Origin: Pseudomonadota bacterium
GTDB taxonomy: Bacteria; Pseudomonadota; Gammaproteobacteria; Steroidobacterales; Woeseiaceae
Reading direction: 5' to 3'
Length of the DNA stretch: 64,000 nucleotides
Assembly (NCBI GenBank): GCA_022572185.1
Contig: JACZWL010000013.1
Location: 1-64,000, forward strand
In this document: piece after piece, positions 1 through 64,000 of the stretch
Layout of the letters: the number at the start of each line of letters is the position of its first letter
Position numbering within the stretch: position 1 is the stretch's first letter
The notes under the pieces: model-generated
What the model was told of the DNA's origin: nothing
Databases searched by the model: none
Seen by the model: only the letters and a program-made list of their open reading frames with translations
Program-made: the position numbers and the translations under genes

Positions 1-57
1 CCTGCCCGCCACGCGCATCTTGTCCTGCTCGGACGGCGTCTTAATCGTTACATTCAT
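1..57 (-). CDS. map: Methionine aminopeptidase, N-terminal fragment (cut by window edge)
   Basis: Read on the minus strand from the ATG at 57-55, the 19 visible codons give MNVTIKTPSEQDKMRVAGR. This matches the start of type I methionine aminopeptidase, where a TIKTPEEIEKMRVAGR-like segment precedes the catalytic domain. The enzyme removes the initiator methionine from nascent proteins. Divergent map/rpsB placement is the classic gammaproteobacterial arrangement and supports the call. Only the first 19 residues lie in the window, so the active site cannot be seen. I see no strong ribosome binding site before the ATG. Confidence 0.85.
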   Translation of the reverse strand, partial: MNVTIKTPSEQDKMRVAGR

Positions 58-144
58 CAAAATATCGTGTAGTGACTTCGGTACTCGCTCATGCCTCGTT
101 GAACTCCGTTCCGAATTTCGCGCAGGCCGTGATCTTGCTCGTGA

Positions 145-184
145 AGGGGTCGAACCGCCCAGAGCTCTTGGCGGTTCGACCCCT
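145..184. repeat. REP-like inverted repeat, GGGGTCGAACCGCC family
   Basis: Arms at 145-159 and 170-184 are perfect 15 bp inverted complements (aggggtcgaaccgcc / ggcggttcgacccct) around a short loop that contains GAGCTC. The same core recurs at 26556-26593 and 31084-31127. Here it lies between divergent map and rpsB, upstream of the candidate rpsB promoter. The rest of 58-193 shows no gene that I can support. Confidence 0.85.
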
Positions 185-193
185 ACAGCCGTA

Positions 194-222
194 TTGTTGG
201 CCGGCAGCCATTATGGTATAAA
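194..222 (+). promoter_or_regulatory. Candidate sigma-70 promoter of rpsB-tsf
   Basis: A -35-like TTGTTG (194-199) is followed by a 17 bp spacer and a -10 TATAAA (217-222). Directly after it comes a run of GC steps (gcgcgcgcc). A GC-rich discriminator is typical of stringently controlled ribosomal-protein promoters, so this fits the gene it serves. This is prediction from sequence only. Confidence 0.5.
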
Positions 223-251
223 GCGCGCGCCCTTGAGGCAATAAATCCACA

Positions 252-311
252 CGTACACCGTCACATCACGCTGGGTGCCCCGGGAAAAGGGGTTGCGAGA
301 TGGGGTGTACG
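252..311 (+). promoter_or_regulatory. Structured rpsB leader, candidate S2 autoregulatory site
   Basis: The leader between the candidate promoter and rpsB can form an outer helix from CGTACACC (252-259) with GGTGTACG (304-311), and an inner CCCC/GGGG hairpin (278-281 with 289-292). In gammaproteobacteria S2 represses its own operon by binding a structured 5' leader of rpsB. Position and structure fit that model, but I have not compared it with the defined RNA family. Confidence 0.42.
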
Positions 312-334
312 GAGGCCTAACCCGGAGAATTGAA

Positions 335-1711
335 ATGGCAGACGTAACCATGCGCCAGATGCTTGAGGCTGGCGTGCACTTTGGTCATCAGACCCGTTAC
401 TGGAACCCGAAGATGGCACCCTACATCTTCGGCGAACGTAACAAAATCCACATCATCAATCTTGAAAAGAGCCTGCCGATGGCGCAGGAAGCGTATGCTT
501 TTATCAAGGCAATCGTTGCTGACGGCGGCAACGTACTCTTTGTCGGCACCAAGCGTTCGGCGCGAGAGGCGATTCGTGCGCAGGCTGATCGCTGTGATAT
601 GCCCTTTGTCAGCCACCGCTGGCTCGGCGGCATGCTGACGAATTACAAAACGATCCAGCAGTCCGTGAAGCGGCTTACCGATCTCGAACAAATGGAAGAA
701 GAGGGCGGCTTCGATCACCTGAACAAAAAAGAAGTGCTGGGGCTGACTCGCAATCGCGACAAACTCGAGCGAAGCCTGGGCGGCATCAAGAAAATGGGGG
801 CACTTCCCGACGTCTTGTTTGTTGTCGATGTCGATCACGAAGACATTGCGGTCCGCGAAGCCCGAAAACTGGATATTCCGGTCGTCGCTATCGTCGACAC
901 AAATTGTTCGCCGGACGACATCGAGTACGTGATTCCCGGTAACGACGATGCGATGCGGGCGATCACCCTCTACGCGACATTGATTGCCGACGCTGTGCTC
1001 GACGGCAAGGCTTCTCTCCCTGAGATCGCTTTGGGCGAAGATGAATTTGTCGAACTGGATGAAGAAGGCAAACCAAAGAAAGCGACCGGCCGAAAGAAAA
1101 AAGCCGGCAGGAAAGTAACGGTCAGAAAAACGCTCGGTAAGAGGGCTGCCATTACCGTTTCCGGCGAAGGGAAAGAAAAGGCAGAGCCCGCCAAGATCCC
1201 GGAGCCCGTAACGGCAGCACCAGCGGAAGATTTGAGCTCTGGAGAACCGAGCGTGGATGCAGCGGGTCCTGACACGACGGAAGCCGAACGAAAGGGCGAG
1301 GGGAAGGCAGAGATAGAGCCGGAGCCGGAGCAAAAGGTGCAGGAGACGAAAGCCGACGCAGCAGCTGAAGAAAAGGCCGCGGGGAAGGCGGAGATAGAGC
1401 CGGAGCCGGAGCGAGAGCAAGAGCAAGAGGCGCAGGAGACGAAAGCCGACGCAGCACCTGAAGAAAGGCCGGAAGAGGCAAAGGCTGATAGTAAAACCGA
1501 GGAAGCAACGCTCAAGAAAAAACCGGCGATGAAGAAAACCGCCGCAAAGAAAACGGTGACAAAGAAGGCTACCGCAAAGAAAACGACGAAAAAGGCCGCG
1601 ACCAGGAAAGCGGCGACCAAGAAAACTACCGCTGACAAAGCGGCCACGAAAAGCGCTGCCAAGAAGACCAGCAAAAAGAAGCCGACTGACAATACAGACA
1701 AGTCAGCCTGA
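335..1711 (+). CDS. rpsB: 30S ribosomal protein S2 with a very long C-terminal extension
   Basis: Ribosomal protein S2 of the small subunit, first gene of the rpsB-tsf pair. The start ATG at 335 is preceded by CGGAG (322-326) at good spacing and gives the family N-terminus [20 protein letters not shown]. The S2 fold occupies about residues 1-238 ([42 protein letters not shown]). The protein is 458 residues, whereas the usual length is about 240-250. The additional ~215 residues are low complexity: a basic patch near 247-265, a Glu/Ala/Pro-rich stretch (~278-390) with an imperfect internal duplication, then a Lys/Ala/Thr tail (~392-458) of KKTAAKK / KKATAKK units like histone H1-type bacterial proteins. 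The stop codon is at the end of the tail, and reading frame and base use are continuous, so I see no frameshift. Confidence 0.96.
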
Positions 1712-1792
1712 GCGGACACCGGTTCGCAGATCTTGAGTGTCAGGTGCTGCGCAATTGCAAATTTCGTCGGGTAAACTCACGCAAAGGAAAAA

Positions 1793-2671
1793 ATGATGTC
1801 TATCCCTGCATCAATGGTTAAAGAACTCCGTGAGCGCACCGGTGCCGGCATGATGGAGTGCAAGAAAGCCCTGGTCGAGACCGGCGGTGACATAGACGAA
1901 GCCATCGAGCTTCTCCGCAAATCGGGCCAGGCAAAGGCCGACAAGAAATCCAGTCGCATCGCGGCCGACGGCCGCATCGTCGTGGCTACCGACGGCAACA
2001 AGGCTGTCATCGCCGAAATCAACTCGGAAACCGACTTCGTTGCCAAGGACGAGAATTTCGTCGCTTTCGTGGATTCGGTTGCGGCGACGGCGCTCGCCGG
2101 CCATGCGGAAGACGTCAAGGCGCTGCTGGCAGAGTCTCGCGCCGACGGCAAAATGATCGAAACAGCCAGGACGGAGCTGGTCAACAAGGTCGGCGAGAAC
2201 ATCTCGGTGCGCCGTTTCGCACGTGTCGATGCCGCGGATCAACTCGGGAGTTATACCCATGGGGCCAGAATCGGCGCAGTGGTGTCCCTGTCGGGCGGCG
2301 ATGGCGAATTGGCCCGGAACATCGCCATGCATGTCGCTGCCACAAACCCGGTCTGCATAGACGAGGCAGGCGTGCCCGCCGAAACGCTCGAGAGGGAGCG
2401 CAGGATCATCGTTGAACAGGCGCAGCAATCCGGCAAGCCGCCCGAGATCATCGAGAAAATGGTCAGCGGGAGAATGGCTAAGTTCTTGAAAGAAATTACA
2501 TTATTGGGTCAGCCGTTCGTCAAGGACCCGGACGTGTCTGTCGGCAAACTACTCGAAGCCGCCGGCGCGCAAGTAGAAGCGTTCGTACGTTACGAGGTCG
2601 GTGAGGGCATCGAGAAAAAGCAGGAAAACTTCGCCGAAGAGGTGATGTCCCAGATTAAACAAAGCGGCTAA
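1793..2671 (+). CDS. tsf: Elongation factor Ts
   Basis: EF-Ts is the nucleotide exchange factor of EF-Tu. The 292-residue protein carries the N-terminal signature VKELRERTGAGMMECKKAL and the core NSETDFVAKDENF, followed by the dimerisation region. Length matches the usual ~283. Two adjacent ATG codons (1793, 1796) follow an AAAGGA motif at 1783-1788. I keep the first, though the second is equally possible. It lies 81 bp after rpsB, as in other gammaproteobacteria, and is probably co-transcribed with it. Confidence 0.97.
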   Translation: MMSIPASMVKELRERTGAGMMECKKALVETGGDIDEAIELLRKSGQAKADKKSSRIAADGRIVVATDGNKAVIAEINSETDFVAKDENFVAFVDSVAATALAGHAEDVKALLAESRADGKMIETARTELVNKVGENISVRRFARVDAADQLGSYTHGARIGAVVSLSGGDGELARNIAMHVAATNPVCIDEAGVPAETLERERRIIVEQAQQSGKPPEIIEKMVSGRMAKFLKEITLLGQPFVKDPDVSVGKLLEAAGAQVEAFVRYEVGEGIEKKQENFAEEVMSQIKQSG

Positions 2672-2781
2672 ACAATTGAAAATTCTAGCTAACACGGATC
2701 AGGTTGGATGAATCGGGTAAAATCAGCGGCTACCCCGAAGGCAGCGCGATCGCCAATTATTCACTTGCAAAGGCAGCCAGC

Positions 2782-3516
2782 ATGAGCGAAGCCCAGGTTC
2801 AGCCGGGCGTACTTTATCGTCGCGTACTACTCAAGTTGAGTGGCGAGGCGCTGATGGGCGAGCTGGAATACGGCATCGAGCCCCGCGTCATACAACGCAT
2901 TGCCGCCGAGATTGCAGAAGTCCGGAAACTCGGTGTCGAGCTCGCCATCGTTATCGGCGGCGGCAACATATTCCGTGGTGCCGGTCTGGCCAGGGCAGGC
3001 ATGGACCGGGTAACGGGCGACTACATGGGCATGCTTGCGACCGTCATGAATGCGCTGGCGATCCAGGATGCGTTGGAGTCTTTGGACGTATATGCACGCG
3101 TCATGTCAGCGCTGCAGGTTCATGAAGTCTGTGAGGATTACATCCGACGGCGCGCCGTGCGGCATCTGGAGAAAGGACGCGTCGTGATTCTCGCCGCAGG
3201 CACCGGTAATCCATTTTTTACGACAGACACGGCGGCCAGTCTTCGCGCAATTGAAATCGGCGCCGACGTGCTGCTGAAAGCAACGATGGTCAGCGGTGTT
3301 TATGACTCGGATCCGAACCTGAATGCCAATGCGTTGAAATACGACACCGTCTCATTCGACAAAGTCCTGGTCGATAAACTCAAGATCATGGATGCGACGG
3401 CTGTCGTCATGTGCCGGGACAACAATTTACCATTGCGGATTTTTAACCTGAACGACGCAGACGCACTCGTGCAGGCGATGACCGATGAGGACGTTGGAAC
3501 ACTGGTCACGGCCTGA
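2782..3516 (+). CDS. pyrH: UMP kinase
   Basis: Cytosolic hexameric kinase that converts UMP to UDP in pyrimidine nucleotide synthesis. The amino acid kinase fold is shown by KLSGEALMG near the N-terminus, [10 protein letters not shown], and [14 protein letters not shown] with GADVLLKAT. The ATG at 2782 is preceded by AAAGG and gives 244 residues, the usual size (E. coli 241). An upstream in-frame TTG at 2704 would add 26 residues without family similarity. Order tsf-pyrH-frr-uppS-cdsA is conserved. Confidence 0.96.
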
Positions 3517-3554
3517 CAAGGCCATGAGACCTGAGACAGGAGAGGGCGAGCACC

Positions 3555-4112
3555 GTGCTAGATGACATCAAAAAAGACGCCGGCACCCGCATGGACAAGA
3601 GTGTTGCAGCGCTTCGCCAGGAGTTGACCAAGCTGCGCACCGGTCGTGCGCACACCAGTCTGCTCGAGCACATTACGGTCGAGTATTACGGTAGTGCAGT
3701 ACCGCTAAACCAGGTCGCGAACATCAATGTCGAAGACGCGCGTACGCTCACCGTTTCCCCCTGGGAAAAGACCATGGTGCAGGCCATCGAAAAAGCAATA
3801 TTGAATTCAGACCTGGGCTTGAATCCCGCGTCAGCGGGGGCGGTGATTCGCGTGCCCTTGCCGCCGCTCACCGAAGAACGTCGCAAGAACATGATTCGCC
3901 TGGTACGCCATGAGGCAGAAGGGGGCCGGGTCGCCGTACGCAATATCCGCAGAGACGCGCTCAGCGATATCAAGGAACTCCTGAAGGAAAAGTTGATTGG
4001 CGCGGACGATGAACATCGTGCGCATGACGAGATTCAGGCAATCACGGACCGGCATATTGAAGATATAGACAAGGTCCTGACCGATAAAGAAAACGACGTG
4101 ATGGAGATCTGA
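3555..4112 (+). CDS. frr: Ribosome recycling factor
   Basis: RRF splits post-termination ribosomes together with EF-G. The 185 residues match family length exactly and show the signatures [20 protein letters not shown] at the start, [16 protein letters not shown], and [13 protein letters not shown]. The start is a GTG at 3555 preceded by AGGAGAGG (3538-3545); no ATG gives a full N-terminus. It lies 38 bp after pyrH and 19 bp before uppS in one operon. Confidence 0.96.
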
Positions 4113-4131
4113 ACTGGCACGCGCATCGCGA

Positions 4132-4890
4132 ATGGAGGATTCAGAGTCGGTAGCCAACACCGCAGCGGGCATGGATGTGCCGCGCCATATCGCGGTAATA
4201 ATGGACGGCAATGGCCGCTGGGCGAAGGCGCGGTCGCTACCTCGCCACGCGGGGCACCGTGCCGGCGTCAAAGCAGTTCGCGAAACCGTGGAAGTCGCCG
4301 CGAAGCGGGGCGTATCGTTCCTGACATTGTTCGCCTTCAGCAGTGAAAATTGGCAAAGGCCACAGGATGAAGTCAGCCGCTTGATGAGCCTGTTTCTCGA
4401 AGCGCTGCAACGAGAAGTGGATGATCTGCATCGTAATAATGTAAGGCTTCGGTTTGTTGGTGCGCGGCAGCAGCTCAGACCAAGATTGCTGAGGAAGATC
4501 GGGGCGGCTGAAGAAAAAACCAAGGAAAACAGCGGCCTGAATCTGATAATCGCCGTGGCATACGGCGGACGGTGGGATATCGTCAATGCGGCGAGGCAGC
4601 TGGCGGGCAAGGTGGCAGGCAAGGAGTTGACCGTTAAAGACATTGACGATGAAAGGTTTGCCAGGGAGCTGGCGCTGGTTGGCGTTCCGGATCCCGATCT
4701 GTTGATTCGCACGGGTGGCGAGCAGCGAATCAGTAATTTCCTGCTGTGGAATCTCGCGTACTCAGAACTTTATTTCTGCGATTGCCTCTGGCCGGACTTC
4801 TGTGAGCGGGAATTTGACAAAGCATTGTCGTTTTACGGCTTGAGACAGCGGCGTTATGGCCATACGGGCGAACAGGTAGAGGCGGTTTGA
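4132..4890 (+). CDS. uppS: Undecaprenyl diphosphate synthase (cis-prenyltransferase)
   Basis: Condenses eight isopentenyl diphosphates onto farnesyl diphosphate to make the C55 lipid carrier for peptidoglycan and O-antigen. It has the catalytic-Asp motif MDGNGRWA, the hydrophobic tunnel region FLTLFAFSSENWQRP, and the C-terminal RTGGEQRISNFLLWNLAYSE. Length is 252 residues. The ATG at 4132 gives a ~13-residue N-terminal extension; the second ATG (4171, MDVPRHIAVIMDG) is a possible alternative start. This is the only isoprenoid enzyme in the window, which matters for the missing dxr and ispDF noted elsewhere. Confidence 0.96.
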   Translation: MEDSESVANTAAGMDVPRHIAVIMDGNGRWAKARSLPRHAGHRAGVKAVRETVEVAAKRGVSFLTLFAFSSENWQRPQDEVSRLMSLFLEALQREVDDLHRNNVRLRFVGARQQLRPRLLRKIGAAEEKTKENSGLNLIIAVAYGGRWDIVNAARQLAGKVAGKELTVKDIDDERFARELALVGVPDPDLLIRTGGEQRISNFLLWNLAYSELYFCDCLWPDFCEREFDKALSFYGLRQRRYGHTGEQVEAV

Positions 4891-4891
4891 G

Positions 4892-5683
4892 ATGCTCAAG
4901 CTACGCGTATTGACGGCGGTTATCGCCCTGGGCGCGCTCCTCGTCGTGCTGTTCGTGTTGCCGCCCGTGATCACACAGCTTGTGTTTGCTGCACTGATTC
5001 TCGCCGGCGCCTGGGAATGGTCAGGTTTTCTGCAACCCGAAAAAGCCGCGGTGCGGCTTGCCTACGTCGGCCTGATAGCGGCGCTCCTGGCTGCTGCCTC
5101 TGTCGGTCTGGCCAATGAATTCGCTGTCGGAGTCGTTTTGAAAATTGCGCTCGCCTGGTGGCTGATTGCGCTGTTTTGGGTGTTTGTGTTTCCGACGCCG
5201 ATACCGAAGTTGGCAGGCTGGATATGCGGTGTGCTCGTCCTGATTCCGGCATACCTTGCAATCATGTCACTGTACTCGCTGCAACCGGCACTGTTGTTGT
5301 TCGTCCTTATTATTGTGTGGGTAGCAGATATCGGCGCCTATTTCACGGGTAAGCGCTTTGGCAAAGTTAAACTGGCGCCGAAGATCAGTCCGGGAAAAAC
5401 ATGGGAAGGCGTGTTCGGTGGCTTGTTGGCGGTTGCCGTACTGGCGTTGGTCCGGGCACGCTGGCTGGAGATCGATATCGTTGTATTGCTGCCGTTTTGC
5501 CTCGCCGTCGCCATAATCTCGATCGTTGGTGACCTTACGGTGAGCATGTTTAAAAGGAATGCCGGTGTAAAAGACAGCGGCCGGCTTTTTCCGGGGCACG
5601 GCGGCGTACTCGACCGAATCGATAGCGTGACAGCCGCAGCACCGTTGTTTGCGCTCGGCATCGGCTGGGTGGGGTTGAGATAA
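4892..5683 (+). CDS. cdsA: Phosphatidate cytidylyltransferase
   Basis: Inner-membrane enzyme that makes CDP-diacylglycerol from phosphatidate and CTP, the entry to phospholipid synthesis. The 263-residue protein is built of hydrophobic segments throughout. Its C-terminal CDP-DAG synthase signature is present: SMFKRNAGVKDSG then PGHGGVLDRIDS. The ATG at 4892 is one base after the uppS stop, so translation is probably coupled. Its stop TAA (5681-5683) shares a base with the ATG of the following small ORF. Confidence 0.95.
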   Translation: MLKLRVLTAVIALGALLVVLFVLPPVITQLVFAALILAGAWEWSGFLQPEKAAVRLAYVGLIAALLAAASVGLANEFAVGVVLKIALAWWLIALFWVFVFPTPIPKLAGWICGVLVLIPAYLAIMSLYSLQPALLLFVLIIVWVADIGAYFTGKRFGKVKLAPKISPGKTWEGVFGGLLAVAVLALVRARWLEIDIVVLLPFCLAVAIISIVGDLTVSMFKRNAGVKDSGRLFPGHGGVLDRIDSVTAAAPLFALGIGWVGLR

Positions 5684-5841
5684 TGGCTGCCGGAATTCAG
5701 TTCCCGTTCATTTACCGGGATCTAAGCTGCACGGGTCATTCGGCCCTGGCGGGAACTGCGCCTCATACAGCCGGTCGACAGCTTGTAGCGACACAAGATG
5801 TCCGATCACATCGAAGGGCACGGAGAATGGTTCGTCTATGA
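5683..5841 (+). pseudogene. 52-codon ORF, probable C-terminal remnant of dxr
   Basis: An ATG at 5683 overlaps the cdsA stop (TAATG). The 52-residue frame ends in a TGA at 5839-5841 that overlaps the rseP ATG (ATGA). This is exactly where dxr (DXP reductoisomerase, ~390-400 residues) lies in the conserved cdsA-dxr-rseP-bamA order. The translation begins MAAGIQFPFIYRDL and ends RSHRRARRMVRL. That resembles the last ~50 residues of DXR as I recall them (an IRF..I motif, then a D...AR..ARKEVMRL-type helix). The similarity is modest and the catalytic and NADPH domains are absent. My reading is an in-frame internal deletion that kept both translational couplings. It could also be an unrelated small protein. 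Confidence 0.5.
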
Positions 5842-7172
5842 GCGCTGCACTGATCAACTTAATCGCATTCATTGTCGCGATCAGCGTACTGGTCGCCGTG
5901 CACGAGTTTGGCCACTACATTGTGGGACGCTGCTGCGGGATGAAGGTACTCAGGTTCTCGATCGGCTTCGGCAAGCCGCTATGGACCTGGATCGCCGGAG
6001 AGGATCGCACCGAATACTGTATTTCAGCGATCCCGCTCGGGGGTTATGTCAAGTTTCTGGACGAGAGAGAAGGGCCCGTCGATCCAGCCGACCAGGGACG
6101 GGCATTCAATCATCGGCCCATTCCGGCGCGGATCGCGGTTCTGCTCGCAGGGCCGGCATTCAATTTTCTTTTTGCCCTGATCGCTTACTGGGTATTGTCC
6201 ATGCAGGGCCTGCCCACTTTGCGTCCTGTCATCGGACCGGTCGAGCCTGATTCCTACGCCGCCGAGGCCGGATTACTGCCTGAAGAGCTGCTGGTGGCGG
6301 TCGGCGATCAAGCTGTCGATAACTGGGGTACTGCATTGTTGTCGATCCTGGACGAGATGGTCGCAACGGGACAGGTTCCACTCGTCGTGCAAGACAACGA
6401 AGGCGATGAGCGCAGGGTGACAATCCATGTGGGCGACGATCGCACACGCCTCACGGAGCCGGGAGAGCTGTTGACCGGGCTCGGGTTCATGCCGGGACAA
6501 CCGCTGGCAATTGCCGAGTGGGTTGAAGCAGGTGCTGCAGCGGACCGGGCCGGAATACGTCCCGGGGACAGGATCATCAGCGTCAACGGCGAGAGCACGG
6601 TGACATTCGGTGATTTGGCGGCTGTCATCGTCGAGCTGCCGGACAGGACCGTACCGATCAGGATCGTAAGGGACGGCCGGCAAGAGACCCTTTACGTCGA
6701 TATCGCTGCCGTGGCAACCGCTGACGGCGTCGTCGGCCGAATCGGTGTCAGCCCGCGATTTCTGCGACAATTCGGAGCGCTCGCGGCAATCGGCGAATCA
6801 TTTTCACGCACTGGACGTGAGACGGCCTTTACGGTTCGCATGTTGTGGCACATGGTGACCGGCCAGGTTTCGATCAAGAACATCAGCGGGCCGATCAGCA
6901 TTGCGAAGTATGTCGGCGATTCTGCGCGGGCAGGGTTTTCATATGTGTTGACCGTACTTGCCCTGATCAGTATCAGCCTGGGCGTATTGAACCTGTTGCC
7001 GATTCCGATTCTGGACGGCGGGCAGATCGTCTACCAGTCGGTAGAGTGGATCAAAGGCAGTCCGATGTCCGACCGGGCGCAGATGCTGGGGCAGCAGGCC
7101 GGTATTCTCGCGATCCTGTTGTTGATGAGTTTCGCTTTTTATAACGACATTGCGCGAATGTTCTCCAGTTGA
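5838..7172 (+). CDS. rseP: RIP metalloprotease RseP (site-2 protease)
   Basis: Inner-membrane zinc protease that cuts RseA within the membrane to release sigma-E, and clears signal-peptide remnants. The zinc motif HEFGH is at residues 22-26 in the first membrane helix. Two PDZ-like domains occupy about 110-320, and the second half of the active site appears as NLLPIPILDGG near residue 390. Length is 444 (E. coli 450). The start overlaps the preceding 52-codon frame by ATGA. Its substrate gene rseA is at 43167. Confidence 0.96.
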   Translation: MSAALINLIAFIVAISVLVAVHEFGHYIVGRCCGMKVLRFSIGFGKPLWTWIAGEDRTEYCISAIPLGGYVKFLDEREGPVDPADQGRAFNHRPIPARIAVLLAGPAFNFLFALIAYWVLSMQGLPTLRPVIGPVEPDSYAAEAGLLPEELLVAVGDQAVDNWGTALLSILDEMVATGQVPLVVQDNEGDERRVTIHVGDDRTRLTEPGELLTGLGFMPGQPLAIAEWVEAGAAADRAGIRPGDRIISVNGESTVTFGDLAAVIVELPDRTVPIRIVRDGRQETLYVDIAAVATADGVVGRIGVSPRFLRQFGALAAIGESFSRTGRETAFTVRMLWHMVTGQVSIKNISGPISIAKYVGDSARAGFSYVLTVLALISISLGVLNLLPIPILDGGQIVYQSVEWIKGSPMSDRAQMLGQQAGILAILLLMSFAFYNDIARMFSS

Positions 7173-7201
7173 CTTACGGCGGTTTTCAAGAAGCAAGGCA
7201 T

Positions 7202-9619
7202 ATGAGGCACTGGCAAAACAAGAGACAGGGAGTTCGATTCTGGCAGCGGCTGCCGGCAGTCATCGCCGTTGCCTGTCTGACCTTGCCGGTCGCAGCCCTG
7301 GCCGTTGATTTTGTCGTGCGTGACATGCGTGTCGAAGGCCTGCAACGTATTTCCGAGGGCACGGTTTTCAACTATCTGCCAATTAATGTCGGCGATACGG
7401 TCGACGACATCAGGATTCAGGAGGCAATGCGGGCGCTTTATTCGCAGCAGCTGTTTGACGACATCGAGATGCGACGTGACGGAGACACACTGATCATAGC
7501 GGTTAAGGAACGTCCATCTATCGAAGACTTCACGATTGAGGGCAACAAGGACATCAAGACCGAAGATCTCATGGAATCGCTGCGTGGGGTGGGTCTGGCA
7601 CGTGGCCGGACCTTTGACCGTTCGGTCCTGGACGAAGTTCAGCAATTCCTGAAGGAACAGTACTACGACCGCGGCAAATACGCTGTGGTCGTCAATACCG
7701 ATGTGATGGATCGGCCGAATAACACGGTCCGGGTCAGCATCGAGGTCAAGGAGGGAGAGCGGGCGAAGATACGTCAGGTCAATATCATCGGTAATCGCAG
7801 TTTCGACGAAAAGACAATCCGCGAAGACTTTGAACTGGACACGGCGAACTGGTTGTCGTGGATCCGACAGGACGATCGCTATGCCAAGGAGTCCCTGGGC
7901 GGCGATCTTGAGACCCTTCGCTCCTTCTATATGGACCGTGGTTACGCGGACTTTCGAATCGAATCAACGCAGGTCGCGATTTCCCCGAACAAGAAAGACA
8001 TTTATGTCACGATTAACCTGCACGAGGGAGAGCAGTACAAGATTTCCGACACGAAAGTTGTCGGCAAGATGGTGATACCGGAAGAGCAGCTCAGCGGTCT
8101 CATTCTCGCGAAACCGGGTTCGACGTTCAACCTGCAGCTACTCACTCAGTCAATGGAGCTGATGGAGTTCCGTCTCGGCGAACAAGGGTATTCGAATGCT
8201 GAGATCGAACCGGTGCCGGAACTCGACCACGAGAAAAAAGAAGCATCGGTAACCTTCTTCGTTGATCCGGGGAGTCGTGTCTACGTTCGACGAATTATTT
8301 TCAAGAATATCGATCAGGTCGACGACGAGGTCTTGCGTCGCGAGATGCGACAGACTGAGGGCGCCTATCTGTCGAATCGCCTGGTCGATCGGTCAAGGAT
8401 ACGATTACAGCGTTTGCCATACATCGAAAAGGTAGAAGTAGAAAACGTCCCCGTGCCCGGTAGTCCGGACCTGGTCGACATCGAATTCGATATCGAATAT
8501 CGCATGCCCGGCCAGTTCAGTGGCGGACTTGGTTTTTCCGAATCGCAAGGGCTGATTTTGAACGGCAGCATCGTGCACACCAATTTTCTCGGCTCGGGAA
8601 ATCGTGTTGCACTTCAGGTGAGTACGGGAAGCTTTTCGACGCTCTACAGCCTGTCACATACAGATCCTTACACGACGCGAAACGGCGTTCGAAGAACCGT
8701 GTCAGTCAATTTTCGAGATATCACGCAATTCACCTCGGCGTCATCCGACTTTTCGACAACAAACATTGGTGCGACGATCGAGTACGGCTATCCGATCACC
8801 GAATACCAATCGTTGAGTCTTGGAATAAGCTTCAATCGTGCCGAACTACTTGCGTCCAGCAGGAGTTCGCAACAGGCCCAGGACTGGGTCCTGAATAACG
8901 GTAACCAGTTCACCGATGAAGTCAGTCCCGGCGTTGTTTTCACCGGGACCGAATTTGACACGTACGAACTGATAGCCGGTTGGAGCTATGACAGCCGCAA
9001 CAGGAGCCTCTTCGCAGACCGGGGTTCCCGCCAGCAGTTATTTTTCTCGTACGCGCTGCCCGGCAGTGGGGTCGAGTACTATACGGTGCGCCACAATTTT
9101 ACGAAATACATTCCGCTTTTCGGTAGATGGACCATACGCCTGAATAGCGAACTGGGTTTTGGCGAGGCGCTGGGCGATACGACCGCGCTGCCGCCGTATA
9201 AGCAGTTCTTCAGCGGCGGGCCGCAGTCGGTTCGCGGCTACAAAGAGTCCTGGCTGGGCCCGCGCGACAGCTTCGGGAACCCCTATGGCGGCAATGTGTT
9301 GGTCGCCGGTCAAGTAGAGCTTATAATCCCCCTTCCGGCTAAATTGAGCGGCAGCACGCGAGCCAGTATTTTCTATGATATCGGTAACGTATTTAATTCC
9401 GGTGAGGTCGAATTCACCGATAAACTGGGTGCTCCGATTTCTTATAAACCGGATTTCAATGAGTTGAAGACATCCGTCGGTGTGGCGGTTCAGTGGCTGG
9501 CGCCCATGGGACTTTTTCGATTCAGTTATGCGGTGCCGCTCAACGAGTTCAAAGGCAACGACAGATTCTACGGAGACGTGGTAGAAGGTTTTCAGTTCTC
9601 CATTGGTCAGGCGTTTTAA
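7202..9619 (+). CDS. bamA: Outer membrane protein assembly factor BamA
   Basis: Central beta-barrel of the BAM complex, which inserts outer-membrane proteins. The ATG at 7202 is preceded by CAAGGC and begins a signal peptide (basic MRHWQNKRQG, hydrophobic core, cleavage near VAALA-VDF), so I prefer it to the TTG at 7169. Five POTRA repeats follow (~residues 24-420), then the Omp85 barrel with the lid-lock region GGPQSVRGYKESWLGPRD and a terminal Phe (QFSIGQAF). Length is 805 residues, typical of the family. The gene sits between rseP and skp as expected. Confidence 0.96.
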   Translation: MRHWQNKRQGVRFWQRLPAVIAVACLTLPVAALAVDFVVRDMRVEGLQRISEGTVFNYLPINVGDTVDDIRIQEAMRALYSQQLFDDIEMRRDGDTLIIAVKERPSIEDFTIEGNKDIKTEDLMESLRGVGLARGRTFDRSVLDEVQQFLKEQYYDRGKYAVVVNTDVMDRPNNTVRVSIEVKEGERAKIRQVNIIGNRSFDEKTIREDFELDTANWLSWIRQDDRYAKESLGGDLETLRSFYMDRGYADFRIESTQVAISPNKKDIYVTINLHEGEQYKISDTKVVGKMVIPEEQLSGLILAKPGSTFNLQLLTQSMELMEFRLGEQGYSNAEIEPVPELDHEKKEASVTFFVDPGSRVYVRRIIFKNIDQVDDEVLRREMRQTEGAYLSNRLVDRSRIRLQRLPYIEKVEVENVPVPGSPDLVDIEFDIEYRMPGQFSGGLGFSESQGLILNGSIVHTNFLGSGNRVALQVSTGSFSTLYSLSHTDPYTTRNGVRRTVSVNFRDITQFTSASSDFSTTNIGATIEYGYPITEYQSLSLGISFNRAELLASSRSSQQAQDWVLNNGNQFTDEVSPGVVFTGTEFDTYELIAGWSYDSRNRSLFADRGSRQQLFFSYALPGSGVEYYTVRHNFTKYIPLFGRWTIRLNSELGFGEALGDTTALPPYKQFFSGGPQSVRGYKESWLGPRDSFGNPYGGNVLVAGQVELIIPLPAKLSGSTRASIFYDIGNVFNSGEVEFTDKLGAPISYKPDFNELKTSVGVAVQWLAPMGLFRFSYAVPLNEFKGNDRFYGDVVEGFQFSIGQAF

Positions 9620-9633
9620 GGATAGGATTTTTT

Positions 9634-10173
9634 ATGAATTTGCTAAAGCAACGATTGCTTCAGGCAACACTGGCTGTTGCAGTTATGTCTATATTTGGTG
9701 GGACTGTCGCCGCTCAGGAGTTGAAAATTGGTGTGGTCAGTATTCCGGTTTTGATGGAACGTGCGCCACAGGCAAAAGTGGCGATGGATGCACTACAGGA
9801 GGAGTTTGCACCACGTCAAAGGACAATTGTTGCCAAGCAGACGGAACTGGAAGAGCTTAACGAAAAAGTAAGACGTGATTTCGAGGTGATGGGTGAAACG
9901 GAACGCCGCAACGCCGAAAAAGAACTTCGTGATTTGCAGCGCGAAGTTACTCGTCTGCAAAATGAGTTCAGAGAGGACCTGAATCTTCGTCGCAATGAGG
10001 AACTCGGCAAGCTGCAACGATCCCTTTTGAAGGAAGTGCAGGATTATGCGGAGACGACCGGTTTCGATCTTATCGTCGGTGACGGCGTCTTGTATGCAAG
10101 TTCCACGGTAAATATTACCGAACTCGTTCTGCGCGCGATGGAAGCAAACTTTAACGCTACGGGGGCGCGCTAA
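9634..10173 (+). CDS. skp: Periplasmic chaperone Skp (OmpH family)
   Basis: Periplasmic chaperone that carries unfolded outer-membrane proteins to BamA. The ATG at 9634 follows AAGGATAGG and begins a signal peptide (MNLLKQRLLQATLAVAVMS, cleavage near GGTVAA-QELK). The mature part opens with KIGVVSIPVLMERAPQ, the short beta segment of the family. It continues as a long charged coiled coil (~50-130) and returns to the trimer core. Length is 179 (E. coli 161). It is 14 bp after bamA. Confidence 0.93.
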   Translation: MNLLKQRLLQATLAVAVMSIFGGTVAAQELKIGVVSIPVLMERAPQAKVAMDALQEEFAPRQRTIVAKQTELEELNEKVRRDFEVMGETERRNAEKELRDLQREVTRLQNEFREDLNLRRNEELGKLQRSLLKEVQDYAETTGFDLIVGDGVLYASSTVNITELVLRAMEANFNATGAR

Positions 10174-10211
10174 CGGCAGCCCGACCCTGCCCTGACATAT
10201 CACGGTGAAAT

Positions 10212-11237
10212 ATGCCGGCTAGCCTCGGAGAACTGGCGACTGAATTCGGTTGTGAGTTAGTAGGCGACCCGGAGATCCGCGTGGACCGCGTTGCGACGCT
10301 GACGAACGCTTCACCGGAATCCGTCGGTTTTCTTGCCAGTCCGGCTTATCGAAACGAGCTGCTTGCCACCAAGGCGGCTGCCGTCGTCCTGACAGAGGCC
10401 GACGCCGGCGATTGTCGGGTTGCCGCCCTGATCTCCGACGACCCGTACGCGACTTATGCGCTCATCGCCGGTGTGTTGCACCCGCCCGCAGGCCATGCAG
10501 CGGGCATTCATTCGTCCGCAATCATTGCAGATAGCGCGAGTATTTCGGACAGCGCACATATATCCGCCAATGTCGTCATTGGCGAACACTGTTCGATTGC
10601 CGAGGGCGTTTACATCGCGGCTGGATGCGTTCTTGGTAAGCGCTGTTCGCTCGGCAGGGACTCACAGGTGCTTGTCAACGCGACGCTGGTTGAAGATGTC
10701 CGGATTGGTGAACGAACGATCATTCACCCCGGCGCTGTTATCGGATCCGATGGATTCGGCCATGCCCGGGCGTACTCCGGCTGGACAAAAATTCCCCAGC
10801 TCGGAGGCGTTGTTATCGGCAACGACGTCGAAATTGGCACAAACACGGCCGTAGACCGCGGCGCGATCGATGATACGATCATCGAAGACGGTGTCAGACT
10901 GGATAAGCTGATTCAGATCGGCCACAACGCCCGCATCGGCGCGCATACGGCCATTGCCGGGATGACCGCGATCGCCGGCAGTGCGACAGTCGGCAAGCGA
11001 TGCATGATCGCAGGCCTGGCAGGTGTGACAGGGCATGTGACAGTATGTGACGACACAGTCATTATGGCCCAGGCGCTGATCACGAAAGACATTCGTGAGC
11101 CTGGCGTGTACTCGGCGACATTCGGGGCGGAAAAAGACCAGGTCTGGAAGCGAATGGTTGCAAGGTTCCGCCGAAGTGCAGCACTCGAGAAACGGGTGGC
11201 AGAACTCGAAGCGAAGGTTAGCAAGAATGACGGATGA
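10212..11237 (+). CDS. lpxD: UDP-3-O-acylglucosamine N-acyltransferase
   Basis: Third step of lipid A synthesis: transfers a 3-hydroxyacyl chain from ACP to the 2-amino group of UDP-3-O-acylglucosamine. The N-terminal uridine-binding domain (~1-95) is followed by a left-handed beta helix of hexapeptide repeats (~100-310). The catalytic histidine lies in LDKLIQIGHNARIGAHT, and a C-terminal helix follows. At 341 residues it equals E. coli LpxD. It overlaps fabZ by 11 bp. Confidence 0.96.
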   Translation: MPASLGELATEFGCELVGDPEIRVDRVATLTNASPESVGFLASPAYRNELLATKAAAVVLTEADAGDCRVAALISDDPYATYALIAGVLHPPAGHAAGIHSSAIIADSASISDSAHISANVVIGEHCSIAEGVYIAAGCVLGKRCSLGRDSQVLVNATLVEDVRIGERTIIHPGAVIGSDGFGHARAYSGWTKIPQLGGVVIGNDVEIGTNTAVDRGAIDDTIIEDGVRLDKLIQIGHNARIGAHTAIAGMTAIAGSATVGKRCMIAGLAGVTGHVTVCDDTVIMAQALITKDIREPGVYSATFGAEKDQVWKRMVARFRRSAALEKRVAELEAKVSKNDG

Positions 11238-11685
11238 ATCGCGTACTCTGGATATCGTGCAGATCCAGAAGCTGCTGCCACACCGCTATCCGTTTCTGTT
11301 GCTTGACAGGGTAACCGACTGTCGGCCGGGAGTGTCAGTCACCGCAATCAAGAACGTAACGGCAAATGAACCTTTTTTCCAGGGACATTTTCCCGACTGG
11401 CCGATCATGCCGGGCGTATTGATCATTGAAGCGATGGCGCAGGCTGGCGGCATACTTTATTACTTGTCTGCGGAAGCTATCGGATCCGGGCAACTCTTTT
11501 ATCTGGTAGCCGTTGATGAGGCCAGATTTCGCCGCCCGGTGTCGCCCGGTGACCAATTGAAAATAGAGGTACGCGTTGCGCGAAAACGCCGCAGTATGTG
11601 GCGCTTCGATTGTTCCGCGAGCGTGGACGGCAAGCAGGCAGTGTCTGCGGTCATCATGTGCGCGCCGGGGGACAAGCCCGCGTGA
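11227..11685 (+). CDS. fabZ: 3-hydroxyacyl-ACP dehydratase FabZ
   Basis: Dehydrates 3-hydroxyacyl-ACP in fatty acid elongation and competes with LpxA/LpxD for the same substrate, which explains its place among the lipid A genes. The hot-dog fold motifs are clear: LLPHRYPFLLLDRV, then the catalytic helix region FFQGHFPDWPIMPGVL with His, and EAMAQAGG. The ATG at 11227 inside lpxD gives 152 residues, the normal size. Confidence 0.96.
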   Translation: MTDESRTLDIVQIQKLLPHRYPFLLLDRVTDCRPGVSVTAIKNVTANEPFFQGHFPDWPIMPGVLIIEAMAQAGGILYYLSAEAIGSGQLFYLVAVDEARFRRPVSPGDQLKIEVRVARKRRSMWRFDCSASVDGKQAVSAVIMCAPGDKPA

Positions 11686-12452
11686 TCCATCCAACTGCGA
11701 TTGTTGCCGACTCCGCGGTGATTTCCGATGGCGTTGAGGTCGGACCTTATACAATCATAGGTGATCATGTTGAAATCGGTGCCGGCACAATAGTCGGCAG
11801 CCATGTTGTGATTAACGGACCGACCCGAATCGGCGAGAACAATCGCATTTACCAGTTTGCATCAGTCGGCGATGATCCGCAGGACAAGAAGTATCGGAAC
11901 GAAGATACCCGCCTCGAGATCGGCGACAGAAATACCATCCGTGAATACTGCTCGATAAGCAGAGGGACTGTTCAGGATAAGGGAGTAACGGTACTCGGTG
12001 ACGATAACTGGATCATGGCCTACGTCCACATCGCGCACGACTGCCAGGTCGGAAACAAGACCATCATGGCGAACAACACGACCCTTGCCGGACATGTGCA
12101 TGTCGATGACTGGGCAATCTTCGCCGGGTTCGCTGGTGCGCACCAGTTCTGCCACGTTGGTGCACACAGTTTTCTCGGCATGTATACGGGTGTGAACCAG
12201 GACGTGCCGGCTTACGTGATGGTCTTTGGCCTTCCCGGTGCGCCGGCTGGCATCAACAGCGAAGGGCTGAAACGGCGCGACTTCAGCAAGGATCAGATTC
12301 GCAACATCAAGAACGCGTATCGGATTGTCTATCGCAACGGCCTGAAACTCGCCGAAGCCATTGCCGAGATTGACAGCCTGGTTAACGATCAGCCGGAGCT
12401 GCGGATCTTTCTCGATTCCCTGACAACGTCCGAGCGTGGCGTGGTGCGATAG
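11682..12452 (+). CDS. lpxA: UDP-N-acetylglucosamine acyltransferase
   Basis: First step of lipid A synthesis, adding a 3-hydroxyacyl chain to UDP-GlcNAc. The GTG at 11682 overlaps the fabZ stop (GTGA) and gives the family start IHPTAIVADSAVI. Hexapeptide repeats span ~1-190, with the catalytic His in MAYVHIAHDCQVG, followed by a helical C-terminal domain. Length is 256 (E. coli 262). Confidence 0.95.
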   Translation: MIHPTAIVADSAVISDGVEVGPYTIIGDHVEIGAGTIVGSHVVINGPTRIGENNRIYQFASVGDDPQDKKYRNEDTRLEIGDRNTIREYCSISRGTVQDKGVTVLGDDNWIMAYVHIAHDCQVGNKTIMANNTTLAGHVHVDDWAIFAGFAGAHQFCHVGAHSFLGMYTGVNQDVPAYVMVFGLPGAPAGINSEGLKRRDFSKDQIRNIKNAYRIVYRNGLKLAEAIAEIDSLVNDQPELRIFLDSLTTSERGVVR

Positions 12453-12457
12453 GCGAG

Positions 12458-12656
12458 CCCGAATATTGCACAAGACACCCAGAAATTGCTGACAGCTCCG
12501 TGAAATGAACACGACTATCGAAATCTCAATGGCGACCCTTTGTGACCCGGGCGACCTCTTCCGTGCAGCCATAGCCCGTTATGCCTCTCAGTCCGGAGCG
12601 GCGTCAGGCATGACGATGTCGCGCCCACGATTCCGGACTCTTGTGCAATTTTCGGG
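12458..12656. repeat. 199 bp inverted-repeat-bounded insert between lpxA and lpxB
   Basis: The lpxA-lpxB gap (216 bp) is unusually large for this operon. It is bounded by 18 bp inverted repeats with one mismatch: cccgaatattgcacaaga (12458-12475) and tcttgtgcaattttcggg (12639-12656). The interior has no convincing gene on either strand. The structure looks like a small non-autonomous mobile element or a large stem. I see no clear target-site duplication. Confidence 0.5.
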
Positions 12657-12668
12657 CTGACAGGCGAC

Positions 12669-13817
12669 ATGCAAGAATTGCGGATCGGCATGGTCGTTGG
12701 TGAGGTATCCGGCGACCAGTTGGGTGCCGGACTTATCCGGGCGCTCAAGGCACGGAATCCCGGGGTTCGGGTCGAGGGCGTTGCAGGGCCGGCGATGCGC
12801 GAGGCCGGCTGCGATGTCTGGGAGGATGCCGACACGCTGGCGGTGATGGGTCTGGTTGAGCCTGTTAAAGTGCTGCCGCGCCTGCTTCGCCTGCGCCGAT
12901 CACTCGTCAAACGCTGGGCGGAGGACCCCCCGGACATATTCGTCGGTATTGATGCGCCGGATTTTAATCTGGGACTGGAGAAAGCGCTGCGGAGCCGGGG
13001 AATTACCACCGTGCACTTCGTAAGTCCGACGGTCTGGGCATGGCGGCAGGGTCGCGTGCGCAAAGTCGCGAAAGCGGTAGACCTGGTCCTGTGCATATTT
13101 CCGTTCGAAGAGGATTTTTACAAAGCACATGATGTTGCGGCCGAATTTATCGGACACCCACTGGCTGACAGCGTCGACACCGACATCGACAGCGCGGCAA
13201 TGAGAAGACAGTTGGGTCTGACGGCGCCGAGAGTCATTGCCGTGATGCCAGGAAGCCGCCGCAATGAAATCGCCAGGCTCGGGCCGGTGTTTGCGAAGGC
13301 CTGCGGGCTGCTGATCGACCGGTATCCCGACCTGCAGTTCGTTGCACCGATGGTTAGCCCCACGCTGCGAGAGGCCTTCAAGGTCCAAATCGACGCAGCC
13401 GGTATGGGAGACCACATCAAACTGATTGATGGCAATGCGGAGGCCGCGATTGTCGCAGCCGATGTCGTCCTGCTCGCTTCCGGCACAGCTTCGTTGCAGA
13501 CCGCGTTGTATGGCAGACCGATGGTTGCAGCGTACAAGTTGTCACCGCTGACATATCTAATGCACCGCTTGTTCAAGCTCGTCAAAGTGAAGTATTTCGC
13601 GATGCCCAATCTGCTGACCGATGAGCCGATGGTGCCGGAGTTCCTGCAGGACGACGCGACGCCGGAGGCGCTCTCGGCGGCGATTGCCGAATTGCTGGAT
13701 GACCCTGAACGCCGGGCAGTCATCGAGAGCAGGTTTGTGGCACTGCGTGCGGAGCTGACTCGTGGCGCCCAGCAACGGGCAGCCAAAGCAATACTTGATC
13801 TTGCCGGTGCCACATGA
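12669..13817 (+). CDS. lpxB: Lipid A disaccharide synthase
   Basis: GT-B fold glycosyltransferase (family GT19) at the inner membrane that joins UDP-2,3-diacylglucosamine with lipid X. Family motifs are VGEVSGDQLGAGLI at the N-terminus, GIDAPDFNL, FVSPTVWAWRQGR, PGSRRNEI, and the C-terminal LASGTASLQTAL with PMVAAYKLS. Length is 382 residues, as in E. coli. The stop overlaps rnhB by ATGA. Confidence 0.96.
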   Translation: MQELRIGMVVGEVSGDQLGAGLIRALKARNPGVRVEGVAGPAMREAGCDVWEDADTLAVMGLVEPVKVLPRLLRLRRSLVKRWAEDPPDIFVGIDAPDFNLGLEKALRSRGITTVHFVSPTVWAWRQGRVRKVAKAVDLVLCIFPFEEDFYKAHDVAAEFIGHPLADSVDTDIDSAAMRRQLGLTAPRVIAVMPGSRRNEIARLGPVFAKACGLLIDRYPDLQFVAPMVSPTLREAFKVQIDAAGMGDHIKLIDGNAEAAIVAADVVLLASGTASLQTALYGRPMVAAYKLSPLTYLMHRLFKLVKVKYFAMPNLLTDEPMVPEFLQDDATPEALSAAIAELLDDPERRAVIESRFVALRAELTRGAQQRAAKAILDLAGAT

Positions 13818-14440
13818 TGCAACAGGCCTTGTTTTGTGACCTCAACCGGCCGGTCGCGGGTGTCGATGAGGCAGGCCGGGGGCCACTCGCGGGACCGGTC
13901 GTAGCCGGTGCAGTGATCCTCGACCAGCGATCGCCGATCGACGGGCTCCGGGATTCCAAGAAACTCAGTCCCAGCCGCAGATCCCAGCTGGCCGGCGAGA
14001 TACGGCGGCATTCGCTGGCCTGGTCGGTTGCCTGGGCGGATGCAGCCGAGATCGACCGCCTGAACATCCTCGAGGCTACGTTTCTGGCGATGCGGCGCGC
14101 CATACTCGGCCTGCGAATTCGACCACATTACATACAGGTCGACGGCAATCGTCTCCCGAAGCTCACATTTGGCGCCGGCCGGATCGAGGGCGAGGCGATC
14201 GTCGGCGGTGATGCGATAATTGATGCGATCAGCGCTGCCTCCATCGTCGCCAAGGTCTGTCGCGACGAGATCATGGTCGAACTGGCGGGCATCTACCCGC
14301 ATTATGGTTTTGCCCGGCATAAAGGTTACGCTACGGCCGATCATCGTGAACGCATCGACCGGTTCGGACCATGTCAGCAACATCGCCGGAGTTTTCGTCC
14401 ATTTTCCTCGATGACGCAAGTGCTCCAGCAAGGTGATTAA
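13814..14440 (+). CDS. rnhB: Ribonuclease HII
   Basis: Removes ribonucleotides and RNA from RNA:DNA hybrids in the chromosome. The N-terminal active-site motif is GVDEAGRGPLAGPVVAGAV. Further acidic residues appear in QVDGN and in the region ISAASIVAKVCRDEIM, followed by GFARHKGY. Length is 208 (E. coli 198). The ATG at 13814 overlaps the lpxB stop; a second in-frame ATG at 13817 is also usable. Confidence 0.95.
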   Translation: MMQQALFCDLNRPVAGVDEAGRGPLAGPVVAGAVILDQRSPIDGLRDSKKLSPSRRSQLAGEIRRHSLAWSVAWADAAEIDRLNILEATFLAMRRAILGLRIRPHYIQVDGNRLPKLTFGAGRIEGEAIVGGDAIIDAISAASIVAKVCRDEIMVELAGIYPHYGFARHKGYATADHRERIDRFGPCQQHRRSFRPFSSMTQVLQQGD

Positions 14441-14571
14441 TGGGTCTGGAATTGACGGTGACGCCGCCGGTCATGCCGTTGGTACAGCGCGAGTGGCAGG
14501 ACATGCCAGCAGCCAGGAAAAACGATATTGACAGCGGCTCGATGAGCGGCGACCGTAACGACACACCATGA
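14440..14571 (+). CDS. 43-residue hypothetical ORF coupled to rnhB and dnaE
   Basis: An ATG shares a base with the rnhB stop (TAATG) and the frame ends in a TGA overlapping the dnaE ATG (ATGA). It fills the 127 bp rnhB-dnaE gap exactly. The product (MGLELTVTPPVMPLVQREWQ at the start, then a polar tail) has no hydrophobic helix or motif I recognise. It may be a small coupling peptide, a remnant of a lost gene, or chance. The double overlap is the main evidence. Confidence 0.3.
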   Translation: MGLELTVTPPVMPLVQREWQDMPAARKNDIDSGSMSGDRNDTP

Positions 14572-17500
14572 CTCAAGCCTTCATTCATCTGCATTTGCAC
14601 ACCGAGTACTCGATCATCGACGGTACCGTCAGGATCCCCGTGCTGATGCGGCAATGCGCGGACTTGGGCATGCCGGCGGTTGCGCTGACCGATCACGGCA
14701 ACCTTTTTGGCATGGTGAAGTTTTACCAGCAGGCACTTAAACAGGGAATCAAGCCGATTATCGGCGTAGACCTGAAGCTTGCTGATCATGACGATGTCGA
14801 CCGGCCGTCGGCCCTGCTATTGCTCTGTCAGGACCAGAAGGGGTATCGCAACCTCACGGCTCTCGTAACGAAGACCTTTCTCGAGGGTCAGCATCGCGGC
14901 GTTGCCATGGCAGAACGCGAGTGGCTGACGAGGGAAAGCTGCGCAGGGCTTATTGCCTTGTCCGGCGCGGTGCATGGTGACGTGGGCCGGGCATTGGTCA
15001 GCAACCACTACGATGTCGCCGAAAAGCGATTGGCAAGTTGGCTCGATGTATTTGGCGACCGCTTTTACCTGGAACTCGTGCGTACGGGACGAAGCGGAGA
15101 GGAAGAGTATGTACAAAGTGCGCTCGGGCTTGCCAGCAGCATGAGCGTGCCGGTCGTCGCGAGCAATGATGTCCGTTTCCTGGAGCGTGAGGATTTTGAG
15201 GCGCACGAGGCAAGAGTGTGTATTCAGTACGGACGCATGCTGAGCGATACCGACAGACCGAAGCTCTACAGCGAAAACCAGTATCTGAAAAACTGTGACG
15301 AGATGACCACGCTGTTTGACGATGTGCCGGAGGCGCTCTTGAATACAGCGGAGATCGCGAAGCGCTGCAACCTTGATCTCAAGCTGGGCCAGACCTATTT
15401 GCCGGTGTTTCCCGTTCCGGCCGGTCAGACGACGGAGGAAAATCTCAGGTCGGAGTCGGAAGCGGGACTGGACGTGGCGCTGGCCCGGATATTTCAAAAG
15501 CGCGAAACAGAAGTCGGGGACCAGGAAAACGCCGCGACTTCGTACAGAGAGAGGCTGGCCGCCGAGCTCACGGTAATCTGCGACATGGGATTTGCCGGTT
15601 ACTTTCTGATCGTTGCGGACTTCATTCGCTGGTCAAAAGAACAGCGGATTCCGGTGGGCCCCGGGCGTGGTTCGGGCGCGGGGTCGCTGGTCGCCTGGGT
15701 GTTGGGCATCACCGACCTCGACCCGCTGGAACATGGCCTCCTGTTCGAAAGATTTCTTAATCCCGAGCGCGTTTCGATGCCGGACTTCGATATCGATTTC
15801 TGCATGGAAGGACGCGACCGCGTTATCGATTATGTCGCGGAGAAATACGGCAGGGATCGTGTGTCCCAGATCATTACCTACGGAACAATGGCCGCAAGAG
15901 CCGTGATTCGTGATGTGGGTCGCGTCCTGGGTCAGCCCTATGGTTTTGTCGATCGCATTGCAAAGCAGGTGCCCTTCGAGCTGGGCATCACGCTCGACAA
16001 AGCCCTGGAGCAGGAAGATGAGCTTGCCGCGATGTACAAAGACGATGAAGAAGTCCGCTCGATCATCGATCTGGCGAAATCGCTCGAAGGACTGGTCAGG
16101 AATGCGGGTAAGCACGCGGGCGGCGTCGTTATTGCGCCGAACAGGCTGACAGACTTCACACCTCTGTATTGCGAAGAGGGCGGCAAGAACGTCGTCACCC
16201 AGTTGGACAAGGATGACGTGGAAGCTGCCGGGCTCGTCAAGTTCGATTTTCTGGGCCTGAAAACGCTGACCATCATTGATTGGGCTGTGCAGATCATCAA
16301 TGCGGAGCACCCCGACCTGCAACTGAATATCGCGAACATTCCATTAACCGACGCAAAGACCTTCGAGATGCTGAGGACGAGCAGTACGACGGCCATCTTT
16401 CAGCTTGAGTCACGGGGTATGCGTGACCTCGTACACCGCATGCAACCCGATCACTTCGACGATCTCGTCGCGCTGGTCGCATTGTTCCGTCCCGGGCCGC
16501 TGCAATCGGGCATGGTTGACGATTTTATTTCGCGAAAAAACGACGCAAACAAGACGAACATCGACTATCTGCATCCGGACCTGACGTCGGTTCTCAAGGA
16601 AACTTATGGTGTCATCCTTTATCAGGAACAGGTGATGCAGATCGCACAGGTGCTCGCCGGCTATACGCTCGGCGGGGCCGACCTGCTGCGCCGTGCGATG
16701 GGCAAGAAAAAGCCCGAGGAAATGGCCAAGCAGCGCGAAGTCTTTGTGAATGGTGCGGTGAAGCGCGGTGTCGCGGACTTCACGGCGACACGAATATTCG
16801 ATTTGATGGAAAAGTTTGCCGCTTACGGTTTCAACAAGTCACATTCGGCTGCGTACGCATTGTTGGCGTATCAAACGGCTTATCTCAAAGCACATTATCC
16901 GGCGGCATTCACAGCGGCTGTGATGAGCGCCGATCTGGACAACACCGATCGCCTGGTGATGATTAAGGATGACTGCCGGCATATCGGGCTCGAGTTGAAG
17001 GCACCGGATATCAACGAATCCAACTATCAGTTCAACGTGGCCGGAGAGCGGTCGATCCTTTATGGCCTGGGCGCGCTAAAGGGTGTTGGCCGCAGTGTTG
17101 TCGAATCGATTATCGCCGAGCGAAACGAAAACGGCGATTTCGAAAATCTTGGTGAATTTTGCCGCCGGGTCAACCCGGAAAAACTCAACCGCAGGGCGAT
17201 CGAGGCGATGATTAAATCCGGAGCGATGGACAGCTTCGGCGAGACGCGCCGCAGCATGATGCGATCTTTACCGGAAGCATTGAAGTGTGCCGTCCAGGAG
17301 GCGCATGCCCGTGCGGCTGGTCAAAACGACATGTTTGGTATCGACAAACCAGAGCATGCGACGGAATCATCACGAAATGCTGAAGTTGTCGAATGGAATG
17401 ATCGTGAGCTTCTCGGTAATGAAAAGGAAGCACTCGGACTTTACCTGACCGGCCATCCATTCGATGCGGTACGCAAGGACGCACTGTTTCTGGCCGACGG

Positions 17501-18086
17501 CAGGCTAGGGGACATCTGTTCGGAACCGGCACCGCAGACCAGCAACGGCGAGCGAAATTATGCGCAGACCGGCCGCGAATTGACGGTTGCCGGCCTCATT
17601 ATGGACATCCGAAAAAGAGGCAATCGCGTCACCGTCGTTCTGGACGACGACTCGGGCCGTCTCGAAGTAAGTTTTTTCACGGAGACCTTTCAGCAGTATC
17701 GACATTTGTTGATCAAAGATGAAATCATCGTAGTCAGCGGCACCTTGCGCTATGACGATTTCCTGACGGCCTGGCGTCTGAGCGCTAAAAACGTTTTGCA
17801 TATCGATCGCGCCATCGAAGAGCAGGCAAAAAGCATGATTCTGAGCCTGGTCCCCAACGGACAGGGCGAGCACCTCCTGACCCGACTGCATGATGTATTA
17901 CTGCCGTACCGGGAAGGCAATTGCGATGTTGCGGTACAGTACGTCGGTACCAACGCGGCGGCCCGACTGAATCTCGGACCGGAATGGACCGTCAGGCCGA
18001 GCCGCGAATTGCGAGACAAGCTGGCGGAATTGCTCGGCCAGAATAGTGTCAGGTTGCTCTACGCACCCGGCCGGGAAATGTTGTAG
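14568..18086 (+). CDS. dnaE: DNA polymerase III alpha subunit
   Basis: Replicative polymerase subunit. The N-terminal PHP domain is seen in HLHLHTEYSIIDG and LTDHGNLFGM. The C-family polymerase core carries GPGRGSGAGSLVAW and the catalytic aspartates in MPDFDIDFCMEGRD. Helix-hairpin-helix, an OB fold (GLIMDIRKRGNRVTVVLDD) and the tau-binding tail follow. At 1172 residues it matches DnaE1 (E. coli 1160), not the shorter error-prone DnaE2. It is placed before accA, as in many gammaproteobacteria. Confidence 0.97.
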   Translation: MTQAFIHLHLHTEYSIIDGTVRIPVLMRQCADLGMPAVALTDHGNLFGMVKFYQQALKQGIKPIIGVDLKLADHDDVDRPSALLLLCQDQKGYRNLTALVTKTFLEGQHRGVAMAEREWLTRESCAGLIALSGAVHGDVGRALVSNHYDVAEKRLASWLDVFGDRFYLELVRTGRSGEEEYVQSALGLASSMSVPVVASNDVRFLEREDFEAHEARVCIQYGRMLSDTDRPKLYSENQYLKNCDEMTTLFDDVPEALLNTAEIAKRCNLDLKLGQTYLPVFPVPAGQTTEENLRSESEAGLDVALARIFQKRETEVGDQENAATSYRERLAAELTVICDMGFAGYFLIVADFIRWSKEQRIPVGPGRGSGAGSLVAWVLGITDLDPLEHGLLFERFLNPERVSMPDFDIDFCMEGRDRVIDYVAEKYGRDRVSQIITYGTMAARAVIRDVGRVLGQPYGFVDRIAKQVPFELGITLDKALEQEDELAAMYKDDEEVRSIIDLAKSLEGLVRNAGKHAGGVVIAPNRLTDFTPLYCEEGGKNVVTQLDKDDVEAAGLVKFDFLGLKTLTIIDWAVQIINAEHPDLQLNIANIPLTDAKTFEMLRTSSTTAIFQLESRGMRDLVHRMQPDHFDDLVALVALFRPGPLQSGMVDDFISRKNDANKTNIDYLHPDLTSVLKETYGVILYQEQVMQIAQVLAGYTLGGADLLRRAMGKKKPEEMAKQREVFVNGAVKRGVADFTATRIFDLMEKFAAYGFNKSHSAAYALLAYQTAYLKAHYPAAFTAAVMSADLDNTDRLVMIKDDCRHIGLELKAPDINESNYQFNVAGERSILYGLGALKGVGRSVVESIIAERNENGDFENLGEFCRRVNPEKLNRRAIEAMIKSGAMDSFGETRRSMMRSLPEALKCAVQEAHARAAGQNDMFGIDKPEHATESSRNAEVVEWNDRELLGNEKEALGLYLTGHPFDAVRKDALFLADGRLGDICSEPAPQTSNGERNYAQTGRELTVAGLIMDIRKRGNRVTVVLDDDSGRLEVSFFTETFQQYRHLLIKDEIIVVSGTLRYDDFLTAWRLSAKNVLHIDRAIEEQAKSMILSLVPNGQGEHLLTRLHDVLLPYREGNCDVAVQYVGTNAAARLNLGPEWTVRPSRELRDKLAELLGQNSVRLLYAPGREML

Positions 18087-18450
18087 AGTCACTTTTCCCG
18101 TGCTGATAACAAACGTCCGCGCATTGCACGAAACCGCCCGAGATCATTGGCAACGATTTTAACTGGATACGAATGACGATACTTCCCTATGGTGCCACTT
18201 CGTAATTTCCGTTGGCTGTCCGCTTCGTGGCCTGCTCTCGTTGCGCCTGACGGGCTCTTCCCTCGAGCCACAGCACGCTATGGCTCTCGGTGCGGAGCCC
18301 CCTTCGGGCGAGCCGTGAAGCGGTCGTCCGCGGTGTTGCGCCTGTTGGCAGGGACGCGCCATTACCTGCGAGGCGCGCCTGGTGGTCAAGCGCTTCACGA
18401 CTCGCTGGACCCATCAATATAGCCTTGTTGGATCACTGGGGTTAGGGCGT
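18087..18450. other. dnaE-accA intergenic region, 364 bp, no supported gene
   Basis: No reading frame on either strand has recognisable protein features. The region carries repeated words such as AAGCGGTCGTCCGCGG and GTCAAGCGCTTCACGACTCG, and a copy of the dispersed TGGTCCAACAAGG palindrome at 18406-18437 just before accA. The sequence adjoining that copy (agcgagtcgtgaagcgc on the minus strand) recurs at 41719-41735 beside another copy, so part of this gap belongs to a larger repeated element. Confidence 0.5.
18406..18437 (-). repeat. Dispersed TGGTCCAACAAGG palindrome, copy A
   Basis: Read on the minus strand, this copy is AGTGATCCAACAAGG followed by CTATATTGATGGGTCCA. The ends form a partial inverted repeat. 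It lies in the accA 5' region, 14 bp before the ATG. Related copies are at 35569-35595, 41689-41720, 43732-43762 and 52328-52359. Confidence 0.7.
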
Positions 18451-19407
18451 ATGGATCTCAAGTTCCTGGATTTCGAACAGCCTATCGCAGAACTCGAGGC
18501 CAAGATCGAGGAGCTTCGATTTGTCGGTGATGATTCGGAAATCAGCATCAACGAAGAGGTCGCGAGGCTCAAGGGTAAAAGCGCGGCGCTGACCAAAAGC
18601 ATCTTCTCAAAACTTGGTGCCTGGCAGATCGCACAGATTGCCCGCCACCCGATGCGTCCATATACGAACGACTATCTCGGGTACTTTGCGCCGGATTTTC
18701 AGGAGCTGCATGGCGACCGCATGTATGCAGATGATCCTGCGATCGTCAGCGGTGTTGGCAGGCTGGACGGCCGGTCCGTGATGTTTATCGGACATCAGAA
18801 AGGCCGCGATACCAAAGAACGTGTTCGTCGAAATTACGGAATGCCGAAACCGGAGGGGTATCGCAAGGCGCAACGCATGATGAAAATGGCAGAGAAATTT
18901 TCAATGCCCATCGTGACGTTGATTGATACGCCCGGCGCGGACCCTGGTATCGGCGCCGAAGAACGTGGACAAAGCGAAGCGATTGCTCACAGTCTGTATT
19001 TGATGGCGGGTTTACGCACGCCGATTATCAGCGTTGTAATCGGCGAAGGCGGATCAGGTGGCGCATTGGCGATTGGTGTCGGCGATCGCCTCTTGATGTT
19101 GCAGTATGCCGTCTATTCGGTCATTTCACCGGAAGGGTGTGCGTCAATTCTCTGGAAAAGTGCCGAGAAAGCCGAAGAGGCCGCTGAAGCAATGCGAATA
19201 ACCGCTGGCAGCCTCGAAGATTTCGGATTTGTTGACGAGATATTACCGGAGCCGCTTGGCGGGGCCCATCGCGACCCGGCTGCTGCTGCCGAGGTTGTTC
19301 GCAATGCACTTCTGCACCACCTCGAACAACTCGATCGGCTCGATATTGATCAGCTACTCGAAGAGCGCCAGCGTCGCATCGCGGGATTTGGTCAATACAA
19401 GGAATAG
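18451..19407 (+). CDS. accA: Acetyl-CoA carboxylase carboxyltransferase subunit alpha
   Basis: Alpha subunit of the carboxyltransferase that forms malonyl-CoA for fatty acid synthesis. The ATG at 18451 yields [20 protein letters not shown], the family start, and 318 residues (E. coli 319). Core motifs are [39 protein letters not shown] and [16 protein letters not shown]. An in-frame GTG at 18382 would add an unrelated 23 residues. No strong ribosome binding site is evident; a palindromic repeat copy occupies the leader. Confidence 0.96.
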
Positions 19408-19435
19408 CAAGAATCACGCTGGCGGGATGTTGAAA

Positions 19436-19545
19436 AAGTCATCCATGACTTATTTGACCACGCGCTCCGAAAATTGCGGTTCTCGGAGCGCTTACATTCT
19501 CGATGGCTGTAAGCCATTGATGTTGATGTGCCCGTCAGGACGGGC
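19436..19545. terminator. Three hairpins after accA, candidate terminator/REP cluster
   Basis: The accA-tilS gap holds AAGTCAT/ATGACTT (19436-19442 with 19445-19451), GCGCTCCGA/TCGGAGCGC (19462-19470 with 19483-19491), and the GC-rich GCCCGTC/GACGGGC (19530-19536 with 19539-19545). The last belongs to the CCCGTC..GACGGG palindrome family also found at 37135 and 62113. No long U-run follows, so terminator function is uncertain. Confidence 0.4.
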
Positions 19546-19574
19546 TCCTGTGCGGCGCTCGATTGATTTCTACC

Positions 19575-20921
19575 ATGACGTTTAATTCCAAAGTCCTGTT
19601 GTCGCGCCTCGCAAAGCTCGCAGAGGGCATCGACAAGCCGCGCCGGTTTCTGGTTGCATTCAGCGGTGGTATGGATTCAACCGTGCTCCTGCATTCGCTG
19701 GCTGCATGTACTGACGAGCATCGGACGCCGATTCTGGCGATTCACATCAATCACGGTTTGCATGACGAGGCACCCGCATGGGAAGCGCATTGCCGGACTG
19801 TGGCAGCAGATCTCGACCTGCCATTTGTCAGCGAGACCGTCGAGATCGACGACAAATCGGGACTCGGTCCCGAGGCTGCAGCGAGGCAGGCCCGTTACGA
19901 TGCTTTTCGACCGTTGGTCGAAGATGGAGACTGGCTTCTCAGCGCACACCACGAGGACGATCAGGCGGAGACTCTGCTGCTGAATCTGATGAGAGGCAGT
20001 GGCCTCGCCGGGCTGGCAGGAATCGGTGTCATACAGAGCTTTGCCCGAGGGATGCTTGTAAGACCGCTGCTTGGTGTCAGCGCTGCTTCGATAGAGGCTT
20101 ATGCCGAAAAACATAAACTCCGCTGGATTGACGATCCCTCGAATCTCGATACGCGTTTCGACAGGAATTTCCTGCGACAGGAAATCATACCCGCGCTCGC
20201 GCGACGATGGCCCGGTGTCTCGGTGCGCCTCGGACGAAGCGCCGAACTGGCAGGCGAGGCCAGCGAACTGCTGAACGACCTGGCGCAACTGGATCTTGCC
20301 ACTGTTTCGACAGGGGACAAGCCGGACCGGCTGGACATTAACGGACTGAAAGCCTTGTCAGAGAAGCGGCAACGCAATGTGTTGCGCCATGCTGCCAGAA
20401 AGTGCGGTCTGCCGGCGCCGCCGGCAACGCGTCTTCACCAGATTACCCATGAATTGATCCCGGCGCGGGAAGACGCACAACCACTGGTGGGGTGGCCCGG
20501 CGCCGAGATCAGGCGGTACCGTGACAAGCTCTACCTGCTCGCCGAGACGACGCCCGAAGAAAAACCTGCTGTGATGGAACTGATGGCGGACGGTTGCTGG
20601 CTGGATCTGGGCACCGGTAACGGTCAGATGCGTCTGGAAGCCGGTGTCGATGGTGGCATCGACCGTGGGGCCGTCAAGGGTGGACTTTCACTCAGGTATC
20701 GCCAGGGAGGAGAGGAATTCTGTCCGGCCGGTCGAAAGCGCACCCATAAACTCAAAAAACTGCTGCAGGAGGACGGTGTCGTACCGTGGATGCGCCAGTG
20801 TATTCCTCTACTGTATTCGGGCGATGATCTGGTTGCCGTCGGCGACCTCTGGGTGGCTGCGGACGTAAGCAAAGCGAACGGTTACGGCGTGCACTGGCGC
20901 AACCGTCCTGCGCTGCATTAA
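19575..20921 (+). CDS. tilS: tRNA(Ile)-lysidine synthase
   Basis: Modifies C34 of tRNA-Ile(CAU) to lysidine so that it reads AUA. The N-type ATP pyrophosphatase P-loop is SGGMDSTVLLHSL near the N-terminus, followed by HINHGLHDEA and HHEDDQAETLLLNL. A substrate-binding middle domain and the C-terminal TilS domain (KLKKLLQEDGVVPWMRQ) follow. Length is 448 (E. coli 432). I choose the ATG at 19575; a TTG four codons upstream is less likely. Confidence 0.94.
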   Translation: MTFNSKVLLSRLAKLAEGIDKPRRFLVAFSGGMDSTVLLHSLAACTDEHRTPILAIHINHGLHDEAPAWEAHCRTVAADLDLPFVSETVEIDDKSGLGPEAAARQARYDAFRPLVEDGDWLLSAHHEDDQAETLLLNLMRGSGLAGLAGIGVIQSFARGMLVRPLLGVSAASIEAYAEKHKLRWIDDPSNLDTRFDRNFLRQEIIPALARRWPGVSVRLGRSAELAGEASELLNDLAQLDLATVSTGDKPDRLDINGLKALSEKRQRNVLRHAARKCGLPAPPATRLHQITHELIPAREDAQPLVGWPGAEIRRYRDKLYLLAETTPEEKPAVMELMADGCWLDLGTGNGQMRLEAGVDGGIDRGAVKGGLSLRYRQGGEEFCPAGRKRTHKLKKLLQEDGVVPWMRQCIPLLYSGDDLVAVGDLWVAADVSKANGYGVHWRNRPALH

Positions 20922-20961
20922 TTCAACAATAGCCTTTACTGCAGTTTCCGTATTCATTGTT

Positions 20962-20999
20962 AAAGACGCAGCGATCTGTTAACTTTTAACACCGTCTTT
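20962..20999 (+). terminator. Weak hairpin after tilS
   Basis: AAAGACG (20962-20968) pairs with CGTCTTT (20993-20999) across a 24-base AT-rich loop, 41 bp after the tilS stop. It could form part of a terminator, but the stem is weak. The rest of the 204 bp gap before pyrG holds only the candidate promoter listed next. Confidence 0.25.
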
Positions 21000-21086
21000 C
21001 ATCCATCGACGGGACATCTCAAGGGTTGGAAGAAAAGCGCAAATTGGCCGATTTTGGCGCCGGTTTCGTGTTTTTATTCTGACCCT

Positions 21087-21116
21087 TTGTTATTTCCCGC
21101 CGCCTTACTTTATAAG
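21087..21116 (+). promoter_or_regulatory. Candidate pyrG promoter with a very short leader
   Basis: TTGTTA (21087-21092), an 18 bp spacer and TATAAG (21111-21116) form a plausible sigma-70 promoter. The pyrG ATG is at 21126, so transcription would start only about 2-4 bases before it. That would give an almost leaderless mRNA. No ribosome binding site is otherwise evident, which agrees with this reading. Confidence 0.4.
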
Positions 21117-21125
21117 GGCCCGTAA

Positions 21126-23614
<2,489 letters not shown>

Positions 23615-23641
23615 TTTCCTGATTTCATTGATAACGACAAG

Positions 23642-23790
23642 GGATCCGGGCGCCGCGTAGCTGCGTCGTAGGAGCGGCTTTTTGTACATGGATGTACTTA
23701 TATCGCGGAGCGCAGGATGCGCGAGAGCGATGCAGCCGCGATACCACATATACCAGCCCGAGCAATCGGGCCTGCTACGATGCCCCTATG
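23642..23790. repeat. REP-like palindrome cluster between kdsA and eno
   Basis: The 216 bp gap holds three small palindromes: GTACAT/ATGTAC (23684-23697), TATCGCGG/CCGCGATA (23701-23708 with 23736-23743) and GCCCGA-gcaa-TCGGGC (23756-23771). The first is preceded by TCGTAGGAGCGGCTTTTT, a word common in gammaproteobacterial REP sequences. The last ~40 bp supply the eno ribosome binding site (CGGAG, 23820-23824). Confidence 0.6.
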
Positions 23791-23791
23791 A

Positions 23792-25111
<1,320 letters not shown>

Positions 25112-25136
25112 TTGATTGGGATTTTGGGGACAAATC

Positions 25137-25439
25137 TTGCGAAGCAGGAGCTGGATACTGTCAATTTTGGCCATTCTCGGGCTTATGATGCAGGCAAAGC
25201 TGTGGCTGTCCGATGACGGCTATGGCAAGACCCGGGAGCTGCGGCTAGCCGTATCGCTGCAGCGTCAACAGAATCAGGTCCTCAAAGACAGGAATTCGGA
25301 CCTCGAGGCGGAAATGCTCAATCTGAAGCACGGCCATGAGGCGGCGGAAGAAAGGGCACGTACGGACCTCGGGATGATTGGCCGCAATGAAACTTTCTAC
25401 CAGGTGGTACCTGCCTCTGGCACGCCGAAGTCAGAGTGA
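25137..25439 (+). CDS. ftsB: Cell division protein FtsB
   Basis: Bitopic inner-membrane protein of the FtsQLB division complex. One N-terminal membrane helix (WILSILAILGLMMQAKLWL) is followed by a coiled coil (~30-75) and the motif HEAAEERARTDLGMIGRNETFYQVV seen in E. coli as EALEERARNELSM..GETFYR. The start is uncertain. The TTG at 25137 has GGGG 7 bp upstream and gives 100 residues with the helix at the end, as in E. coli; a TTG at 25116 would add seven. It overlaps truD by GTGA, so ispD and ispF, usual between ftsB and truD, are missing. Confidence 0.9.
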   Translation: MRSRSWILSILAILGLMMQAKLWLSDDGYGKTRELRLAVSLQRQQNQVLKDRNSDLEAEMLNLKHGHEAAEERARTDLGMIGRNETFYQVVPASGTPKSE

Positions 25440-26461
25440 CTGAGTATGCGCTGCCGAACTGGCAACGCGCCATCGGCGAGCCGGTCCTTGCCTGCCGGAT
25501 CAAAAAGGAAAACGCCGACTTTCAGCTAAGCGAGCGACTCGGTTTCGGGCTGTCCGGAGACGGCGAGCACGATTACCTGCAAATTGAAAAAGAGGGCGCA
25601 AACACGAGTTGGGTTGCCAGCGGTCTTGCCAGATTCGCCGCTATTGCTGTATCCGATGTGGGCTTCGCCGGCTTAAAGGACCGCCACGCAGTTACAACGC
25701 AATGGTTCAGCGTACGACGGCCTGCCGGTCACAGAGCGGACTGGCTGAAACTCGATCTCGAAGGCGTTCGCGTCCTGCAGGTGGACCGTCATCGGCGCAA
25801 ACTTCGTCGTGGCGCGCATTCGGGCAATGATTTTCGCATCGCGCTTAGAAATCTCACCGAGACAGGTGATGGCCTGCGCGAACGACTGATGGAAGTACGG
25901 GATGGGGGCGTGCCGAATTATTTCGGCGAACAGCGCTTCGGTCACGACGGCGGCAATCTTGCTCTGGCGCGCGATCTTTTTGCAGGCCAGCGACTTTCAC
26001 GCGGCAAACGAAGCATCGCTTTGTCTGCCGCACGGTCATTTCTCTTTAATCAAATCCTCCAGGAAAGGGTAAGGAACGGCACATGGAACACCCTGCTACC
26101 CGGTGACTGCGCCAGTCTCGATGGCAGCGGCAGTTTTTTTTCTGTCGCCGGTATTGATAGCGAACTCGAGCGCCGCAGCGATGAACTCGACATTCACCCC
26201 AGCGGTGCGCTGTGGGGTGCCGGTGATTTGCAAACCGGCGCTAAGGTCGCGGAACGCGAAGAAACGGTTGTTAATCGCTTTCCGGAATTCATGCGCGGTC
26301 TTGTCAATAAACGGGTTCAGCAGGCCAGACGGGCGCTGCGCCTGGCAGTCCGGAGTTTTACCTGGGAACGGGATGGCGACACAATATGGCTGCGGTTTTT
26401 CCTCACGCGCGGCGGGTTCGCGACAGCCGTGCTGAGGGAAATCGTTAACTACGAATCGTAG
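25436..26461 (+). CDS. truD: tRNA pseudouridine(13) synthase
   Basis: Isomerises U13 of tRNA-Glu. The catalytic Asp is in GFAGLKDRHAVTTQWFSV. Further TruD-family motifs are GNDFRIALRN, GVPNYFGEQRFGHDGGNL and the C-terminal FLTRGGFATAVLREIV. The GTG at 25436 overlaps the ftsB stop and gives MTEYALPNWQRAIG. Length is 341 (E. coli 349). Confidence 0.95.
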   Translation: MTEYALPNWQRAIGEPVLACRIKKENADFQLSERLGFGLSGDGEHDYLQIEKEGANTSWVASGLARFAAIAVSDVGFAGLKDRHAVTTQWFSVRRPAGHRADWLKLDLEGVRVLQVDRHRRKLRRGAHSGNDFRIALRNLTETGDGLRERLMEVRDGGVPNYFGEQRFGHDGGNLALARDLFAGQRLSRGKRSIALSAARSFLFNQILQERVRNGTWNTLLPGDCASLDGSGSFFSVAGIDSELERRSDELDIHPSGALWGAGDLQTGAKVAEREETVVNRFPEFMRGLVNKRVQQARRALRLAVRSFTWERDGDTIWLRFFLTRGGFATAVLREIVNYES

Positions 26462-26480
26462 GAATTTAATAGGCGTCATT

Positions 26481-26548
26481 TTTTGATGGGGTCGTATCTA
26501 TTTTTTTCTGGGAAAAGACAGAAAAAAATAGATACGACCCCATCAAAA
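26481..26548. terminator. Perfect 30 bp stem hairpin between truD and smr
   Basis: Arms 26481-26510 and 26519-26548 are perfectly complementary over 30 bp (ttttgatggggtcgtatcta at the left start) around an 8-base loop (ggaaaaga). The stem has T-rich and A-rich flanks, so it could terminate both converging genes. The GATGGGGTCGTATC word and the following repeat at 26556 suggest a mobile REP-type sequence. Confidence 0.8.
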
Positions 26549-26555
26549 TTACATT

Positions 26556-26593
26556 GGGGTCGAACCGCTAAGGACGCTTAGCGGTTCGACCCC
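26556..26593. repeat. REP-like inverted repeat, GGGGTCGAACCGC family, second copy
   Basis: Perfect 17 bp arms (26556-26572 and 26577-26593, ggggtcgaaccgctaag / cttagcggttcgacccc) with a 4-base loop. A further CGACCCCT word follows at 26601. It sits directly after the 30 bp hairpin in the convergent truD/smr gap. Confidence 0.85.
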
Positions 26594-26622
26594 TAAAGAA
26601 CGACCCCTAAGAATATCGCCAA

Positions 26623-27189
26623 CTAACTTTTTCTAAGCAGGACATAGACTGCGCCCGTACCGCCATCGACCTGGCGGGCGGAGACGAACGCCAGGACGGT
26701 GTTCCATTGCCTGAGCCAGGTGTCGACCTTGCGTTTCAAGACCGGACCTCGTTCGCCGGATCCCAGTCCTTTACCATGGATGACGCGTACACAAAGGTGA
26801 CCGCGATCGACACTCCTGTCGACGAATTCGGCGAGCACTGTTTTTGCCTCGGCCGCCGTCAGTCCGTGCAGATCGATCTGGGATTGCACGCTGAAGCCGC
26901 CCCGGGTCAACTTGCGAAAGCTGCGGCGACCTACCGACGAGCTTCGATACGAGAGGTTCTCCCGGCTGTCGGGTTTCATGGACTCGACATCCGCCTCCAG
27001 ACTTTCGCGCAATACCTCCCGTTCATCGCGTCTCCTGAATCTGGCCCTGGGCGTGGGGCGACTCGGTAACGGCAGAACGGCATCCTGATTCAATGGCCTG
27101 GCATCCGACATCAGGCGTCGAAAGAGGCCGACATCGTCGTCGTGCAGAGGCGCTGGCGGTGACTGGCTGTCATCGTCCTTATTTGGCAA
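26623..27189 (-). CDS. Smr-domain protein (SmrA/SmrB type)
   Basis: The C-terminal Smr domain (about the last 90 residues) shows [38 protein letters not shown] and [11 protein letters not shown]. Smr domains are found in nucleases such as SmrB, which cuts mRNA at collided ribosomes, and in MutS2. The N-terminal half is charged and probably disordered. The start is unclear: the TTG at 27189 (LPNKDDDS) gives 188 residues, and the reading frame stays open up to 27351. It is convergent with truD and divergent from surE. Confidence 0.8.
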
Positions 27190-27331
27190 GGTCGGTCTCT
27201 GTAACGCACCGCTATGGCGGGCAGGGAACTTTGAGTATAGTGAGCGCGGCTTGCATAACCAACAAACGGGCCCGCTTGTAAGAATCGGACTCGTATTCAG
27301 GACGGAGAAATCAGTCAGGCATGGACGTATT

Positions 27332-28075
27332 GTGAAGATTCTGGTCAGCAACGATGATGGCTATCTGGCTACCGGTATTACATTGCTCGCAGACGCGCTT
27401 GCCGAGATAGCGGAAGTTGTCGTCGTCGCTCCCGATCGAAATTACAGTGGTGCCAGCAATTCCCTGACGCTGGATGCACCACTTCGAATCCACGAGGTGA
27501 GGGACGGTCGGTATTTCGTCAACGGCACACCGTCTGATTGCGTTCACCTCGCCTTGTCCGGCTTTCTGGATTTCGAGCCCGATATCGTCGTCTCGGGCGT
27601 CAATCACGGCGCGAACCTCGGTGACGATGTTATTTACTCCGGCACGGTCGCGGCCGCGATGGAGGGCCGCTTTCTTGGTTTTCCGGCAATTGCCGTGTCA
27701 CTCGTGGGGCACCGGCGCGGCCAGTTCGACTCCGCGGCGACGGTTGCCCGCGACCTGGTGCAACGACTGCAGGAGGATCCTCTGCCCAACGATGTGATAC
27801 TGAACGTCAATGTGCCTGACCGGCCCTACGAAGAGCTGACGGGTGTTCAGGCGACACGGCTTGGTTTCAGGCACCGTTCTGAACCGTTGATCAAGACCAA
27901 AGATCCCCGGGACAGGACGATTTACTGGATTGGCCCGGCCGGGCCGGGTCAGGACGCGGGGCCGGGCACGGATTTCGCAGCCATCGAACAAGGAGCCGTA
28001 TCCGTCACGCCGCTCAAGGTAGACCTGACCTGGCACGAGGTAATGCCGCAGATCGGTGACTGGCTCAGCAAATGA
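27332..28075 (+). CDS. surE: 5'-nucleotidase SurE
   Basis: Metal-dependent nucleoside monophosphatase linked to stationary-phase survival. The GTG at 27332 gives the exact family start [15 protein letters not shown] with the metal-binding Asp pair. [22 protein letters not shown] and [20 protein letters not shown] follow. Length is 247 (E. coli 253). An upstream in-frame ATG at 27251 would add residues unlike the family. It overlaps pcm by ATGA. A TATAGT word at 27236-27241 could be its -10. Confidence 0.95.
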
Positions 28076-28737
28076 TCGATCAAAATCCGGACATTCGTGG
28101 CATTGGAATGACATCGGCGCGTACGCGTGACCGGCTGGTACGGCGCCTTCAGGACTCCGGCATACGGTCGACCGAGGTTCTTGAGCAGATCCGCAATGTT
28201 CCGCGTCACCTGTTCGTCGATGAGGCGTTGGCGAGCCGGGCCTATGAAGACACGGCGCTGCCGATCGGCCTGGGACAGACAATCAGTCAGCCGTATGTCG
28301 TTGCCAAGATGACCGAGGCATTGCTGCAGGGATTCGAGGGCGATCGCGTACTCGAGATAGGCACGGGCTGTGGTTACCAGACGGCAATGCTGGCGCCACT
28401 CGTCAAGGAGATCTACACCGTGGAGCGCATACCCGAACTGCTGAAAAAGACCAAGCAACGCTTGCGACAACTGGATATCTACAATGTCCACTATCGCCTG
28501 GCCGATGGCTGGGAGGGCTGGCCAAAATACGGCCCTTATGACGGGATCATCGTTGCGGCAGCAGCGCCGGAGCTACCGGAAAAACTCCTGCAGCAGCTTA
28601 GCGATGGCGGCCGGATGGTCATCCCGGTCGGCCCAGCAGGCCGGCAGGAGCTGTTCAAAGTGACCAGGAAGAATGAGCACTATGAGCAGCTGTCGCTGGG
28701 TCTGGTGAGTTTCGTTCCGCTTGTTCATGGAAAATAG
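28072..28737 (+). CDS. pcm: Protein-L-isoaspartate O-methyltransferase
   Basis: Repairs isoaspartyl residues in aged proteins using S-adenosylmethionine. Motifs are [23 protein letters not shown] with [10 protein letters not shown], and the SAM-binding loop [22 protein letters not shown] and ADGWEGW follow. Length is 221 residues. The surE-pcm-nlpD-rpoS order is a stationary-phase cluster of gammaproteobacteria; here a yqaA-like gene separates pcm and nlpD. Confidence 0.96.
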
Positions 28738-28798
28738 GCGAAGCAAATTCCATGACCCAGTTTCCTGAACCAGCGTTGCAACTTCGGATCTGCTGATC

Positions 28799-29383
28799 TT
28801 GCGCCTGTTTGCTCCCCTGTATGACCGCGTGCTGTCATGGGCAGGCCACCGGCACGCGGAGCGATATCTGGCCGTTTTGAGCTTCGCCGAATCCTCGTTC
28901 TTCCCGATTCCGCCGGACGTCATGCTGGCCCCGATGTGTCTCGCGCAAAGGGCGCGTGCCTGGCGGTTTGCTTCCGTGACGACCGTAACGTCGCTGGCAG
29001 GTGGAATCGCCGGTTACGCGATCGGCTACTATTTGCTGGAGGCGATCGAGCCCTGGCTGCATGAGATGGGATACTGGCCGGCGTACCTCAACGGCCGGCA
29101 GTGGTTCGACGAGTGGGGAGTCTGGGCCGTTTTTGTCGCAGGATTTTCACCGATCCCCTATAAGATCTTCACGATCTCTGCCGGCGCCGCTGTACTCGAT
29201 TTCCCCGGCTTCGTTATTGCATCGCTGATCGGTCGCGGCGCGCGATTTTTCCTTGTTGCCGGGCTGATCGTCGCCGGTGGACAGCGAATGGCCGATGCGC
29301 TGCCAAAATATGTTGAGCGTATCGGCTGGTTGCTTGTCCTACTGGCAATAGTAATCGGCGGCATCATCTTTCAAATGGAATAA
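28799..29383 (+). CDS. yqaA: YqaA/DedA-family inner membrane protein
   Basis: Small membrane protein of 194 residues of the VTT/DedA superfamily. It shows FAESSFFPIPPDVMLAPMCLA, a glycine-rich TSLAGGIAGYAIGYYL helix, then VFVAGFSPIPYKIFTISAGAA and a final hydrophobic helix. DedA proteins are implicated in lipid flipping and membrane potential; the YqaA subgroup is uncharacterised. The start is a TTG at 28799; no ATG precedes the conserved part and no strong ribosome binding site is evident. Confidence 0.85.
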   Translation: MRLFAPLYDRVLSWAGHRHAERYLAVLSFAESSFFPIPPDVMLAPMCLAQRARAWRFASVTTVTSLAGGIAGYAIGYYLLEAIEPWLHEMGYWPAYLNGRQWFDEWGVWAVFVAGFSPIPYKIFTISAGAAVLDFPGFVIASLIGRGARFFLVAGLIVAGGQRMADALPKYVERIGWLLVLLAIVIGGIIFQME

Positions 29384-29390
29384 CGCGGCT

Positions 29391-30092
29391 ATGACCGTAG
29401 GTCCCTGTTACTCCCTGAGAATCATCGTGGCGATGGGTGGATTGCTTCTCATCGCTGCCTGCGGGCCGAAGACCCGCTGGGATCACACGCCCCGTGACCA
29501 GCATATCGTTCGCTCCGACGAGACGCTTTTCACGATCGCCTGGCGATACGGCGAAGATCCCCGCGACCTGGCGCGCTGGAACAATCTCGGTGACGGCACG
29601 CTGATTTACCCGGGTCAGGTCATTCGCCTGACGCCGCCTGCCGGGGGGCGCCGCTCATCCTCCACATCGACTTCCAAACCGGCCGGCAAGCGGCCCTTGC
29701 CGCCGGTCCCGACACAAGCGGCACCACCCTGGGGCTGGCCCGCCACGGGCAAGGTCATGGTCGAATTTGGCGACCGGCCGGGCAGCGGCACCGGCATTCT
29801 GGTCGACGGGTCGATCGGTCAGCCCATCAAGGCCGCGGCAACCGGGTCCGTCGTGTATGCGGGCAGTGGACTAATTGGTTACGGAGAGCTTATTATCCTG
29901 AAGCACAACGACACCTACCTGAGTGCGTACGGGCATAATGCGTCGCTACTGGTCAAAGAGGGCCAGGCCATAAAAAAAGGTCAACGAATAGCGACGATGG
30001 GTGAGGGGCCGGGAGGCAAGCCGCGACTGCATTTTGAAATCAGGCGCAATGGCAAGCCGGTTAACCCGCGACAGTATCTGCCGGCGAGATAA
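29391..30092 (+). CDS. nlpD: Lipoprotein NlpD/LytM-type amidase activator
   Basis: Outer-membrane lipoprotein that activates cell-wall amidases at division. A lipobox (LLLIAAC, Cys near residue 24) ends the signal peptide. A LysM domain ([20 protein letters not shown]) lies at ~40-85. A Pro/Ser-rich linker follows, and then a LytM/M23 domain (~125-230) with [16 protein letters not shown] and [14 protein letters not shown]. Length is 233. In relatives the main rpoS promoter lies within nlpD, but I could not place one with confidence. Confidence 0.92.
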
Positions 30093-30136
30093 TTCGACTT
30101 GACCGTCAAATAACGTCCTCGTGGTCTGCTCCCGAA

Positions 30137-31084
30137 ATGGCGAGGTTTGGACTTGTGGGCGAGCTGCGATTTTCCAGTGCATCGACCGGACGTCAGCGGG
30201 GGCCTGGACCGGACTCGGCTCCTGAGAATCGCCCGCATGCATCCCGCTACGCGAATCGCAGCATCGATCCCACCTGCATTTACCTGAACGAGATCGGCGT
30301 GTCGCCGCTCCTGACGCGCTCAGAGGAGGTCAAATTCGCGCGCCGGATCGGAAAAGGTGACGAGACCGCCCGGCATCGCATGATTGAAAGCAATCTTCGC
30401 CTGGTCGTGAAAATTGCACGCCGCTATATCAATCGTGGGCTGCCGCTTCTGGACCTCATTGAAGAAGGCAATCTCGGGCTGATTCACGCCGTCAAGAAGT
30501 TCGATCCAGAACGCGGTTTTCGCTTTTCGACTTATGGCACATGGTGGATTCGCCAGACCATCGAGCGCGCGATCATGAACCAGTCACGCACGGTTCGATT
30601 GCCTATCCACGTGATCAAGGAGATCAATGCCTGTGTTCGTGCATCACGGCGCCTGCGACAGGTCCGGGACAGCCATCCAACGGCGGCAAACATTGCCGAC
30701 TACCTGGGCAAAGACATAGCCGATGTCGAAAGGCTGCTGGCATTACACGAGCGCGTCACGATCCGCTCGAGCAGTGCCGATGATGAGCGCGCAGCACTCG
30801 ATTCGTTGCCGGCGAGACACGATGCCGAACCCGCACAATGTGCCCAGCAGGAACGGGTCAATGCGATCCTCGATACATGGGTATTCAAGCTGAGCAACAA
30901 ACAACGGGCCGTCGTTGAATGGCGATTCGGCTTGCACGGCTATCGTCGCCTGACGCTGGAGGAGATTGGCAGAGAGATCGGGGTGACCCGGGAGCGGGTT
31001 CGCCAGATTCAGCTCGATGCCCTGGGAAACCTGCGCAGCATGATGGAGAGCCACGGTATTTTCGGCGATTCGATGCTCGACTGA
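30137..31084 (+). CDS. rpoS: RNA polymerase sigma factor RpoS
   Basis: Stationary-phase and general stress sigma factor. After a short ~40-residue N-terminus come region 1.2 ([20 protein letters not shown]), region 2 ([60 protein letters not shown]), region 3, and region 4 ([20 protein letters not shown]). Length is 315 (E. coli 330). The position after nlpD separates it from rpoD and rpoH. The stop is followed by an inverted repeat that starts on the stop codon. Confidence 0.95.
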
Positions 31085-31127
31085 TTGGGGTCGAACCGCT
31101 AAGAACTCCTGGCGGTTCGACCCCAAT
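31084..31127. repeat. REP-like inverted repeat, GGGGTCGAACCGC family, third copy
   Basis: Perfect 16 bp arms (31084-31099 attggggtcgaaccgc and 31112-31127) with a 12-base loop, beginning on the last base of the rpoS stop codon. It lies in the convergent gap between rpoS and the Mth938-like gene and may act as a terminator. Confidence 0.85.
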
Positions 31128-31130
31128 CTC

Positions 31131-31190
31131 GGGACAGACCCCGGGACAGACCCCGGGACAGACCCCGGGACAGACCCCGGGACAGACCCC
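31131..31190. repeat. Five perfect tandem copies of a 12 bp unit
   Basis: GGGACAGACCCC is repeated five times without a mismatch from 31131 to 31190. Each unit is itself partly palindromic (GGG...CCC) and shares the GACAGACCCC word of gammaproteobacterial REP-like sequences. It is immediately next to the third GGGGTCGAACCGC hairpin. In one frame it would read GQTP repeats, but no real gene spans it. Confidence 0.95.
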
Positions 31191-31212
31191 TTGTTGGGGT
31201 ACGCGTCGCCGT

Positions 31213-31584
31213 TTACTGCTTGACGATCAGCACCGCCGCGACCCGGCGGCCCTCGCTGATAAGAATATTGAAGGTGCGGCATGCGGCGGCCGTGTCCATC
31301 GTCTCGAGACCGATACCGCGCCGGGCCAGGGAAAAGACGAGTTCGCGAGGCGGAAAAACGGACAACGGGCCCGTGCCGAGCAAGATCAGCTCCGGTTCCG
31401 ATGCGAGCAGCGGCTCGAAATCGTCCTCGGTCAACTCCTCGATGACTGACGCCTGCCAGTCGTGCATGATTTCATCGGCCGTGAGCGCGATGTTATCGCG
31501 CACGAGTTTGTCGCCGACCTGGATCGCCCCCGGTTCGACGTGGCGAATCGTGACCTTGGAAATCTGATGTCTGGTAAATTTCAA
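31213..31584 (-). CDS. Mth938-like domain protein (DUF498 family)
   Basis: Small soluble protein of 123 residues. It carries the family pattern GAIQVGDKLVRDNIALTADE, then ELILLGTG-PLSVFPP and GIGLETMDTAAACRTFNIL. The fold is known from Mth938 and human NDUFAF3/AAMDC relatives. NDUFAF3 helps complex I assembly, but the bacterial role is not established. The start is a TTG at 31584 and is uncertain. It is convergent with rpoS and divergent from the rpfE-like gene. Confidence 0.75.
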   Translation of the reverse strand: MKFTRHQISKVTIRHVEPGAIQVGDKLVRDNIALTADEIMHDWQASVIEELTEDDFEPLLASEPELILLGTGPLSVFPPRELVFSLARRGIGLETMDTAAACRTFNILISEGRRVAAVLIVKQ

Positions 31585-31741
31585 GGAGCTGTCCGATACA
31601 GTTCGTTGCTTGTCCGTCCCGGCAGATTCGTTACCATGCCCCGGACCGCGGCATGTTTCCTGGCCGCCGCATCATCATACAAAGATGTGCTGCGCGACGG
31701 AAAGAAACTTGTTATGCCGGCGATGAAAAGGTTTTAAGTGC

Positions 31742-32698
31742 TTGAAGGATAAAGAGAAAAACAGAAAGGCAATCGTCGTGCTACCGCCGGCAATGGGCGG
31801 GCGCATCAGCAGTGACACAGACCGTCGCTGGCTTTCCCGCTCGCCGCTGCGGGTTTCCGAGTCACCCCGGGAGATATTCGCGAGGGTGCTGTCGGCGGCC
31901 GGCTTGTCACCGGTCGAGGAGGGACTGGCGGCGCTCAGACTATGGGGCCAGACCGGCGATCGGCCGAACGTATGGGTCGCTGCCGCCGACCCGGTCTACC
32001 TGGAAGCGAGGCTGGATCATCTTTGCCTGTACGCGCTCACAGGAGCGCAGTGGCCCGGGTCGGATTTGCCGGCCATTTTCGACTTCCTGCAGAAGTCGCT
32101 GGGCGATGATACGACCTTCGCGTTTGTGCGCGTCGGCAAATACGGTTATCTGCGGGGCGACGAGGCGATGGCAACTGCATCGGTATCGGCAGCGGCCATT
32201 GACGGCCAGGAGCCGGACGAATACATGCCGTCCGGCGAGTCCGCGGCCGCCTATCACAGGCTGTCCAGCGAAATGCAGATGTGCCTCCACGAGCACGAGA
32301 TCAATCTGCGGCGTGAAGCGCAGGGCTTGATGCCGGTCAATTCGGTCTGGTTCTGGGGCGGTGGCAAGGCGCCGCAGCAAAAGGCGCAACAGATGCCGCC
32401 GTTGTTTGGCGATGACCCGCTGTTCAAGGGCTACTGGGAAAGTCGCACAGGGGTCATGGAGCCGTGGCCGGGGAATTTCACGAGATGTCTCGACGTTGCA
32501 GTCAAAGATCTCGTTGTCGTGACCCCGGCATCTGACAAGGACGGTGATGCGCTTGCAGCGTATTTCGATGAGCTTCGGGAATTGTTGAGAACCGGTCGGC
32601 TGAATAAGCTGGTCTTGTTGTTTCGCGACGGATTGACAGCCGAAGTTGGTCGATTCGACGCTTTTCGCGTGTGGCGCCGCTTATCGGAGCTGTTGTAA
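31742..32698 (+). CDS. RpfE-like conserved protein upstream of recJ
   Basis: A soluble protein of 318 residues with a short basic N-terminus and the distinctive segment VNSVWFWGGGKAPQ (~residues 200-213). A GYLRGDEAMATASVSAAAIDG-like region precedes it and an acidic C-terminal helix ends it. As I recall, this matches the RpfE / phosphoglycerate-mutase-like proteins encoded beside recJ in Xanthomonas and Pseudomonas relatives; the biochemical role is not known to me. The start is a TTG at 31742; a GTG at 31778 is possible. It lies 10 bp before recJ, so the two are probably co-transcribed. Confidence 0.7.
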   Translation: MKDKEKNRKAIVVLPPAMGGRISSDTDRRWLSRSPLRVSESPREIFARVLSAAGLSPVEEGLAALRLWGQTGDRPNVWVAAADPVYLEARLDHLCLYALTGAQWPGSDLPAIFDFLQKSLGDDTTFAFVRVGKYGYLRGDEAMATASVSAAAIDGQEPDEYMPSGESAAAYHRLSSEMQMCLHEHEINLRREAQGLMPVNSVWFWGGGKAPQQKAQQMPPLFGDDPLFKGYWESRTGVMEPWPGNFTRCLDVAVKDLVVVTPASDKDGDALAAYFDELRELLRTGRLNKLVLLFRDGLTAEVGRFDAFRVWRRLSELL

Positions 32699-32708
32699 AA
32701 CATCAACA

Positions 32709-34412
32709 ATGATTCCATACCGGCCACTGCAGACAAGACGCGTGCCAGAACAGTCTGTGCTCGATGCGCTTCACGATTTCGATCCCGTGCTCGCACGCGT
32801 CTATGCTGCGCGCGGTATCTCCGCCCCGGAGGAACTGGACCACAGCCTGAACAAGCTCGCGCCGATCAGCGCATTGAACGGGGTTGCCGATGCCGTCGAT
32901 CTGCTCCGTCAGTTTCGCGACAGGCATGTCACCGTAATCGGTGATTTCGATGCCGATGGTGCGACCAGTACGGCACTCGTTCTCCGTTGCCTTCGGGATT
33001 TCGGATTTGCGAATGTCGATTATCTGGTGCCGAATCGATTCGAGTTCGGTTACGGGCTGACACCGGAAATAGTGCGTGTAGCTGCCGGGCGGTCGCCGGC
33101 CTTGCTGATCACAGTAGATAACGGCGTCTCCAGCATCGCCGGTGTTGCCGAGGCTGAACGCCTTGGCATCCCGGTGCTGATTACCGATCACCACCTGCCC
33201 GGCACTGAATTGCCCGACGCGGCAGCAATGGTCAATCCGAATCTTTCTGACAGCGGTTTTCCCAGCCGGCACCTGGCCGGCGTGGGTGTCGCGTTTTATC
33301 TGATGGCGGCGCTCGGGCGGACTCTCGAGTCAGAAGGTGTCGAAGGCGCGGCAAGGAAACCGGCGACCTATCTCGATCTCGTGGCATTGGGTACCGTCGC
33401 TGATGTCGTTGCGCTCGATCACAACAATCGCATCCTGGTCAGGCAGGGACTGGAACGGATACGGGCCGGCAAAGCGGTGCCAGGCATACAGGCACTGTTG
33501 AAGCAGTCGGGCCGCGCGATTGGGCGCACCGTAAGCTCGGATCTGGGCTTCGTTGTCGGCCCAAGGCTGAATGCCGCAGGGCGACTCGAAGACATGTCGA
33601 TCGGTATCGAATGTCTGCTCACTGACGACTCCGCATTGGCTGACAGGTATGCCGCGACCCTGGACCGCATCAACAGTGAACGACGGCACATTGAAACGAA
33701 AATGCGTGACCAGGCCTTCGCCTATGTCGATGCCATGGATGATCGACGCCTTCCCGCCTGTGTGTGTCTCTATGACGAGTCGTGGCACCAGGGAATCGTC
33801 GGCCTGATCGCATCCCGCGTGCGCGAGCGCTGTCATCGCCCGGTCATTGCATTTGCGCGCGATGACGGGGGCGAGCTAAAAGGATCTGCGCGTTCGGTCC
33901 CGGGCGTGCATATACGGGATTTGCTTGAGTCCGTTGCGACGACGCGTCCCGGCCTGATATCCAAATTTGGTGGGCATGCGATGGCGGCGGGCCTGAATCT
34001 CCCGCAGGAGCATTTTACCGAGTTTTCCGATTGTGCATCCCAACAAATAAAGCGGCTTTATCCAACGGCCGATTTCAGCGGTGCGTTGCTGACCGACGGC
34101 ACGCTGCCGCCGGGTTCCATGAATTTGCAATTCGCGGGCCTGCTGCGTGAATCCGGACCATGGGGCGCCGGGTTTCCGGAACCGATGTGGAGTGGCGAAT
34201 TCTCCGTCGTCGATCAGCGGGTCGTTGGCGAGAATCACCTGAAAATGCGCGTCCAGCCCGCCGATGGCGGGACCGTGATCGACGCGATCGCATTCAACCA
34301 GGCGGGCTTGCCACTCCGAGGCCTCGTCAACCTGGCTTATCGCCTCGACGTAAACGAGTTCCGTGGCGTCGAGACAGCGCAGTTGATCGTGGAACAAATA
34401 GTCCCGTGTTAA
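32709..34412 (+). CDS. recJ: Single-stranded-DNA-specific exonuclease RecJ
   Basis: 5'-3' exonuclease acting in RecF-pathway recombination and mismatch repair. The DHH phosphoesterase core has VIGDFDADGATSTAL, ITVDNGVSS, LITDHHLPG and ALGTVADVVAL. The DHHA1 domain has SKFGGHAMAAGLNL, and a C-terminal OB fold follows. The ATG at 32709 gives MIPYRPLQTRRVPE and 567 residues (E. coli 577). Confidence 0.95.
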   Translation: MIPYRPLQTRRVPEQSVLDALHDFDPVLARVYAARGISAPEELDHSLNKLAPISALNGVADAVDLLRQFRDRHVTVIGDFDADGATSTALVLRCLRDFGFANVDYLVPNRFEFGYGLTPEIVRVAAGRSPALLITVDNGVSSIAGVAEAERLGIPVLITDHHLPGTELPDAAAMVNPNLSDSGFPSRHLAGVGVAFYLMAALGRTLESEGVEGAARKPATYLDLVALGTVADVVALDHNNRILVRQGLERIRAGKAVPGIQALLKQSGRAIGRTVSSDLGFVVGPRLNAAGRLEDMSIGIECLLTDDSALADRYAATLDRINSERRHIETKMRDQAFAYVDAMDDRRLPACVCLYDESWHQGIVGLIASRVRERCHRPVIAFARDDGGELKGSARSVPGVHIRDLLESVATTRPGLISKFGGHAMAAGLNLPQEHFTEFSDCASQQIKRLYPTADFSGALLTDGTLPPGSMNLQFAGLLRESGPWGAGFPEPMWSGEFSVVDQRVVGENHLKMRVQPADGGTVIDAIAFNQAGLPLRGLVNLAYRLDVNEFRGVETAQLIVEQIVPC

Positions 34413-34474
34413 GATGCCGCGTTTTGCGCAGCATGCTGATGAAATAGTCGGCCTGATCGTTGAATGGAAGCAAA

Positions 34475-35570
34475 ATGGAAACTGGCCAGATAAAACTGAA
34501 GATCACCGACCTGTCGGAACGCACGACAGCGTTAAGGGGGTATCTTTGACTATGAAGGCAAGGCCGAGCGCCTGGCGGAAGTGCGCCGGGAACTCGAAGA
34601 CCCGGATATCTGGAACAAACCCGAACGCGCGCAGTCGCTGGGGATAGAGCGGGCCCAACTCGAGAAAGTGGTCGATGCGCTCGATGAGCTTCCAAGCGGG
34701 CTTAACGATGCCGATGAGCTTTTGAGCCTGGCCATCGAGGAGGACGATGATTCGACGGTCCGGGAAATCGCTGCTGATCTCGAGGGCCTCGAGCAGCGCA
34801 TCGCCGGGCTCGAGTTTCGCCGCATGTTCAGCGGCGAGATGGACGACAGCAACGCGTTTGTCGATATTCAGTCAGGTGCCGGCGGTACCGAAGCCCAGGA
34901 CTGGGCGGAAATGCTTCTGCGTATGTACCTGCGCTGGGCGGATTCACATGGTTATCAAACGGAGGTCATCGAAGCGTCCGCCGGCGAAGTCGCCGGCATT
35001 AAAAGCGCGACCGTACGGGTCGCGGGCGAGTATGCGTACGGCTGGTTGCGAACCGAAACCGGCGTGCACCGCCTGGTCAGAAAATCTCCTTTCGATTCCG
35101 GCAATCGCCGCCACACCTCGTTCGCCAGCGTTTTCGTATCGCCCGAAGTAGACGACGATATCGATATCGAAATCAATCCTTCGGATCTGCGGATCGACGT
35201 CTATCGTGCAAGTGGCGCTGGCGGTCAGCACGTCAATCGCACAGAATCCGCAGTGCGGATCACGCACATGCCGACGCATACCGTCGTGCAATGTCAGAAC
35301 GACCGCTCGCAACACAAGAACAAAGCAACGGCAATGAAACAGCTGAAAGCAAAACTTTATGAGCTCGAACTGCACAGACGTCGTGCAGAAGCGTCGAAAG
35401 TAGAGGAAGGCAAAGCAGATGTTGGATGGGGAAATCAGATAAGGTCATACGTTCTGGACCAGAGCAGGATCAAGGATCTGCGAACCGGGATTGAGACCGG
35501 CAACACCCAGGCCGTCCTTGATGGCGGACTGGATCAATTCATCGAGGCCAGCCTGAAGCAGGGGCTCTAG
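34475..35570 (+). CDS. prfB: Peptide chain release factor 2, with programmed +1 frameshift
   Basis: RF2 reads UGA and UAA stops. The ATG at 34475 opens 24 codons ending ALRGYL, then an in-frame TGA at 34547-34549. The slippery stop is AGGGGGTATCTTTGAC (34535-34550), as in E. coli prfB: an internal Shine-Dalgarno AGGGGG, CTT, TGA, C. After skipping T34547 the frame continues [20 protein letters not shown] to the TAG at 35568-35570, giving 364 residues (E. coli 365). RF2 features are [12 protein letters not shown] (stop recognition) and [13 protein letters not shown] (GGQ catalytic loop). Low RF2 favours the frameshift, giving autoregulation. The stop TAG lies in a dispersed palindromic repeat. 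Confidence 0.96.
34535..34550 (+). promoter_or_regulatory. prfB +1 programmed frameshift signal
   Basis: An internal Shine-Dalgarno-like AGGGGG (34535-34540) is followed three bases later by CTT TGA C. This is the known RF2 autoregulatory recoding element. The CTT codon slips to TTT when UGA termination is slow. Confidence 0.93.
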
Positions 35571-35595
35571 TGGTTCAACAAGGTCATTGTGAACG
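35569..35595 (+). repeat. Dispersed TGGTCCAACAAGG palindrome, copy E (divergent)
   Basis: AGTGGTTCAACAAGG then TCATTGTGAACGA, spanning the prfB stop (TAG 35568-35570) and the lysS GTG start (35589). GTTCA/TGAAC form the stem. It is the most diverged of the five copies. Confidence 0.55.
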
Positions 35596-37097
35596 ATAAG
35601 AAAAAAAACAATCCGGAAGAAAGTGCGCTGATTGCCGAGCGTCGACGCAAACTTTCAGAATTACGCAAGGCCGGCAACGCTTTCCCGAATGACTTCCGGC
35701 GAAACGCACTTGCCGAAGAGTTGCACCAGGCCTATGGCGAACATGAGGACCCTGGCCTGCGCGCGCAGGTCATCGAAGTGAAGGTCTCAGGCCGCATGAT
35801 GGTCAAGCGTGTGATGGGCAAGGCCAGCTTCATCAAAGTCCAGGACCGGACCGGGCAGATCCAGATCCGACTCGAGCGCGACCGGCTCGCCGATGGCCTT
35901 TACCAGGATTTCAAGAAATGGGATGTCGGCGACATCATCGGCGTCTCGGGAACCCTGTTCAAGACCAAGACCGGGGAACTGACCGTAATGGCCGACGATG
36001 TGCGGCTGCTTACAAAGTCGTTACGGCCATTGCCGGAGAAATTCCATGGCCTGGCGGACCGGGAAATACGATACCGGCAGCGTTATGTCGATCTGATTAT
36101 GAGCGAGGACAGCCGCCGCCTGTTCCGGTTGCGTTCGGAGCTGATCGCCTACATCCGTGCGTTCCTCGATGCGCAGGATTTTCTGGAAGTCGAAACACCG
36201 ATGATGCAGACGGCGCCGGGCGGTGCTATCGCAAGACCATTTACGACGCACCACAAGGCGCTCGACATGCAACTCTATATGAGAATCGCGCCGGAGCTGT
36301 TTTTGAAGCGCCTCGTCGTCGGTGGGTTTGAACGGGTCTATGAAATCAACAGGAGCTTCCGCAACGAGGGAATGTCGACGCAGCACAATCCCGAGTTCAC
36401 GATGCTCGAACTCTATCGAGCCTATGCCGACTACCAGGACCTGATCGAGATGATCGAGGCCTTGCTGCGCGGCATGTCGGAATCTCTGCTCGGTGAATCA
36501 AAACTGCGATATCAGGGCGAGGAATACGATTTTTCGAAACCATTTGCGCGCATGACCGTGGAAGAGGCGATCATCAAATATAACCCGGAGATAGACAAAG
36601 ATGCGTTGCGTGACTTCAGTTACCTGAAAGGTATCGCTGACAAACTTGGCATCGATGTGAAACAGAGTTATGGCAGTGGCAAACTGCAGATCGAGATATT
36701 CGAAAAAACCTGCGAAGCGAAGCTGCTTGAGCCGATATTCATTACCGCGTATCCGACGGAAGTGTCGCCGCTGTCGAGATGCAATGACGACGATCCATTC
36801 ATCACAGACCGCTTCGAACTTTTTATTGCTGGTCGTGAAATCGCGAACGGCTTCTCGGAACTGAATGATTCGGAGGATCAGGCGGAGCGATTCAAGGCGC
36901 AGGCGGCGAGTCGGTCGGCCGGTGACGACGAGGCGATGTCCTACGACGCAGACTATATTCGGGCACTCGAATACGGTATGCCGCCCACGGCCGGCCTTGG
37001 GCTGGGCATAGACCGGCTTGTCATGTTATTCACGGATTCACCATCCATTCGGGATGTGCTTCTGTTCCCGCATATGCGGCCCGAGACTTTCAATTAA
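35589..37097 (+). CDS. lysS: Lysyl-tRNA synthetase, class II
   Basis: Charges tRNA-Lys. An N-terminal OB-fold anticodon-binding domain ([19 protein letters not shown], ~65-150) is followed by the class II core. Motif 2 is [17 protein letters not shown] and motif 3 is [20 protein letters not shown]. Length is 502 (E. coli 505). The start is the GTG at 35589, within a palindromic repeat copy, 18 bp after prfB. The prfB-lysS pair is conserved. Confidence 0.96.
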
Positions 37098-37102
37098 TAA
37101 AC

Positions 37103-37154
37103 GGTGCCCCGGGGCGCCTTATGGCTTTGTTGATTCGCCCGTCCAGACGGGCGA
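37103..37154. terminator. Two palindromes in the convergent lysS/ygfZ gap
   Basis: GGTGCCCC/GGGGCGCC (37103-37118, one G-T pair) and TCGCCCGT/ACGGGCGA (37135-37142 with 37147-37154) lie between the converging lysS and ygfZ stops. Either could terminate transcription. The second belongs to the CCCGTC..GACGGG family. Confidence 0.45.
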
Positions 37155-37174
37155 TGACCCGACATGCGGGCAAC

Positions 37175-38047
37175 TCAGGAATCTGGTAGCGCGTACGGCA
37201 TAGCCACCGGCGTCACTGCCACACCGTTGACAAAAAGTTCCTTGTCACGCATTTCCACGGGCGTTACGGCCAGTAAATCTTCGCCACTGACGTTGAGCAC
37301 CCGACCGGCGTCTTTTTCTCCATCGGTCAATTTGTCACCGACCGCAACTGTTCCACCCGTCCGGTAGCGCATCAGTCGACGCTTGCTGCTGCCGAGAAAC
37401 TTGGTCCTTGCGACGACTTCCTGTCCGGTGTAACAACCTTTGTCGAAACTGACCGCGCCGAGCAGATCGAGGTTCAGCATATGCGGCGTATACTTTTCGG
37501 CTTGATCGCCAAGGATTTCCGGAATGCCGGCGCGAATCTTTGCACCACGAAGGAAGTCTGGCGGGGCCGGCGATGTTGCCTGGAATCCGGCTTTCTCCAG
37601 ATCCGCTCCAAAGCCCATCAGTTCGACGCATTGCTCCTCGATACCGATATTGACGGCAATGAGTCCATGAGCGATGCGGCAGGCATTGATTTCCTGTCCG
37701 GGCCGCAAATCGAGCTTCTCGAGTTGCTCCAGATCCTCGCCTGTATTCAATATCAGGCAGGTCCAGTCGGCGTCGGCAACTTCGAGGCTGACATCTGCGC
37801 GCAGGCGATAGATGGTCAGCCGCTCGCAAACAGCAGCCGCTGCCGAGGCTGGCAGCACGAGGCCGTAGCCATCGTCGGTCATCAGGATCCGCAGCAGGGA
37901 GATTACGCGGCCTTTCGGGTTGCACCATGCAGCAGGGAGACTTCCCGTCTGGGCCAGACGCTCCATGTCCTGGGTCAGTTGCCCCTGAAGAAATTCGCCG
38001 GCGTCGCTCCCGGCGATGCGGATCAATTTGTAAACCTCAGCTGACAT
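37175..38047 (-). CDS. ygfZ: Folate-binding Fe-S cluster protein YgfZ
   Basis: Folate-dependent factor for Fe-S protein assembly or repair, related to the glycine cleavage T-protein and mitochondrial IBA57. It shows FLQGQLTQDM near the N-terminus, CNPKGRVISLLRI, and the invariant family signature FDKGCYTGQEVVART (Cys near residue 198). Length is 290. It faces lysS and diverges from the succinate dehydrogenase cluster, whose SdhB is an Fe-S protein. Confidence 0.94.
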   Translation of the reverse strand: MSAEVYKLIRIAGSDAGEFLQGQLTQDMERLAQTGSLPAAWCNPKGRVISLLRILMTDDGYGLVLPASAAAAVCERLTIYRLRADVSLEVADADWTCLILNTGEDLEQLEKLDLRPGQEINACRIAHGLIAVNIGIEEQCVELMGFGADLEKAGFQATSPAPPDFLRGAKIRAGIPEILGDQAEKYTPHMLNLDLLGAVSFDKGCYTGQEVVARTKFLGSSKRRLMRYRTGGTVAVGDKLTDGEKDAGRVLNVSGEDLLAVTPVEMRDKELFVNGVAVTPVAMPYALPDS

Positions 38048-38105
38048 ACTTCAATCCGTTTAATTCCGACCTGCACAAGCCTACACAGTCTGGCATACTT
38101 CCCGC

Positions 38106-38288
38106 ATGTCCGACACTACCAGCGAATCACTTGAAAAGACCGATGCCGGCAAGACCGACAGCGCGAATAATAACGCGGAAACACAGCGGGAAGGCAGCAA
38201 ACCGGTGAAGGAAATCGGCGGCAGAGACGGCCCTGACCCGACCCGTTACGGCGATTGGGAAAAAGCTGGCCGGTGCGTCGACTTTTAG
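38106..38288 (+). CDS. SDHAF4-like (DUF1674) succinate dehydrogenase assembly protein
   Basis: A 60-residue protein with a polar, probably disordered first half and the conserved end GGRDGPDPTRYGDWEKAGRC. That ending defines the DUF1674 family, which includes SDHAF4. SDHAF4 binds flavinated SdhA and shields it before complex II assembly in mitochondria. Its place 18 bp before sdhC supports the same role here. The ATG at 38106 is 58 bp from the divergent ygfZ start, so the two share a promoter region. Confidence 0.85.
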   Translation: MSDTTSESLEKTDAGKTDSANNNAETQREGSKPVKEIGGRDGPDPTRYGDWEKAGRCVDF

Positions 38289-38306
38289 AATCCTCGAAAG
38301 AATAAT

Positions 38307-38681
38307 ATGAATAAATCCGGCCGACCTTTGTCGCCACACGTATCAATTTATCGCTGGCCGATAACGATGACGCTTTCTATCCTGCACCGGGTCACCGGTG
38401 TGGCGCTGTCGGTCGGGCTCATTGTCTTGACGATCTGGCTGGTCGCCTTGTCGACGGGTGCAGCAGCTTACGAGCAAATTACCGCATTAATGCAGTCAAT
38501 TGTCGGCCGCCTGTTGTTGGCGGGCTTTAGTTTCGCGTTTTTCTTTCACTTGTGTAACGGCGTTCGACATCTCTTCTGGGACGTCGGTAAGGGATTTGAA
38601 ATACGTCAGGCAAACGCATCGGCCTGGTCGGTCGTTTTGGCGACGAGTGTCCTGACGCTTGGGCTTTGGCTGGCACTGTAG
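38307..38681 (+). CDS. sdhC: Succinate dehydrogenase cytochrome b556 subunit
   Basis: Membrane anchor of complex II. RPLSPHVSIYRWPITMTLSI with LHRVTGVALS is the SdhC N-terminal signature; the second motif lines the quinone site. Three hydrophobic helices follow, and the haem-ligand histidine is in FHLCNGVRHLFWD. Length is 124 (E. coli 129). Confidence 0.95.
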   Translation: MNKSGRPLSPHVSIYRWPITMTLSILHRVTGVALSVGLIVLTIWLVALSTGAAAYEQITALMQSIVGRLLLAGFSFAFFFHLCNGVRHLFWDVGKGFEIRQANASAWSVVLATSVLTLGLWLAL

Positions 38682-38699
38682 GTTCCAGGGAAAAATGGA

Positions 38700-39083
38700 A
38701 TGAGTCTGCGTTCTCCGCTTGGTCGTGTTCTGGGACTCGGATCTGCGAAAGAGGGAAGCAGTCACTGGTGGGCGCAGCGGATGACGGCCGTTGCCCTGGG
38801 TTTTCTGAGCACGTGGTTTCTGATATCGATCCTTTTGCTCGACAACCTGCAATTCGATGTTGTCTCCGCATGGGCCGGCAGGCCGTTCAACAGCATTCTG
38901 CTGCTTTTGACGACTGCAACGCTCGCTTATCACTCCAAGCTGGGCGTGCAGGTGGTCATTGAAGACTACGTGCACGGGCCGGCTATCAAGGTCTTCTCCC
39001 TGGTCATGAGCAATTTCACGCACATACTGCTGGCGGCAGCGGGCGTGTTCGCCGTACTAAAAATCGGCTTCGGTGCCCCATGA
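38700..39083 (+). CDS. sdhD: Succinate dehydrogenase membrane anchor subunit
   Basis: Second membrane anchor of complex II. It has [15 protein letters not shown] at the start of the first helix and the haem-ligand region [19 protein letters not shown]. Three hydrophobic segments are present. Length is 127 (E. coli 115). The stop overlaps sdhA by ATGA. Confidence 0.93.
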
Positions 39084-40864
39084 GCGATGTCGAGTTTATC
39101 GATCATAGTTACGACGTCGTTGTGATCGGGGCGGGCGGCGCCGGCTTGCGGGCGACCATTGGTTTGGCCGAGGCCGGTTTTGCAACCGCGTGTATCACCA
39201 AGGTCTTCCCCACACGCAGTCATACGGTGGCGGCCCAGGGTGGCATCAGTGCCGCACTCGGCAATATGGGAGAAGACGACTGGCGCTGGCACATGTACGA
39301 CACGATAAAAGGTGCCGACTGGCTGGGTGACCAGGACGCAATCGAATACATGTGCAAGGAAGCGATGGATGCCGTGATCGAGCTGGAACATTATGGCGTG
39401 CCGTTTTCACGGACCGAAGACGGACGCATTTATCAGCGTCCGTTTGGCGGCATGACAACGCATTTCGGCGAAGGCACGGCACAACGCACCTGCGCAGCGG
39501 CGGATCGGACCGGCCACGCGATGTTGCATACCCTGTATCAGCAATCGCTGAAGCACGATGCCGGCTTTTATATCGAATACTTCGCCATTGACCTGATCAT
39601 GGAAGACGGCGTTTGCCGCGGTGTCGTGGCGCTGGACCTTGCAGAAGGGCGTTTGCATCGTTTTCGCTCGCACCGGGTCATACTGGCCACAGGTGGATAT
39701 GGTCGCTCGTATTTCTCATGCACGTCCGCTCATACCTGCACCGGTGATGGCAATGCGATGGTGCTTCGTGCGGGATTACCGCTGCAGGATATGGAATTTG
39801 TGCAGTTTCACCCGACTGGAATCTATGGTGCGGGCATGCTGATCACTGAAGGTTCCCGCGGCGAAGGTGGCTATCTGACCAATTCGGACGGGGAGCGTTT
39901 CATGGAGCGATATGCGCCGAACGCGAAGGATCTCGCCTCCCGTGATGTCGTGAGCCGCGCAATGACGGTCGAAATTCGTGAGGGCCGCGGCGTTGGTGTG
40001 GAGAAGGATCATATTTATCTTCACCTTGAGCATCTCGGACCGCAGGTCATCGAGGAGCGCCTGCCCGGCATTGCCGAAACTGCCCGGATATTTGCCGGTG
40101 TTGATATCAGCAAGGCGCCGATTCCCGTCTTGCCCACTGTCCACTACAACATGGGCGGAATACCGGCCAATTACAAAGGCCAGGTCGTGACAAGCAAAGA
40201 TGACGACGCCGAAACCGTCGTGCCGGGACTGATGGCCGTCGGCGAAGCCGCCTGTGTGTCCGTACACGGCGCCAACCGTCTGGGGTCGAATTCACTGCTC
40301 GACCTGGTTGTTTTCGGCAGGGCGGCCGCGCTGCATTGTGCCGAGACGATGACCACGGGCCAGCGACACCAGCCACTGGCGGCGGATGCCGGGCAGCTGA
40401 GCGTCGAGCGGGTTGACCGGCTACGCAATGCGAATGGCTCGCGACTCACAGCAGACATTCGCCTGGAAATGCAGAAAGTGATGCAGGGCCACGCAGCCGT
40501 GTTCAGAACCGGGAATTCACTGCGTGAAGGCGTAGCACTTCTGAAAGCCACCTATGCAGCATTCCGGAATGTACACGTTTCGGACCGTTCGATGATCTGG
40601 AACACCGATCTCATAGAGACCCTGGAACTTGAAAACCTGCTCTTGAACGCGACTGCGACAATCGAGTCGGCTGCGAACCGCACGGAAAGCAGGGGTGCAC
40701 ACGCCCGGGAGGACTATCCGGATCGCGACGACGTAAACTGGATGAAACACACGCTTGCCTGGGTCGATAGCGACGGCAAGGTATCGTTCGACTACCGGCC
40801 CGTTCACGAAGAAACGCTGACAGACGAAATTGATGCGATACCGCCGAAAGTGCGAGTCTATTGA
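39080..40864 (+). CDS. sdhA: Succinate dehydrogenase flavoprotein subunit
   Basis: Catalytic subunit that oxidises succinate to fumarate with covalent FAD. The Rossmann motif is [20 protein letters not shown]. The flavinylated histidine lies in [18 protein letters not shown], and the active site includes [20 protein letters not shown] and the Arg in [15 protein letters not shown]. Length is 594 (E. coli 588). Confidence 0.97.
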
Positions 40865-40881
40865 TGAGGAAGGAGTGACCT

Positions 40882-41664
40882 GTGGCAGAGTTTCTATTAC
40901 CTGCCAATTCCCGGATTAAGAAAGGAAAGCATTTTCCGGCGTCGGGTGAGTCCACCAATATCCGGCGCTACGCCGTCTATCGTTACGATCCGGACGCCGG
41001 CGAGAATCCACGTGTCGACACCTATGATGTCGATATGGATCACTGCGGGCCGATGGTGCTCGATGCACTGATCAAGATCAAGAACGAAATCGATCCGACG
41101 CTGACGTTTCGCCGTTCCTGCAGGGAAGGTATTTGCGGTTCTTGTGCCATGAATATCGACGGAGGCAACACGCTTGCGTGCACGGTCGCGGCGGACAGCA
41201 TAAAAGGGGACGTCAAAGTCTATCCGCTGCCGCACATGCCGGTTGTCAAGGATCTCGTGCCGGACCTGACCAACTTCTATGCACAATACGCATCGATCAA
41301 GCCCTGGCTGCAGTCACGAACCCCCGCGCCTCCGGATCGCGAGAGGTTGCAGAGCAAAGAGGACCAGGAGCTGATCAACGAACCGGCGGCGTGCATTCTG
41401 TGCGCCTGTTGTTCGGCCGGTTGTCCGAGTTACTGGTGGAACAGCGATCGTTACCTTGGTCCTGCGGTCTTGCTGGCAGCATATCGATGGCTGGTCGATA
41501 GCCGGGACGATGCGACAGGCGAGCGTCTCGATTATCTCGAAGATCCGTTCCGGCTCTATCGCTGCCATACGATCATGAATTGCACGCAGACCTGTCCAAA
41601 AGGTCTGAATCCGGCCCAGGCGATCGCCGAGACCAAAAAGATGCTGGCAGAACGCCGCTACTGA
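40882..41664 (+). CDS. sdhB: Succinate dehydrogenase iron-sulfur subunit
   Basis: Carries electrons from FAD to quinone. The [2Fe-2S] ligands are in [16 protein letters not shown] with a later TLAC. The [4Fe-4S] and [3Fe-4S] ligands are in [16 protein letters not shown] and [17 protein letters not shown]. The GTG at 40882 follows AGGAAGGAG at ideal spacing. Length is 260 (E. coli 238), with a somewhat longer N-terminus. Confidence 0.96.
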
Positions 41665-41688
41665 GGCCGGGTGAATTCACACTGCCAC

Positions 41689-41720
41689 AGTGGTCCGACA
41701 AGGTTTTATTGATGGGCTCA
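41689..41720 (+). repeat. Dispersed TGGTCCAACAAGG palindrome, copy B
   Basis: AGTGGTCCGACAAGG followed by TTTTATTGATGGGCTCA in the sdhB-sdhE gap. The adjoining AGCGAGTCGTGAAGCGC (41719-41735) is shared with the copy before accA (minus strand), so copies A and B extend beyond the core palindrome. Confidence 0.7.
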
Positions 41721-41751
41721 GCGAGTCGTGAAGCGCAGCGGCAAATCCATA

Positions 41752-41997
41752 ATGTCTTCGACTGACGCCAGATTACGGTGGCAGTGCAGGCGAGGCATGC
41801 GCGAACTCGATGAGCTCCTGGGGAATTACCTGCAAGCCGGTTACGGACGGGCATCGAAATCCGAAAAAGCCGCGTTTCGCGAGCTTTTGGTGCTACCGGA
41901 TCCGGAATTGATCGGCTATTTGTTGGGGAGCCAAAGTCATGATGACCCAGATCTAGCCGATGCCATCGAAAAGATTCGTCGCCGCACTCAAACCTGA
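41752..41997 (+). CDS. sdhE: FAD assembly factor SdhE
   Basis: Promotes covalent attachment of FAD to SdhA (SDHAF2 homologue). The defining RGMRELDELLGNYL motif (RGMxExD) is intact, and ELLVLPDPELIGYLLG follows. The ATG at 41752 gives 81 residues (E. coli 88); a GTG at 41728 would add eight. It overlaps the following ygfX-like gene by 38 bp. Confidence 0.93.
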   Translation: MSSTDARLRWQCRRGMRELDELLGNYLQAGYGRASKSEKAAFRELLVLPDPELIGYLLGSQSHDDPDLADAIEKIRRRTQT

Positions 41998-42409
41998 TCC
42001 GCTGTTGCGGCAGGTCGTCATGCTTGCCGCCTGCGCGGCGCTCCTGACCGGTTTTGCGCTGCTAATCCACCTGCCAATAGCTCCGTGGGCCAGGCTGGGT
42101 CTGGCAATACTCTGGCTCGTGAGCCAGTCAAGGGAAATCAGCAGGCTCGCGCGCGGCGCAGGACGCGTAAAAGAGATTCGCATCGGCAAAGCTGCGGCCA
42201 CGGTGGTCGACCGACAAGGCAGGGAAGAGCCGGTACGGATACTATCTGGTAGTGTCGTATTGCCGAAACTTGCCTGGCTGCGGCTCAGACTACCGGACGG
42301 GCTGATTTGCAGCGAGCTTCTGCGCGGCGATCCCGCCAGTAACAAGCAATGGCGCCACCTGCAGATCTTGTGGCGCCAGGGACCCGGGACCTTTGGCCGG
42401 AGTGCCTAA
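41960..42409 (+). CDS. YgfX (CptA)-like membrane protein
   Basis: A 149-residue protein with two adjacent N-terminal membrane helices (VVMLAACAALLTGFALLI and WARLGLAILWLVSQ). A soluble part follows with WLRLRLPDGLICSELLRGDP, like the YgfX protein paired with SdhE in enterobacteria. YgfX has been described as a toxin affecting MreB/FtsZ and as a partner of SdhE; its role is unsettled. Overlap with sdhE and the same gene pair in E. coli support the call. Confidence 0.7.
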   Translation: MPSKRFVAALKPDPLLRQVVMLAACAALLTGFALLIHLPIAPWARLGLAILWLVSQSREISRLARGAGRVKEIRIGKAAATVVDRQGREEPVRILSGSVVLPKLAWLRLRLPDGLICSELLRGDPASNKQWRHLQILWRQGPGTFGRSA

Positions 42410-42480
42410 GCTGATACCATCGCATCCGCAAAACCAGGTCACATTTCTGCAGAAAATGCTTGAAACATGCCGTATTCGGA

Positions 42481-42508
42481 GAACTTTCTAAGCTTGCGCC
42501 AGTCTATT
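42481..42508 (+). promoter_or_regulatory. Candidate sigma-E-dependent promoter of rpoE
   Basis: GAACTT (42481-42486), a 16 bp spacer and TCTATT (42503-42508) match the extracytoplasmic stress consensus (GGAACTT-N15/16-TCTGA-like), 47 bp before the rpoE start. This would give the usual positive autoregulation of the rpoE-rseABC operon. Confidence 0.6.
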
Positions 42509-42554
42509 CGGGAGTCGGTTGACCTCACCAACTCATTGAGTGGGGCCTGCCCGT

Positions 42555-43130
42555 ATGGCGACTAAATCGACTGATGCTCAGCTGGTCCGGCGTGTCCAGA
42601 AGGGTGATAAAGGTGCTTTCGACCTTCTTGTGCTGAAATACCAGCACAGGATTATCAATCTGGTGATGCGTTATGTGCGAGATCCGGACCAGGCTTTGGA
42701 CATTACCCAGGAGGCCTTCCTCAAGGCCTACCGGGCATTGGGCAGGTTCCGTGGCGAGAGCGCATTCTATACCTGGCTTTATCGGATCGCCGTGAATACT
42801 GCAAAGAATTATCTGGCAGCCCAGCGCAGACGTCCGATGGACGTCGAACTGGACCTGCAGGATCCGGAGCAGTTCGAGTTACATGCGAAGCTCAGGGAGA
42901 CGGACACGCCCGAGGGCGTGCTGATGGGTCGTCAGCTGCATGAAACGATCGCACGGGCCATAGAGGCGTTGCCAGACGACTTACGCACGGCGATTGTGCT
43001 ACGTGAACTCGATGGCATGAGTTACGAAGAAATCGCACAGACGATGGATTGTCCGGTCGGTACGGTTCGGTCCCGCATATTTCGTGCGCGGGACGCAATC
43101 GGCAAGAAGATCGGGACTTTGGTTGATTAA
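42555..43130 (+). CDS. rpoE: RNA polymerase sigma-E factor
   Basis: ECF sigma factor for envelope stress. Region 2 reads FDLLVLKYQHRIINLVMRYV, then DITQEAFLKAYRALGRFRGE and FYTWLYRIAVNTAKNYL. Region 4 has ELDGMSYEEIAQTMDCPVGT and VRSRIFRARDAI. The ATG at 42555 gives 191 residues, equal to E. coli RpoE; a GTG at 42540 is an alternative. rseA, rseB and rseC follow in order. Confidence 0.96.
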   Translation: MATKSTDAQLVRRVQKGDKGAFDLLVLKYQHRIINLVMRYVRDPDQALDITQEAFLKAYRALGRFRGESAFYTWLYRIAVNTAKNYLAAQRRRPMDVELDLQDPEQFELHAKLRETDTPEGVLMGRQLHETIARAIEALPDDLRTAIVLRELDGMSYEEIAQTMDCPVGTVRSRIFRARDAIGKKIGTLVD

Positions 43131-43166
43131 TCTGGTATCCGGACACAGATACCATTCAGGTGATTT

Positions 43167-43733
43167 ATGAACGACGCTCTGAAAATGCAGATTTCCGCCT
43201 TCGTTGACGGTGAGCTGCCGGAAAATGAAAGCGAGTTGCTGTTGCGGCGACTGAGTCAGGACGTTTCGCTGCGCCAGCAGGTCGCAGAATATCTCGCTAT
43301 CGGCCGCCTGATGCGCCGGGATCATGATGTGCCCGGCATAAGCGACTTACGCGACCGCATTGCAGCAGCGCTCGGCGAGGAGCCGATTCAGCACCCGGCA
43401 AGAACCGAGGTTTCGCGATCGAAGTTCACACGGCCGGCAATCGGTGCGGCAATTGCTGCATCGGTCGCGGTGCTGGCTTTATTCGCCGTGCAACAGGTGT
43501 ATTCGCCGGATGACAGCGGAATTATTGACACTAATTTTGCGGGCCGCACGGTACCTGATAGTCAAACCGCGGCCGGCCGGCCGGACAATGCACTGCTGAA
43601 GCAGTTGTATCTCCACCATAATCCTCGTCTCGTTACCTGGCAGCTGTGGGATGGTTCCTTTGTGGAAATCGAAGCACAGGATAAGCCGGTGGAGAGTGAT
43701 GACAGAGGGTCTGACGAAGAGAGTCAGGACTAG
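43167..43733 (+). CDS. rseA: Anti-sigma-E factor RseA
   Basis: Inner-membrane anti-sigma factor. The cytoplasmic sigma-binding domain (~1-75) has QISAFVDGELPENESELLL and YLAIGRLMRRD. One membrane helix lies at about 93-111 (AIGAAIAASVAVLALFAVQQ), then a periplasmic tail that binds RseB. It is degraded by DegS and then RseP (gene at 5838). Length is 188. The stop TAG (43731-43733) lies in a palindromic repeat copy. Confidence 0.92.
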   Translation: MNDALKMQISAFVDGELPENESELLLRRLSQDVSLRQQVAEYLAIGRLMRRDHDVPGISDLRDRIAAALGEEPIQHPARTEVSRSKFTRPAIGAAIAASVAVLALFAVQQVYSPDDSGIIDTNFAGRTVPDSQTAAGRPDNALLKQLYLHHNPRLVTWQLWDGSFVEIEAQDKPVESDDRGSDEESQD

Positions 43734-43762
43734 TGGTCCAACGAGGCTATATTGATGGACCT
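43732..43762 (+). repeat. Dispersed TGGTCCAACAAGG palindrome, copy C
   Basis: AGTGGTCCAACGAGG followed by CTATATTGATGGACCT. It begins inside the rseA stop codon and runs into the region of possible rseB starts (TTG 43752, ATG 43755). Confidence 0.75.
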
Positions 43763-43784
43763 CTCGTTGCCAGGCTTGCACATC

Positions 43785-44765
43785 ATGCAGATGAATAACA
43801 CGACAAGAACTTCTGCGTTTTCATCGCTGCTGACGATCGGGGTCTTGCTTTCATCGCATTCGGCAATCGCGCTTGCCGCTGACGGGCCGAATGAGTGGCT
43901 TGGCCGCATGTCGAATGCGGTGCAGAACATGAGTTACGAAGGCACAGTAATTCGAACAAGACGCGGTGAAGCAGAAACGCTGAAAGTTGTACGCAGCGTA
44001 GAGGACGGTGTTGTCAGCGAAAAATTGACTCTCCAGGAGGGCAGTAGCCTGGAGATCATTCGCAAGGGCGACGAGGTGCATTGCATTCTGCCGGACTCGA
44101 AGTCGGTGCTGGTCGAGAGTTGGGATAATCAGAGCACCCTGTTTTCGACGCTACCCGGCAGGGACATCAGGTTTGGAAGCGAATACGACCTGTCGATCGT
44201 CCGCGAGGATCGGGTCGCTGGCCGTAAGGCTGTGCTGCTGGCAATCCGGCCTCACGATGAATTCCGTTTCGGTCATCGATTATGGCTGGATCGTAGTACG
44301 GCGTTTCCCCTGCGGACAGAGCTGATCGATGGCGATGGCACTATTCTCGAGCAAATCAAGTTTGCAGATATAAACCTGGATGCCAAAATTTCGGTGGAGG
44401 CTTTCTCGCCATCGGTGAGCCTGGAAAATTTCACCTGGTATGCGGAGACCGTAAAGCGGGTGGAGGTTGAGGTCAAAATCGATTGGGCTTGTGACGGTCT
44501 TCCTCCCGGGTTCCGCGTCGTTTCAACGAAGACCGAGCAACTGCCGGGCGCAGATGCACCGGTGACGCACATTCTTTACAGCGATGGTCTCGCCACCGTG
44601 TCGGTATTCATCGGCCAGGTACACAAAGGGAAGCTGGCCCGGCGATCCAATATTGGGGGGTCCAACGCCTATAGCATGCAACTGGCCAATTATCAGATTA
44701 CGGCAATCGGTGAAGTACCCGCAGTAACCGTTCAACGCATTGCCAGCTCGATGCGCCAACGATAG
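43785..44765 (+). CDS. rseB: Periplasmic sigma-E regulator RseB
   Basis: Periplasmic protein that binds RseA and protects it until lipopolysaccharide and misfolded porins are sensed. A signal peptide ends near AIALAA-DGP. The N-terminal LolA-like domain has WLGRMSNAVQNMSYEGTVI and the C-terminal domain VTHILYSDGLATVSVFI. I choose the ATG at 43785 (326 residues). Starts at 43752, 43755 and 43791 are possible, because a repeat copy blurs the leader. Confidence 0.9.
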   Translation: MQMNNTTRTSAFSSLLTIGVLLSSHSAIALAADGPNEWLGRMSNAVQNMSYEGTVIRTRRGEAETLKVVRSVEDGVVSEKLTLQEGSSLEIIRKGDEVHCILPDSKSVLVESWDNQSTLFSTLPGRDIRFGSEYDLSIVREDRVAGRKAVLLAIRPHDEFRFGHRLWLDRSTAFPLRTELIDGDGTILEQIKFADINLDAKISVEAFSPSVSLENFTWYAETVKRVEVEVKIDWACDGLPPGFRVVSTKTEQLPGADAPVTHILYSDGLATVSVFIGQVHKGKLARRSNIGGSNAYSMQLANYQITAIGEVPAVTVQRIASSMRQR

Positions 44766-44815
44766 CCCGCAGGACTTTGCCTGGCGGCTGCTTTCCTGTT
44801 ACTGATATAGAGGAT

Positions 44816-45253
44816 ATGGACTCACCTGTTGGCAGGATTGTTTCTGTCGCGCCGGGACATGCGACCGTGATGGTGGATGCCGCTCTGGTCTGCGCGCGCT
44901 GCGCTGCGGGAAAAGGTTGTGGCGCCGGATTACTCACGGGCGCCAGCCGCTCACGACTGATCGACGTAAGCGTAACGCCCGGCATGGACCTGAAACCTGG
45001 CGACGACGTTAGACTGACATTAGCGCCCTCTCATCTGCTGCGCGCCGCAGTTCTTGCTTACGGAATGCCGTTGGCTGGTGTCATCATCGCGCTCGGCATT
45101 GCGTGGATGATGAGCAGAACATTGAACGACGTTCTTGCGGTAACTCTCGCGATTTGTGGTCTGGTCGCGGGCGCGCTTTTTGGCCGGCATTTTCTCAATC
45201 AGGACGACTGTCTTAAAAACCTCGTGCCAACGGTGTCTGAACGTAATGCCTGA
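44816..45253 (+). CDS. rseC: SoxR-reducing/sigma-E regulator RseC
   Basis: Inner-membrane protein of the RseC/MucC family. The Cys-rich cytoplasmic N-terminus has ALVCARCAAGKGCGAG (C-x2-C-x5-C). Two membrane helices (RAAVLAYGMPLAGVIIALGI and VLAVTLAICGLVAGALF) follow. Length is 145 from the ATG at 44816; a TTG at 44777 is possible. The stop overlaps the next gene by 8 bp. Confidence 0.88.
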   Translation: MDSPVGRIVSVAPGHATVMVDAALVCARCAAGKGCGAGLLTGASRSRLIDVSVTPGMDLKPGDDVRLTLAPSHLLRAAVLAYGMPLAGVIIALGIAWMMSRTLNDVLAVTLAICGLVAGALFGRHFLNQDDCLKNLVPTVSERNA

Positions 45254-45488
45254 TATTCAGATCTACAGCCGTCCCGGCTGCCATATGTGTGAAGAACTCA
45301 TCGAGGAAATCTTGCCGCTCGTGAGGGGCAGGGCTGAGCTTGAGGTCCTGAATATCGACACGCGGCAGGACTGGCAGGAAGAGTATGGCACGCGCGTGCC
45401 GGTCGTTGAGTTCGATGGCCGTTTCATCTGTCAGCATTATCTCGACAGGGATGCGCTCGCCAGTGTCCTTGACGGGATCGAGGGGTGA
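45246..45488 (+). CDS. Glutaredoxin-like protein (DUF836 type)
   Basis: An 80-residue thioredoxin-fold protein with the redox motif RPGCHMC (Cys-x2-Cys) right after strand 1. RVPVVEFDGRFICQHYLD carries the cis-proline. It is of the short NrdH/glutaredoxin-like group often encoded between rseC and lepA in Xanthomonadales-like genomes. Substrate unknown. It overlaps rseC by 8 bp. Confidence 0.85.
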   Translation: MPDIQIYSRPGCHMCEELIEEILPLVRGRAELEVLNIDTRQDWQEEYGTRVPVVEFDGRFICQHYLDRDALASVLDGIEG

Positions 45489-45558
45489 CCTGTGCAACCG
45501 CTCCCACGGCGATATCAAGCGTATATACTTCGCCGCTTGCAGGGCCTGACCCGATTCC

Positions 45559-47349
45559 ATGAATCACATACGAAATTTCTCAATCATTGCCCATATCGAC
45601 CATGGCAAATCGACGCTGGCAGATCGCTTTATCCAGCTGTGCGGTGGGCTGCAGGCGAGAGAAATGTCGGAGCAGGTTCTCGATTCGATGGATCTGGAAC
45701 GGGAACGAGGTATCACGATCAAGGCGCAAAGCGTGTCGCTGACGTACAGTGCTGCGGACGGCGAGGACTACCAGCTGAATTTCATCGATACGCCAGGTCA
45801 CGTCGACTTTTCCTACGAGGTTTCCCGCTCTCTGGCTGCCTGTGAGGGTGCGCTGCTCGTGGTCGATGCCGCACAGGGCGTCGAGGCGCAAAGCGTCGCA
45901 AACTGCATGACTGCGATCGACCAGGGTCTTGAGGTGCTGCCTGTCCTGAACAAGATCGATCTTCCCGTTGCCGAACCCGAAAAGGTCGTGCGGGAAATCG
46001 AGGACATCATTGGTATCGACGCACAGGATGCCGTCAGGGTCAGCGCCAAGACAGGCGAGGGCGTACCGGAATTACTCGAACACATCATTGCGAAAATACC
46101 GCCGCCGTCCGGCAATCCCGAGTGGCCTTTGCAGGCGTTGATCATCGATTCCTGGTTCGACAATTATGTCGGTGTCGTGTCACTCGTCCGGGTCGTCAAC
46201 GGCAGCTTGTCAAAAGGCAGCAAAATTACCGTCATGTCGACTGATCGTTCCTACCGTGTAAATCGAGTTGGCAGCTTCACACCAAAGATGGAAGACCGCC
46301 CGGCGCTGGCAACAGGCGAAGTCGGGTTCGTCATCGCCGGCATCAAAGACATCTATGGCGCACCGGTAGGCGACACCCTGACATCGACGAATAAACCCTG
46401 TGACGAGCCGCTATCCGGATTCCAGCAAGTGCAGCCCCGCGTATTTGCCGGACTGTTTCCGATCAAGTCGGATGACTATGAAAATTTTCGCGAGGCGCTG
46501 CAGAAGCTTCGCTTGAATGATGCGGCGTTGCATTTTGAGCCTGAGACCTCTACAGCACTGGGATTTGGTTTCCGCTGCGGTTTCCTCGGCATGTTGCACA
46601 TGGAAATCGTGCAGGAGCGGCTGGAGCGCGAATATGGACTCGAACTCATTACGACCGCCCCGACCGTGATATTTGAGGTCGTAACGGCCGGAGGCGAGAT
46701 ACTGCAAGTCGACAATCCATCAATGCTTCCCCCGGCCAATGAGATCGTCGAACTGCGTGAACCTATCATTACGGCGAATATCCTCGTGACGGAGCAGCAT
46801 GTGGGTTCGGTTATCAAGTTGTGCATCCAGAGGCGGGGCGTGCAGAAACACCTCAAATATCTCGGCAGTCAGGTCTCGCTGGAATATGAAATACCGCTCG
46901 CGGAGGTCGTGCTCGACTTTTTCGACCGCCTGAAGTCCGTCAGTCGTGGATACGCGTCATTCGACTACCACTTTGAGCGTTTCGAACCCGCGTCACTCGT
47001 GCGACTCGATATTTTGATAAATCAGGAGCGCGTTGACGCGTTATCGATTATTGTGCACCGGGAAAACGCACAAACCAGAGGACGTGAGCTCGTGGAAAAA
47101 ATGCGCGAGCTGATTCCCCGGCAGATGTTCGATGTCGCGATTCAGGCGGCTATCGGCAGGCAGATAATCGCGCGAAGCACCGTCAAGGCATTGCGGAAAA
47201 ACGTCACGGCAAAATGCTACGGGGGTGATATCACCCGGAAGCGCAAGTTGTTGGAGAAACAGAAAGCGGGGAAAAAGCGAATGAAACAGATCGGATCCGT
47301 CGAAATTCCGCAAGAGGCATTTCTTGCGGTATTACGTGTAGAAAAGTGA
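45559..47349 (+). CDS. lepA: Elongation factor 4 (LepA)
   Basis: Membrane-associated translational GTPase that back-translocates or remodels ribosomes. The G domain has [34 protein letters not shown] and NKIDLP. The C-terminal domain specific to LepA ends [20 protein letters not shown]. Length is 596 (E. coli 599). The lepA-lepB pair is conserved. Confidence 0.97.
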
Positions 47350-47358
47350 GAATAAATC

Positions 47359-48126
47359 TTGAGTATTAATCTTGCGTTGATCTTGACATTGTTGACGGCG
47401 TTTACCGGCGCAGTTGTCGCGTACGACAAATTTTACCTGCGAAAACGCACCTCCGATTCTGGCGGGCAAACGAATGCCGCGCTCAGCACTGTAATAGATT
47501 ATTCGCGCTCGTTCTTTCCGGTGCTGTTGTTCGTTCTTGTAATAAGATCATTTATTTTCGAGCCGTTTCGGATTCCTTCCGGGTCGATGATGCCGACTCT
47601 GTTGCAGGGCGATTATATTTTCGTCAAGAAATATTCTTTCGGTCTTCGTCTCCCGGTGATCGACAAGAAAATCATCGAAACCGGCGAACCGGAAAGAGGC
47701 GACGTCGTCGTATTTCGCCTGCCGTCCGAACCCAGCATTAACTACATCAAGCGCGTGATCGGACTACCTGGCGACGAATTAGTCTACGAGGGGCACCGCC
47801 TGACCGTCAATGGCGCGCTCATCGAAGTCACGAAGGACGCAGACGATCCGGTGACGTCAGCGGGCGCTCGATATATCGAACAGCTCGGTGACCGGAAGCA
47901 CGCGATTCTTGTCACCAATCCGCGCAATGTAACGCGCGATGGCAGGTATACGGTTCCGGATGGCCACTATTTCATGATGGGGGATAATCGCGATAACAGC
48001 CGCGACAGCCGCTTCATCGGTGCTATTCCGGAGACCCACCTGGTTGGCGAAGCCGTGCGTATCTGGATGCACATGGACGGGATTGAGTGGCCGGAGTGGG
48101 CGCGGATCGGCACAAAGATAGAATAA
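47359..48126 (+). CDS. lepB: Signal peptidase I
   Basis: Inner-membrane Ser/Lys protease that removes signal peptides. Two N-terminal membrane helices are followed by the catalytic Ser in FRIPSGSMMPTLLQGD and the Lys in INYIKRVIGLPGD. Box E is MMGDNRDNSRDSRF. Length is 255, shorter than E. coli (324) but usual for many gammaproteobacteria. The start is a TTG at 47359 with no in-frame ATG nearby. Confidence 0.95.
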   Translation: MSINLALILTLLTAFTGAVVAYDKFYLRKRTSDSGGQTNAALSTVIDYSRSFFPVLLFVLVIRSFIFEPFRIPSGSMMPTLLQGDYIFVKKYSFGLRLPVIDKKIIETGEPERGDVVVFRLPSEPSINYIKRVIGLPGDELVYEGHRLTVNGALIEVTKDADDPVTSAGARYIEQLGDRKHAILVTNPRNVTRDGRYTVPDGHYFMMGDNRDNSRDSRFIGAIPETHLVGEAVRIWMHMDGIEWPEWARIGTKIE

Positions 48127-48196
48127 TGAGGTGTCAGTCACTGATTTCGCGGTTAGAATTGCGCTAGCCTTGTCCGGAGTACAGTGGAGTAAGTGT

Positions 48197-48625
48197 ATGT
48201 TTAGCTCGGATAATTGCTGTCAAATACGCCGTTTTCGACGTCCAACGCCGATGAGACGGACTCAGTCGCGCCAGGGCGGCATCACGACGGTGGGTTTTCT
48301 GATTCTGGCCGTCTTTATCGGGCTGTTCGGGTTCGCAGCAATGCGCCTTTCGCCGGTCTATCTTAATTACATCAAAGTTGCGGGCGTTCTTGATGGCGTA
48401 TTCAAGGAGTTTGACAGTCAGAGCCCGTCGCGCGCGGCAATTCAGAAGTCGATAAGGCGGCGATTCGATGTTGAGAGCGTTAGCGTTATCACTGCAAGAG
48501 ACATCAAAGTAACCAGCGAAAGCGGCGGGTTCCGGATCGAGGCGGTTTACGATCACGTGGCGCCGTTTCTCGGCAATGTTTCTTTTTCCGTACATTTCGA
48601 CAAGAAAGTATTGGTGCGCCGCTAG
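48197..48625 (+). CDS. DUF4845 membrane protein between lepB and rnc
   Basis: Small protein with one membrane helix (TTVGFLILAVFIGLFGFAAM) after a basic N-terminus (MRRTQSRQGG) and a ~90-residue periplasmic part. This is the DUF4845 pattern, found between lepB and rnc in many gamma- and betaproteobacteria; function unknown. The ATG at 48197 has GGAG 8 bp upstream (142 residues); the ATG at 48251 would give 124. The GQGG-like stretch before the helix resembles type IV pilin-like leaders but lacks the full motif. Confidence 0.8.
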   Translation: MFSSDNCCQIRRFRRPTPMRRTQSRQGGITTVGFLILAVFIGLFGFAAMRLSPVYLNYIKVAGVLDGVFKEFDSQSPSRAAIQKSIRRRFDVESVSVITARDIKVTSESGGFRIEAVYDHVAPFLGNVSFSVHFDKKVLVRR

Positions 48626-48719
48626 GGGAGAAGCGTGGCATCTCCTTCCGGTACAGACGTGCCGGATAAAAAGCCGGCCGAAGATCCGGTATAACGAGCC
48701 AAAGAAATGAGCGATCCCT

Positions 48720-49400
48720 TTGGATAAGACAGCGACCTGGCTAAAGAAGTCGCTGGATTACGAATTTCAAAATAGACAGCTCCTGGAACAGGCGCTTACT
48801 CATCGCAGCGCCCCCGGCATCAATAATGAACGGCTGGAATATCTGGGCGACGCGGTGCTCGATTTCGTCATTTCAGAGGCCGTCTATTTGCAGCGTCCCG
48901 ATGCGCCGGAAGGCGTTCTCAGTCGATTGCGATCCTCGCTTGTCAAAGACACAACGCTTGCAGAATTATCAACCGGTCTCGGCTTTAGTGAGCACCTGAT
49001 TCTTGGCCCTGGCGAGAAGAAAAGCGGCGGCCACAGACGCGCGTCAATTCTGGCGGATGCATTGGAAGCGATCTTCGCAGCGGTTTACCTGGATTCGGGT
49101 TTCGATGAAGCGCGACGGATCATCCACAATGCGTTTGCAGGGCGCCTTGTCGAGATTCCCGATTCCGCCGAGCTCAGGGATCCGAAGACGCGTCTTCAGG
49201 AGCTTGTGCAGTCGAGAAGAATTGCGTTGCCGGACTACCGGGTTGAAAAGATAGACGGCAAAGCCCATAAACAGACCTTCAGTGTTCGTTGCACTGTCGC
49301 GGAACTCGATGTGAACACGACCGGGAAGGGCACGACGCGAAGGGATGCGGAGCAGGAATCAGCCCAACATATGCTGGCGTTACTTGAAAAGGCGGATTAG
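48720..49400 (+). CDS. rnc: Ribonuclease III
   Basis: Double-strand RNA endonuclease for rRNA and mRNA processing. The catalytic signature NERLEYLGDAVLDFVISE is intact and is followed by the second acidic site ALEAIFAAVYLDSG. A dsRNA-binding domain at the C-terminus has DPKTRLQELVQSRRIALPDY and GKGTTRRDAEQESAQ. At 226 residues it equals E. coli Rnc. The start is a TTG at 48720, overlapped by a seven-codon frame ATGAGCGATCCCTTTGGATAA (48707-48727). Confidence 0.95.
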   Translation: MDKTATWLKKSLDYEFQNRQLLEQALTHRSAPGINNERLEYLGDAVLDFVISEAVYLQRPDAPEGVLSRLRSSLVKDTTLAELSTGLGFSEHLILGPGEKKSGGHRRASILADALEAIFAAVYLDSGFDEARRIIHNAFAGRLVEIPDSAELRDPKTRLQELVQSRRIALPDYRVEKIDGKAHKQTFSVRCTVAELDVNTTGKGTTRRDAEQESAQHMLALLEKAD

Positions 49401-49403
49401 TCG

Positions 49404-50297
49404 GTGCCGGAACGAATCAGTCGCTGTGGGTTCGTTGCCGTCGTCGGGCGTCCCAACGTCGGCAAATCGACCCTGATCAACGCGATCGTCGGCAGCAAAG
49501 TCAGCATCGTTACGCCGAAGCCGCAAACGACGCGGCACCGAATTCTTGCGGTATATACGAGGAACGACAATCAGATTATTTTTGTCGATACACCGGGGCT
49601 GCATCGCGGTGCAGCCAAGACGATAAACCGTCTGATGAACCGCACGGCGGCCAGCGCGCTTGCCGATGCCGATCTCATCTTATTTGTCAGCGAAGCAAAC
49701 CGGTGGACGGTCGAGGATCAGGATGTTCTTGAAAGACTGAAAGAATCCCCGGTTCCCGTAATCGCATTGCTAAACAAAATCGACAAAGTGCACCCGAAGG
49801 AAGAGCTGTTGTCGGTTTTGTCAGCAATGTCCGAGCGCCATACTTTCGACGAAGTGTTACCGATATCGGCGAAACTGAACGACAACCTCGACAGACTGGT
49901 TGAGCTGATTCCGGGCTACCTGCCCGAATCGCCCGCCTTATATCCTGAGGATATGCTTACGGATCGCAGTGAGTCGTTTCAGATAGCTGAGCTTATTCGC
50001 GAAAAACTGACCCTGTTGCTGCGCCAGGAAGTCCCGTATGGTCTTACCGTAGAGATCGAACGACTCGAAAAGGAGCCAGGGGGCGTCGCCATCAACGCGA
50101 TTATATGGGTCGAACGTGACAGCCAGAAAGGAATCGTGGTTGGCAAGGGAGGCAATGTTCTCAAGAAAGTAGGGCGCTCGGCCCGGCTCGAGCTCAAGGA
50201 GCGACTGGGCATGCCGGTTCATCTGGAACTCTGGGTCAAGGTCAAGGATAACTGGGCAGACAGCGAGAGGGAGCTCCTGCGACTGGGCTACGAGTAG
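49404..50297 (+). CDS. era: GTPase Era
   Basis: Assembly GTPase that binds 16S rRNA. The G domain has VAVVGRPNVGKSTLINAIVG, PQTTRHRI, VDTPGLH and LLNKIDKV. The C-terminal KH domain has GIVVGKGGNVLKKVGRSAR. Length is 297 (E. coli 301). The GTG start at 49404 is 3 bp after rnc, the conserved rnc-era pair. Confidence 0.96.
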   Translation: MPERISRCGFVAVVGRPNVGKSTLINAIVGSKVSIVTPKPQTTRHRILAVYTRNDNQIIFVDTPGLHRGAAKTINRLMNRTAASALADADLILFVSEANRWTVEDQDVLERLKESPVPVIALLNKIDKVHPKEELLSVLSAMSERHTFDEVLPISAKLNDNLDRLVELIPGYLPESPALYPEDMLTDRSESFQIAELIREKLTLLLRQEVPYGLTVEIERLEKEPGGVAINAIIWVERDSQKGIVVGKGGNVLKKVGRSARLELKERLGMPVHLELWVKVKDNWADSERELLRLGYE

Positions 50298-50440
50298 CGA
50301 TATGGCCGGGCCTGTAGTTTTCACCAGGGCGGCAGCCGGCTTGCCGGGAATGATTCAACGTTCAGGATTTTTTTGCAGATTCGTGGAGATAATCGCTGAA
50401 AACAATATGGACAACCACTATCCGCGATCACCGGTAAGGT

Positions 50441-51178
50441 ATGCAGGCTAGCAAACGCGTACAAGGCGAACCGGCCTTTCTCCTGCATCACCGGCCGTTT
50501 AGAGATGCCAGCCGCATCCTGGACATCATCAGTCCCGAATACGGGCGCCTGGCACTGGTCGCACGCGGCAGCCGCTCCGCGAAATCCCGCCTGCGTGGCA
50601 TTCTCCGGCCATTCCTGCCCCTGCGGCTGTCCTGGGTAATCCGCTCCGAGCTCGGCACATTGACCGGCGCAGAGATGAACGGCGCGCCGATATCATTGCA
50701 TGGCGATGCCCTCATGTCGGGGTATTACATCAATGAGCTTTTGCTCAAGCTTTTGCACCGGCACGATCCTCAACCGGAAATCTTTACTGCCTACATGAAC
50801 ACCATCGAAAACCTCGCAGCATCGGCCGACGTCGCCATCCCGCTACGTCATTTCGAAATGAAATTACTTCGCTTGCTTGGTTATGCGCTGAATCTCGAAC
50901 ATGATACGGAGATGCGCAAGCCGCTTCGCTCCGATACGATGTATGAATACCGTGTCGAGCAAGGCCCAGTGCCCGTCGGCGACCGTAAGGGGCCGATGGT
51001 GTTCTCCGGTCAGGAGCTTACGGCCGTCAGAAACGAGGATTTCGACCTGCCCGAGGTACTGAGTTGCGCAGGCCGGCTCCTGCGTGAAGTCATTTCCTTT
51101 CACCTGGGCGGGAAAGAACTCAAGAGCCGTAAAGTGCTTTTGGAATTACGGCGGGCAAGCGCTATGCGTTCGCCGTAG
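50441..51178 (+). CDS. recO: DNA repair protein RecO
   Basis: RecFOR pathway protein that loads RecA on SSB-coated DNA. The N-terminal OB fold has AFLLHHRPFRDASRILDIIS and LALVARGSRSAKSRLRGILR. A helical domain follows (MSGYYINELLLKLLHRHDPQ, HFEMKLLRLLGYAL). The ATG at 50441 follows GGTAAGG. Length is 245 (E. coli 242). The 143 bp era-recO gap shows no gene. Confidence 0.94.
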   Translation: MQASKRVQGEPAFLLHHRPFRDASRILDIISPEYGRLALVARGSRSAKSRLRGILRPFLPLRLSWVIRSELGTLTGAEMNGAPISLHGDALMSGYYINELLLKLLHRHDPQPEIFTAYMNTIENLAASADVAIPLRHFEMKLLRLLGYALNLEHDTEMRKPLRSDTMYEYRVEQGPVPVGDRKGPMVFSGQELTAVRNEDFDLPEVLSCAGRLLREVISFHLGGKELKSRKVLLELRRASAMRSP

Positions 51179-51211
51179 AATTGCAAAACGTTTTTAGCGA
51201 GAACACTAGAC

Positions 51212-51952
51212 TTGAACAAGGGAAACGCACTACATCTGGGTGTCAACATAGACCACGTTGCGACGCTCCGGCAGGCGCGCGGCACCACTTATCCGGATCC
51301 GGTAAGTGTCGCGCTGATCGCCGAGACATCCGGTGCCGACAGCATCACGCTGCACCTGAGGGAAGACCGTCGGCACATTCAGGAACGGGACCTTTATGCA
51401 TTGAAGGAAGCCATGCAGAGCCGCATGAACCTCGAGATGGCGATTACTGAGGAAATGCTGGTCGTAGCAATGGAAGTGGCACCGGGCGATTGCTGTCTTG
51501 TGCCCGAAAAGAGGGAGGAACTGACCACCGAGGGCGGCCTCGACGTGGCCGGTCAGCTGGATAAAGTCGCCGATGCATGTGCCCGCCTTGCCGATCAGGG
51601 CATTCGTGTGTCACTTTTTATCGACCCGGACGCGCGGCAGCTGGAGGCAGCGGTACGGGCCGGGGCGGTGGTGGTGGAGCTGCATACGGGAACTTACGCC
51701 GACACGGGCGGTGTGGAGCAACAGGACGAGCTCGAGCGTGTGATATCAGCCGCGTCGCATGCACAGCAAAGCGGCTTGATCGTCCATGCAGGCCACGGCC
51801 TGCATTATGAAAACGTCTCGGCGGTCGCCAGTATCCCCGAAATCGTCGAACTCAACATCGGCCACGCGATCATCGCGCAATCGGTTTTTGACGGCATCAG
51901 CGTAGCCGTCGGCAGAATGAAACAATTGATGAACGAGGCCAGAGCTTCATGA
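51212..51952 (+). CDS. pdxJ: Pyridoxine 5'-phosphate synthase
   Basis: Last ring-closing step of vitamin B6 synthesis from 1-deoxyxylulose 5-phosphate and 3-amino-2-oxopropyl phosphate. TIM-barrel signatures are [49 protein letters not shown] and [12 protein letters not shown]. Length is 246. The start is a TTG at 51212. PdxJ needs 1-deoxyxylulose 5-phosphate, so DXP synthase should exist even if later MEP genes are lost. It overlaps acpS by ATGA. Confidence 0.95.
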
Positions 51953-52329
51953 TTTTCGGTGTCGGCACCGACATCGTCGAGCTTTCCCGCATACAGGCAA
52001 CCTATGATCGGTTCGGCAATCATTTTGTCGATCGCCTGTTAATGGACGAAGAACGTAAGCTTTTCGAACTCAACAAGTGGCCGGTGCGTTTTCTCGCCAT
52101 GCGTTTTGCGGCCAAAGAGGCGACGGTCAAGGCGATGGGCACTGGTTTCCGGCACGGTATGTGGCTACGCGACGTCGGCATTGTCAATAATGATTGGGGC
52201 CGACCGCTGGTTATTTTCTCGGAACGGGGCCAGGGGGTCTGCGAGCGTCTTGGCATTGCCGCGAGCCATGTCAGCCTGTCGGATGATGCCGGACTGATAG
52301 TAGCCTTCGCGGTCGTTGAAAAAACCTAG
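51949..52329 (+). CDS. acpS: Holo-[acyl-carrier-protein] synthase
   Basis: Transfers phosphopantetheine from CoA to ACP. Motifs are [13 protein letters not shown] (metal-binding Asp) and [16 protein letters not shown] (Glu, Lys), with [17 protein letters not shown] at the end. Length is 126. It overlaps pdxJ by 4 bp, as in E. coli. The stop TAG (52327-52329) lies in a palindromic repeat copy. Confidence 0.95.
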
Positions 52330-52359
52330 TGGTCCGTCAATATGACCTTGCTGGACCAG
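52328..52359 (-). repeat. Dispersed TGGTCCAACAAGG palindrome, copy D (inverted)
   Basis: AGTGGTCCGTCAATATG followed by ACCTTGCTGGACCAG. On the minus strand it reads TGGTCCAGCAAGG then TCATATTGACGGACCACT, in the same order as the other copies. It starts in the acpS stop codon. TGGTCC/GGACCA pair as a stem. Confidence 0.75.
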
Positions 52360-52378
52360 CAGAGGCTCGTGAGACACG

Positions 52379-53164
52379 ATGAACTGTTTTGCTTTCGACA
52401 TTGAAACGATTCCGGACGTCGAGTTCGGGCGACGAATGTGGAATCTCGAAGATCTTTCTGACGAAGCTGTGGCGACGGCAATGAGTTTCATGCGACAGCA
52501 AAAGACCGGCAGCGATTTCCTGCCATTACATCAACACAAAGTCGTTGCGATTTCTGTCGCACTCAGAACGGGAGACAGTTTCAAAATCTGGAGCCTGGGC
52601 GACGCGAGCTCGGACGAGGCTGACCTGGTGCGCCGATTTTATGATGGCATCGAGCGTTACTCGCCGGACCTTGTGTCCTGGAACGGCTCAGGCTTCGATC
52701 TGCCGGTGCTGCACTACAGGGCGCTCAGGAACAACATTCAGGCGCCCCGGTATTGGGAGACCGGGGATGGCGACAGGGGCTTTCGCTATAACAACTATCT
52801 CAATCGATATCATTGGCGGCACATTGACCTGATGGAAGTCTTGTCAGCATTTCAGGGGCGAGGCCGGGCCAGCCTCGATCAAGCGGCTGTGCTGCTCGGC
52901 TTTCCCGGCAAGCTGGGGATGAGCGGGGACAAGGTATGGCAGACCTGGCTCGACGGCGGCATCGACAACATACGCAATTATTGTGAAACAGATGTCCTGA
53001 ATACTTACCTGATTTACCTGCGTTTCGAGTTCATGCGAGGCAATCTCGATGCGCAAGACATAGAGCGGGAATACCGGCTCGTCCGGACTACCCTGGCTTC
53101 GATGGACCTGCCGCACCTGAACGATTTTGCGGCTGCATGGCCGGCCGATCAAAACACGAAATAA
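52379..53164 (+). CDS. Predicted 3'-5' exonuclease of the PolB-like DEDDy group
   Basis: A 261-residue soluble nuclease-like protein. ExoI is AFDIETIPD, ExoII lies in LVSWNGSGFDLPVLHYRAL, and ExoIII is YCETDVLNTYLIYLRF (Tyr before the Asp, DEDDy type). Proteins of this family (predicted 3'-5' exonuclease related to the PolB exonuclease domain) occur beside rlmD and nagZ-type genes. The substrate is not established. The stop overlaps rlmD by TAATG. Confidence 0.85.
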   Translation: MNCFAFDIETIPDVEFGRRMWNLEDLSDEAVATAMSFMRQQKTGSDFLPLHQHKVVAISVALRTGDSFKIWSLGDASSDEADLVRRFYDGIERYSPDLVSWNGSGFDLPVLHYRALRNNIQAPRYWETGDGDRGFRYNNYLNRYHWRHIDLMEVLSAFQGRGRASLDQAAVLLGFPGKLGMSGDKVWQTWLDGGIDNIRNYCETDVLNTYLIYLRFEFMRGNLDAQDIEREYRLVRTTLASMDLPHLNDFAAAWPADQNTK

Positions 53165-54480
53165 TGGCCCGCGTGCGCGAACCGGAAACTGCACGTATTG
53201 ACTCCGTGACCCACGACGGCAAGGGTATTGCCGCGATATCGGGCAAGAAAGTATTCGTGGCCGGGGCGCTTGAAGGCGAGGAAGTGCGGTTTCGGCGCCG
53301 CAAGAGAAGACGCAAATACGACGAAGCGGAATTGTTGGAAGTGCTGTCGGCGTCGCCGAAACGCAAGGAGCCCCGCTGCGACGTCTTTGGCGTCTGTGGC
53401 GGTTGCTCGCTGCAACATGTCGACGACTCGGAGCAGCGGGGCATCAAACAGCAGGCCCTGCAGGATGCCCTGGAGCGCATTGGGCAGGTCGCGCCTCTGC
53501 GCTGGCTTCCGCCGATTTTCGATACGCCCTGGAATTATCGTCGCCGTGCGCGACTGGCCGTGAAAGACGTGGCCGGCAAAGGGCGCGTACTCGTCGGTTT
53601 TCGGGAACGCCATGCACCGTTCATCACCGACATGCATCGCTGTGAGGTGCTTGCCCGCCCGGTCGACGCGCTGATCGATCCCCTGAGTGAGCTCATCGGC
53701 GGTTTGAGCATTCGCCACCGTTTGCCGCAGATCGAAGTGGCTGTTGCAGAAAACGCAACTTCACTCGTGTTTCGGGTTCTGGATACGCCGACGGAAGCGG
53801 ATCTTGAGCGCATGAGGACCTTTGCTGCGGAACGCGATTGCCGAATCTATCTGCAACCCGGCGGCCTGGATTCGATATCAGCGTTGCAGCCGGAAGGGCC
53901 ATTATCGCCTCTCAGTTACAGTCTGCCGGAATTTGATATCGTCATTGAATTCGAAGCCACTGATTTCATTCAGGTCAACGCGCTGGTGAACCGGCGCATG
54001 ATCGCCGCGGCGCTGGAGTTGCTGCAGCCGGACAAGGACGACCGCATCCTCGATCTTTTCTGCGGCATCGGCAATTTCTCGCTGCCGCTGGCACGATTTT
54101 GCGGTCATGTTGAAGGTGTCGAGGGGGATGAAGGCCTGGTCGCTCGTGCCAGGGCGAATGCCGTGCGCAACGGAATATCCAATGCCACGTTTCGCTGTGC
54201 GGATCTGAGTCGTATTGACGGCAAAGAGCGCTGGCTGGCCGATGACTGGACCGGCCTGCTGCTGGATCCGGCCAGGAGCGGTGCGCCTGAAGTCGTTGCT
54301 CATATCCAGCGCATCAACCCGTCCAGAATCGTCTACATCTCTTGCCATGCGGGAACGCTGTCGAGAGATTTGGGCGTGCTCGTCTCCGCGCATGGATACC
54401 GGCTGGAGGCTGCGGGAATCATCGATATGTTCCCGCACACCGGGCATGTCGAATCCATCGCTCTGCTTGAAAAACAGTAG
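53164..54480 (+). CDS. rlmD: 23S rRNA (uracil-1939-C5) methyltransferase
   Basis: SAM-dependent RNA m5U methyltransferase. An N-terminal TRAM domain (IDSVTHDGKGIAAISGKKVF) is followed by a [4Fe-4S] cluster site (RCDVFGVCGGCSLQH plus a later MHRCEV). The SAM fold is LDLFCGIGNFSLPLA, and the catalytic Cys is in IVYISCHAGTLSRD. Length is 438 (E. coli 433) from the ATG at 53164. Confidence 0.94.
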   Translation: MARVREPETARIDSVTHDGKGIAAISGKKVFVAGALEGEEVRFRRRKRRRKYDEAELLEVLSASPKRKEPRCDVFGVCGGCSLQHVDDSEQRGIKQQALQDALERIGQVAPLRWLPPIFDTPWNYRRRARLAVKDVAGKGRVLVGFRERHAPFITDMHRCEVLARPVDALIDPLSELIGGLSIRHRLPQIEVAVAENATSLVFRVLDTPTEADLERMRTFAAERDCRIYLQPGGLDSISALQPEGPLSPLSYSLPEFDIVIEFEATDFIQVNALVNRRMIAAALELLQPDKDDRILDLFCGIGNFSLPLARFCGHVEGVEGDEGLVARARANAVRNGISNATFRCADLSRIDGKERWLADDWTGLLLDPARSGAPEVVAHIQRINPSRIVYISCHAGTLSRDLGVLVSAHGYRLEAAGIIDMFPHTGHVESIALLEKQ

Positions 54481-54577
54481 AGTCAATAATGAGTTAGGGA
54501 ATAATTCTCGAAAAATACTGCGGTGTCATCCGCAAGGCTTGGACCTTGACGGAGCGGCCATCTAGGCTAGCCGGAAT

Positions 54578-55624
54578 ATGGCTCTGGGACCCGTCATGCT
54601 GGACATCGAAGGGCTTGCCGTAACGCCGGCGGACCGCACTGTCTTGCGTGAGCCGGCGGTCGGTGGCGTGATCCTGTTTGGCCGTAATTATGAGTCCGCG
54701 GGACAGCTCAACGATCTCGTCAGTGAGATTCGTGCGCTTCGCAGCCCGCCGCTCCTGATCGCCGTGGACCACGAAGGCGGCAGAGTGCAGCGTTTCCACG
54801 ACGGCTTCACCGCCATTCCGCCAATGCGCAAAATCGGGCATGAGTACGATAGCGATCTCGGTGAGGCACTGCTTCTTGCAAAAACGGCGGGCTGGGTGAG
54901 CGGTTCGGAACTCCGGGCGATGGGCATCGATCTCAGTTTCGCCCCATGCCTGGATCTGGACTGGGGGGTCAGCGAGGTCATCGGGGATCGCGCTTTTCAT
55001 AAGGATCCGGAGGCTGTTGGCGATCTTGCCGGCGCATTTTCGCGCGGCCTGCGAAGTGCCGGCATGGCGGCAATTGGCAAGCACTTCCCGGGACACGGGG
55101 CCGTTGCCGCCGATTCGCACGAGAAGCTTGCGGTTGACCGGCGTGAGTATGGTGATGTACTCGACGACATGCGTCCGTACGACAAACTGGTCGGCAACGA
55201 ACTGCTGGCCGGCGTCATGATGTCGCATGTCATTTATTCCGAGATTGACCCGCTGCCGGCCGGCTTTTCCAAATACTGGATTCAGTCGGAATTGAGATCA
55301 CGCCTGGGATTTGGTGGCGCTGTATTCTGCGACGACCTGAGCATGAAGGCGAGCGAGAGTTACGGGACGATGCCGAAACGCGCCAAACTGGCCCTGGAGG
55401 CCGGCTGCGACATGATTTTGATCTGTAACGACCGGACGGCGGCCCAGGCAGCCGTGTCGTCCCTTGCGGAGTATTCGAATCCCTTGTCGCTCGTGCGTCT
55501 GGCCAGATTGCACGGCACCGGACAGGTTCTTCGAGAGTCGTTGCTGGCCAGCGAGGAATGGCAGGCGGCGACAAAACGCTTCATTGACTGGCAGGATCGC
55601 CCGCCTCTGGAACTGAATGCCTGA
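54578..55624 (+). CDS. nagZ: Beta-N-acetylhexosaminidase NagZ
   Basis: Cytosolic GH3 glycosidase that releases GlcNAc from anhydromuropeptides in cell-wall recycling. Signatures are GVILFGRNYES, IAVDHEGGRVQRF, APCLDLDWG and the catalytic loop IGKHFPGHGAVAADSH, with the nucleophile in FCDDLSM. Length is 348 (E. coli 341). It has its own 97 bp upstream gap. A remnant of a phosphorylase gene follows directly. Confidence 0.95.
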   Translation: MALGPVMLDIEGLAVTPADRTVLREPAVGGVILFGRNYESAGQLNDLVSEIRALRSPPLLIAVDHEGGRVQRFHDGFTAIPPMRKIGHEYDSDLGEALLLAKTAGWVSGSELRAMGIDLSFAPCLDLDWGVSEVIGDRAFHKDPEAVGDLAGAFSRGLRSAGMAAIGKHFPGHGAVAADSHEKLAVDRREYGDVLDDMRPYDKLVGNELLAGVMMSHVIYSEIDPLPAGFSKYWIQSELRSRLGFGGAVFCDDLSMKASESYGTMPKRAKLALEAGCDMILICNDRTAAQAAVSSLAEYSNPLSLVRLARLHGTGQVLRESLLASEEWQAATKRFIDWQDRPPLELNA

Positions 55625-55885
55625 TACCGGTTGACGATCTGTGCATCCCTCCGCAGCGGATAGATTACCGTGCCAGTCTGATGGCGCGGAAGCTTCCCGG
55701 CGTCGATCGCGTCATCGCCGTCGATACGGCCGGCGTAATCAACGCCAGGCGGTTTCCCGGCCTTTGGCCGTGCCGGCCAGCTGCTCGACGATACATTGGG
55801 ACGGGATCACAGTATTTTTGACGGTGCTTCGGCTACTCTGAACCCTTTCGGTCCGGACAAACAGGCAGGACAAGTCAATTCCTGA
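55625..55885 (+). pseudogene. Frameshifted remnant of an S-methyl-5'-thioinosine/adenosine phosphorylase gene
   Basis: Right after nagZ, one frame (codons from 55624) reads IPPQRIDYRASLMARKLPGV and then DRVIAVDTAGVI. This matches the phosphorylase segment PPHxVNYRANxWALK...IAVNAVGGI. About 120 bp later a different frame (codons from 55778) reads QLLDDTLGRDHSIFDG, like the next conserved block QLIDYTSGREHTYF, and ends at a TGA (55883-55885). The start, the linker and the C-terminal half are lost. In Pseudomonas aeruginosa the MTI phosphorylase gene is next to nagZ and csiV, so position supports the call. Confidence 0.75.
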
Positions 55886-55890
55886 ATTCG

Positions 55891-56772
55891 ATGAAAACGC
55901 TGCATAGGAAAATACTGGAGCAACTGATCACGGGATCTGCGGAGCCGCTCATTGTTGCCCGCATCGATCGAGCGGACTGGCCGGTCGTGCTGTGTAATCC
56001 CGCATTTGACAGCATTGCCGGCGGGCAGACCGCTATGCATCGGCCGTTTGCCGACCTTGTCGAGCAGCTCGCCGGCCGTGAGCTGGCGCTGGAGATCAGC
56101 GAGACAGTGCGATCCGGGCAGGCAAGCTCGATTCCCGTCGAGCTCGGCAATCGCGAGTATCTGCTCGTGCTGGAGCCAATGTCGCTGGGAGACGGGAAAA
56201 GTAGCCGATATTACGCAGCCTACTGGCGTGGCGGTGCCGGTTCCGCCGGGGCGGCGGCCGACGGCGAGATGCATCAGGCGCTCTTGAAGGCCAAACGCCG
56301 CATCCGAGACTTATCGAGGGACGATCCTGTCACCGGCCTGTTGAACGCCAGTGCGTTTCGTGAAATTCTGGCCCACGACTGGGCGGTCGCGGCCAGAGAA
56401 AAGACGACTCTGGCGCTGGTCTGTTTTTCGGTCGACGATTTTGACGCTTACCGGGACGTTTTCGGCCGACACTCGGCGGATTCCTGCCTGCGTCGCGTCG
56501 GGCAGGCAATTCGGCGATGTCTCAGGCGCGCCAGTGACGTCGCTGCGAGGGTGAACGACGACAAGTTGATTGTGTTGTCCCACGCTTCGGAGGAAGAGGG
56601 CGTCCAGGAATTCGCGGCGAATATATCGACGGCAGTGCGTGATCTCGTCATACATCATCCGCGATCGGGTGTGTCGCGTTTCGTGACGGTCAGGTTCAAT
56701 ACCTGCCTTATGCAGGCGGGACAGGGCGGCGCCAGCGCCGACGACTTTCTGGACAAGGTCTTGTCCGACTGA
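55891..56772 (+). CDS. Degenerate GGDEF-domain protein with PAS-like N-terminus
   Basis: 293 residues. The N-terminal ~130 look like a PAS-type sensor (EPLIVARIDRADWPVVLCNP, AFDSIAGG). A short linker leads to a GGDEF fold (DDPVTGLLNASAF, VCFSVDDFDAYRDVFGRHSA, VGQAIRRCLRRASDVAARV). The catalytic motif is replaced: RVNDDKLIVL stands where R(Y/F)GGDEF is expected (~residue 220). Diguanylate cyclase activity is therefore unlikely; a binding or regulatory role is possible. The start ATG is 5 bp after the decayed phosphorylase fragment. Confidence 0.85.
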   Translation: MKTLHRKILEQLITGSAEPLIVARIDRADWPVVLCNPAFDSIAGGQTAMHRPFADLVEQLAGRELALEISETVRSGQASSIPVELGNREYLLVLEPMSLGDGKSSRYYAAYWRGGAGSAGAAADGEMHQALLKAKRRIRDLSRDDPVTGLLNASAFREILAHDWAVAAREKTTLALVCFSVDDFDAYRDVFGRHSADSCLRRVGQAIRRCLRRASDVAARVNDDKLIVLSHASEEEGVQEFAANISTAVRDLVIHHPRSGVSRFVTVRFNTCLMQAGQGGASADDFLDKVLSD

Positions 56773-56775
56773 GTT

Positions 56776-57160
56776 GGGGGACGACCCCGTTTTTTGTCAT
56801 CGGGCCCGCTCACGGCTTGCGTCGCGTATGTCCCCCTCGCTCGGGCTTTAAACTCGCTCGTGGAACACACCCGACGCAAGCCGCTCGCAAAATCATCATT
56901 AATCGGGGGACGGACCCACTGCTGTCCCATAAAAGATTGCATCATTGACTGGATCACAGTAGTTGCGAGGGGTTCCGATAGGGCGAATCACTACGGACAT
57001 GAATTGCCAGCCTTCAGTCTGAGACACGCCGCAAGTACGTCCATGTAGGCTCGGGGCCCGCATCCCTGCGGGCCACGGTCTCAAACTGAAGGCTGGCAAT
57101 CCATGTCCTTGGTCGTCGTACCCGGTTTATGGGACAGCAGTGGGACGGACCCCGTTTTTT
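56776..57160. repeat. Composite nested inverted-repeat element
   Basis: It fills the 395 bp convergent gap. The outer direct repeats are GGGGGACGACCCCGTTTTTT (56776-56795) and TGGGACGGACCCCGTTTTTT (57141-57160). Inside are a 12 bp pair CGGCTTGCGTCG/CGACGCAAGCCG (56813-56824, 56872-56883) and a perfect 19 bp pair (56915-56933 with 57126-57144). A 31 bp pair with two mismatches (56995-57025 with 57078-57108) lies within that, and an 8 bp hairpin GGCCCGCA/TGCGGGCC (57055-57074) is at the centre. No gene is seen. This looks like layered REP/MITE insertions. Confidence 0.8.
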
Positions 57161-57167
57161 CCTCGGG

Positions 57168-58028
57168 CTAGGGACTCAACAAACTGCCGGGCAGCAGGTC
57201 CTCGGTATCGTCAATGATCTCCTCTTCGGTTTGTTCCACGCGCGTAATCTTGGCAATCACGCCAAACTTCGGGTGGTCGAAGTACCGTATGTCGCCGTTT
57301 TTCATGATGCGGTCCTCGAAGATCCGGTAGCGGATCGGTGGCGGCAACAATTCACCGTACTGATCGATCAGTTCATACTCGTTCTGAATGCGGGAATCGC
57401 CGAATGTCAGAACACTTGCTGACGTTGCTTCAGGTGGTGACGCAAGGGGAGGATCCCTGTCCATGGTCAAGTCGACCACGAGATGCAGGTAACGGCCGAG
57501 ATACAGCATCAGAGTGCCGTCGAGCCCGGGCGGTGGATCGCCGAGCGTACGTAGCCCGATCGAGGCCGTCACGTCTTTTTCATAGGTGGGCTGGGTCCAG
57601 CCTGCCCGCATTATCGGCTCGTAAGCATCGAGCTCGACCAGCTTGTCGTAAATCCCATTCATCGTGAAGGTATCGGTATCGAGCAGCACGAGCTCGAGGT
57701 CCATGTAGCGGCGCGCTATCGCAGGCGCTGCGATTTCTTCAAGCACTTCGCCCGGCCCGGGGAATGCGAACAAATCCGGTTCAAAGGAATCGTTGCCCGT
57801 CGGATCGGGCGCCAACTCGCTGGCCGCTTCGTCCGGTACCCAGATCTCGGTGCCGGCGGAGGCGCCTTTACCGTAAGAAAATATGATCAACTCGACCGTG
57901 TAACGACGAATAGGCTCGACAGTCTCCCCGGTCTCTTCGCCGGGCAAGAGCTCAGCATCTTGCTGGGCAAATGCCGGCAAAACCGACGTGGCGAGTGCGA
58001 TGACTGCTACACAGAAGGCGACACGCAT
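57168..58028 (-). CDS. csiV: Periplasmic protein CsiV
   Basis: A 286-residue exported protein with a signal peptide (MRVAFCVAVIALATSV, cleavage near AFA-QQD). YTVELIIFSYGKG follows, then EIWVPDEA and a C-terminal part with YLGRYLHLVVDL and RYRIFEDRIMKNGDIRYFDH. CsiV of Pseudomonas/Shewanella lies next to mfd and is described as a peptidoglycan-interacting protein. The ATG at 58028 is chosen for the signal peptide; the frame is open to 58169. It is 49 bp downstream of mfd. Confidence 0.88.
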   Translation of the reverse strand: MRVAFCVAVIALATSVLPAFAQQDAELLPGEETGETVEPIRRYTVELIIFSYGKGASAGTEIWVPDEAASELAPDPTGNDSFEPDLFAFPGPGEVLEEIAAPAIARRYMDLELVLLDTDTFTMNGIYDKLVELDAYEPIMRAGWTQPTYEKDVTASIGLRTLGDPPPGLDGTLMLYLGRYLHLVVDLTMDRDPPLASPPEATSASVLTFGDSRIQNEYELIDQYGELLPPPIRYRIFEDRIMKNGDIRYFDHPKFGVIAKITRVEQTEEEIIDDTEDLLPGSLLSP

Positions 58029-58077
58029 GAATGTCCTCTTTTTGCCAAAAAACCTCACGTTGTTCGCTCGCGGAGTA

Positions 58078-61000
58078 CTAGCTGGCCAGCGCCCGGCAGG
58101 CGTCCGCGCCGGGTTTCGAGGCCAGCAGTGTAAGCAGTTCCTCGATGAATTTGAATCTCTGAGCCGCATCGTTCAATTCCCTTCGAAACCGTAATCGATG
58201 CGCGCTCTGCATTCGATAGGTCTGGCTGTCTTCCTGCACAAGTTGCACCAGCGAAACAGGATCGACCCCGCTCTGGCCGGCAAACTGGAGGTAGCCGCCG
58301 AACTCCGATGCGTCGATTTTCTCGATCCCGAGCATCGAAGCATCCTGTTTGATGGCCGCGATTCGCATCAGGTTCTTAGCTGCCTCCGGCAAGAGACCAA
58401 AGCGATCAATGAGTTCGATCTGCAAGTCCTTCAATTGTTCCCGGGAACTCGCGCTGGCTATGCGCTTGTAAAGAATGAGCCGCAGATGAACATCGGGCAT
58501 GTAGTCTTCCGGCAATAACGCGGGTATGTGAAGGTTTATGTCGACGCCGGCATTCAGTGGCCCCTCGAGATCAGGCTCTTCACCCGCCCGCAAAGATCGA
58601 ACAGCGCGGCCCAGCAGTTCCGTATACAGGGAAAAACCAATTTCCTGAATCTGACCGCTTTGTGTATCGCCCAGAAGTTCACCCGCGCCGCGAATCTCGA
58701 GGTCGTGTGTCGCCAGCACAAACCCCGCTCCCAAATCACTGAGTGAATCAATTGCCTCCAGTCGTTTGACCGCGTCCGCTGTCATCGCGGCCCTGGGCGG
58801 CGCCACGAGATAAGCGTACGCGCGGTGGTGAGATCGACCCACGCGGCCGCGTAACTGGTGCAGCTGGGCAAGACCAAAACGATCAGCGCGGTTGATGATG
58901 ATCGTATTTGCGGTTGGTACATCAATGCCGCTTTCGATAATCGTCGTACACAAAAGGACATTGAAGCGACGATGATAGAAGTCGAGCATGACCTGCTCGA
59001 GTTCCCGTTCGGGCATTTGTCCATGGCCGATCCTGATACTGGCTTCGGGAACGAGTTTCGCCAGCCGCTCCTCAACCGAGGCGATGTCCTCCACGCGGTT
59101 GTGAATGAAAAAGACCTGGCCACCACGCTTGATCTCGCGCAGGCAGGCTTCACGGATCACGACGTCGTTCCACTCACTGACAAACGTCTTGACCGCAAGC
59201 CTTTCGGGAGGAGGCGTCGTAATCAATGACATGTCCCGCAGCCCGCCGAGAGCCATGTTCAGCGTCCTCGGTATCGGGGTCGCTGTCATTGTCAGCACGT
59301 CGACTTCGCTTCGCAGCATCTTGAGCGCTTCTTTGTGGCGCACGCCGAAGCGGTGTTCCTCATCGACTATGACAAGTCCGATGTCGGAGAAGTCTTTTGT
59401 GTGTTGCAATAATCGATGCGTGCCGATGACGATATCGACAGTCCCTCGCCGCATTCCATCGACGATATCCTTCGCTTCTTTTTGCGAACGGAAGCGGGAC
59501 AGTATTTCCACCTGTACCGGCCAGTCCGCAAAGCGGTCTTTGAACGTTTGACCGTGCTGCTGCGCCAGCAGCGTCGTCGGCACGAGAATGGCGACCTGTT
59601 TGCCACCGTGTACGACCGCGAACGAGGCGCGCAGCGCAATCTCGGTCTTGCCGAATCCGACGTCGCCGCAGACAACGCGGTCCATTGGTTTGTCGGATGC
59701 CAGGTCGCCGAGCACTTCATCTATCGTGCGCGTCTGGTCCTCGGTGGGCTCGAAAGGGAAGCCATCCACGAACGTCTGGTAATCTGTCTCGGGCCAATGA
59801 AAGCGGTGCCCCGGCCGCGCTGCCCGCCTTGCATAAACGTCGAGCAATTCCACGGCAACATCGCGGATCTTCCTGATCGCCCGCTGCCGGGCCCTGGCCC
59901 ACTGATCGCTGCCGAGCCTGTGCAATGGCGCGTTCTCGGCTGCTGCGCCCGTATAGCGCGAGATCAGGTCCAGCGAGTGCACGGGTACATAGAGTTTGTC
60001 GCCGCCCGCGTATTCCAGGCTCAGGAATTCGCCGGATACACCGCCGGTCTCCAGCGTCGTCAGGCCCAGATACCGGCCGACGCCATATTCCGCATGGACG
60101 ACCGGAGAGCCCTGCTGGAGATCGTTGAGTTGCCGGATGATGACTTCAGGATCGCGTTCGGCCCGGCGTCGGCGGCTGCGTTGGCGCGGCCTCTCACCGA
60201 ACAACTGTTGCTCGCTGATTATGGCGATTGCGGCCTCAGGCAAGAGCACACCGTTTTCGATTGGAGAAACCGTGACGCCAATATCCGGGCCACCGTCCAG
60301 AAACGCCTGCCAGCCCTCGACGCGGAGAATATCGAGACCGCGCGCGCGCAACAGCTCGTAAATACTCTCCCGCCGGCCGGCAGAGTCAGCCGTAAACAAT
60401 ACCCGGCCATCAAATTTCTGAAGAAAGTCGACAACAGCATGTGCTGCATCGTCGAAACGGGACTCGATTCGTAAGGCAGGCGGCAATCTGGCAGGCAGGT
60501 TTACCGCGCCGTCAATTTCACGGAGTGACTGTGAGGAGTACTCGACCCGGCTATACGCGCTGAATTGTTCGCTTATGTCGTGAGGTTGAGAAAAACCCTC
60601 TGCGGGGGGCAGCACCGGCCGCTCCGGATCCAGGCTGCAGAGCTCGTATCGCTCATGAATTTCCTGCCACGCCTGGTCGAGGACTTGAGAAATGTCGGAT
60701 GGAACAAAAAGAATGCAGTTTCCGGGCAGGTAATCGAGGAGACTCGCGGTCGACGCATAGAACAGCGGCAGGTAATACTCGATCCCACCATGTGCGATTC
60801 CGTCAGACACTTCCCGGTACACCCGTGAACGTGACGGCTGGCCCTCGAATCTTTCACGATAGCGATTACGGAAATTTCTGATACTTGTCTGGTCGAGCGG
60901 AATCTCCCTTGCCGGCAATATCCGAACGTGATCCATCGGCTCACGAGACAACTGACTGTCCGGATCGAAAAACCGCAGGCTCTCGATCTCGTCGTCGAAA

Positions 61001-61569
61001 AAGTCGATGCGTAGTGGCGCAGACGAACCCATCGGGAAAATATCGAGGAGGGAACCACGCACCGCGAACTCCCCGTGTTCGTCAACCTGAGGCACCCGCA
61101 GATAACCGGACGCAGTCAGTTTATCGATGAAAATCTGCCGTTCGAGGACTTGCCCAAGGCTTACCGAGAGCGATCGGGCCGCGACGTAATCGGTTGGCGG
61201 CAATCTCTGCAACAAACTTGCCGCCGATGCGATAACAATGCCATTTGTCTGACCGGGCAGATCAGACAGTACCCGAAGTCGTTGAGAAATAATGTCCTGG
61301 TGCGGAGAGAAACTGTCGTAGGGCAGCGTCTCCCATTCGACAAAGTGCGATACCGGCAGTTTCCCGCCGGCGAAGAAGCGGATTTCCGCCTCGAGCTGAT
61401 CGGCGTGCCGGGGGTCGGTGGCGAGGACCAGGACGGGTCGAGCCGAGTTTTCTGCGAGTTCCAGCGCGGCCAGCGCCGCACTGGCGCCAATCAAGCGGCC
61501 CCATCCGACCGACCTGCCGACGTCCGGGATCGTTATGAGCGATGACAATAATGATGAACTACGAGCCAC
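58078..61569 (-). CDS. mfd: Transcription-repair coupling factor Mfd
   Basis: DNA translocase that removes stalled RNA polymerase and recruits UvrA. The N-terminal UvrB-homology region is at ~1-340 (FVEWETLPYDSFSPHQDIIS). The RNA-polymerase interaction domain has DPEVIIRQLNDLQQGSPVVH and GVGRYLGLTTLE. The helicase core has CGDVGFGKTEIALRASF, VIVDEEHRFGVRHKE and MTATPIPRTLNMALG. LQIELIDRFGLLPEAAKNLM lies in the C-terminal domain. Length is 1163 (E. coli 1148). The start is a GTG at 61569. Confidence 0.96.
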   Translation of the reverse strand: MARSSSLLSSLITIPDVGRSVGWGRLIGASAALAALELAENSARPVLVLATDPRHADQLEAEIRFFAGGKLPVSHFVEWETLPYDSFSPHQDIISQRLRVLSDLPGQTNGIVIASAASLLQRLPPTDYVAARSLSVSLGQVLERQIFIDKLTASGYLRVPQVDEHGEFAVRGSLLDIFPMGSSAPLRIDFFDDEIESLRFFDPDSQLSREPMDHVRILPAREIPLDQTSIRNFRNRYRERFEGQPSRSRVYREVSDGIAHGGIEYYLPLFYASTASLLDYLPGNCILFVPSDISQVLDQAWQEIHERYELCSLDPERPVLPPAEGFSQPHDISEQFSAYSRVEYSSQSLREIDGAVNLPARLPPALRIESRFDDAAHAVVDFLQKFDGRVLFTADSAGRRESIYELLRARGLDILRVEGWQAFLDGGPDIGVTVSPIENGVLLPEAAIAIISEQQLFGERPRQRSRRRRAERDPEVIIRQLNDLQQGSPVVHAEYGVGRYLGLTTLETGGVSGEFLSLEYAGGDKLYVPVHSLDLISRYTGAAAENAPLHRLGSDQWARARQRAIRKIRDVAVELLDVYARRAARPGHRFHWPETDYQTFVDGFPFEPTEDQTRTIDEVLGDLASDKPMDRVVCGDVGFGKTEIALRASFAVVHGGKQVAILVPTTLLAQQHGQTFKDRFADWPVQVEILSRFRSQKEAKDIVDGMRRGTVDIVIGTHRLLQHTKDFSDIGLVIVDEEHRFGVRHKEALKMLRSEVDVLTMTATPIPRTLNMALGGLRDMSLITTPPPERLAVKTFVSEWNDVVIREACLREIKRGGQVFFIHNRVEDIASVEERLAKLVPEASIRIGHGQMPERELEQVMLDFYHRRFNVLLCTTIIESGIDVPTANTIIINRADRFGLAQLHQLRGRVGRSHHRAYAYLVAPPRAAMTADAVKRLEAIDSLSDLGAGFVLATHDLEIRGAGELLGDTQSGQIQEIGFSLYTELLGRAVRSLRAGEEPDLEGPLNAGVDINLHIPALLPEDYMPDVHLRLILYKRIASASSREQLKDLQIELIDRFGLLPEAAKNLMRIAAIKQDASMLGIEKIDASEFGGYLQFAGQSGVDPVSLVQLVQEDSQTYRMQSAHRLRFRRELNDAAQRFKFIEELLTLLASKPGADACRALAS

Positions 61570-61680
61570 GAAACTGCTCGGCTGGGCAAACGACCCGCGA
61601 TTATCTCACAGACAAATGACTACGTCCGCGCAGTTTTACAACGCGGAATGCAGAAAAAGGTGTGCTTGCGCAGCGCTCGC

Positions 61681-61977
61681 TTAGCGCTTCAGTACCGCAT
61701 GGATGACCCGGTCGTATTCGAAATAGACGACGTACTTCGGATATTCCCATCTCGAGATGGGTGGATCGCCGACGGCAGCCTGGCGTGACTGCGGAGTGCC
61801 ATAAGTGGCTTCGACGCGGTCTTGTGTCATGCCGCGGGTCGGCCGGCCGGAACCCTCAAAGGCGGACCGGTCAGTACCTTCCATTTGCAGCGTTTCGGCA
61901 AAAAGACTGCCGGCAAAAAGACTGCCTGCCAGTACACAGCCGAGGGCAAGAAGTGGTGTGGCGCGAACCTTGGCCAT
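61681..61977 (-). CDS. Small secreted protein with a BamE-like motif
   Basis: 98 residues with an N-terminal signal peptide (LLALGCVLAGSLFAGSLFA). A mature part follows with RGMTQDRVEATYGTPQSRQA and ISRWEYPKYVVYFEYDRVIH. The RGM..D.V...G.P pattern recalls SmpA/OmlA (BamE-like) folds, but I cannot assign a function. A 15 bp tandem duplication (61896-61910 and 61911-61925) repeats AGSLF in the signal peptide. It lies upstream of mfd on the same strand and diverges from lolC. Confidence 0.75.
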   Translation of the reverse strand: MAKVRATPLLALGCVLAGSLFAGSLFAETLQMEGTDRSAFEGSGRPTRGMTQDRVEATYGTPQSRQAAVGDPPISRWEYPKYVVYFEYDRVIHAVLKR

Positions 61978-62240
61978 CTCAGAGTCTCCAGATAATTACC
62001 CGCTGACTATAGCACTCGACAGCGGGTCAAAAAACTGCTGATTCAACAGCTTGTCAGCCTTTTGTAATGCCCGATCGCGTAAATGCGAACCACGTCACAA
62101 TTTTGATCGCCGGTCAGGACGGGCCGCTGCAAGTTGCGCTTCATCCAGGTGGAAGCCCGTCCTGACGGGTGATCGAGAGCGGTAATAGCTACCGGCAGGA
62201 GCCGATATTGCGGGCGTTCAGCGGCTCCTGATGTGTTTTA
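61978..62240. other. Divergent intergenic region with two inverted repeats
   Basis: The 263 bp gap between the small secreted gene and lolC must hold both promoters. GTCAGGACGGGC (62113-62124) pairs with GCCCGTCCTGAC (62155-62166), of the CCCGTC..GACGGG family. CAGGAGCCG (62196-62204) pairs with CGGCTCCTG (62222-62230), ending 10 bp before the lolC ATG. I see no gene here. Confidence 0.6.
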
Positions 62241-63494
62241 ATGCGGGCGATGATCGATTCTGTTGAACTCTTCCTGGGCCTACGCTACCTCCGGGCCAAA
62301 GGCCGCACCAGATTCGTTTCCTTTATTACCTCGATTTCGCTTGCCGGCATCGCCCTGGGTGTCGCGGCTCTCATCATCATCCTGTCCGTAATGAATGGTT
62401 TTGAAGGCGAATTGCGGGATCGCCTCGTGAGCATGACGGCGCACGGCCGGGTGAGCGGCAGCGACAACAACGTCGACGATTGGCGAACGCTTCGGCAGGA
62501 GATACTTGCCGAGCCCGGCATTGCTGCGGCGGCGCCCTACATCGGTATGGAAGGAATGATCCGCGCTGGCGGCACCCTGCACGCGGTGCTCATCAGCGGT
62601 GTATTGCCCGAATTAGAAAGCGCAGTGTCGGGCGGGACGATCAATTTTGTCGAGGGCGATCTCGGCGTACTCAAGCCCGGCAAGAAAAATATTGTCCTCG
62701 GCCGCTTATTGGCCATGGAACTCGGTATCCGTATCGGTGACGGAGTCATCCTGCTGATTCCAAAGCCGACGGGAGACGGCGGTCTCGAACCGATCCTGGA
62801 GCGTTTCGTTGTTCGCGGTGTATTCGAGGCGGGCTTGCAGGATCATGATGCCTTGCTGGCCCTGGTGCACGCGGACGATGCTGCGCGAATGATGTCACTG
62901 GGCAACAGCGTCTCTGCAGTCCGGTTTCGTGCCGACGATGTGATGGCGGCACCCGCTATTGCGCGCTCCATACAGAATCGACTCGGACCGGCGTTTAGCG
63001 CAAGCGACTGGACAGTGGAGAATGCCAGTTACTTTCGGGCGATTCGCCTGGAAAAAATGATGATGTCTTTGATTCTGTCGTTAATCATCGGCGTGGCAGC
63101 CTTTAACATTGTCGCCAGCCTGGTCATGGTCGTGACCGACAAGACGAGCGACATTGCAATCTTGCGGACGCTTGGCATGGGGCCAAATGCCGTGGTTCGC
63201 GTATTTTTTATTCAGGGCGCGGTCATCGGCTGGCTCGGTGTTTTTCTGGGCGTCATATTTGGCGTTGTCCTCGCAATGAACGTGCCGACGATCGTCCCCT
63301 GGCTGGAACAACTGTTTGGTTTCCAGATCATGCCTGGCGACGTTTATTACGTTACAGATATTCCATCCGATATTGAATTTTTCGACGTTGCCGTCATTGC
63401 CGTCGCTGCCTTTGCCCTGACTTCCTTTGCCACGCTCTATCCGGCCCGCCGCGCTGCCCACGTCAATCCTGCGATGGCGCTCAGGTACGAGTAG
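62241..63494 (+). CDS. lolC: Lipoprotein-releasing ABC transporter permease LolC/E
   Basis: Inner-membrane permease that extracts outer-membrane lipoproteins and passes them to LolA. An N-terminal helix (FVSFITSISLAGIALGVAAL with IILSVMNGFEGELR) is followed by a large periplasmic domain (~50-265) and three C-terminal helices with a MacB/FtsX-type FtsX domain (VVTDKTSDIAILRTLGMGP). Length is 417, the usual size. The ATG at 62241 or 62250 could be the start. Confidence 0.92.
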   Translation: MRAMIDSVELFLGLRYLRAKGRTRFVSFITSISLAGIALGVAALIIILSVMNGFEGELRDRLVSMTAHGRVSGSDNNVDDWRTLRQEILAEPGIAAAAPYIGMEGMIRAGGTLHAVLISGVLPELESAVSGGTINFVEGDLGVLKPGKKNIVLGRLLAMELGIRIGDGVILLIPKPTGDGGLEPILERFVVRGVFEAGLQDHDALLALVHADDAARMMSLGNSVSAVRFRADDVMAAPAIARSIQNRLGPAFSASDWTVENASYFRAIRLEKMMMSLILSLIIGVAAFNIVASLVMVVTDKTSDIAILRTLGMGPNAVVRVFFIQGAVIGWLGVFLGVIFGVVLAMNVPTIVPWLEQLFGFQIMPGDVYYVTDIPSDIEFFDVAVIAVAAFALTSFATLYPARRAAHVNPAMALRYE

Positions 63495-63495
63495 C

Positions 63496-64000
63496 ATGAT
63501 GCACTGGTATGAAATGTGGATAGGCACGCGCTATGTGCGAGCGCGGACCAGTAATCGCTTTGTCTCTCTGATATCGGCCATTTCGATGCTGGGCATCGCG
63601 ATTGCCGTGGCCGTATTGATCATCGTTCTTTCGGTCGTGAACGGATTCGAACGCGAACTCCAGGACCGCTTGCTGCTGATGTCGTCGCACGCGAGCATAG
63701 AGGATCCACAGGGCAGCTTGACAGACTGGAAAAAGCGAGTCGCCGATGCCGAGGCCAACCCCCGCGTGAGGGCTGCTGCGCCCTATGTCGAAGGCAAGGC
63801 CCTGGCTGTTTATGGGCGGCAACTCAGCGGCATCGAATTGCGCGGCATCGAGCCCGACCTCGAGAACGAGGTGTCCGGCGTATCCGGGGTCGTCACAAAA
63901 GGCAGTCTCTCGAGCCTCGAGGAGCAGGGCTTCGGTATCGTGCTCGGCGCCGAACTGGCGCATGCCCTGCAGGCGGATATTGGCGATAAAGTATCGATTA
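63496..64000 (+). CDS. lolE: Second Lol permease (LolE-like), truncated by window edge
   Basis: Starts ATGATG at 63496, one base after the lolC stop, and stays open to the window end (168 codons seen). The N-terminus MHWYEMWIGTRYVRAR with SMLGIAIAVAVLIIVLSVVN and GFERELQDRLL is the LolC/E family start. It is clearly paralogous to the preceding protein. lolD, which lies between lolC and lolE in E. coli, is not between them here. Confidence 0.88.
   Translation, partial: MMHWYEMWIGTRYVRARTSNRFVSLISAISMLGIAIAVAVLIIVLSVVNGFERELQDRLLLMSSHASIEDPQGSLTDWKKRVADAEANPRVRAAAPYVEGKALAVYGRQLSGIELRGIEPDLENEVSGVSGVVTKGSLSSLEEQGFGIVLGAELAHALQADIGDKVSI

Follow-up and report, generated by a model that had tools for sequence, protein, structure and literature searches.

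In E. coli, cdsA abuts rseP and dxr sits upstream of ispU; the sigma-E-like match of this region in E. coli K-12 is located inside rseP, ahead of bamA. Promoters of sigma-E carry the consensus GGAACTT and TCAAA (PMC4890791). In architecture I of the PhoP box, a hexamer repeat separated by five nucleotides is placed 12 nt from the -10 element (PMC3335776). In other families of the order that contains the Woeseiaceae, full-length dxr (TIGR00243) was found in 10 genomes, all with the arrangement cdsA-dxr-rseP. In dxr-bearing relatives, dxr overlaps both neighbours, with ATGA or TGATG at the cdsA end and ATGA at the rseP end. The order cdsA-dxr-rseP-bamA, described as conserved in an earlier note on this DNA, holds for related families but not for E. 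coli.

The window analysed here is the whole stretch of 64,000 nucleotides from a genome 3.14 Mb in size and divided into 99 contigs; the named genomes nearest to it are Woeseiaceae. As the earlier note described, the slot that dxr occupies in relatives holds a 52-codon frame (5683-5841) whose ATG lies within the cdsA stop (TAATG) and whose end lies within the rseP start (ATGA). The likely reading, drawn from comparison of sequences across the family, is that a translational bridge has taken the place of dxr and that two envelope-stress promoters for rseP-bamA lie within it. The features concerned are collected in Table 1. No Rfam match was found on 5400-6200, and the predicted RNA fold of the junction shows no structure (z = -0.19).

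Table 1. Features of the cdsA-rseP junction, its neighbours and the rpoE cluster (window coordinates).
Feature	Position	Strand	Basis
cdsA, phosphatidate cytidylyltransferase, upstream gene	4892..5683	+	Pfam PF01148 E 9.8e-55; NCBIfam NF008635 is the best match
Bridge ORF, 52 codons, former dxr slot; overlaps cdsA stop and rseP start	5683..5841	+	Open frame in 90 distinct family junctions; without DXR similarity
PhoP-box-like direct repeat TTCAGTTCCCGTTCA, 11-bp period	5696..5710	+	TTCA-N7-TTCA recurrence across family intergenics
-10-like TAAGCT, 12 nt 3' of the direct repeat	5723..5728	+	YANNNT at offset 12 in 56/61 aligned junctions
Putative sigma-E -35 element GGAACT	5752..5757	+	GGAACY in 62/73 intergenics
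Putative sigma-E -10 element TCGACA, 17 nt after GGAACT	5775..5780	+	TC at matching spacing in at least 61/62 aligned junctions
rseP, site-2 protease activating sigma-E	5838..7172	+	TIGR00054 339.7 bits vs cut-off 147.6
bamA, outer-membrane assembly factor, next gene	7202..9619	+	ORF; homologue after rseP in relatives; named from position and operon order
Putative sigma-E promoter of rpoE, AGAACT-N17-TCTATT	42480..42508	+	Spacing equals that of the rseP element
rpoE (sigma-E)	42540..43130	+	TIGR02939 299.8 bits vs cut-off 236.2
rseA-like anti-sigma factor and rseB	43167..44765	+	NF052375 and NF008116 weak; NF006990 142.9 bits

Loss of dxr and presence of the mevalonate pathway

A full dxr is missing, as the earlier note had stated: no copy was found between cdsA and rseP, between frr and uppS, or elsewhere in the genome. 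With TIGR00243, dxr is absent from all 37 Woeseiaceae genomes, apart from one sub-threshold match of 18.6 bits, and ispG is likewise absent from the 37 searched. HMG-CoA reductase is present in 35 of the 37; the two genomes without it are incomplete. In the source genome, one cluster (L100) encodes HMG-CoA synthase, MvaD, a phosphomevalonate-kinase-like GHMP kinase, an HMGR-mevalonate kinase fusion, the IPP isomerase Idi and a divergent FPP synthase. Judged from gene content, the loss of dxr is not a metabolic gap, since dxr and ispG are missing family-wide and a mevalonate pathway is present. Woeseiaceae are accordingly predicted to be insensitive to DXR inhibitors such as fosmidomycin.

The fusion of HMG-CoA reductase and mevalonate kinase occupies a single ORF of 746 aa (L100:8471-10711, contig 22). 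Across the order, almost every genome without dxr has a long HMGR ORF, mostly of about 750 aa; where dxr is present, the ORF measures about 390-450 aa. A second HMG-CoA reductase gene, of the NADP type, is located on contig 58 (L101:7193-8473). The only match obtained for DXS is a transketolase, which was rejected as a candidate. The DRL-type reductase model (PF21135) gave no match in the source genome, but none in the control genomes either, so this negative is uninformative. Among titles and abstracts, nothing relevant was found on Woeseiaceae together with mevalonate or isoprenoid.

Relationship of the 52-residue peptide to DXR

The 52-codon frame had been taken for a remnant of the DXR C-terminus. 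A profile built from 67 DXR proteins of related loci, which recognises the last 52 residues of real DXRs at E<1 in 66 of the 67, gives the peptide -1.6 bits, a score matched or bettered by 356 of 1000 shuffles. The DXR profile and BLAST, applied to the peptide and to all family junctions in six frames, yielded no convincing match, and a Pfam search of the peptide returned nothing. The earlier note had made its sequence claim depend on a significant DXR profile match, and with this score and the six-frame negatives, a DXR remnant detectable by sequence similarity is ruled out. By position, the case is different: slot, frame and both overlaps equal those of dxr in relatives. An in-frame internal deletion that left both ends, as proposed in the earlier note, is a plausible and the simplest history, because the dxr-bearing relatives show the same overlaps; the sequence itself retains no trace that would prove it.

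Two promoter-like elements in the junction

The first element (P1) is a direct repeat followed by a -10-like element. TTCA-N7-TTCA occurs in 61 of 73 distinct intergenics, with a shuffle mean of 0.15. In the alignment on this repeat, YANNNT lies at offset 12 in 56 of the 61 and at any other offset in two at most, and the A and T of the -10-like element are invariant in all 61. Across the family, 82 of 90 junctions contain the repeat with A...T exactly 12 nt downstream; in the dxr-bearing relatives, the direct repeat precedes rseP in 0/67. P1 shares with PhoP-box architecture I the 11-bp period, the five-nt separation and the 12-nt distance to the -10, but its half-site is (G/A)TTCA instead of (T/G)GTTTA.

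Across the source genome, the box with a -10 occurs at 8 sites versus 0 for the reversed pattern, and a stricter box pattern at 77 sites versus 6 for the control, summed over 19 family genomes. The sites in the source genome precede degP/htrA, the gene of a glycine-zipper exported protein, a lipoprotein and other exported proteins. The operon of this box-preceded glycine-zipper gene continues into a PhoP-like regulator, for which PhoP is the best NCBIfam model at 247.6, below the equivalog cut-off of 336, and a PhoQ-like kinase, for which PhoQ is the best model, also below its cut-off. P1 is read as an OmpR-family box, probably that of a PhoP-like regulator, and the regulator of this operon may bind it. 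Among titles and abstracts, nothing relevant was found on a PhoP box together with rseP.

The second element (P2) fits sigma-E promoters. GGAACY is present in 62 of 73 distinct intergenics (shuffle mean 3.6), and of the 62 junctions aligned on GGAAC, at least 61 have a TC at one and the same distance downstream. The complete pattern GGAACY-N16-18-TC is found in 83/90 family junctions; sigma-E-like matches are found in 5/67 dxr-bearing relatives. The rseP junction thus carries a GGAACTT-type -35, a TC-type -10 and a spacer near 16-17, and the genome encodes sigma-E with its regulators, with rpoE above the profile cut-off and rseA-like and rseB genes adjoining. Upstream of rpoE itself, AGAACT-N17-TCTATT shares the spacing of the rseP element. 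The rpoE-rseA-rseB-rseC cluster lies within the window at 42540-45253, and its RseA-like protein resembles known RseA only weakly.

Both motifs occur together in 81 of the 90 junctions, and the motif positions outside those that selected the alignment are invariant or nearly so. In 67 of these 81, the distance between the two elements is either 37-38 or 48-49 bp, two common spacings separated by one helical turn. The earlier reading of the junction was right that dxr is gone and that a short frame occupies its slot, but it missed the promoter elements, which would explain the present role of this DNA.

The region upstream of degP/htrA (L182:1040-1185, contig 24 of the source genome) combines a PhoP-like box (-72) with a GGAACT-N18-TC match (-145), the rseP pair in reverse order. 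In one streamlined genus with genomes of 1.1-2.0 Mb (L153-L159, L259, L260), the junction is 23-35 nt long, without either element. In other dxr-less families of the order (L215-L226), GGAACC-N17-18-TC is present in 7 of 12 junctions, without the direct repeat and with no consistently open frame.

Conservation of the open frame and alternative explanations

The frame was compared across 90 distinct Woeseiaceae junctions, in which it is preserved more than expected by chance; all P-values ignore relatedness. At the upstream end, an ATG occupies the TGATG/TAATG position in 44/90 junctions, and at most 5 have one at the next in-frame positions. Later in-frame positions served as the control for the start, the +1 frame being unusable as no overlap start is possible there by construction. 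Outside the motifs, stop codons amount to 29/2496 (1.2%) in the bridge frame versus 134/2583 (5.2%) and 97/2659 (3.6%) in the others, a depletion with a Fisher P of about 1e-15, relatedness ignored. At the downstream end, termination falls within -5 to +5 of the rseP start in 76/90 junctions, so that the upstream frame terminates at the downstream start, as in translational coupling. A stop at +5 to +7 of rseP is present in 45 of the 50 junctions whose phase places these positions in the bridge frame and in 11 of the 40 others (P about 8e-10, relatedness ignored). The GGAAC motif falls in one frame in 72/83, and an internal stop, mostly near rseP, interrupts the bridge frame in 21/90. Because the junctions have diverged strongly except in the motifs, common descent by itself is unlikely to account for one frame staying open.

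The frame and overlaps shared with dxr in relatives could also mean that a decayed dxr remnant persists without a present role, its overlaps left over from an in-frame deletion. This is unlikely: no junction resembles DXR in any of the six frames, and the depletion of stop codons already weakened the idea, as neutral decay would not keep the frame open and its end tracking the rseP start despite the divergence. Conservation in the junction is strongest in the promoter motifs, and the two promoters alone might matter, with the frame left open as a consequence of base composition and of where the motifs lie. We regard this as quite unlikely, since the depletion of stops outside the motifs is confined to the bridge frame, and a bridge-frame stop is found at the rseP start when the phase needs one.

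A functional small protein acting in trans, for instance on RseP or BamA, would agree with a frame that is open family-wide. The peptide is barely conserved, however: its length varies from 12 to 68 codons, differences are spread almost evenly over the three positions of the codon, and apart from residues dictated by the DNA motifs none stands out as conserved. It has no Pfam match, and relative to the ORF the direct repeat is read in either of two frames. Such a protein is very unlikely, although a modest synonymous excess in the bridge frame (0.44 versus 0.31 and 0.24; P 0.013, relatedness ignored) may point to some function of the peptide.

Proposed role of the junction

In the preferred reading, a translational bridge with two embedded promoters, the mevalonate pathway replaced MEP in Woeseiaceae, and dxr was lost from cdsA-dxr-rseP. 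The former slot, now about 55-200 bp, would do two jobs, as coding bridge and as promoter DNA. Ribosomes that finish cdsA would initiate at the TGATG/ATGA overlap and terminate where rseP begins, and this bridging would keep read-through mRNA translated and coupled, with selection acting mainly on the frame being open and weakly on the peptide. Transcripts from P1 and P2 would lack the bridge start codon, so that only mRNA reading through from cdsA could be affected by the coupling. P1 would serve rseP-bamA through an OmpR-family box, probably that of a PhoP-like regulator, with a sigma-70-like -10 placed 12 nt further downstream. P2 would serve the same genes as a sigma-E promoter and form a positive loop, because RseP releases sigma-E, as established for E. 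coli.

The wider claim, that the slot vacated in an essential operon is kept as a frame with almost no sequence requirement and that the same bases form two stress promoters putting RseP under sigma-E and a PhoP-like system, seems to us evenly poised between holding and failing on the present alignments. The Woeseiaceae are abundant in marine sediments, and they are predicted to control the sigma-E-activating protease through sigma-E itself together with a PhoP-like system. The junction would be a natural case of an open frame seemingly selected for openness rather than for a product. Gene finders and first-pass annotation would be led astray by such a frame, which was here taken for a DXR fragment.

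Comparison with known systems

The components are each of a known kind, and what is new is their combination in a vacated gene slot. Like bacterial lineages in which mevalonate replaced MEP, Woeseiaceae lack dxr and ispG and have the mevalonate genes; unlike them, they possess the HMGR-mevalonate kinase fusion and appear to have reused the slot of the lost gene. As in operons coupled translationally by overlapping starts and stops, TGATG and ATGA overlaps lie at both ends of the bridge, but the bridge frame appears to encode no conserved product and spans promoter DNA. P2 resembles the enteric sigma-E (RpoE) promoters in its GGAAC -35, its TC-containing -10, its spacing and its placement upstream of outer-membrane assembly genes, and differs in lying in the cdsA-rseP junction beside a two-component-type box. 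Compared with the architecture I boxes of Salmonella mgtA and phoP (PMC3335776), P1 has the same 11-bp period and the -10 at 12 nt, and a box of this kind also stands upstream of the PhoP/PhoQ-like operon; in Woeseiaceae, however, the half-site is GTTCA instead of the enterobacterial GTTTA, the target is rseP, and the regulator is PhoP-like by profile alone.
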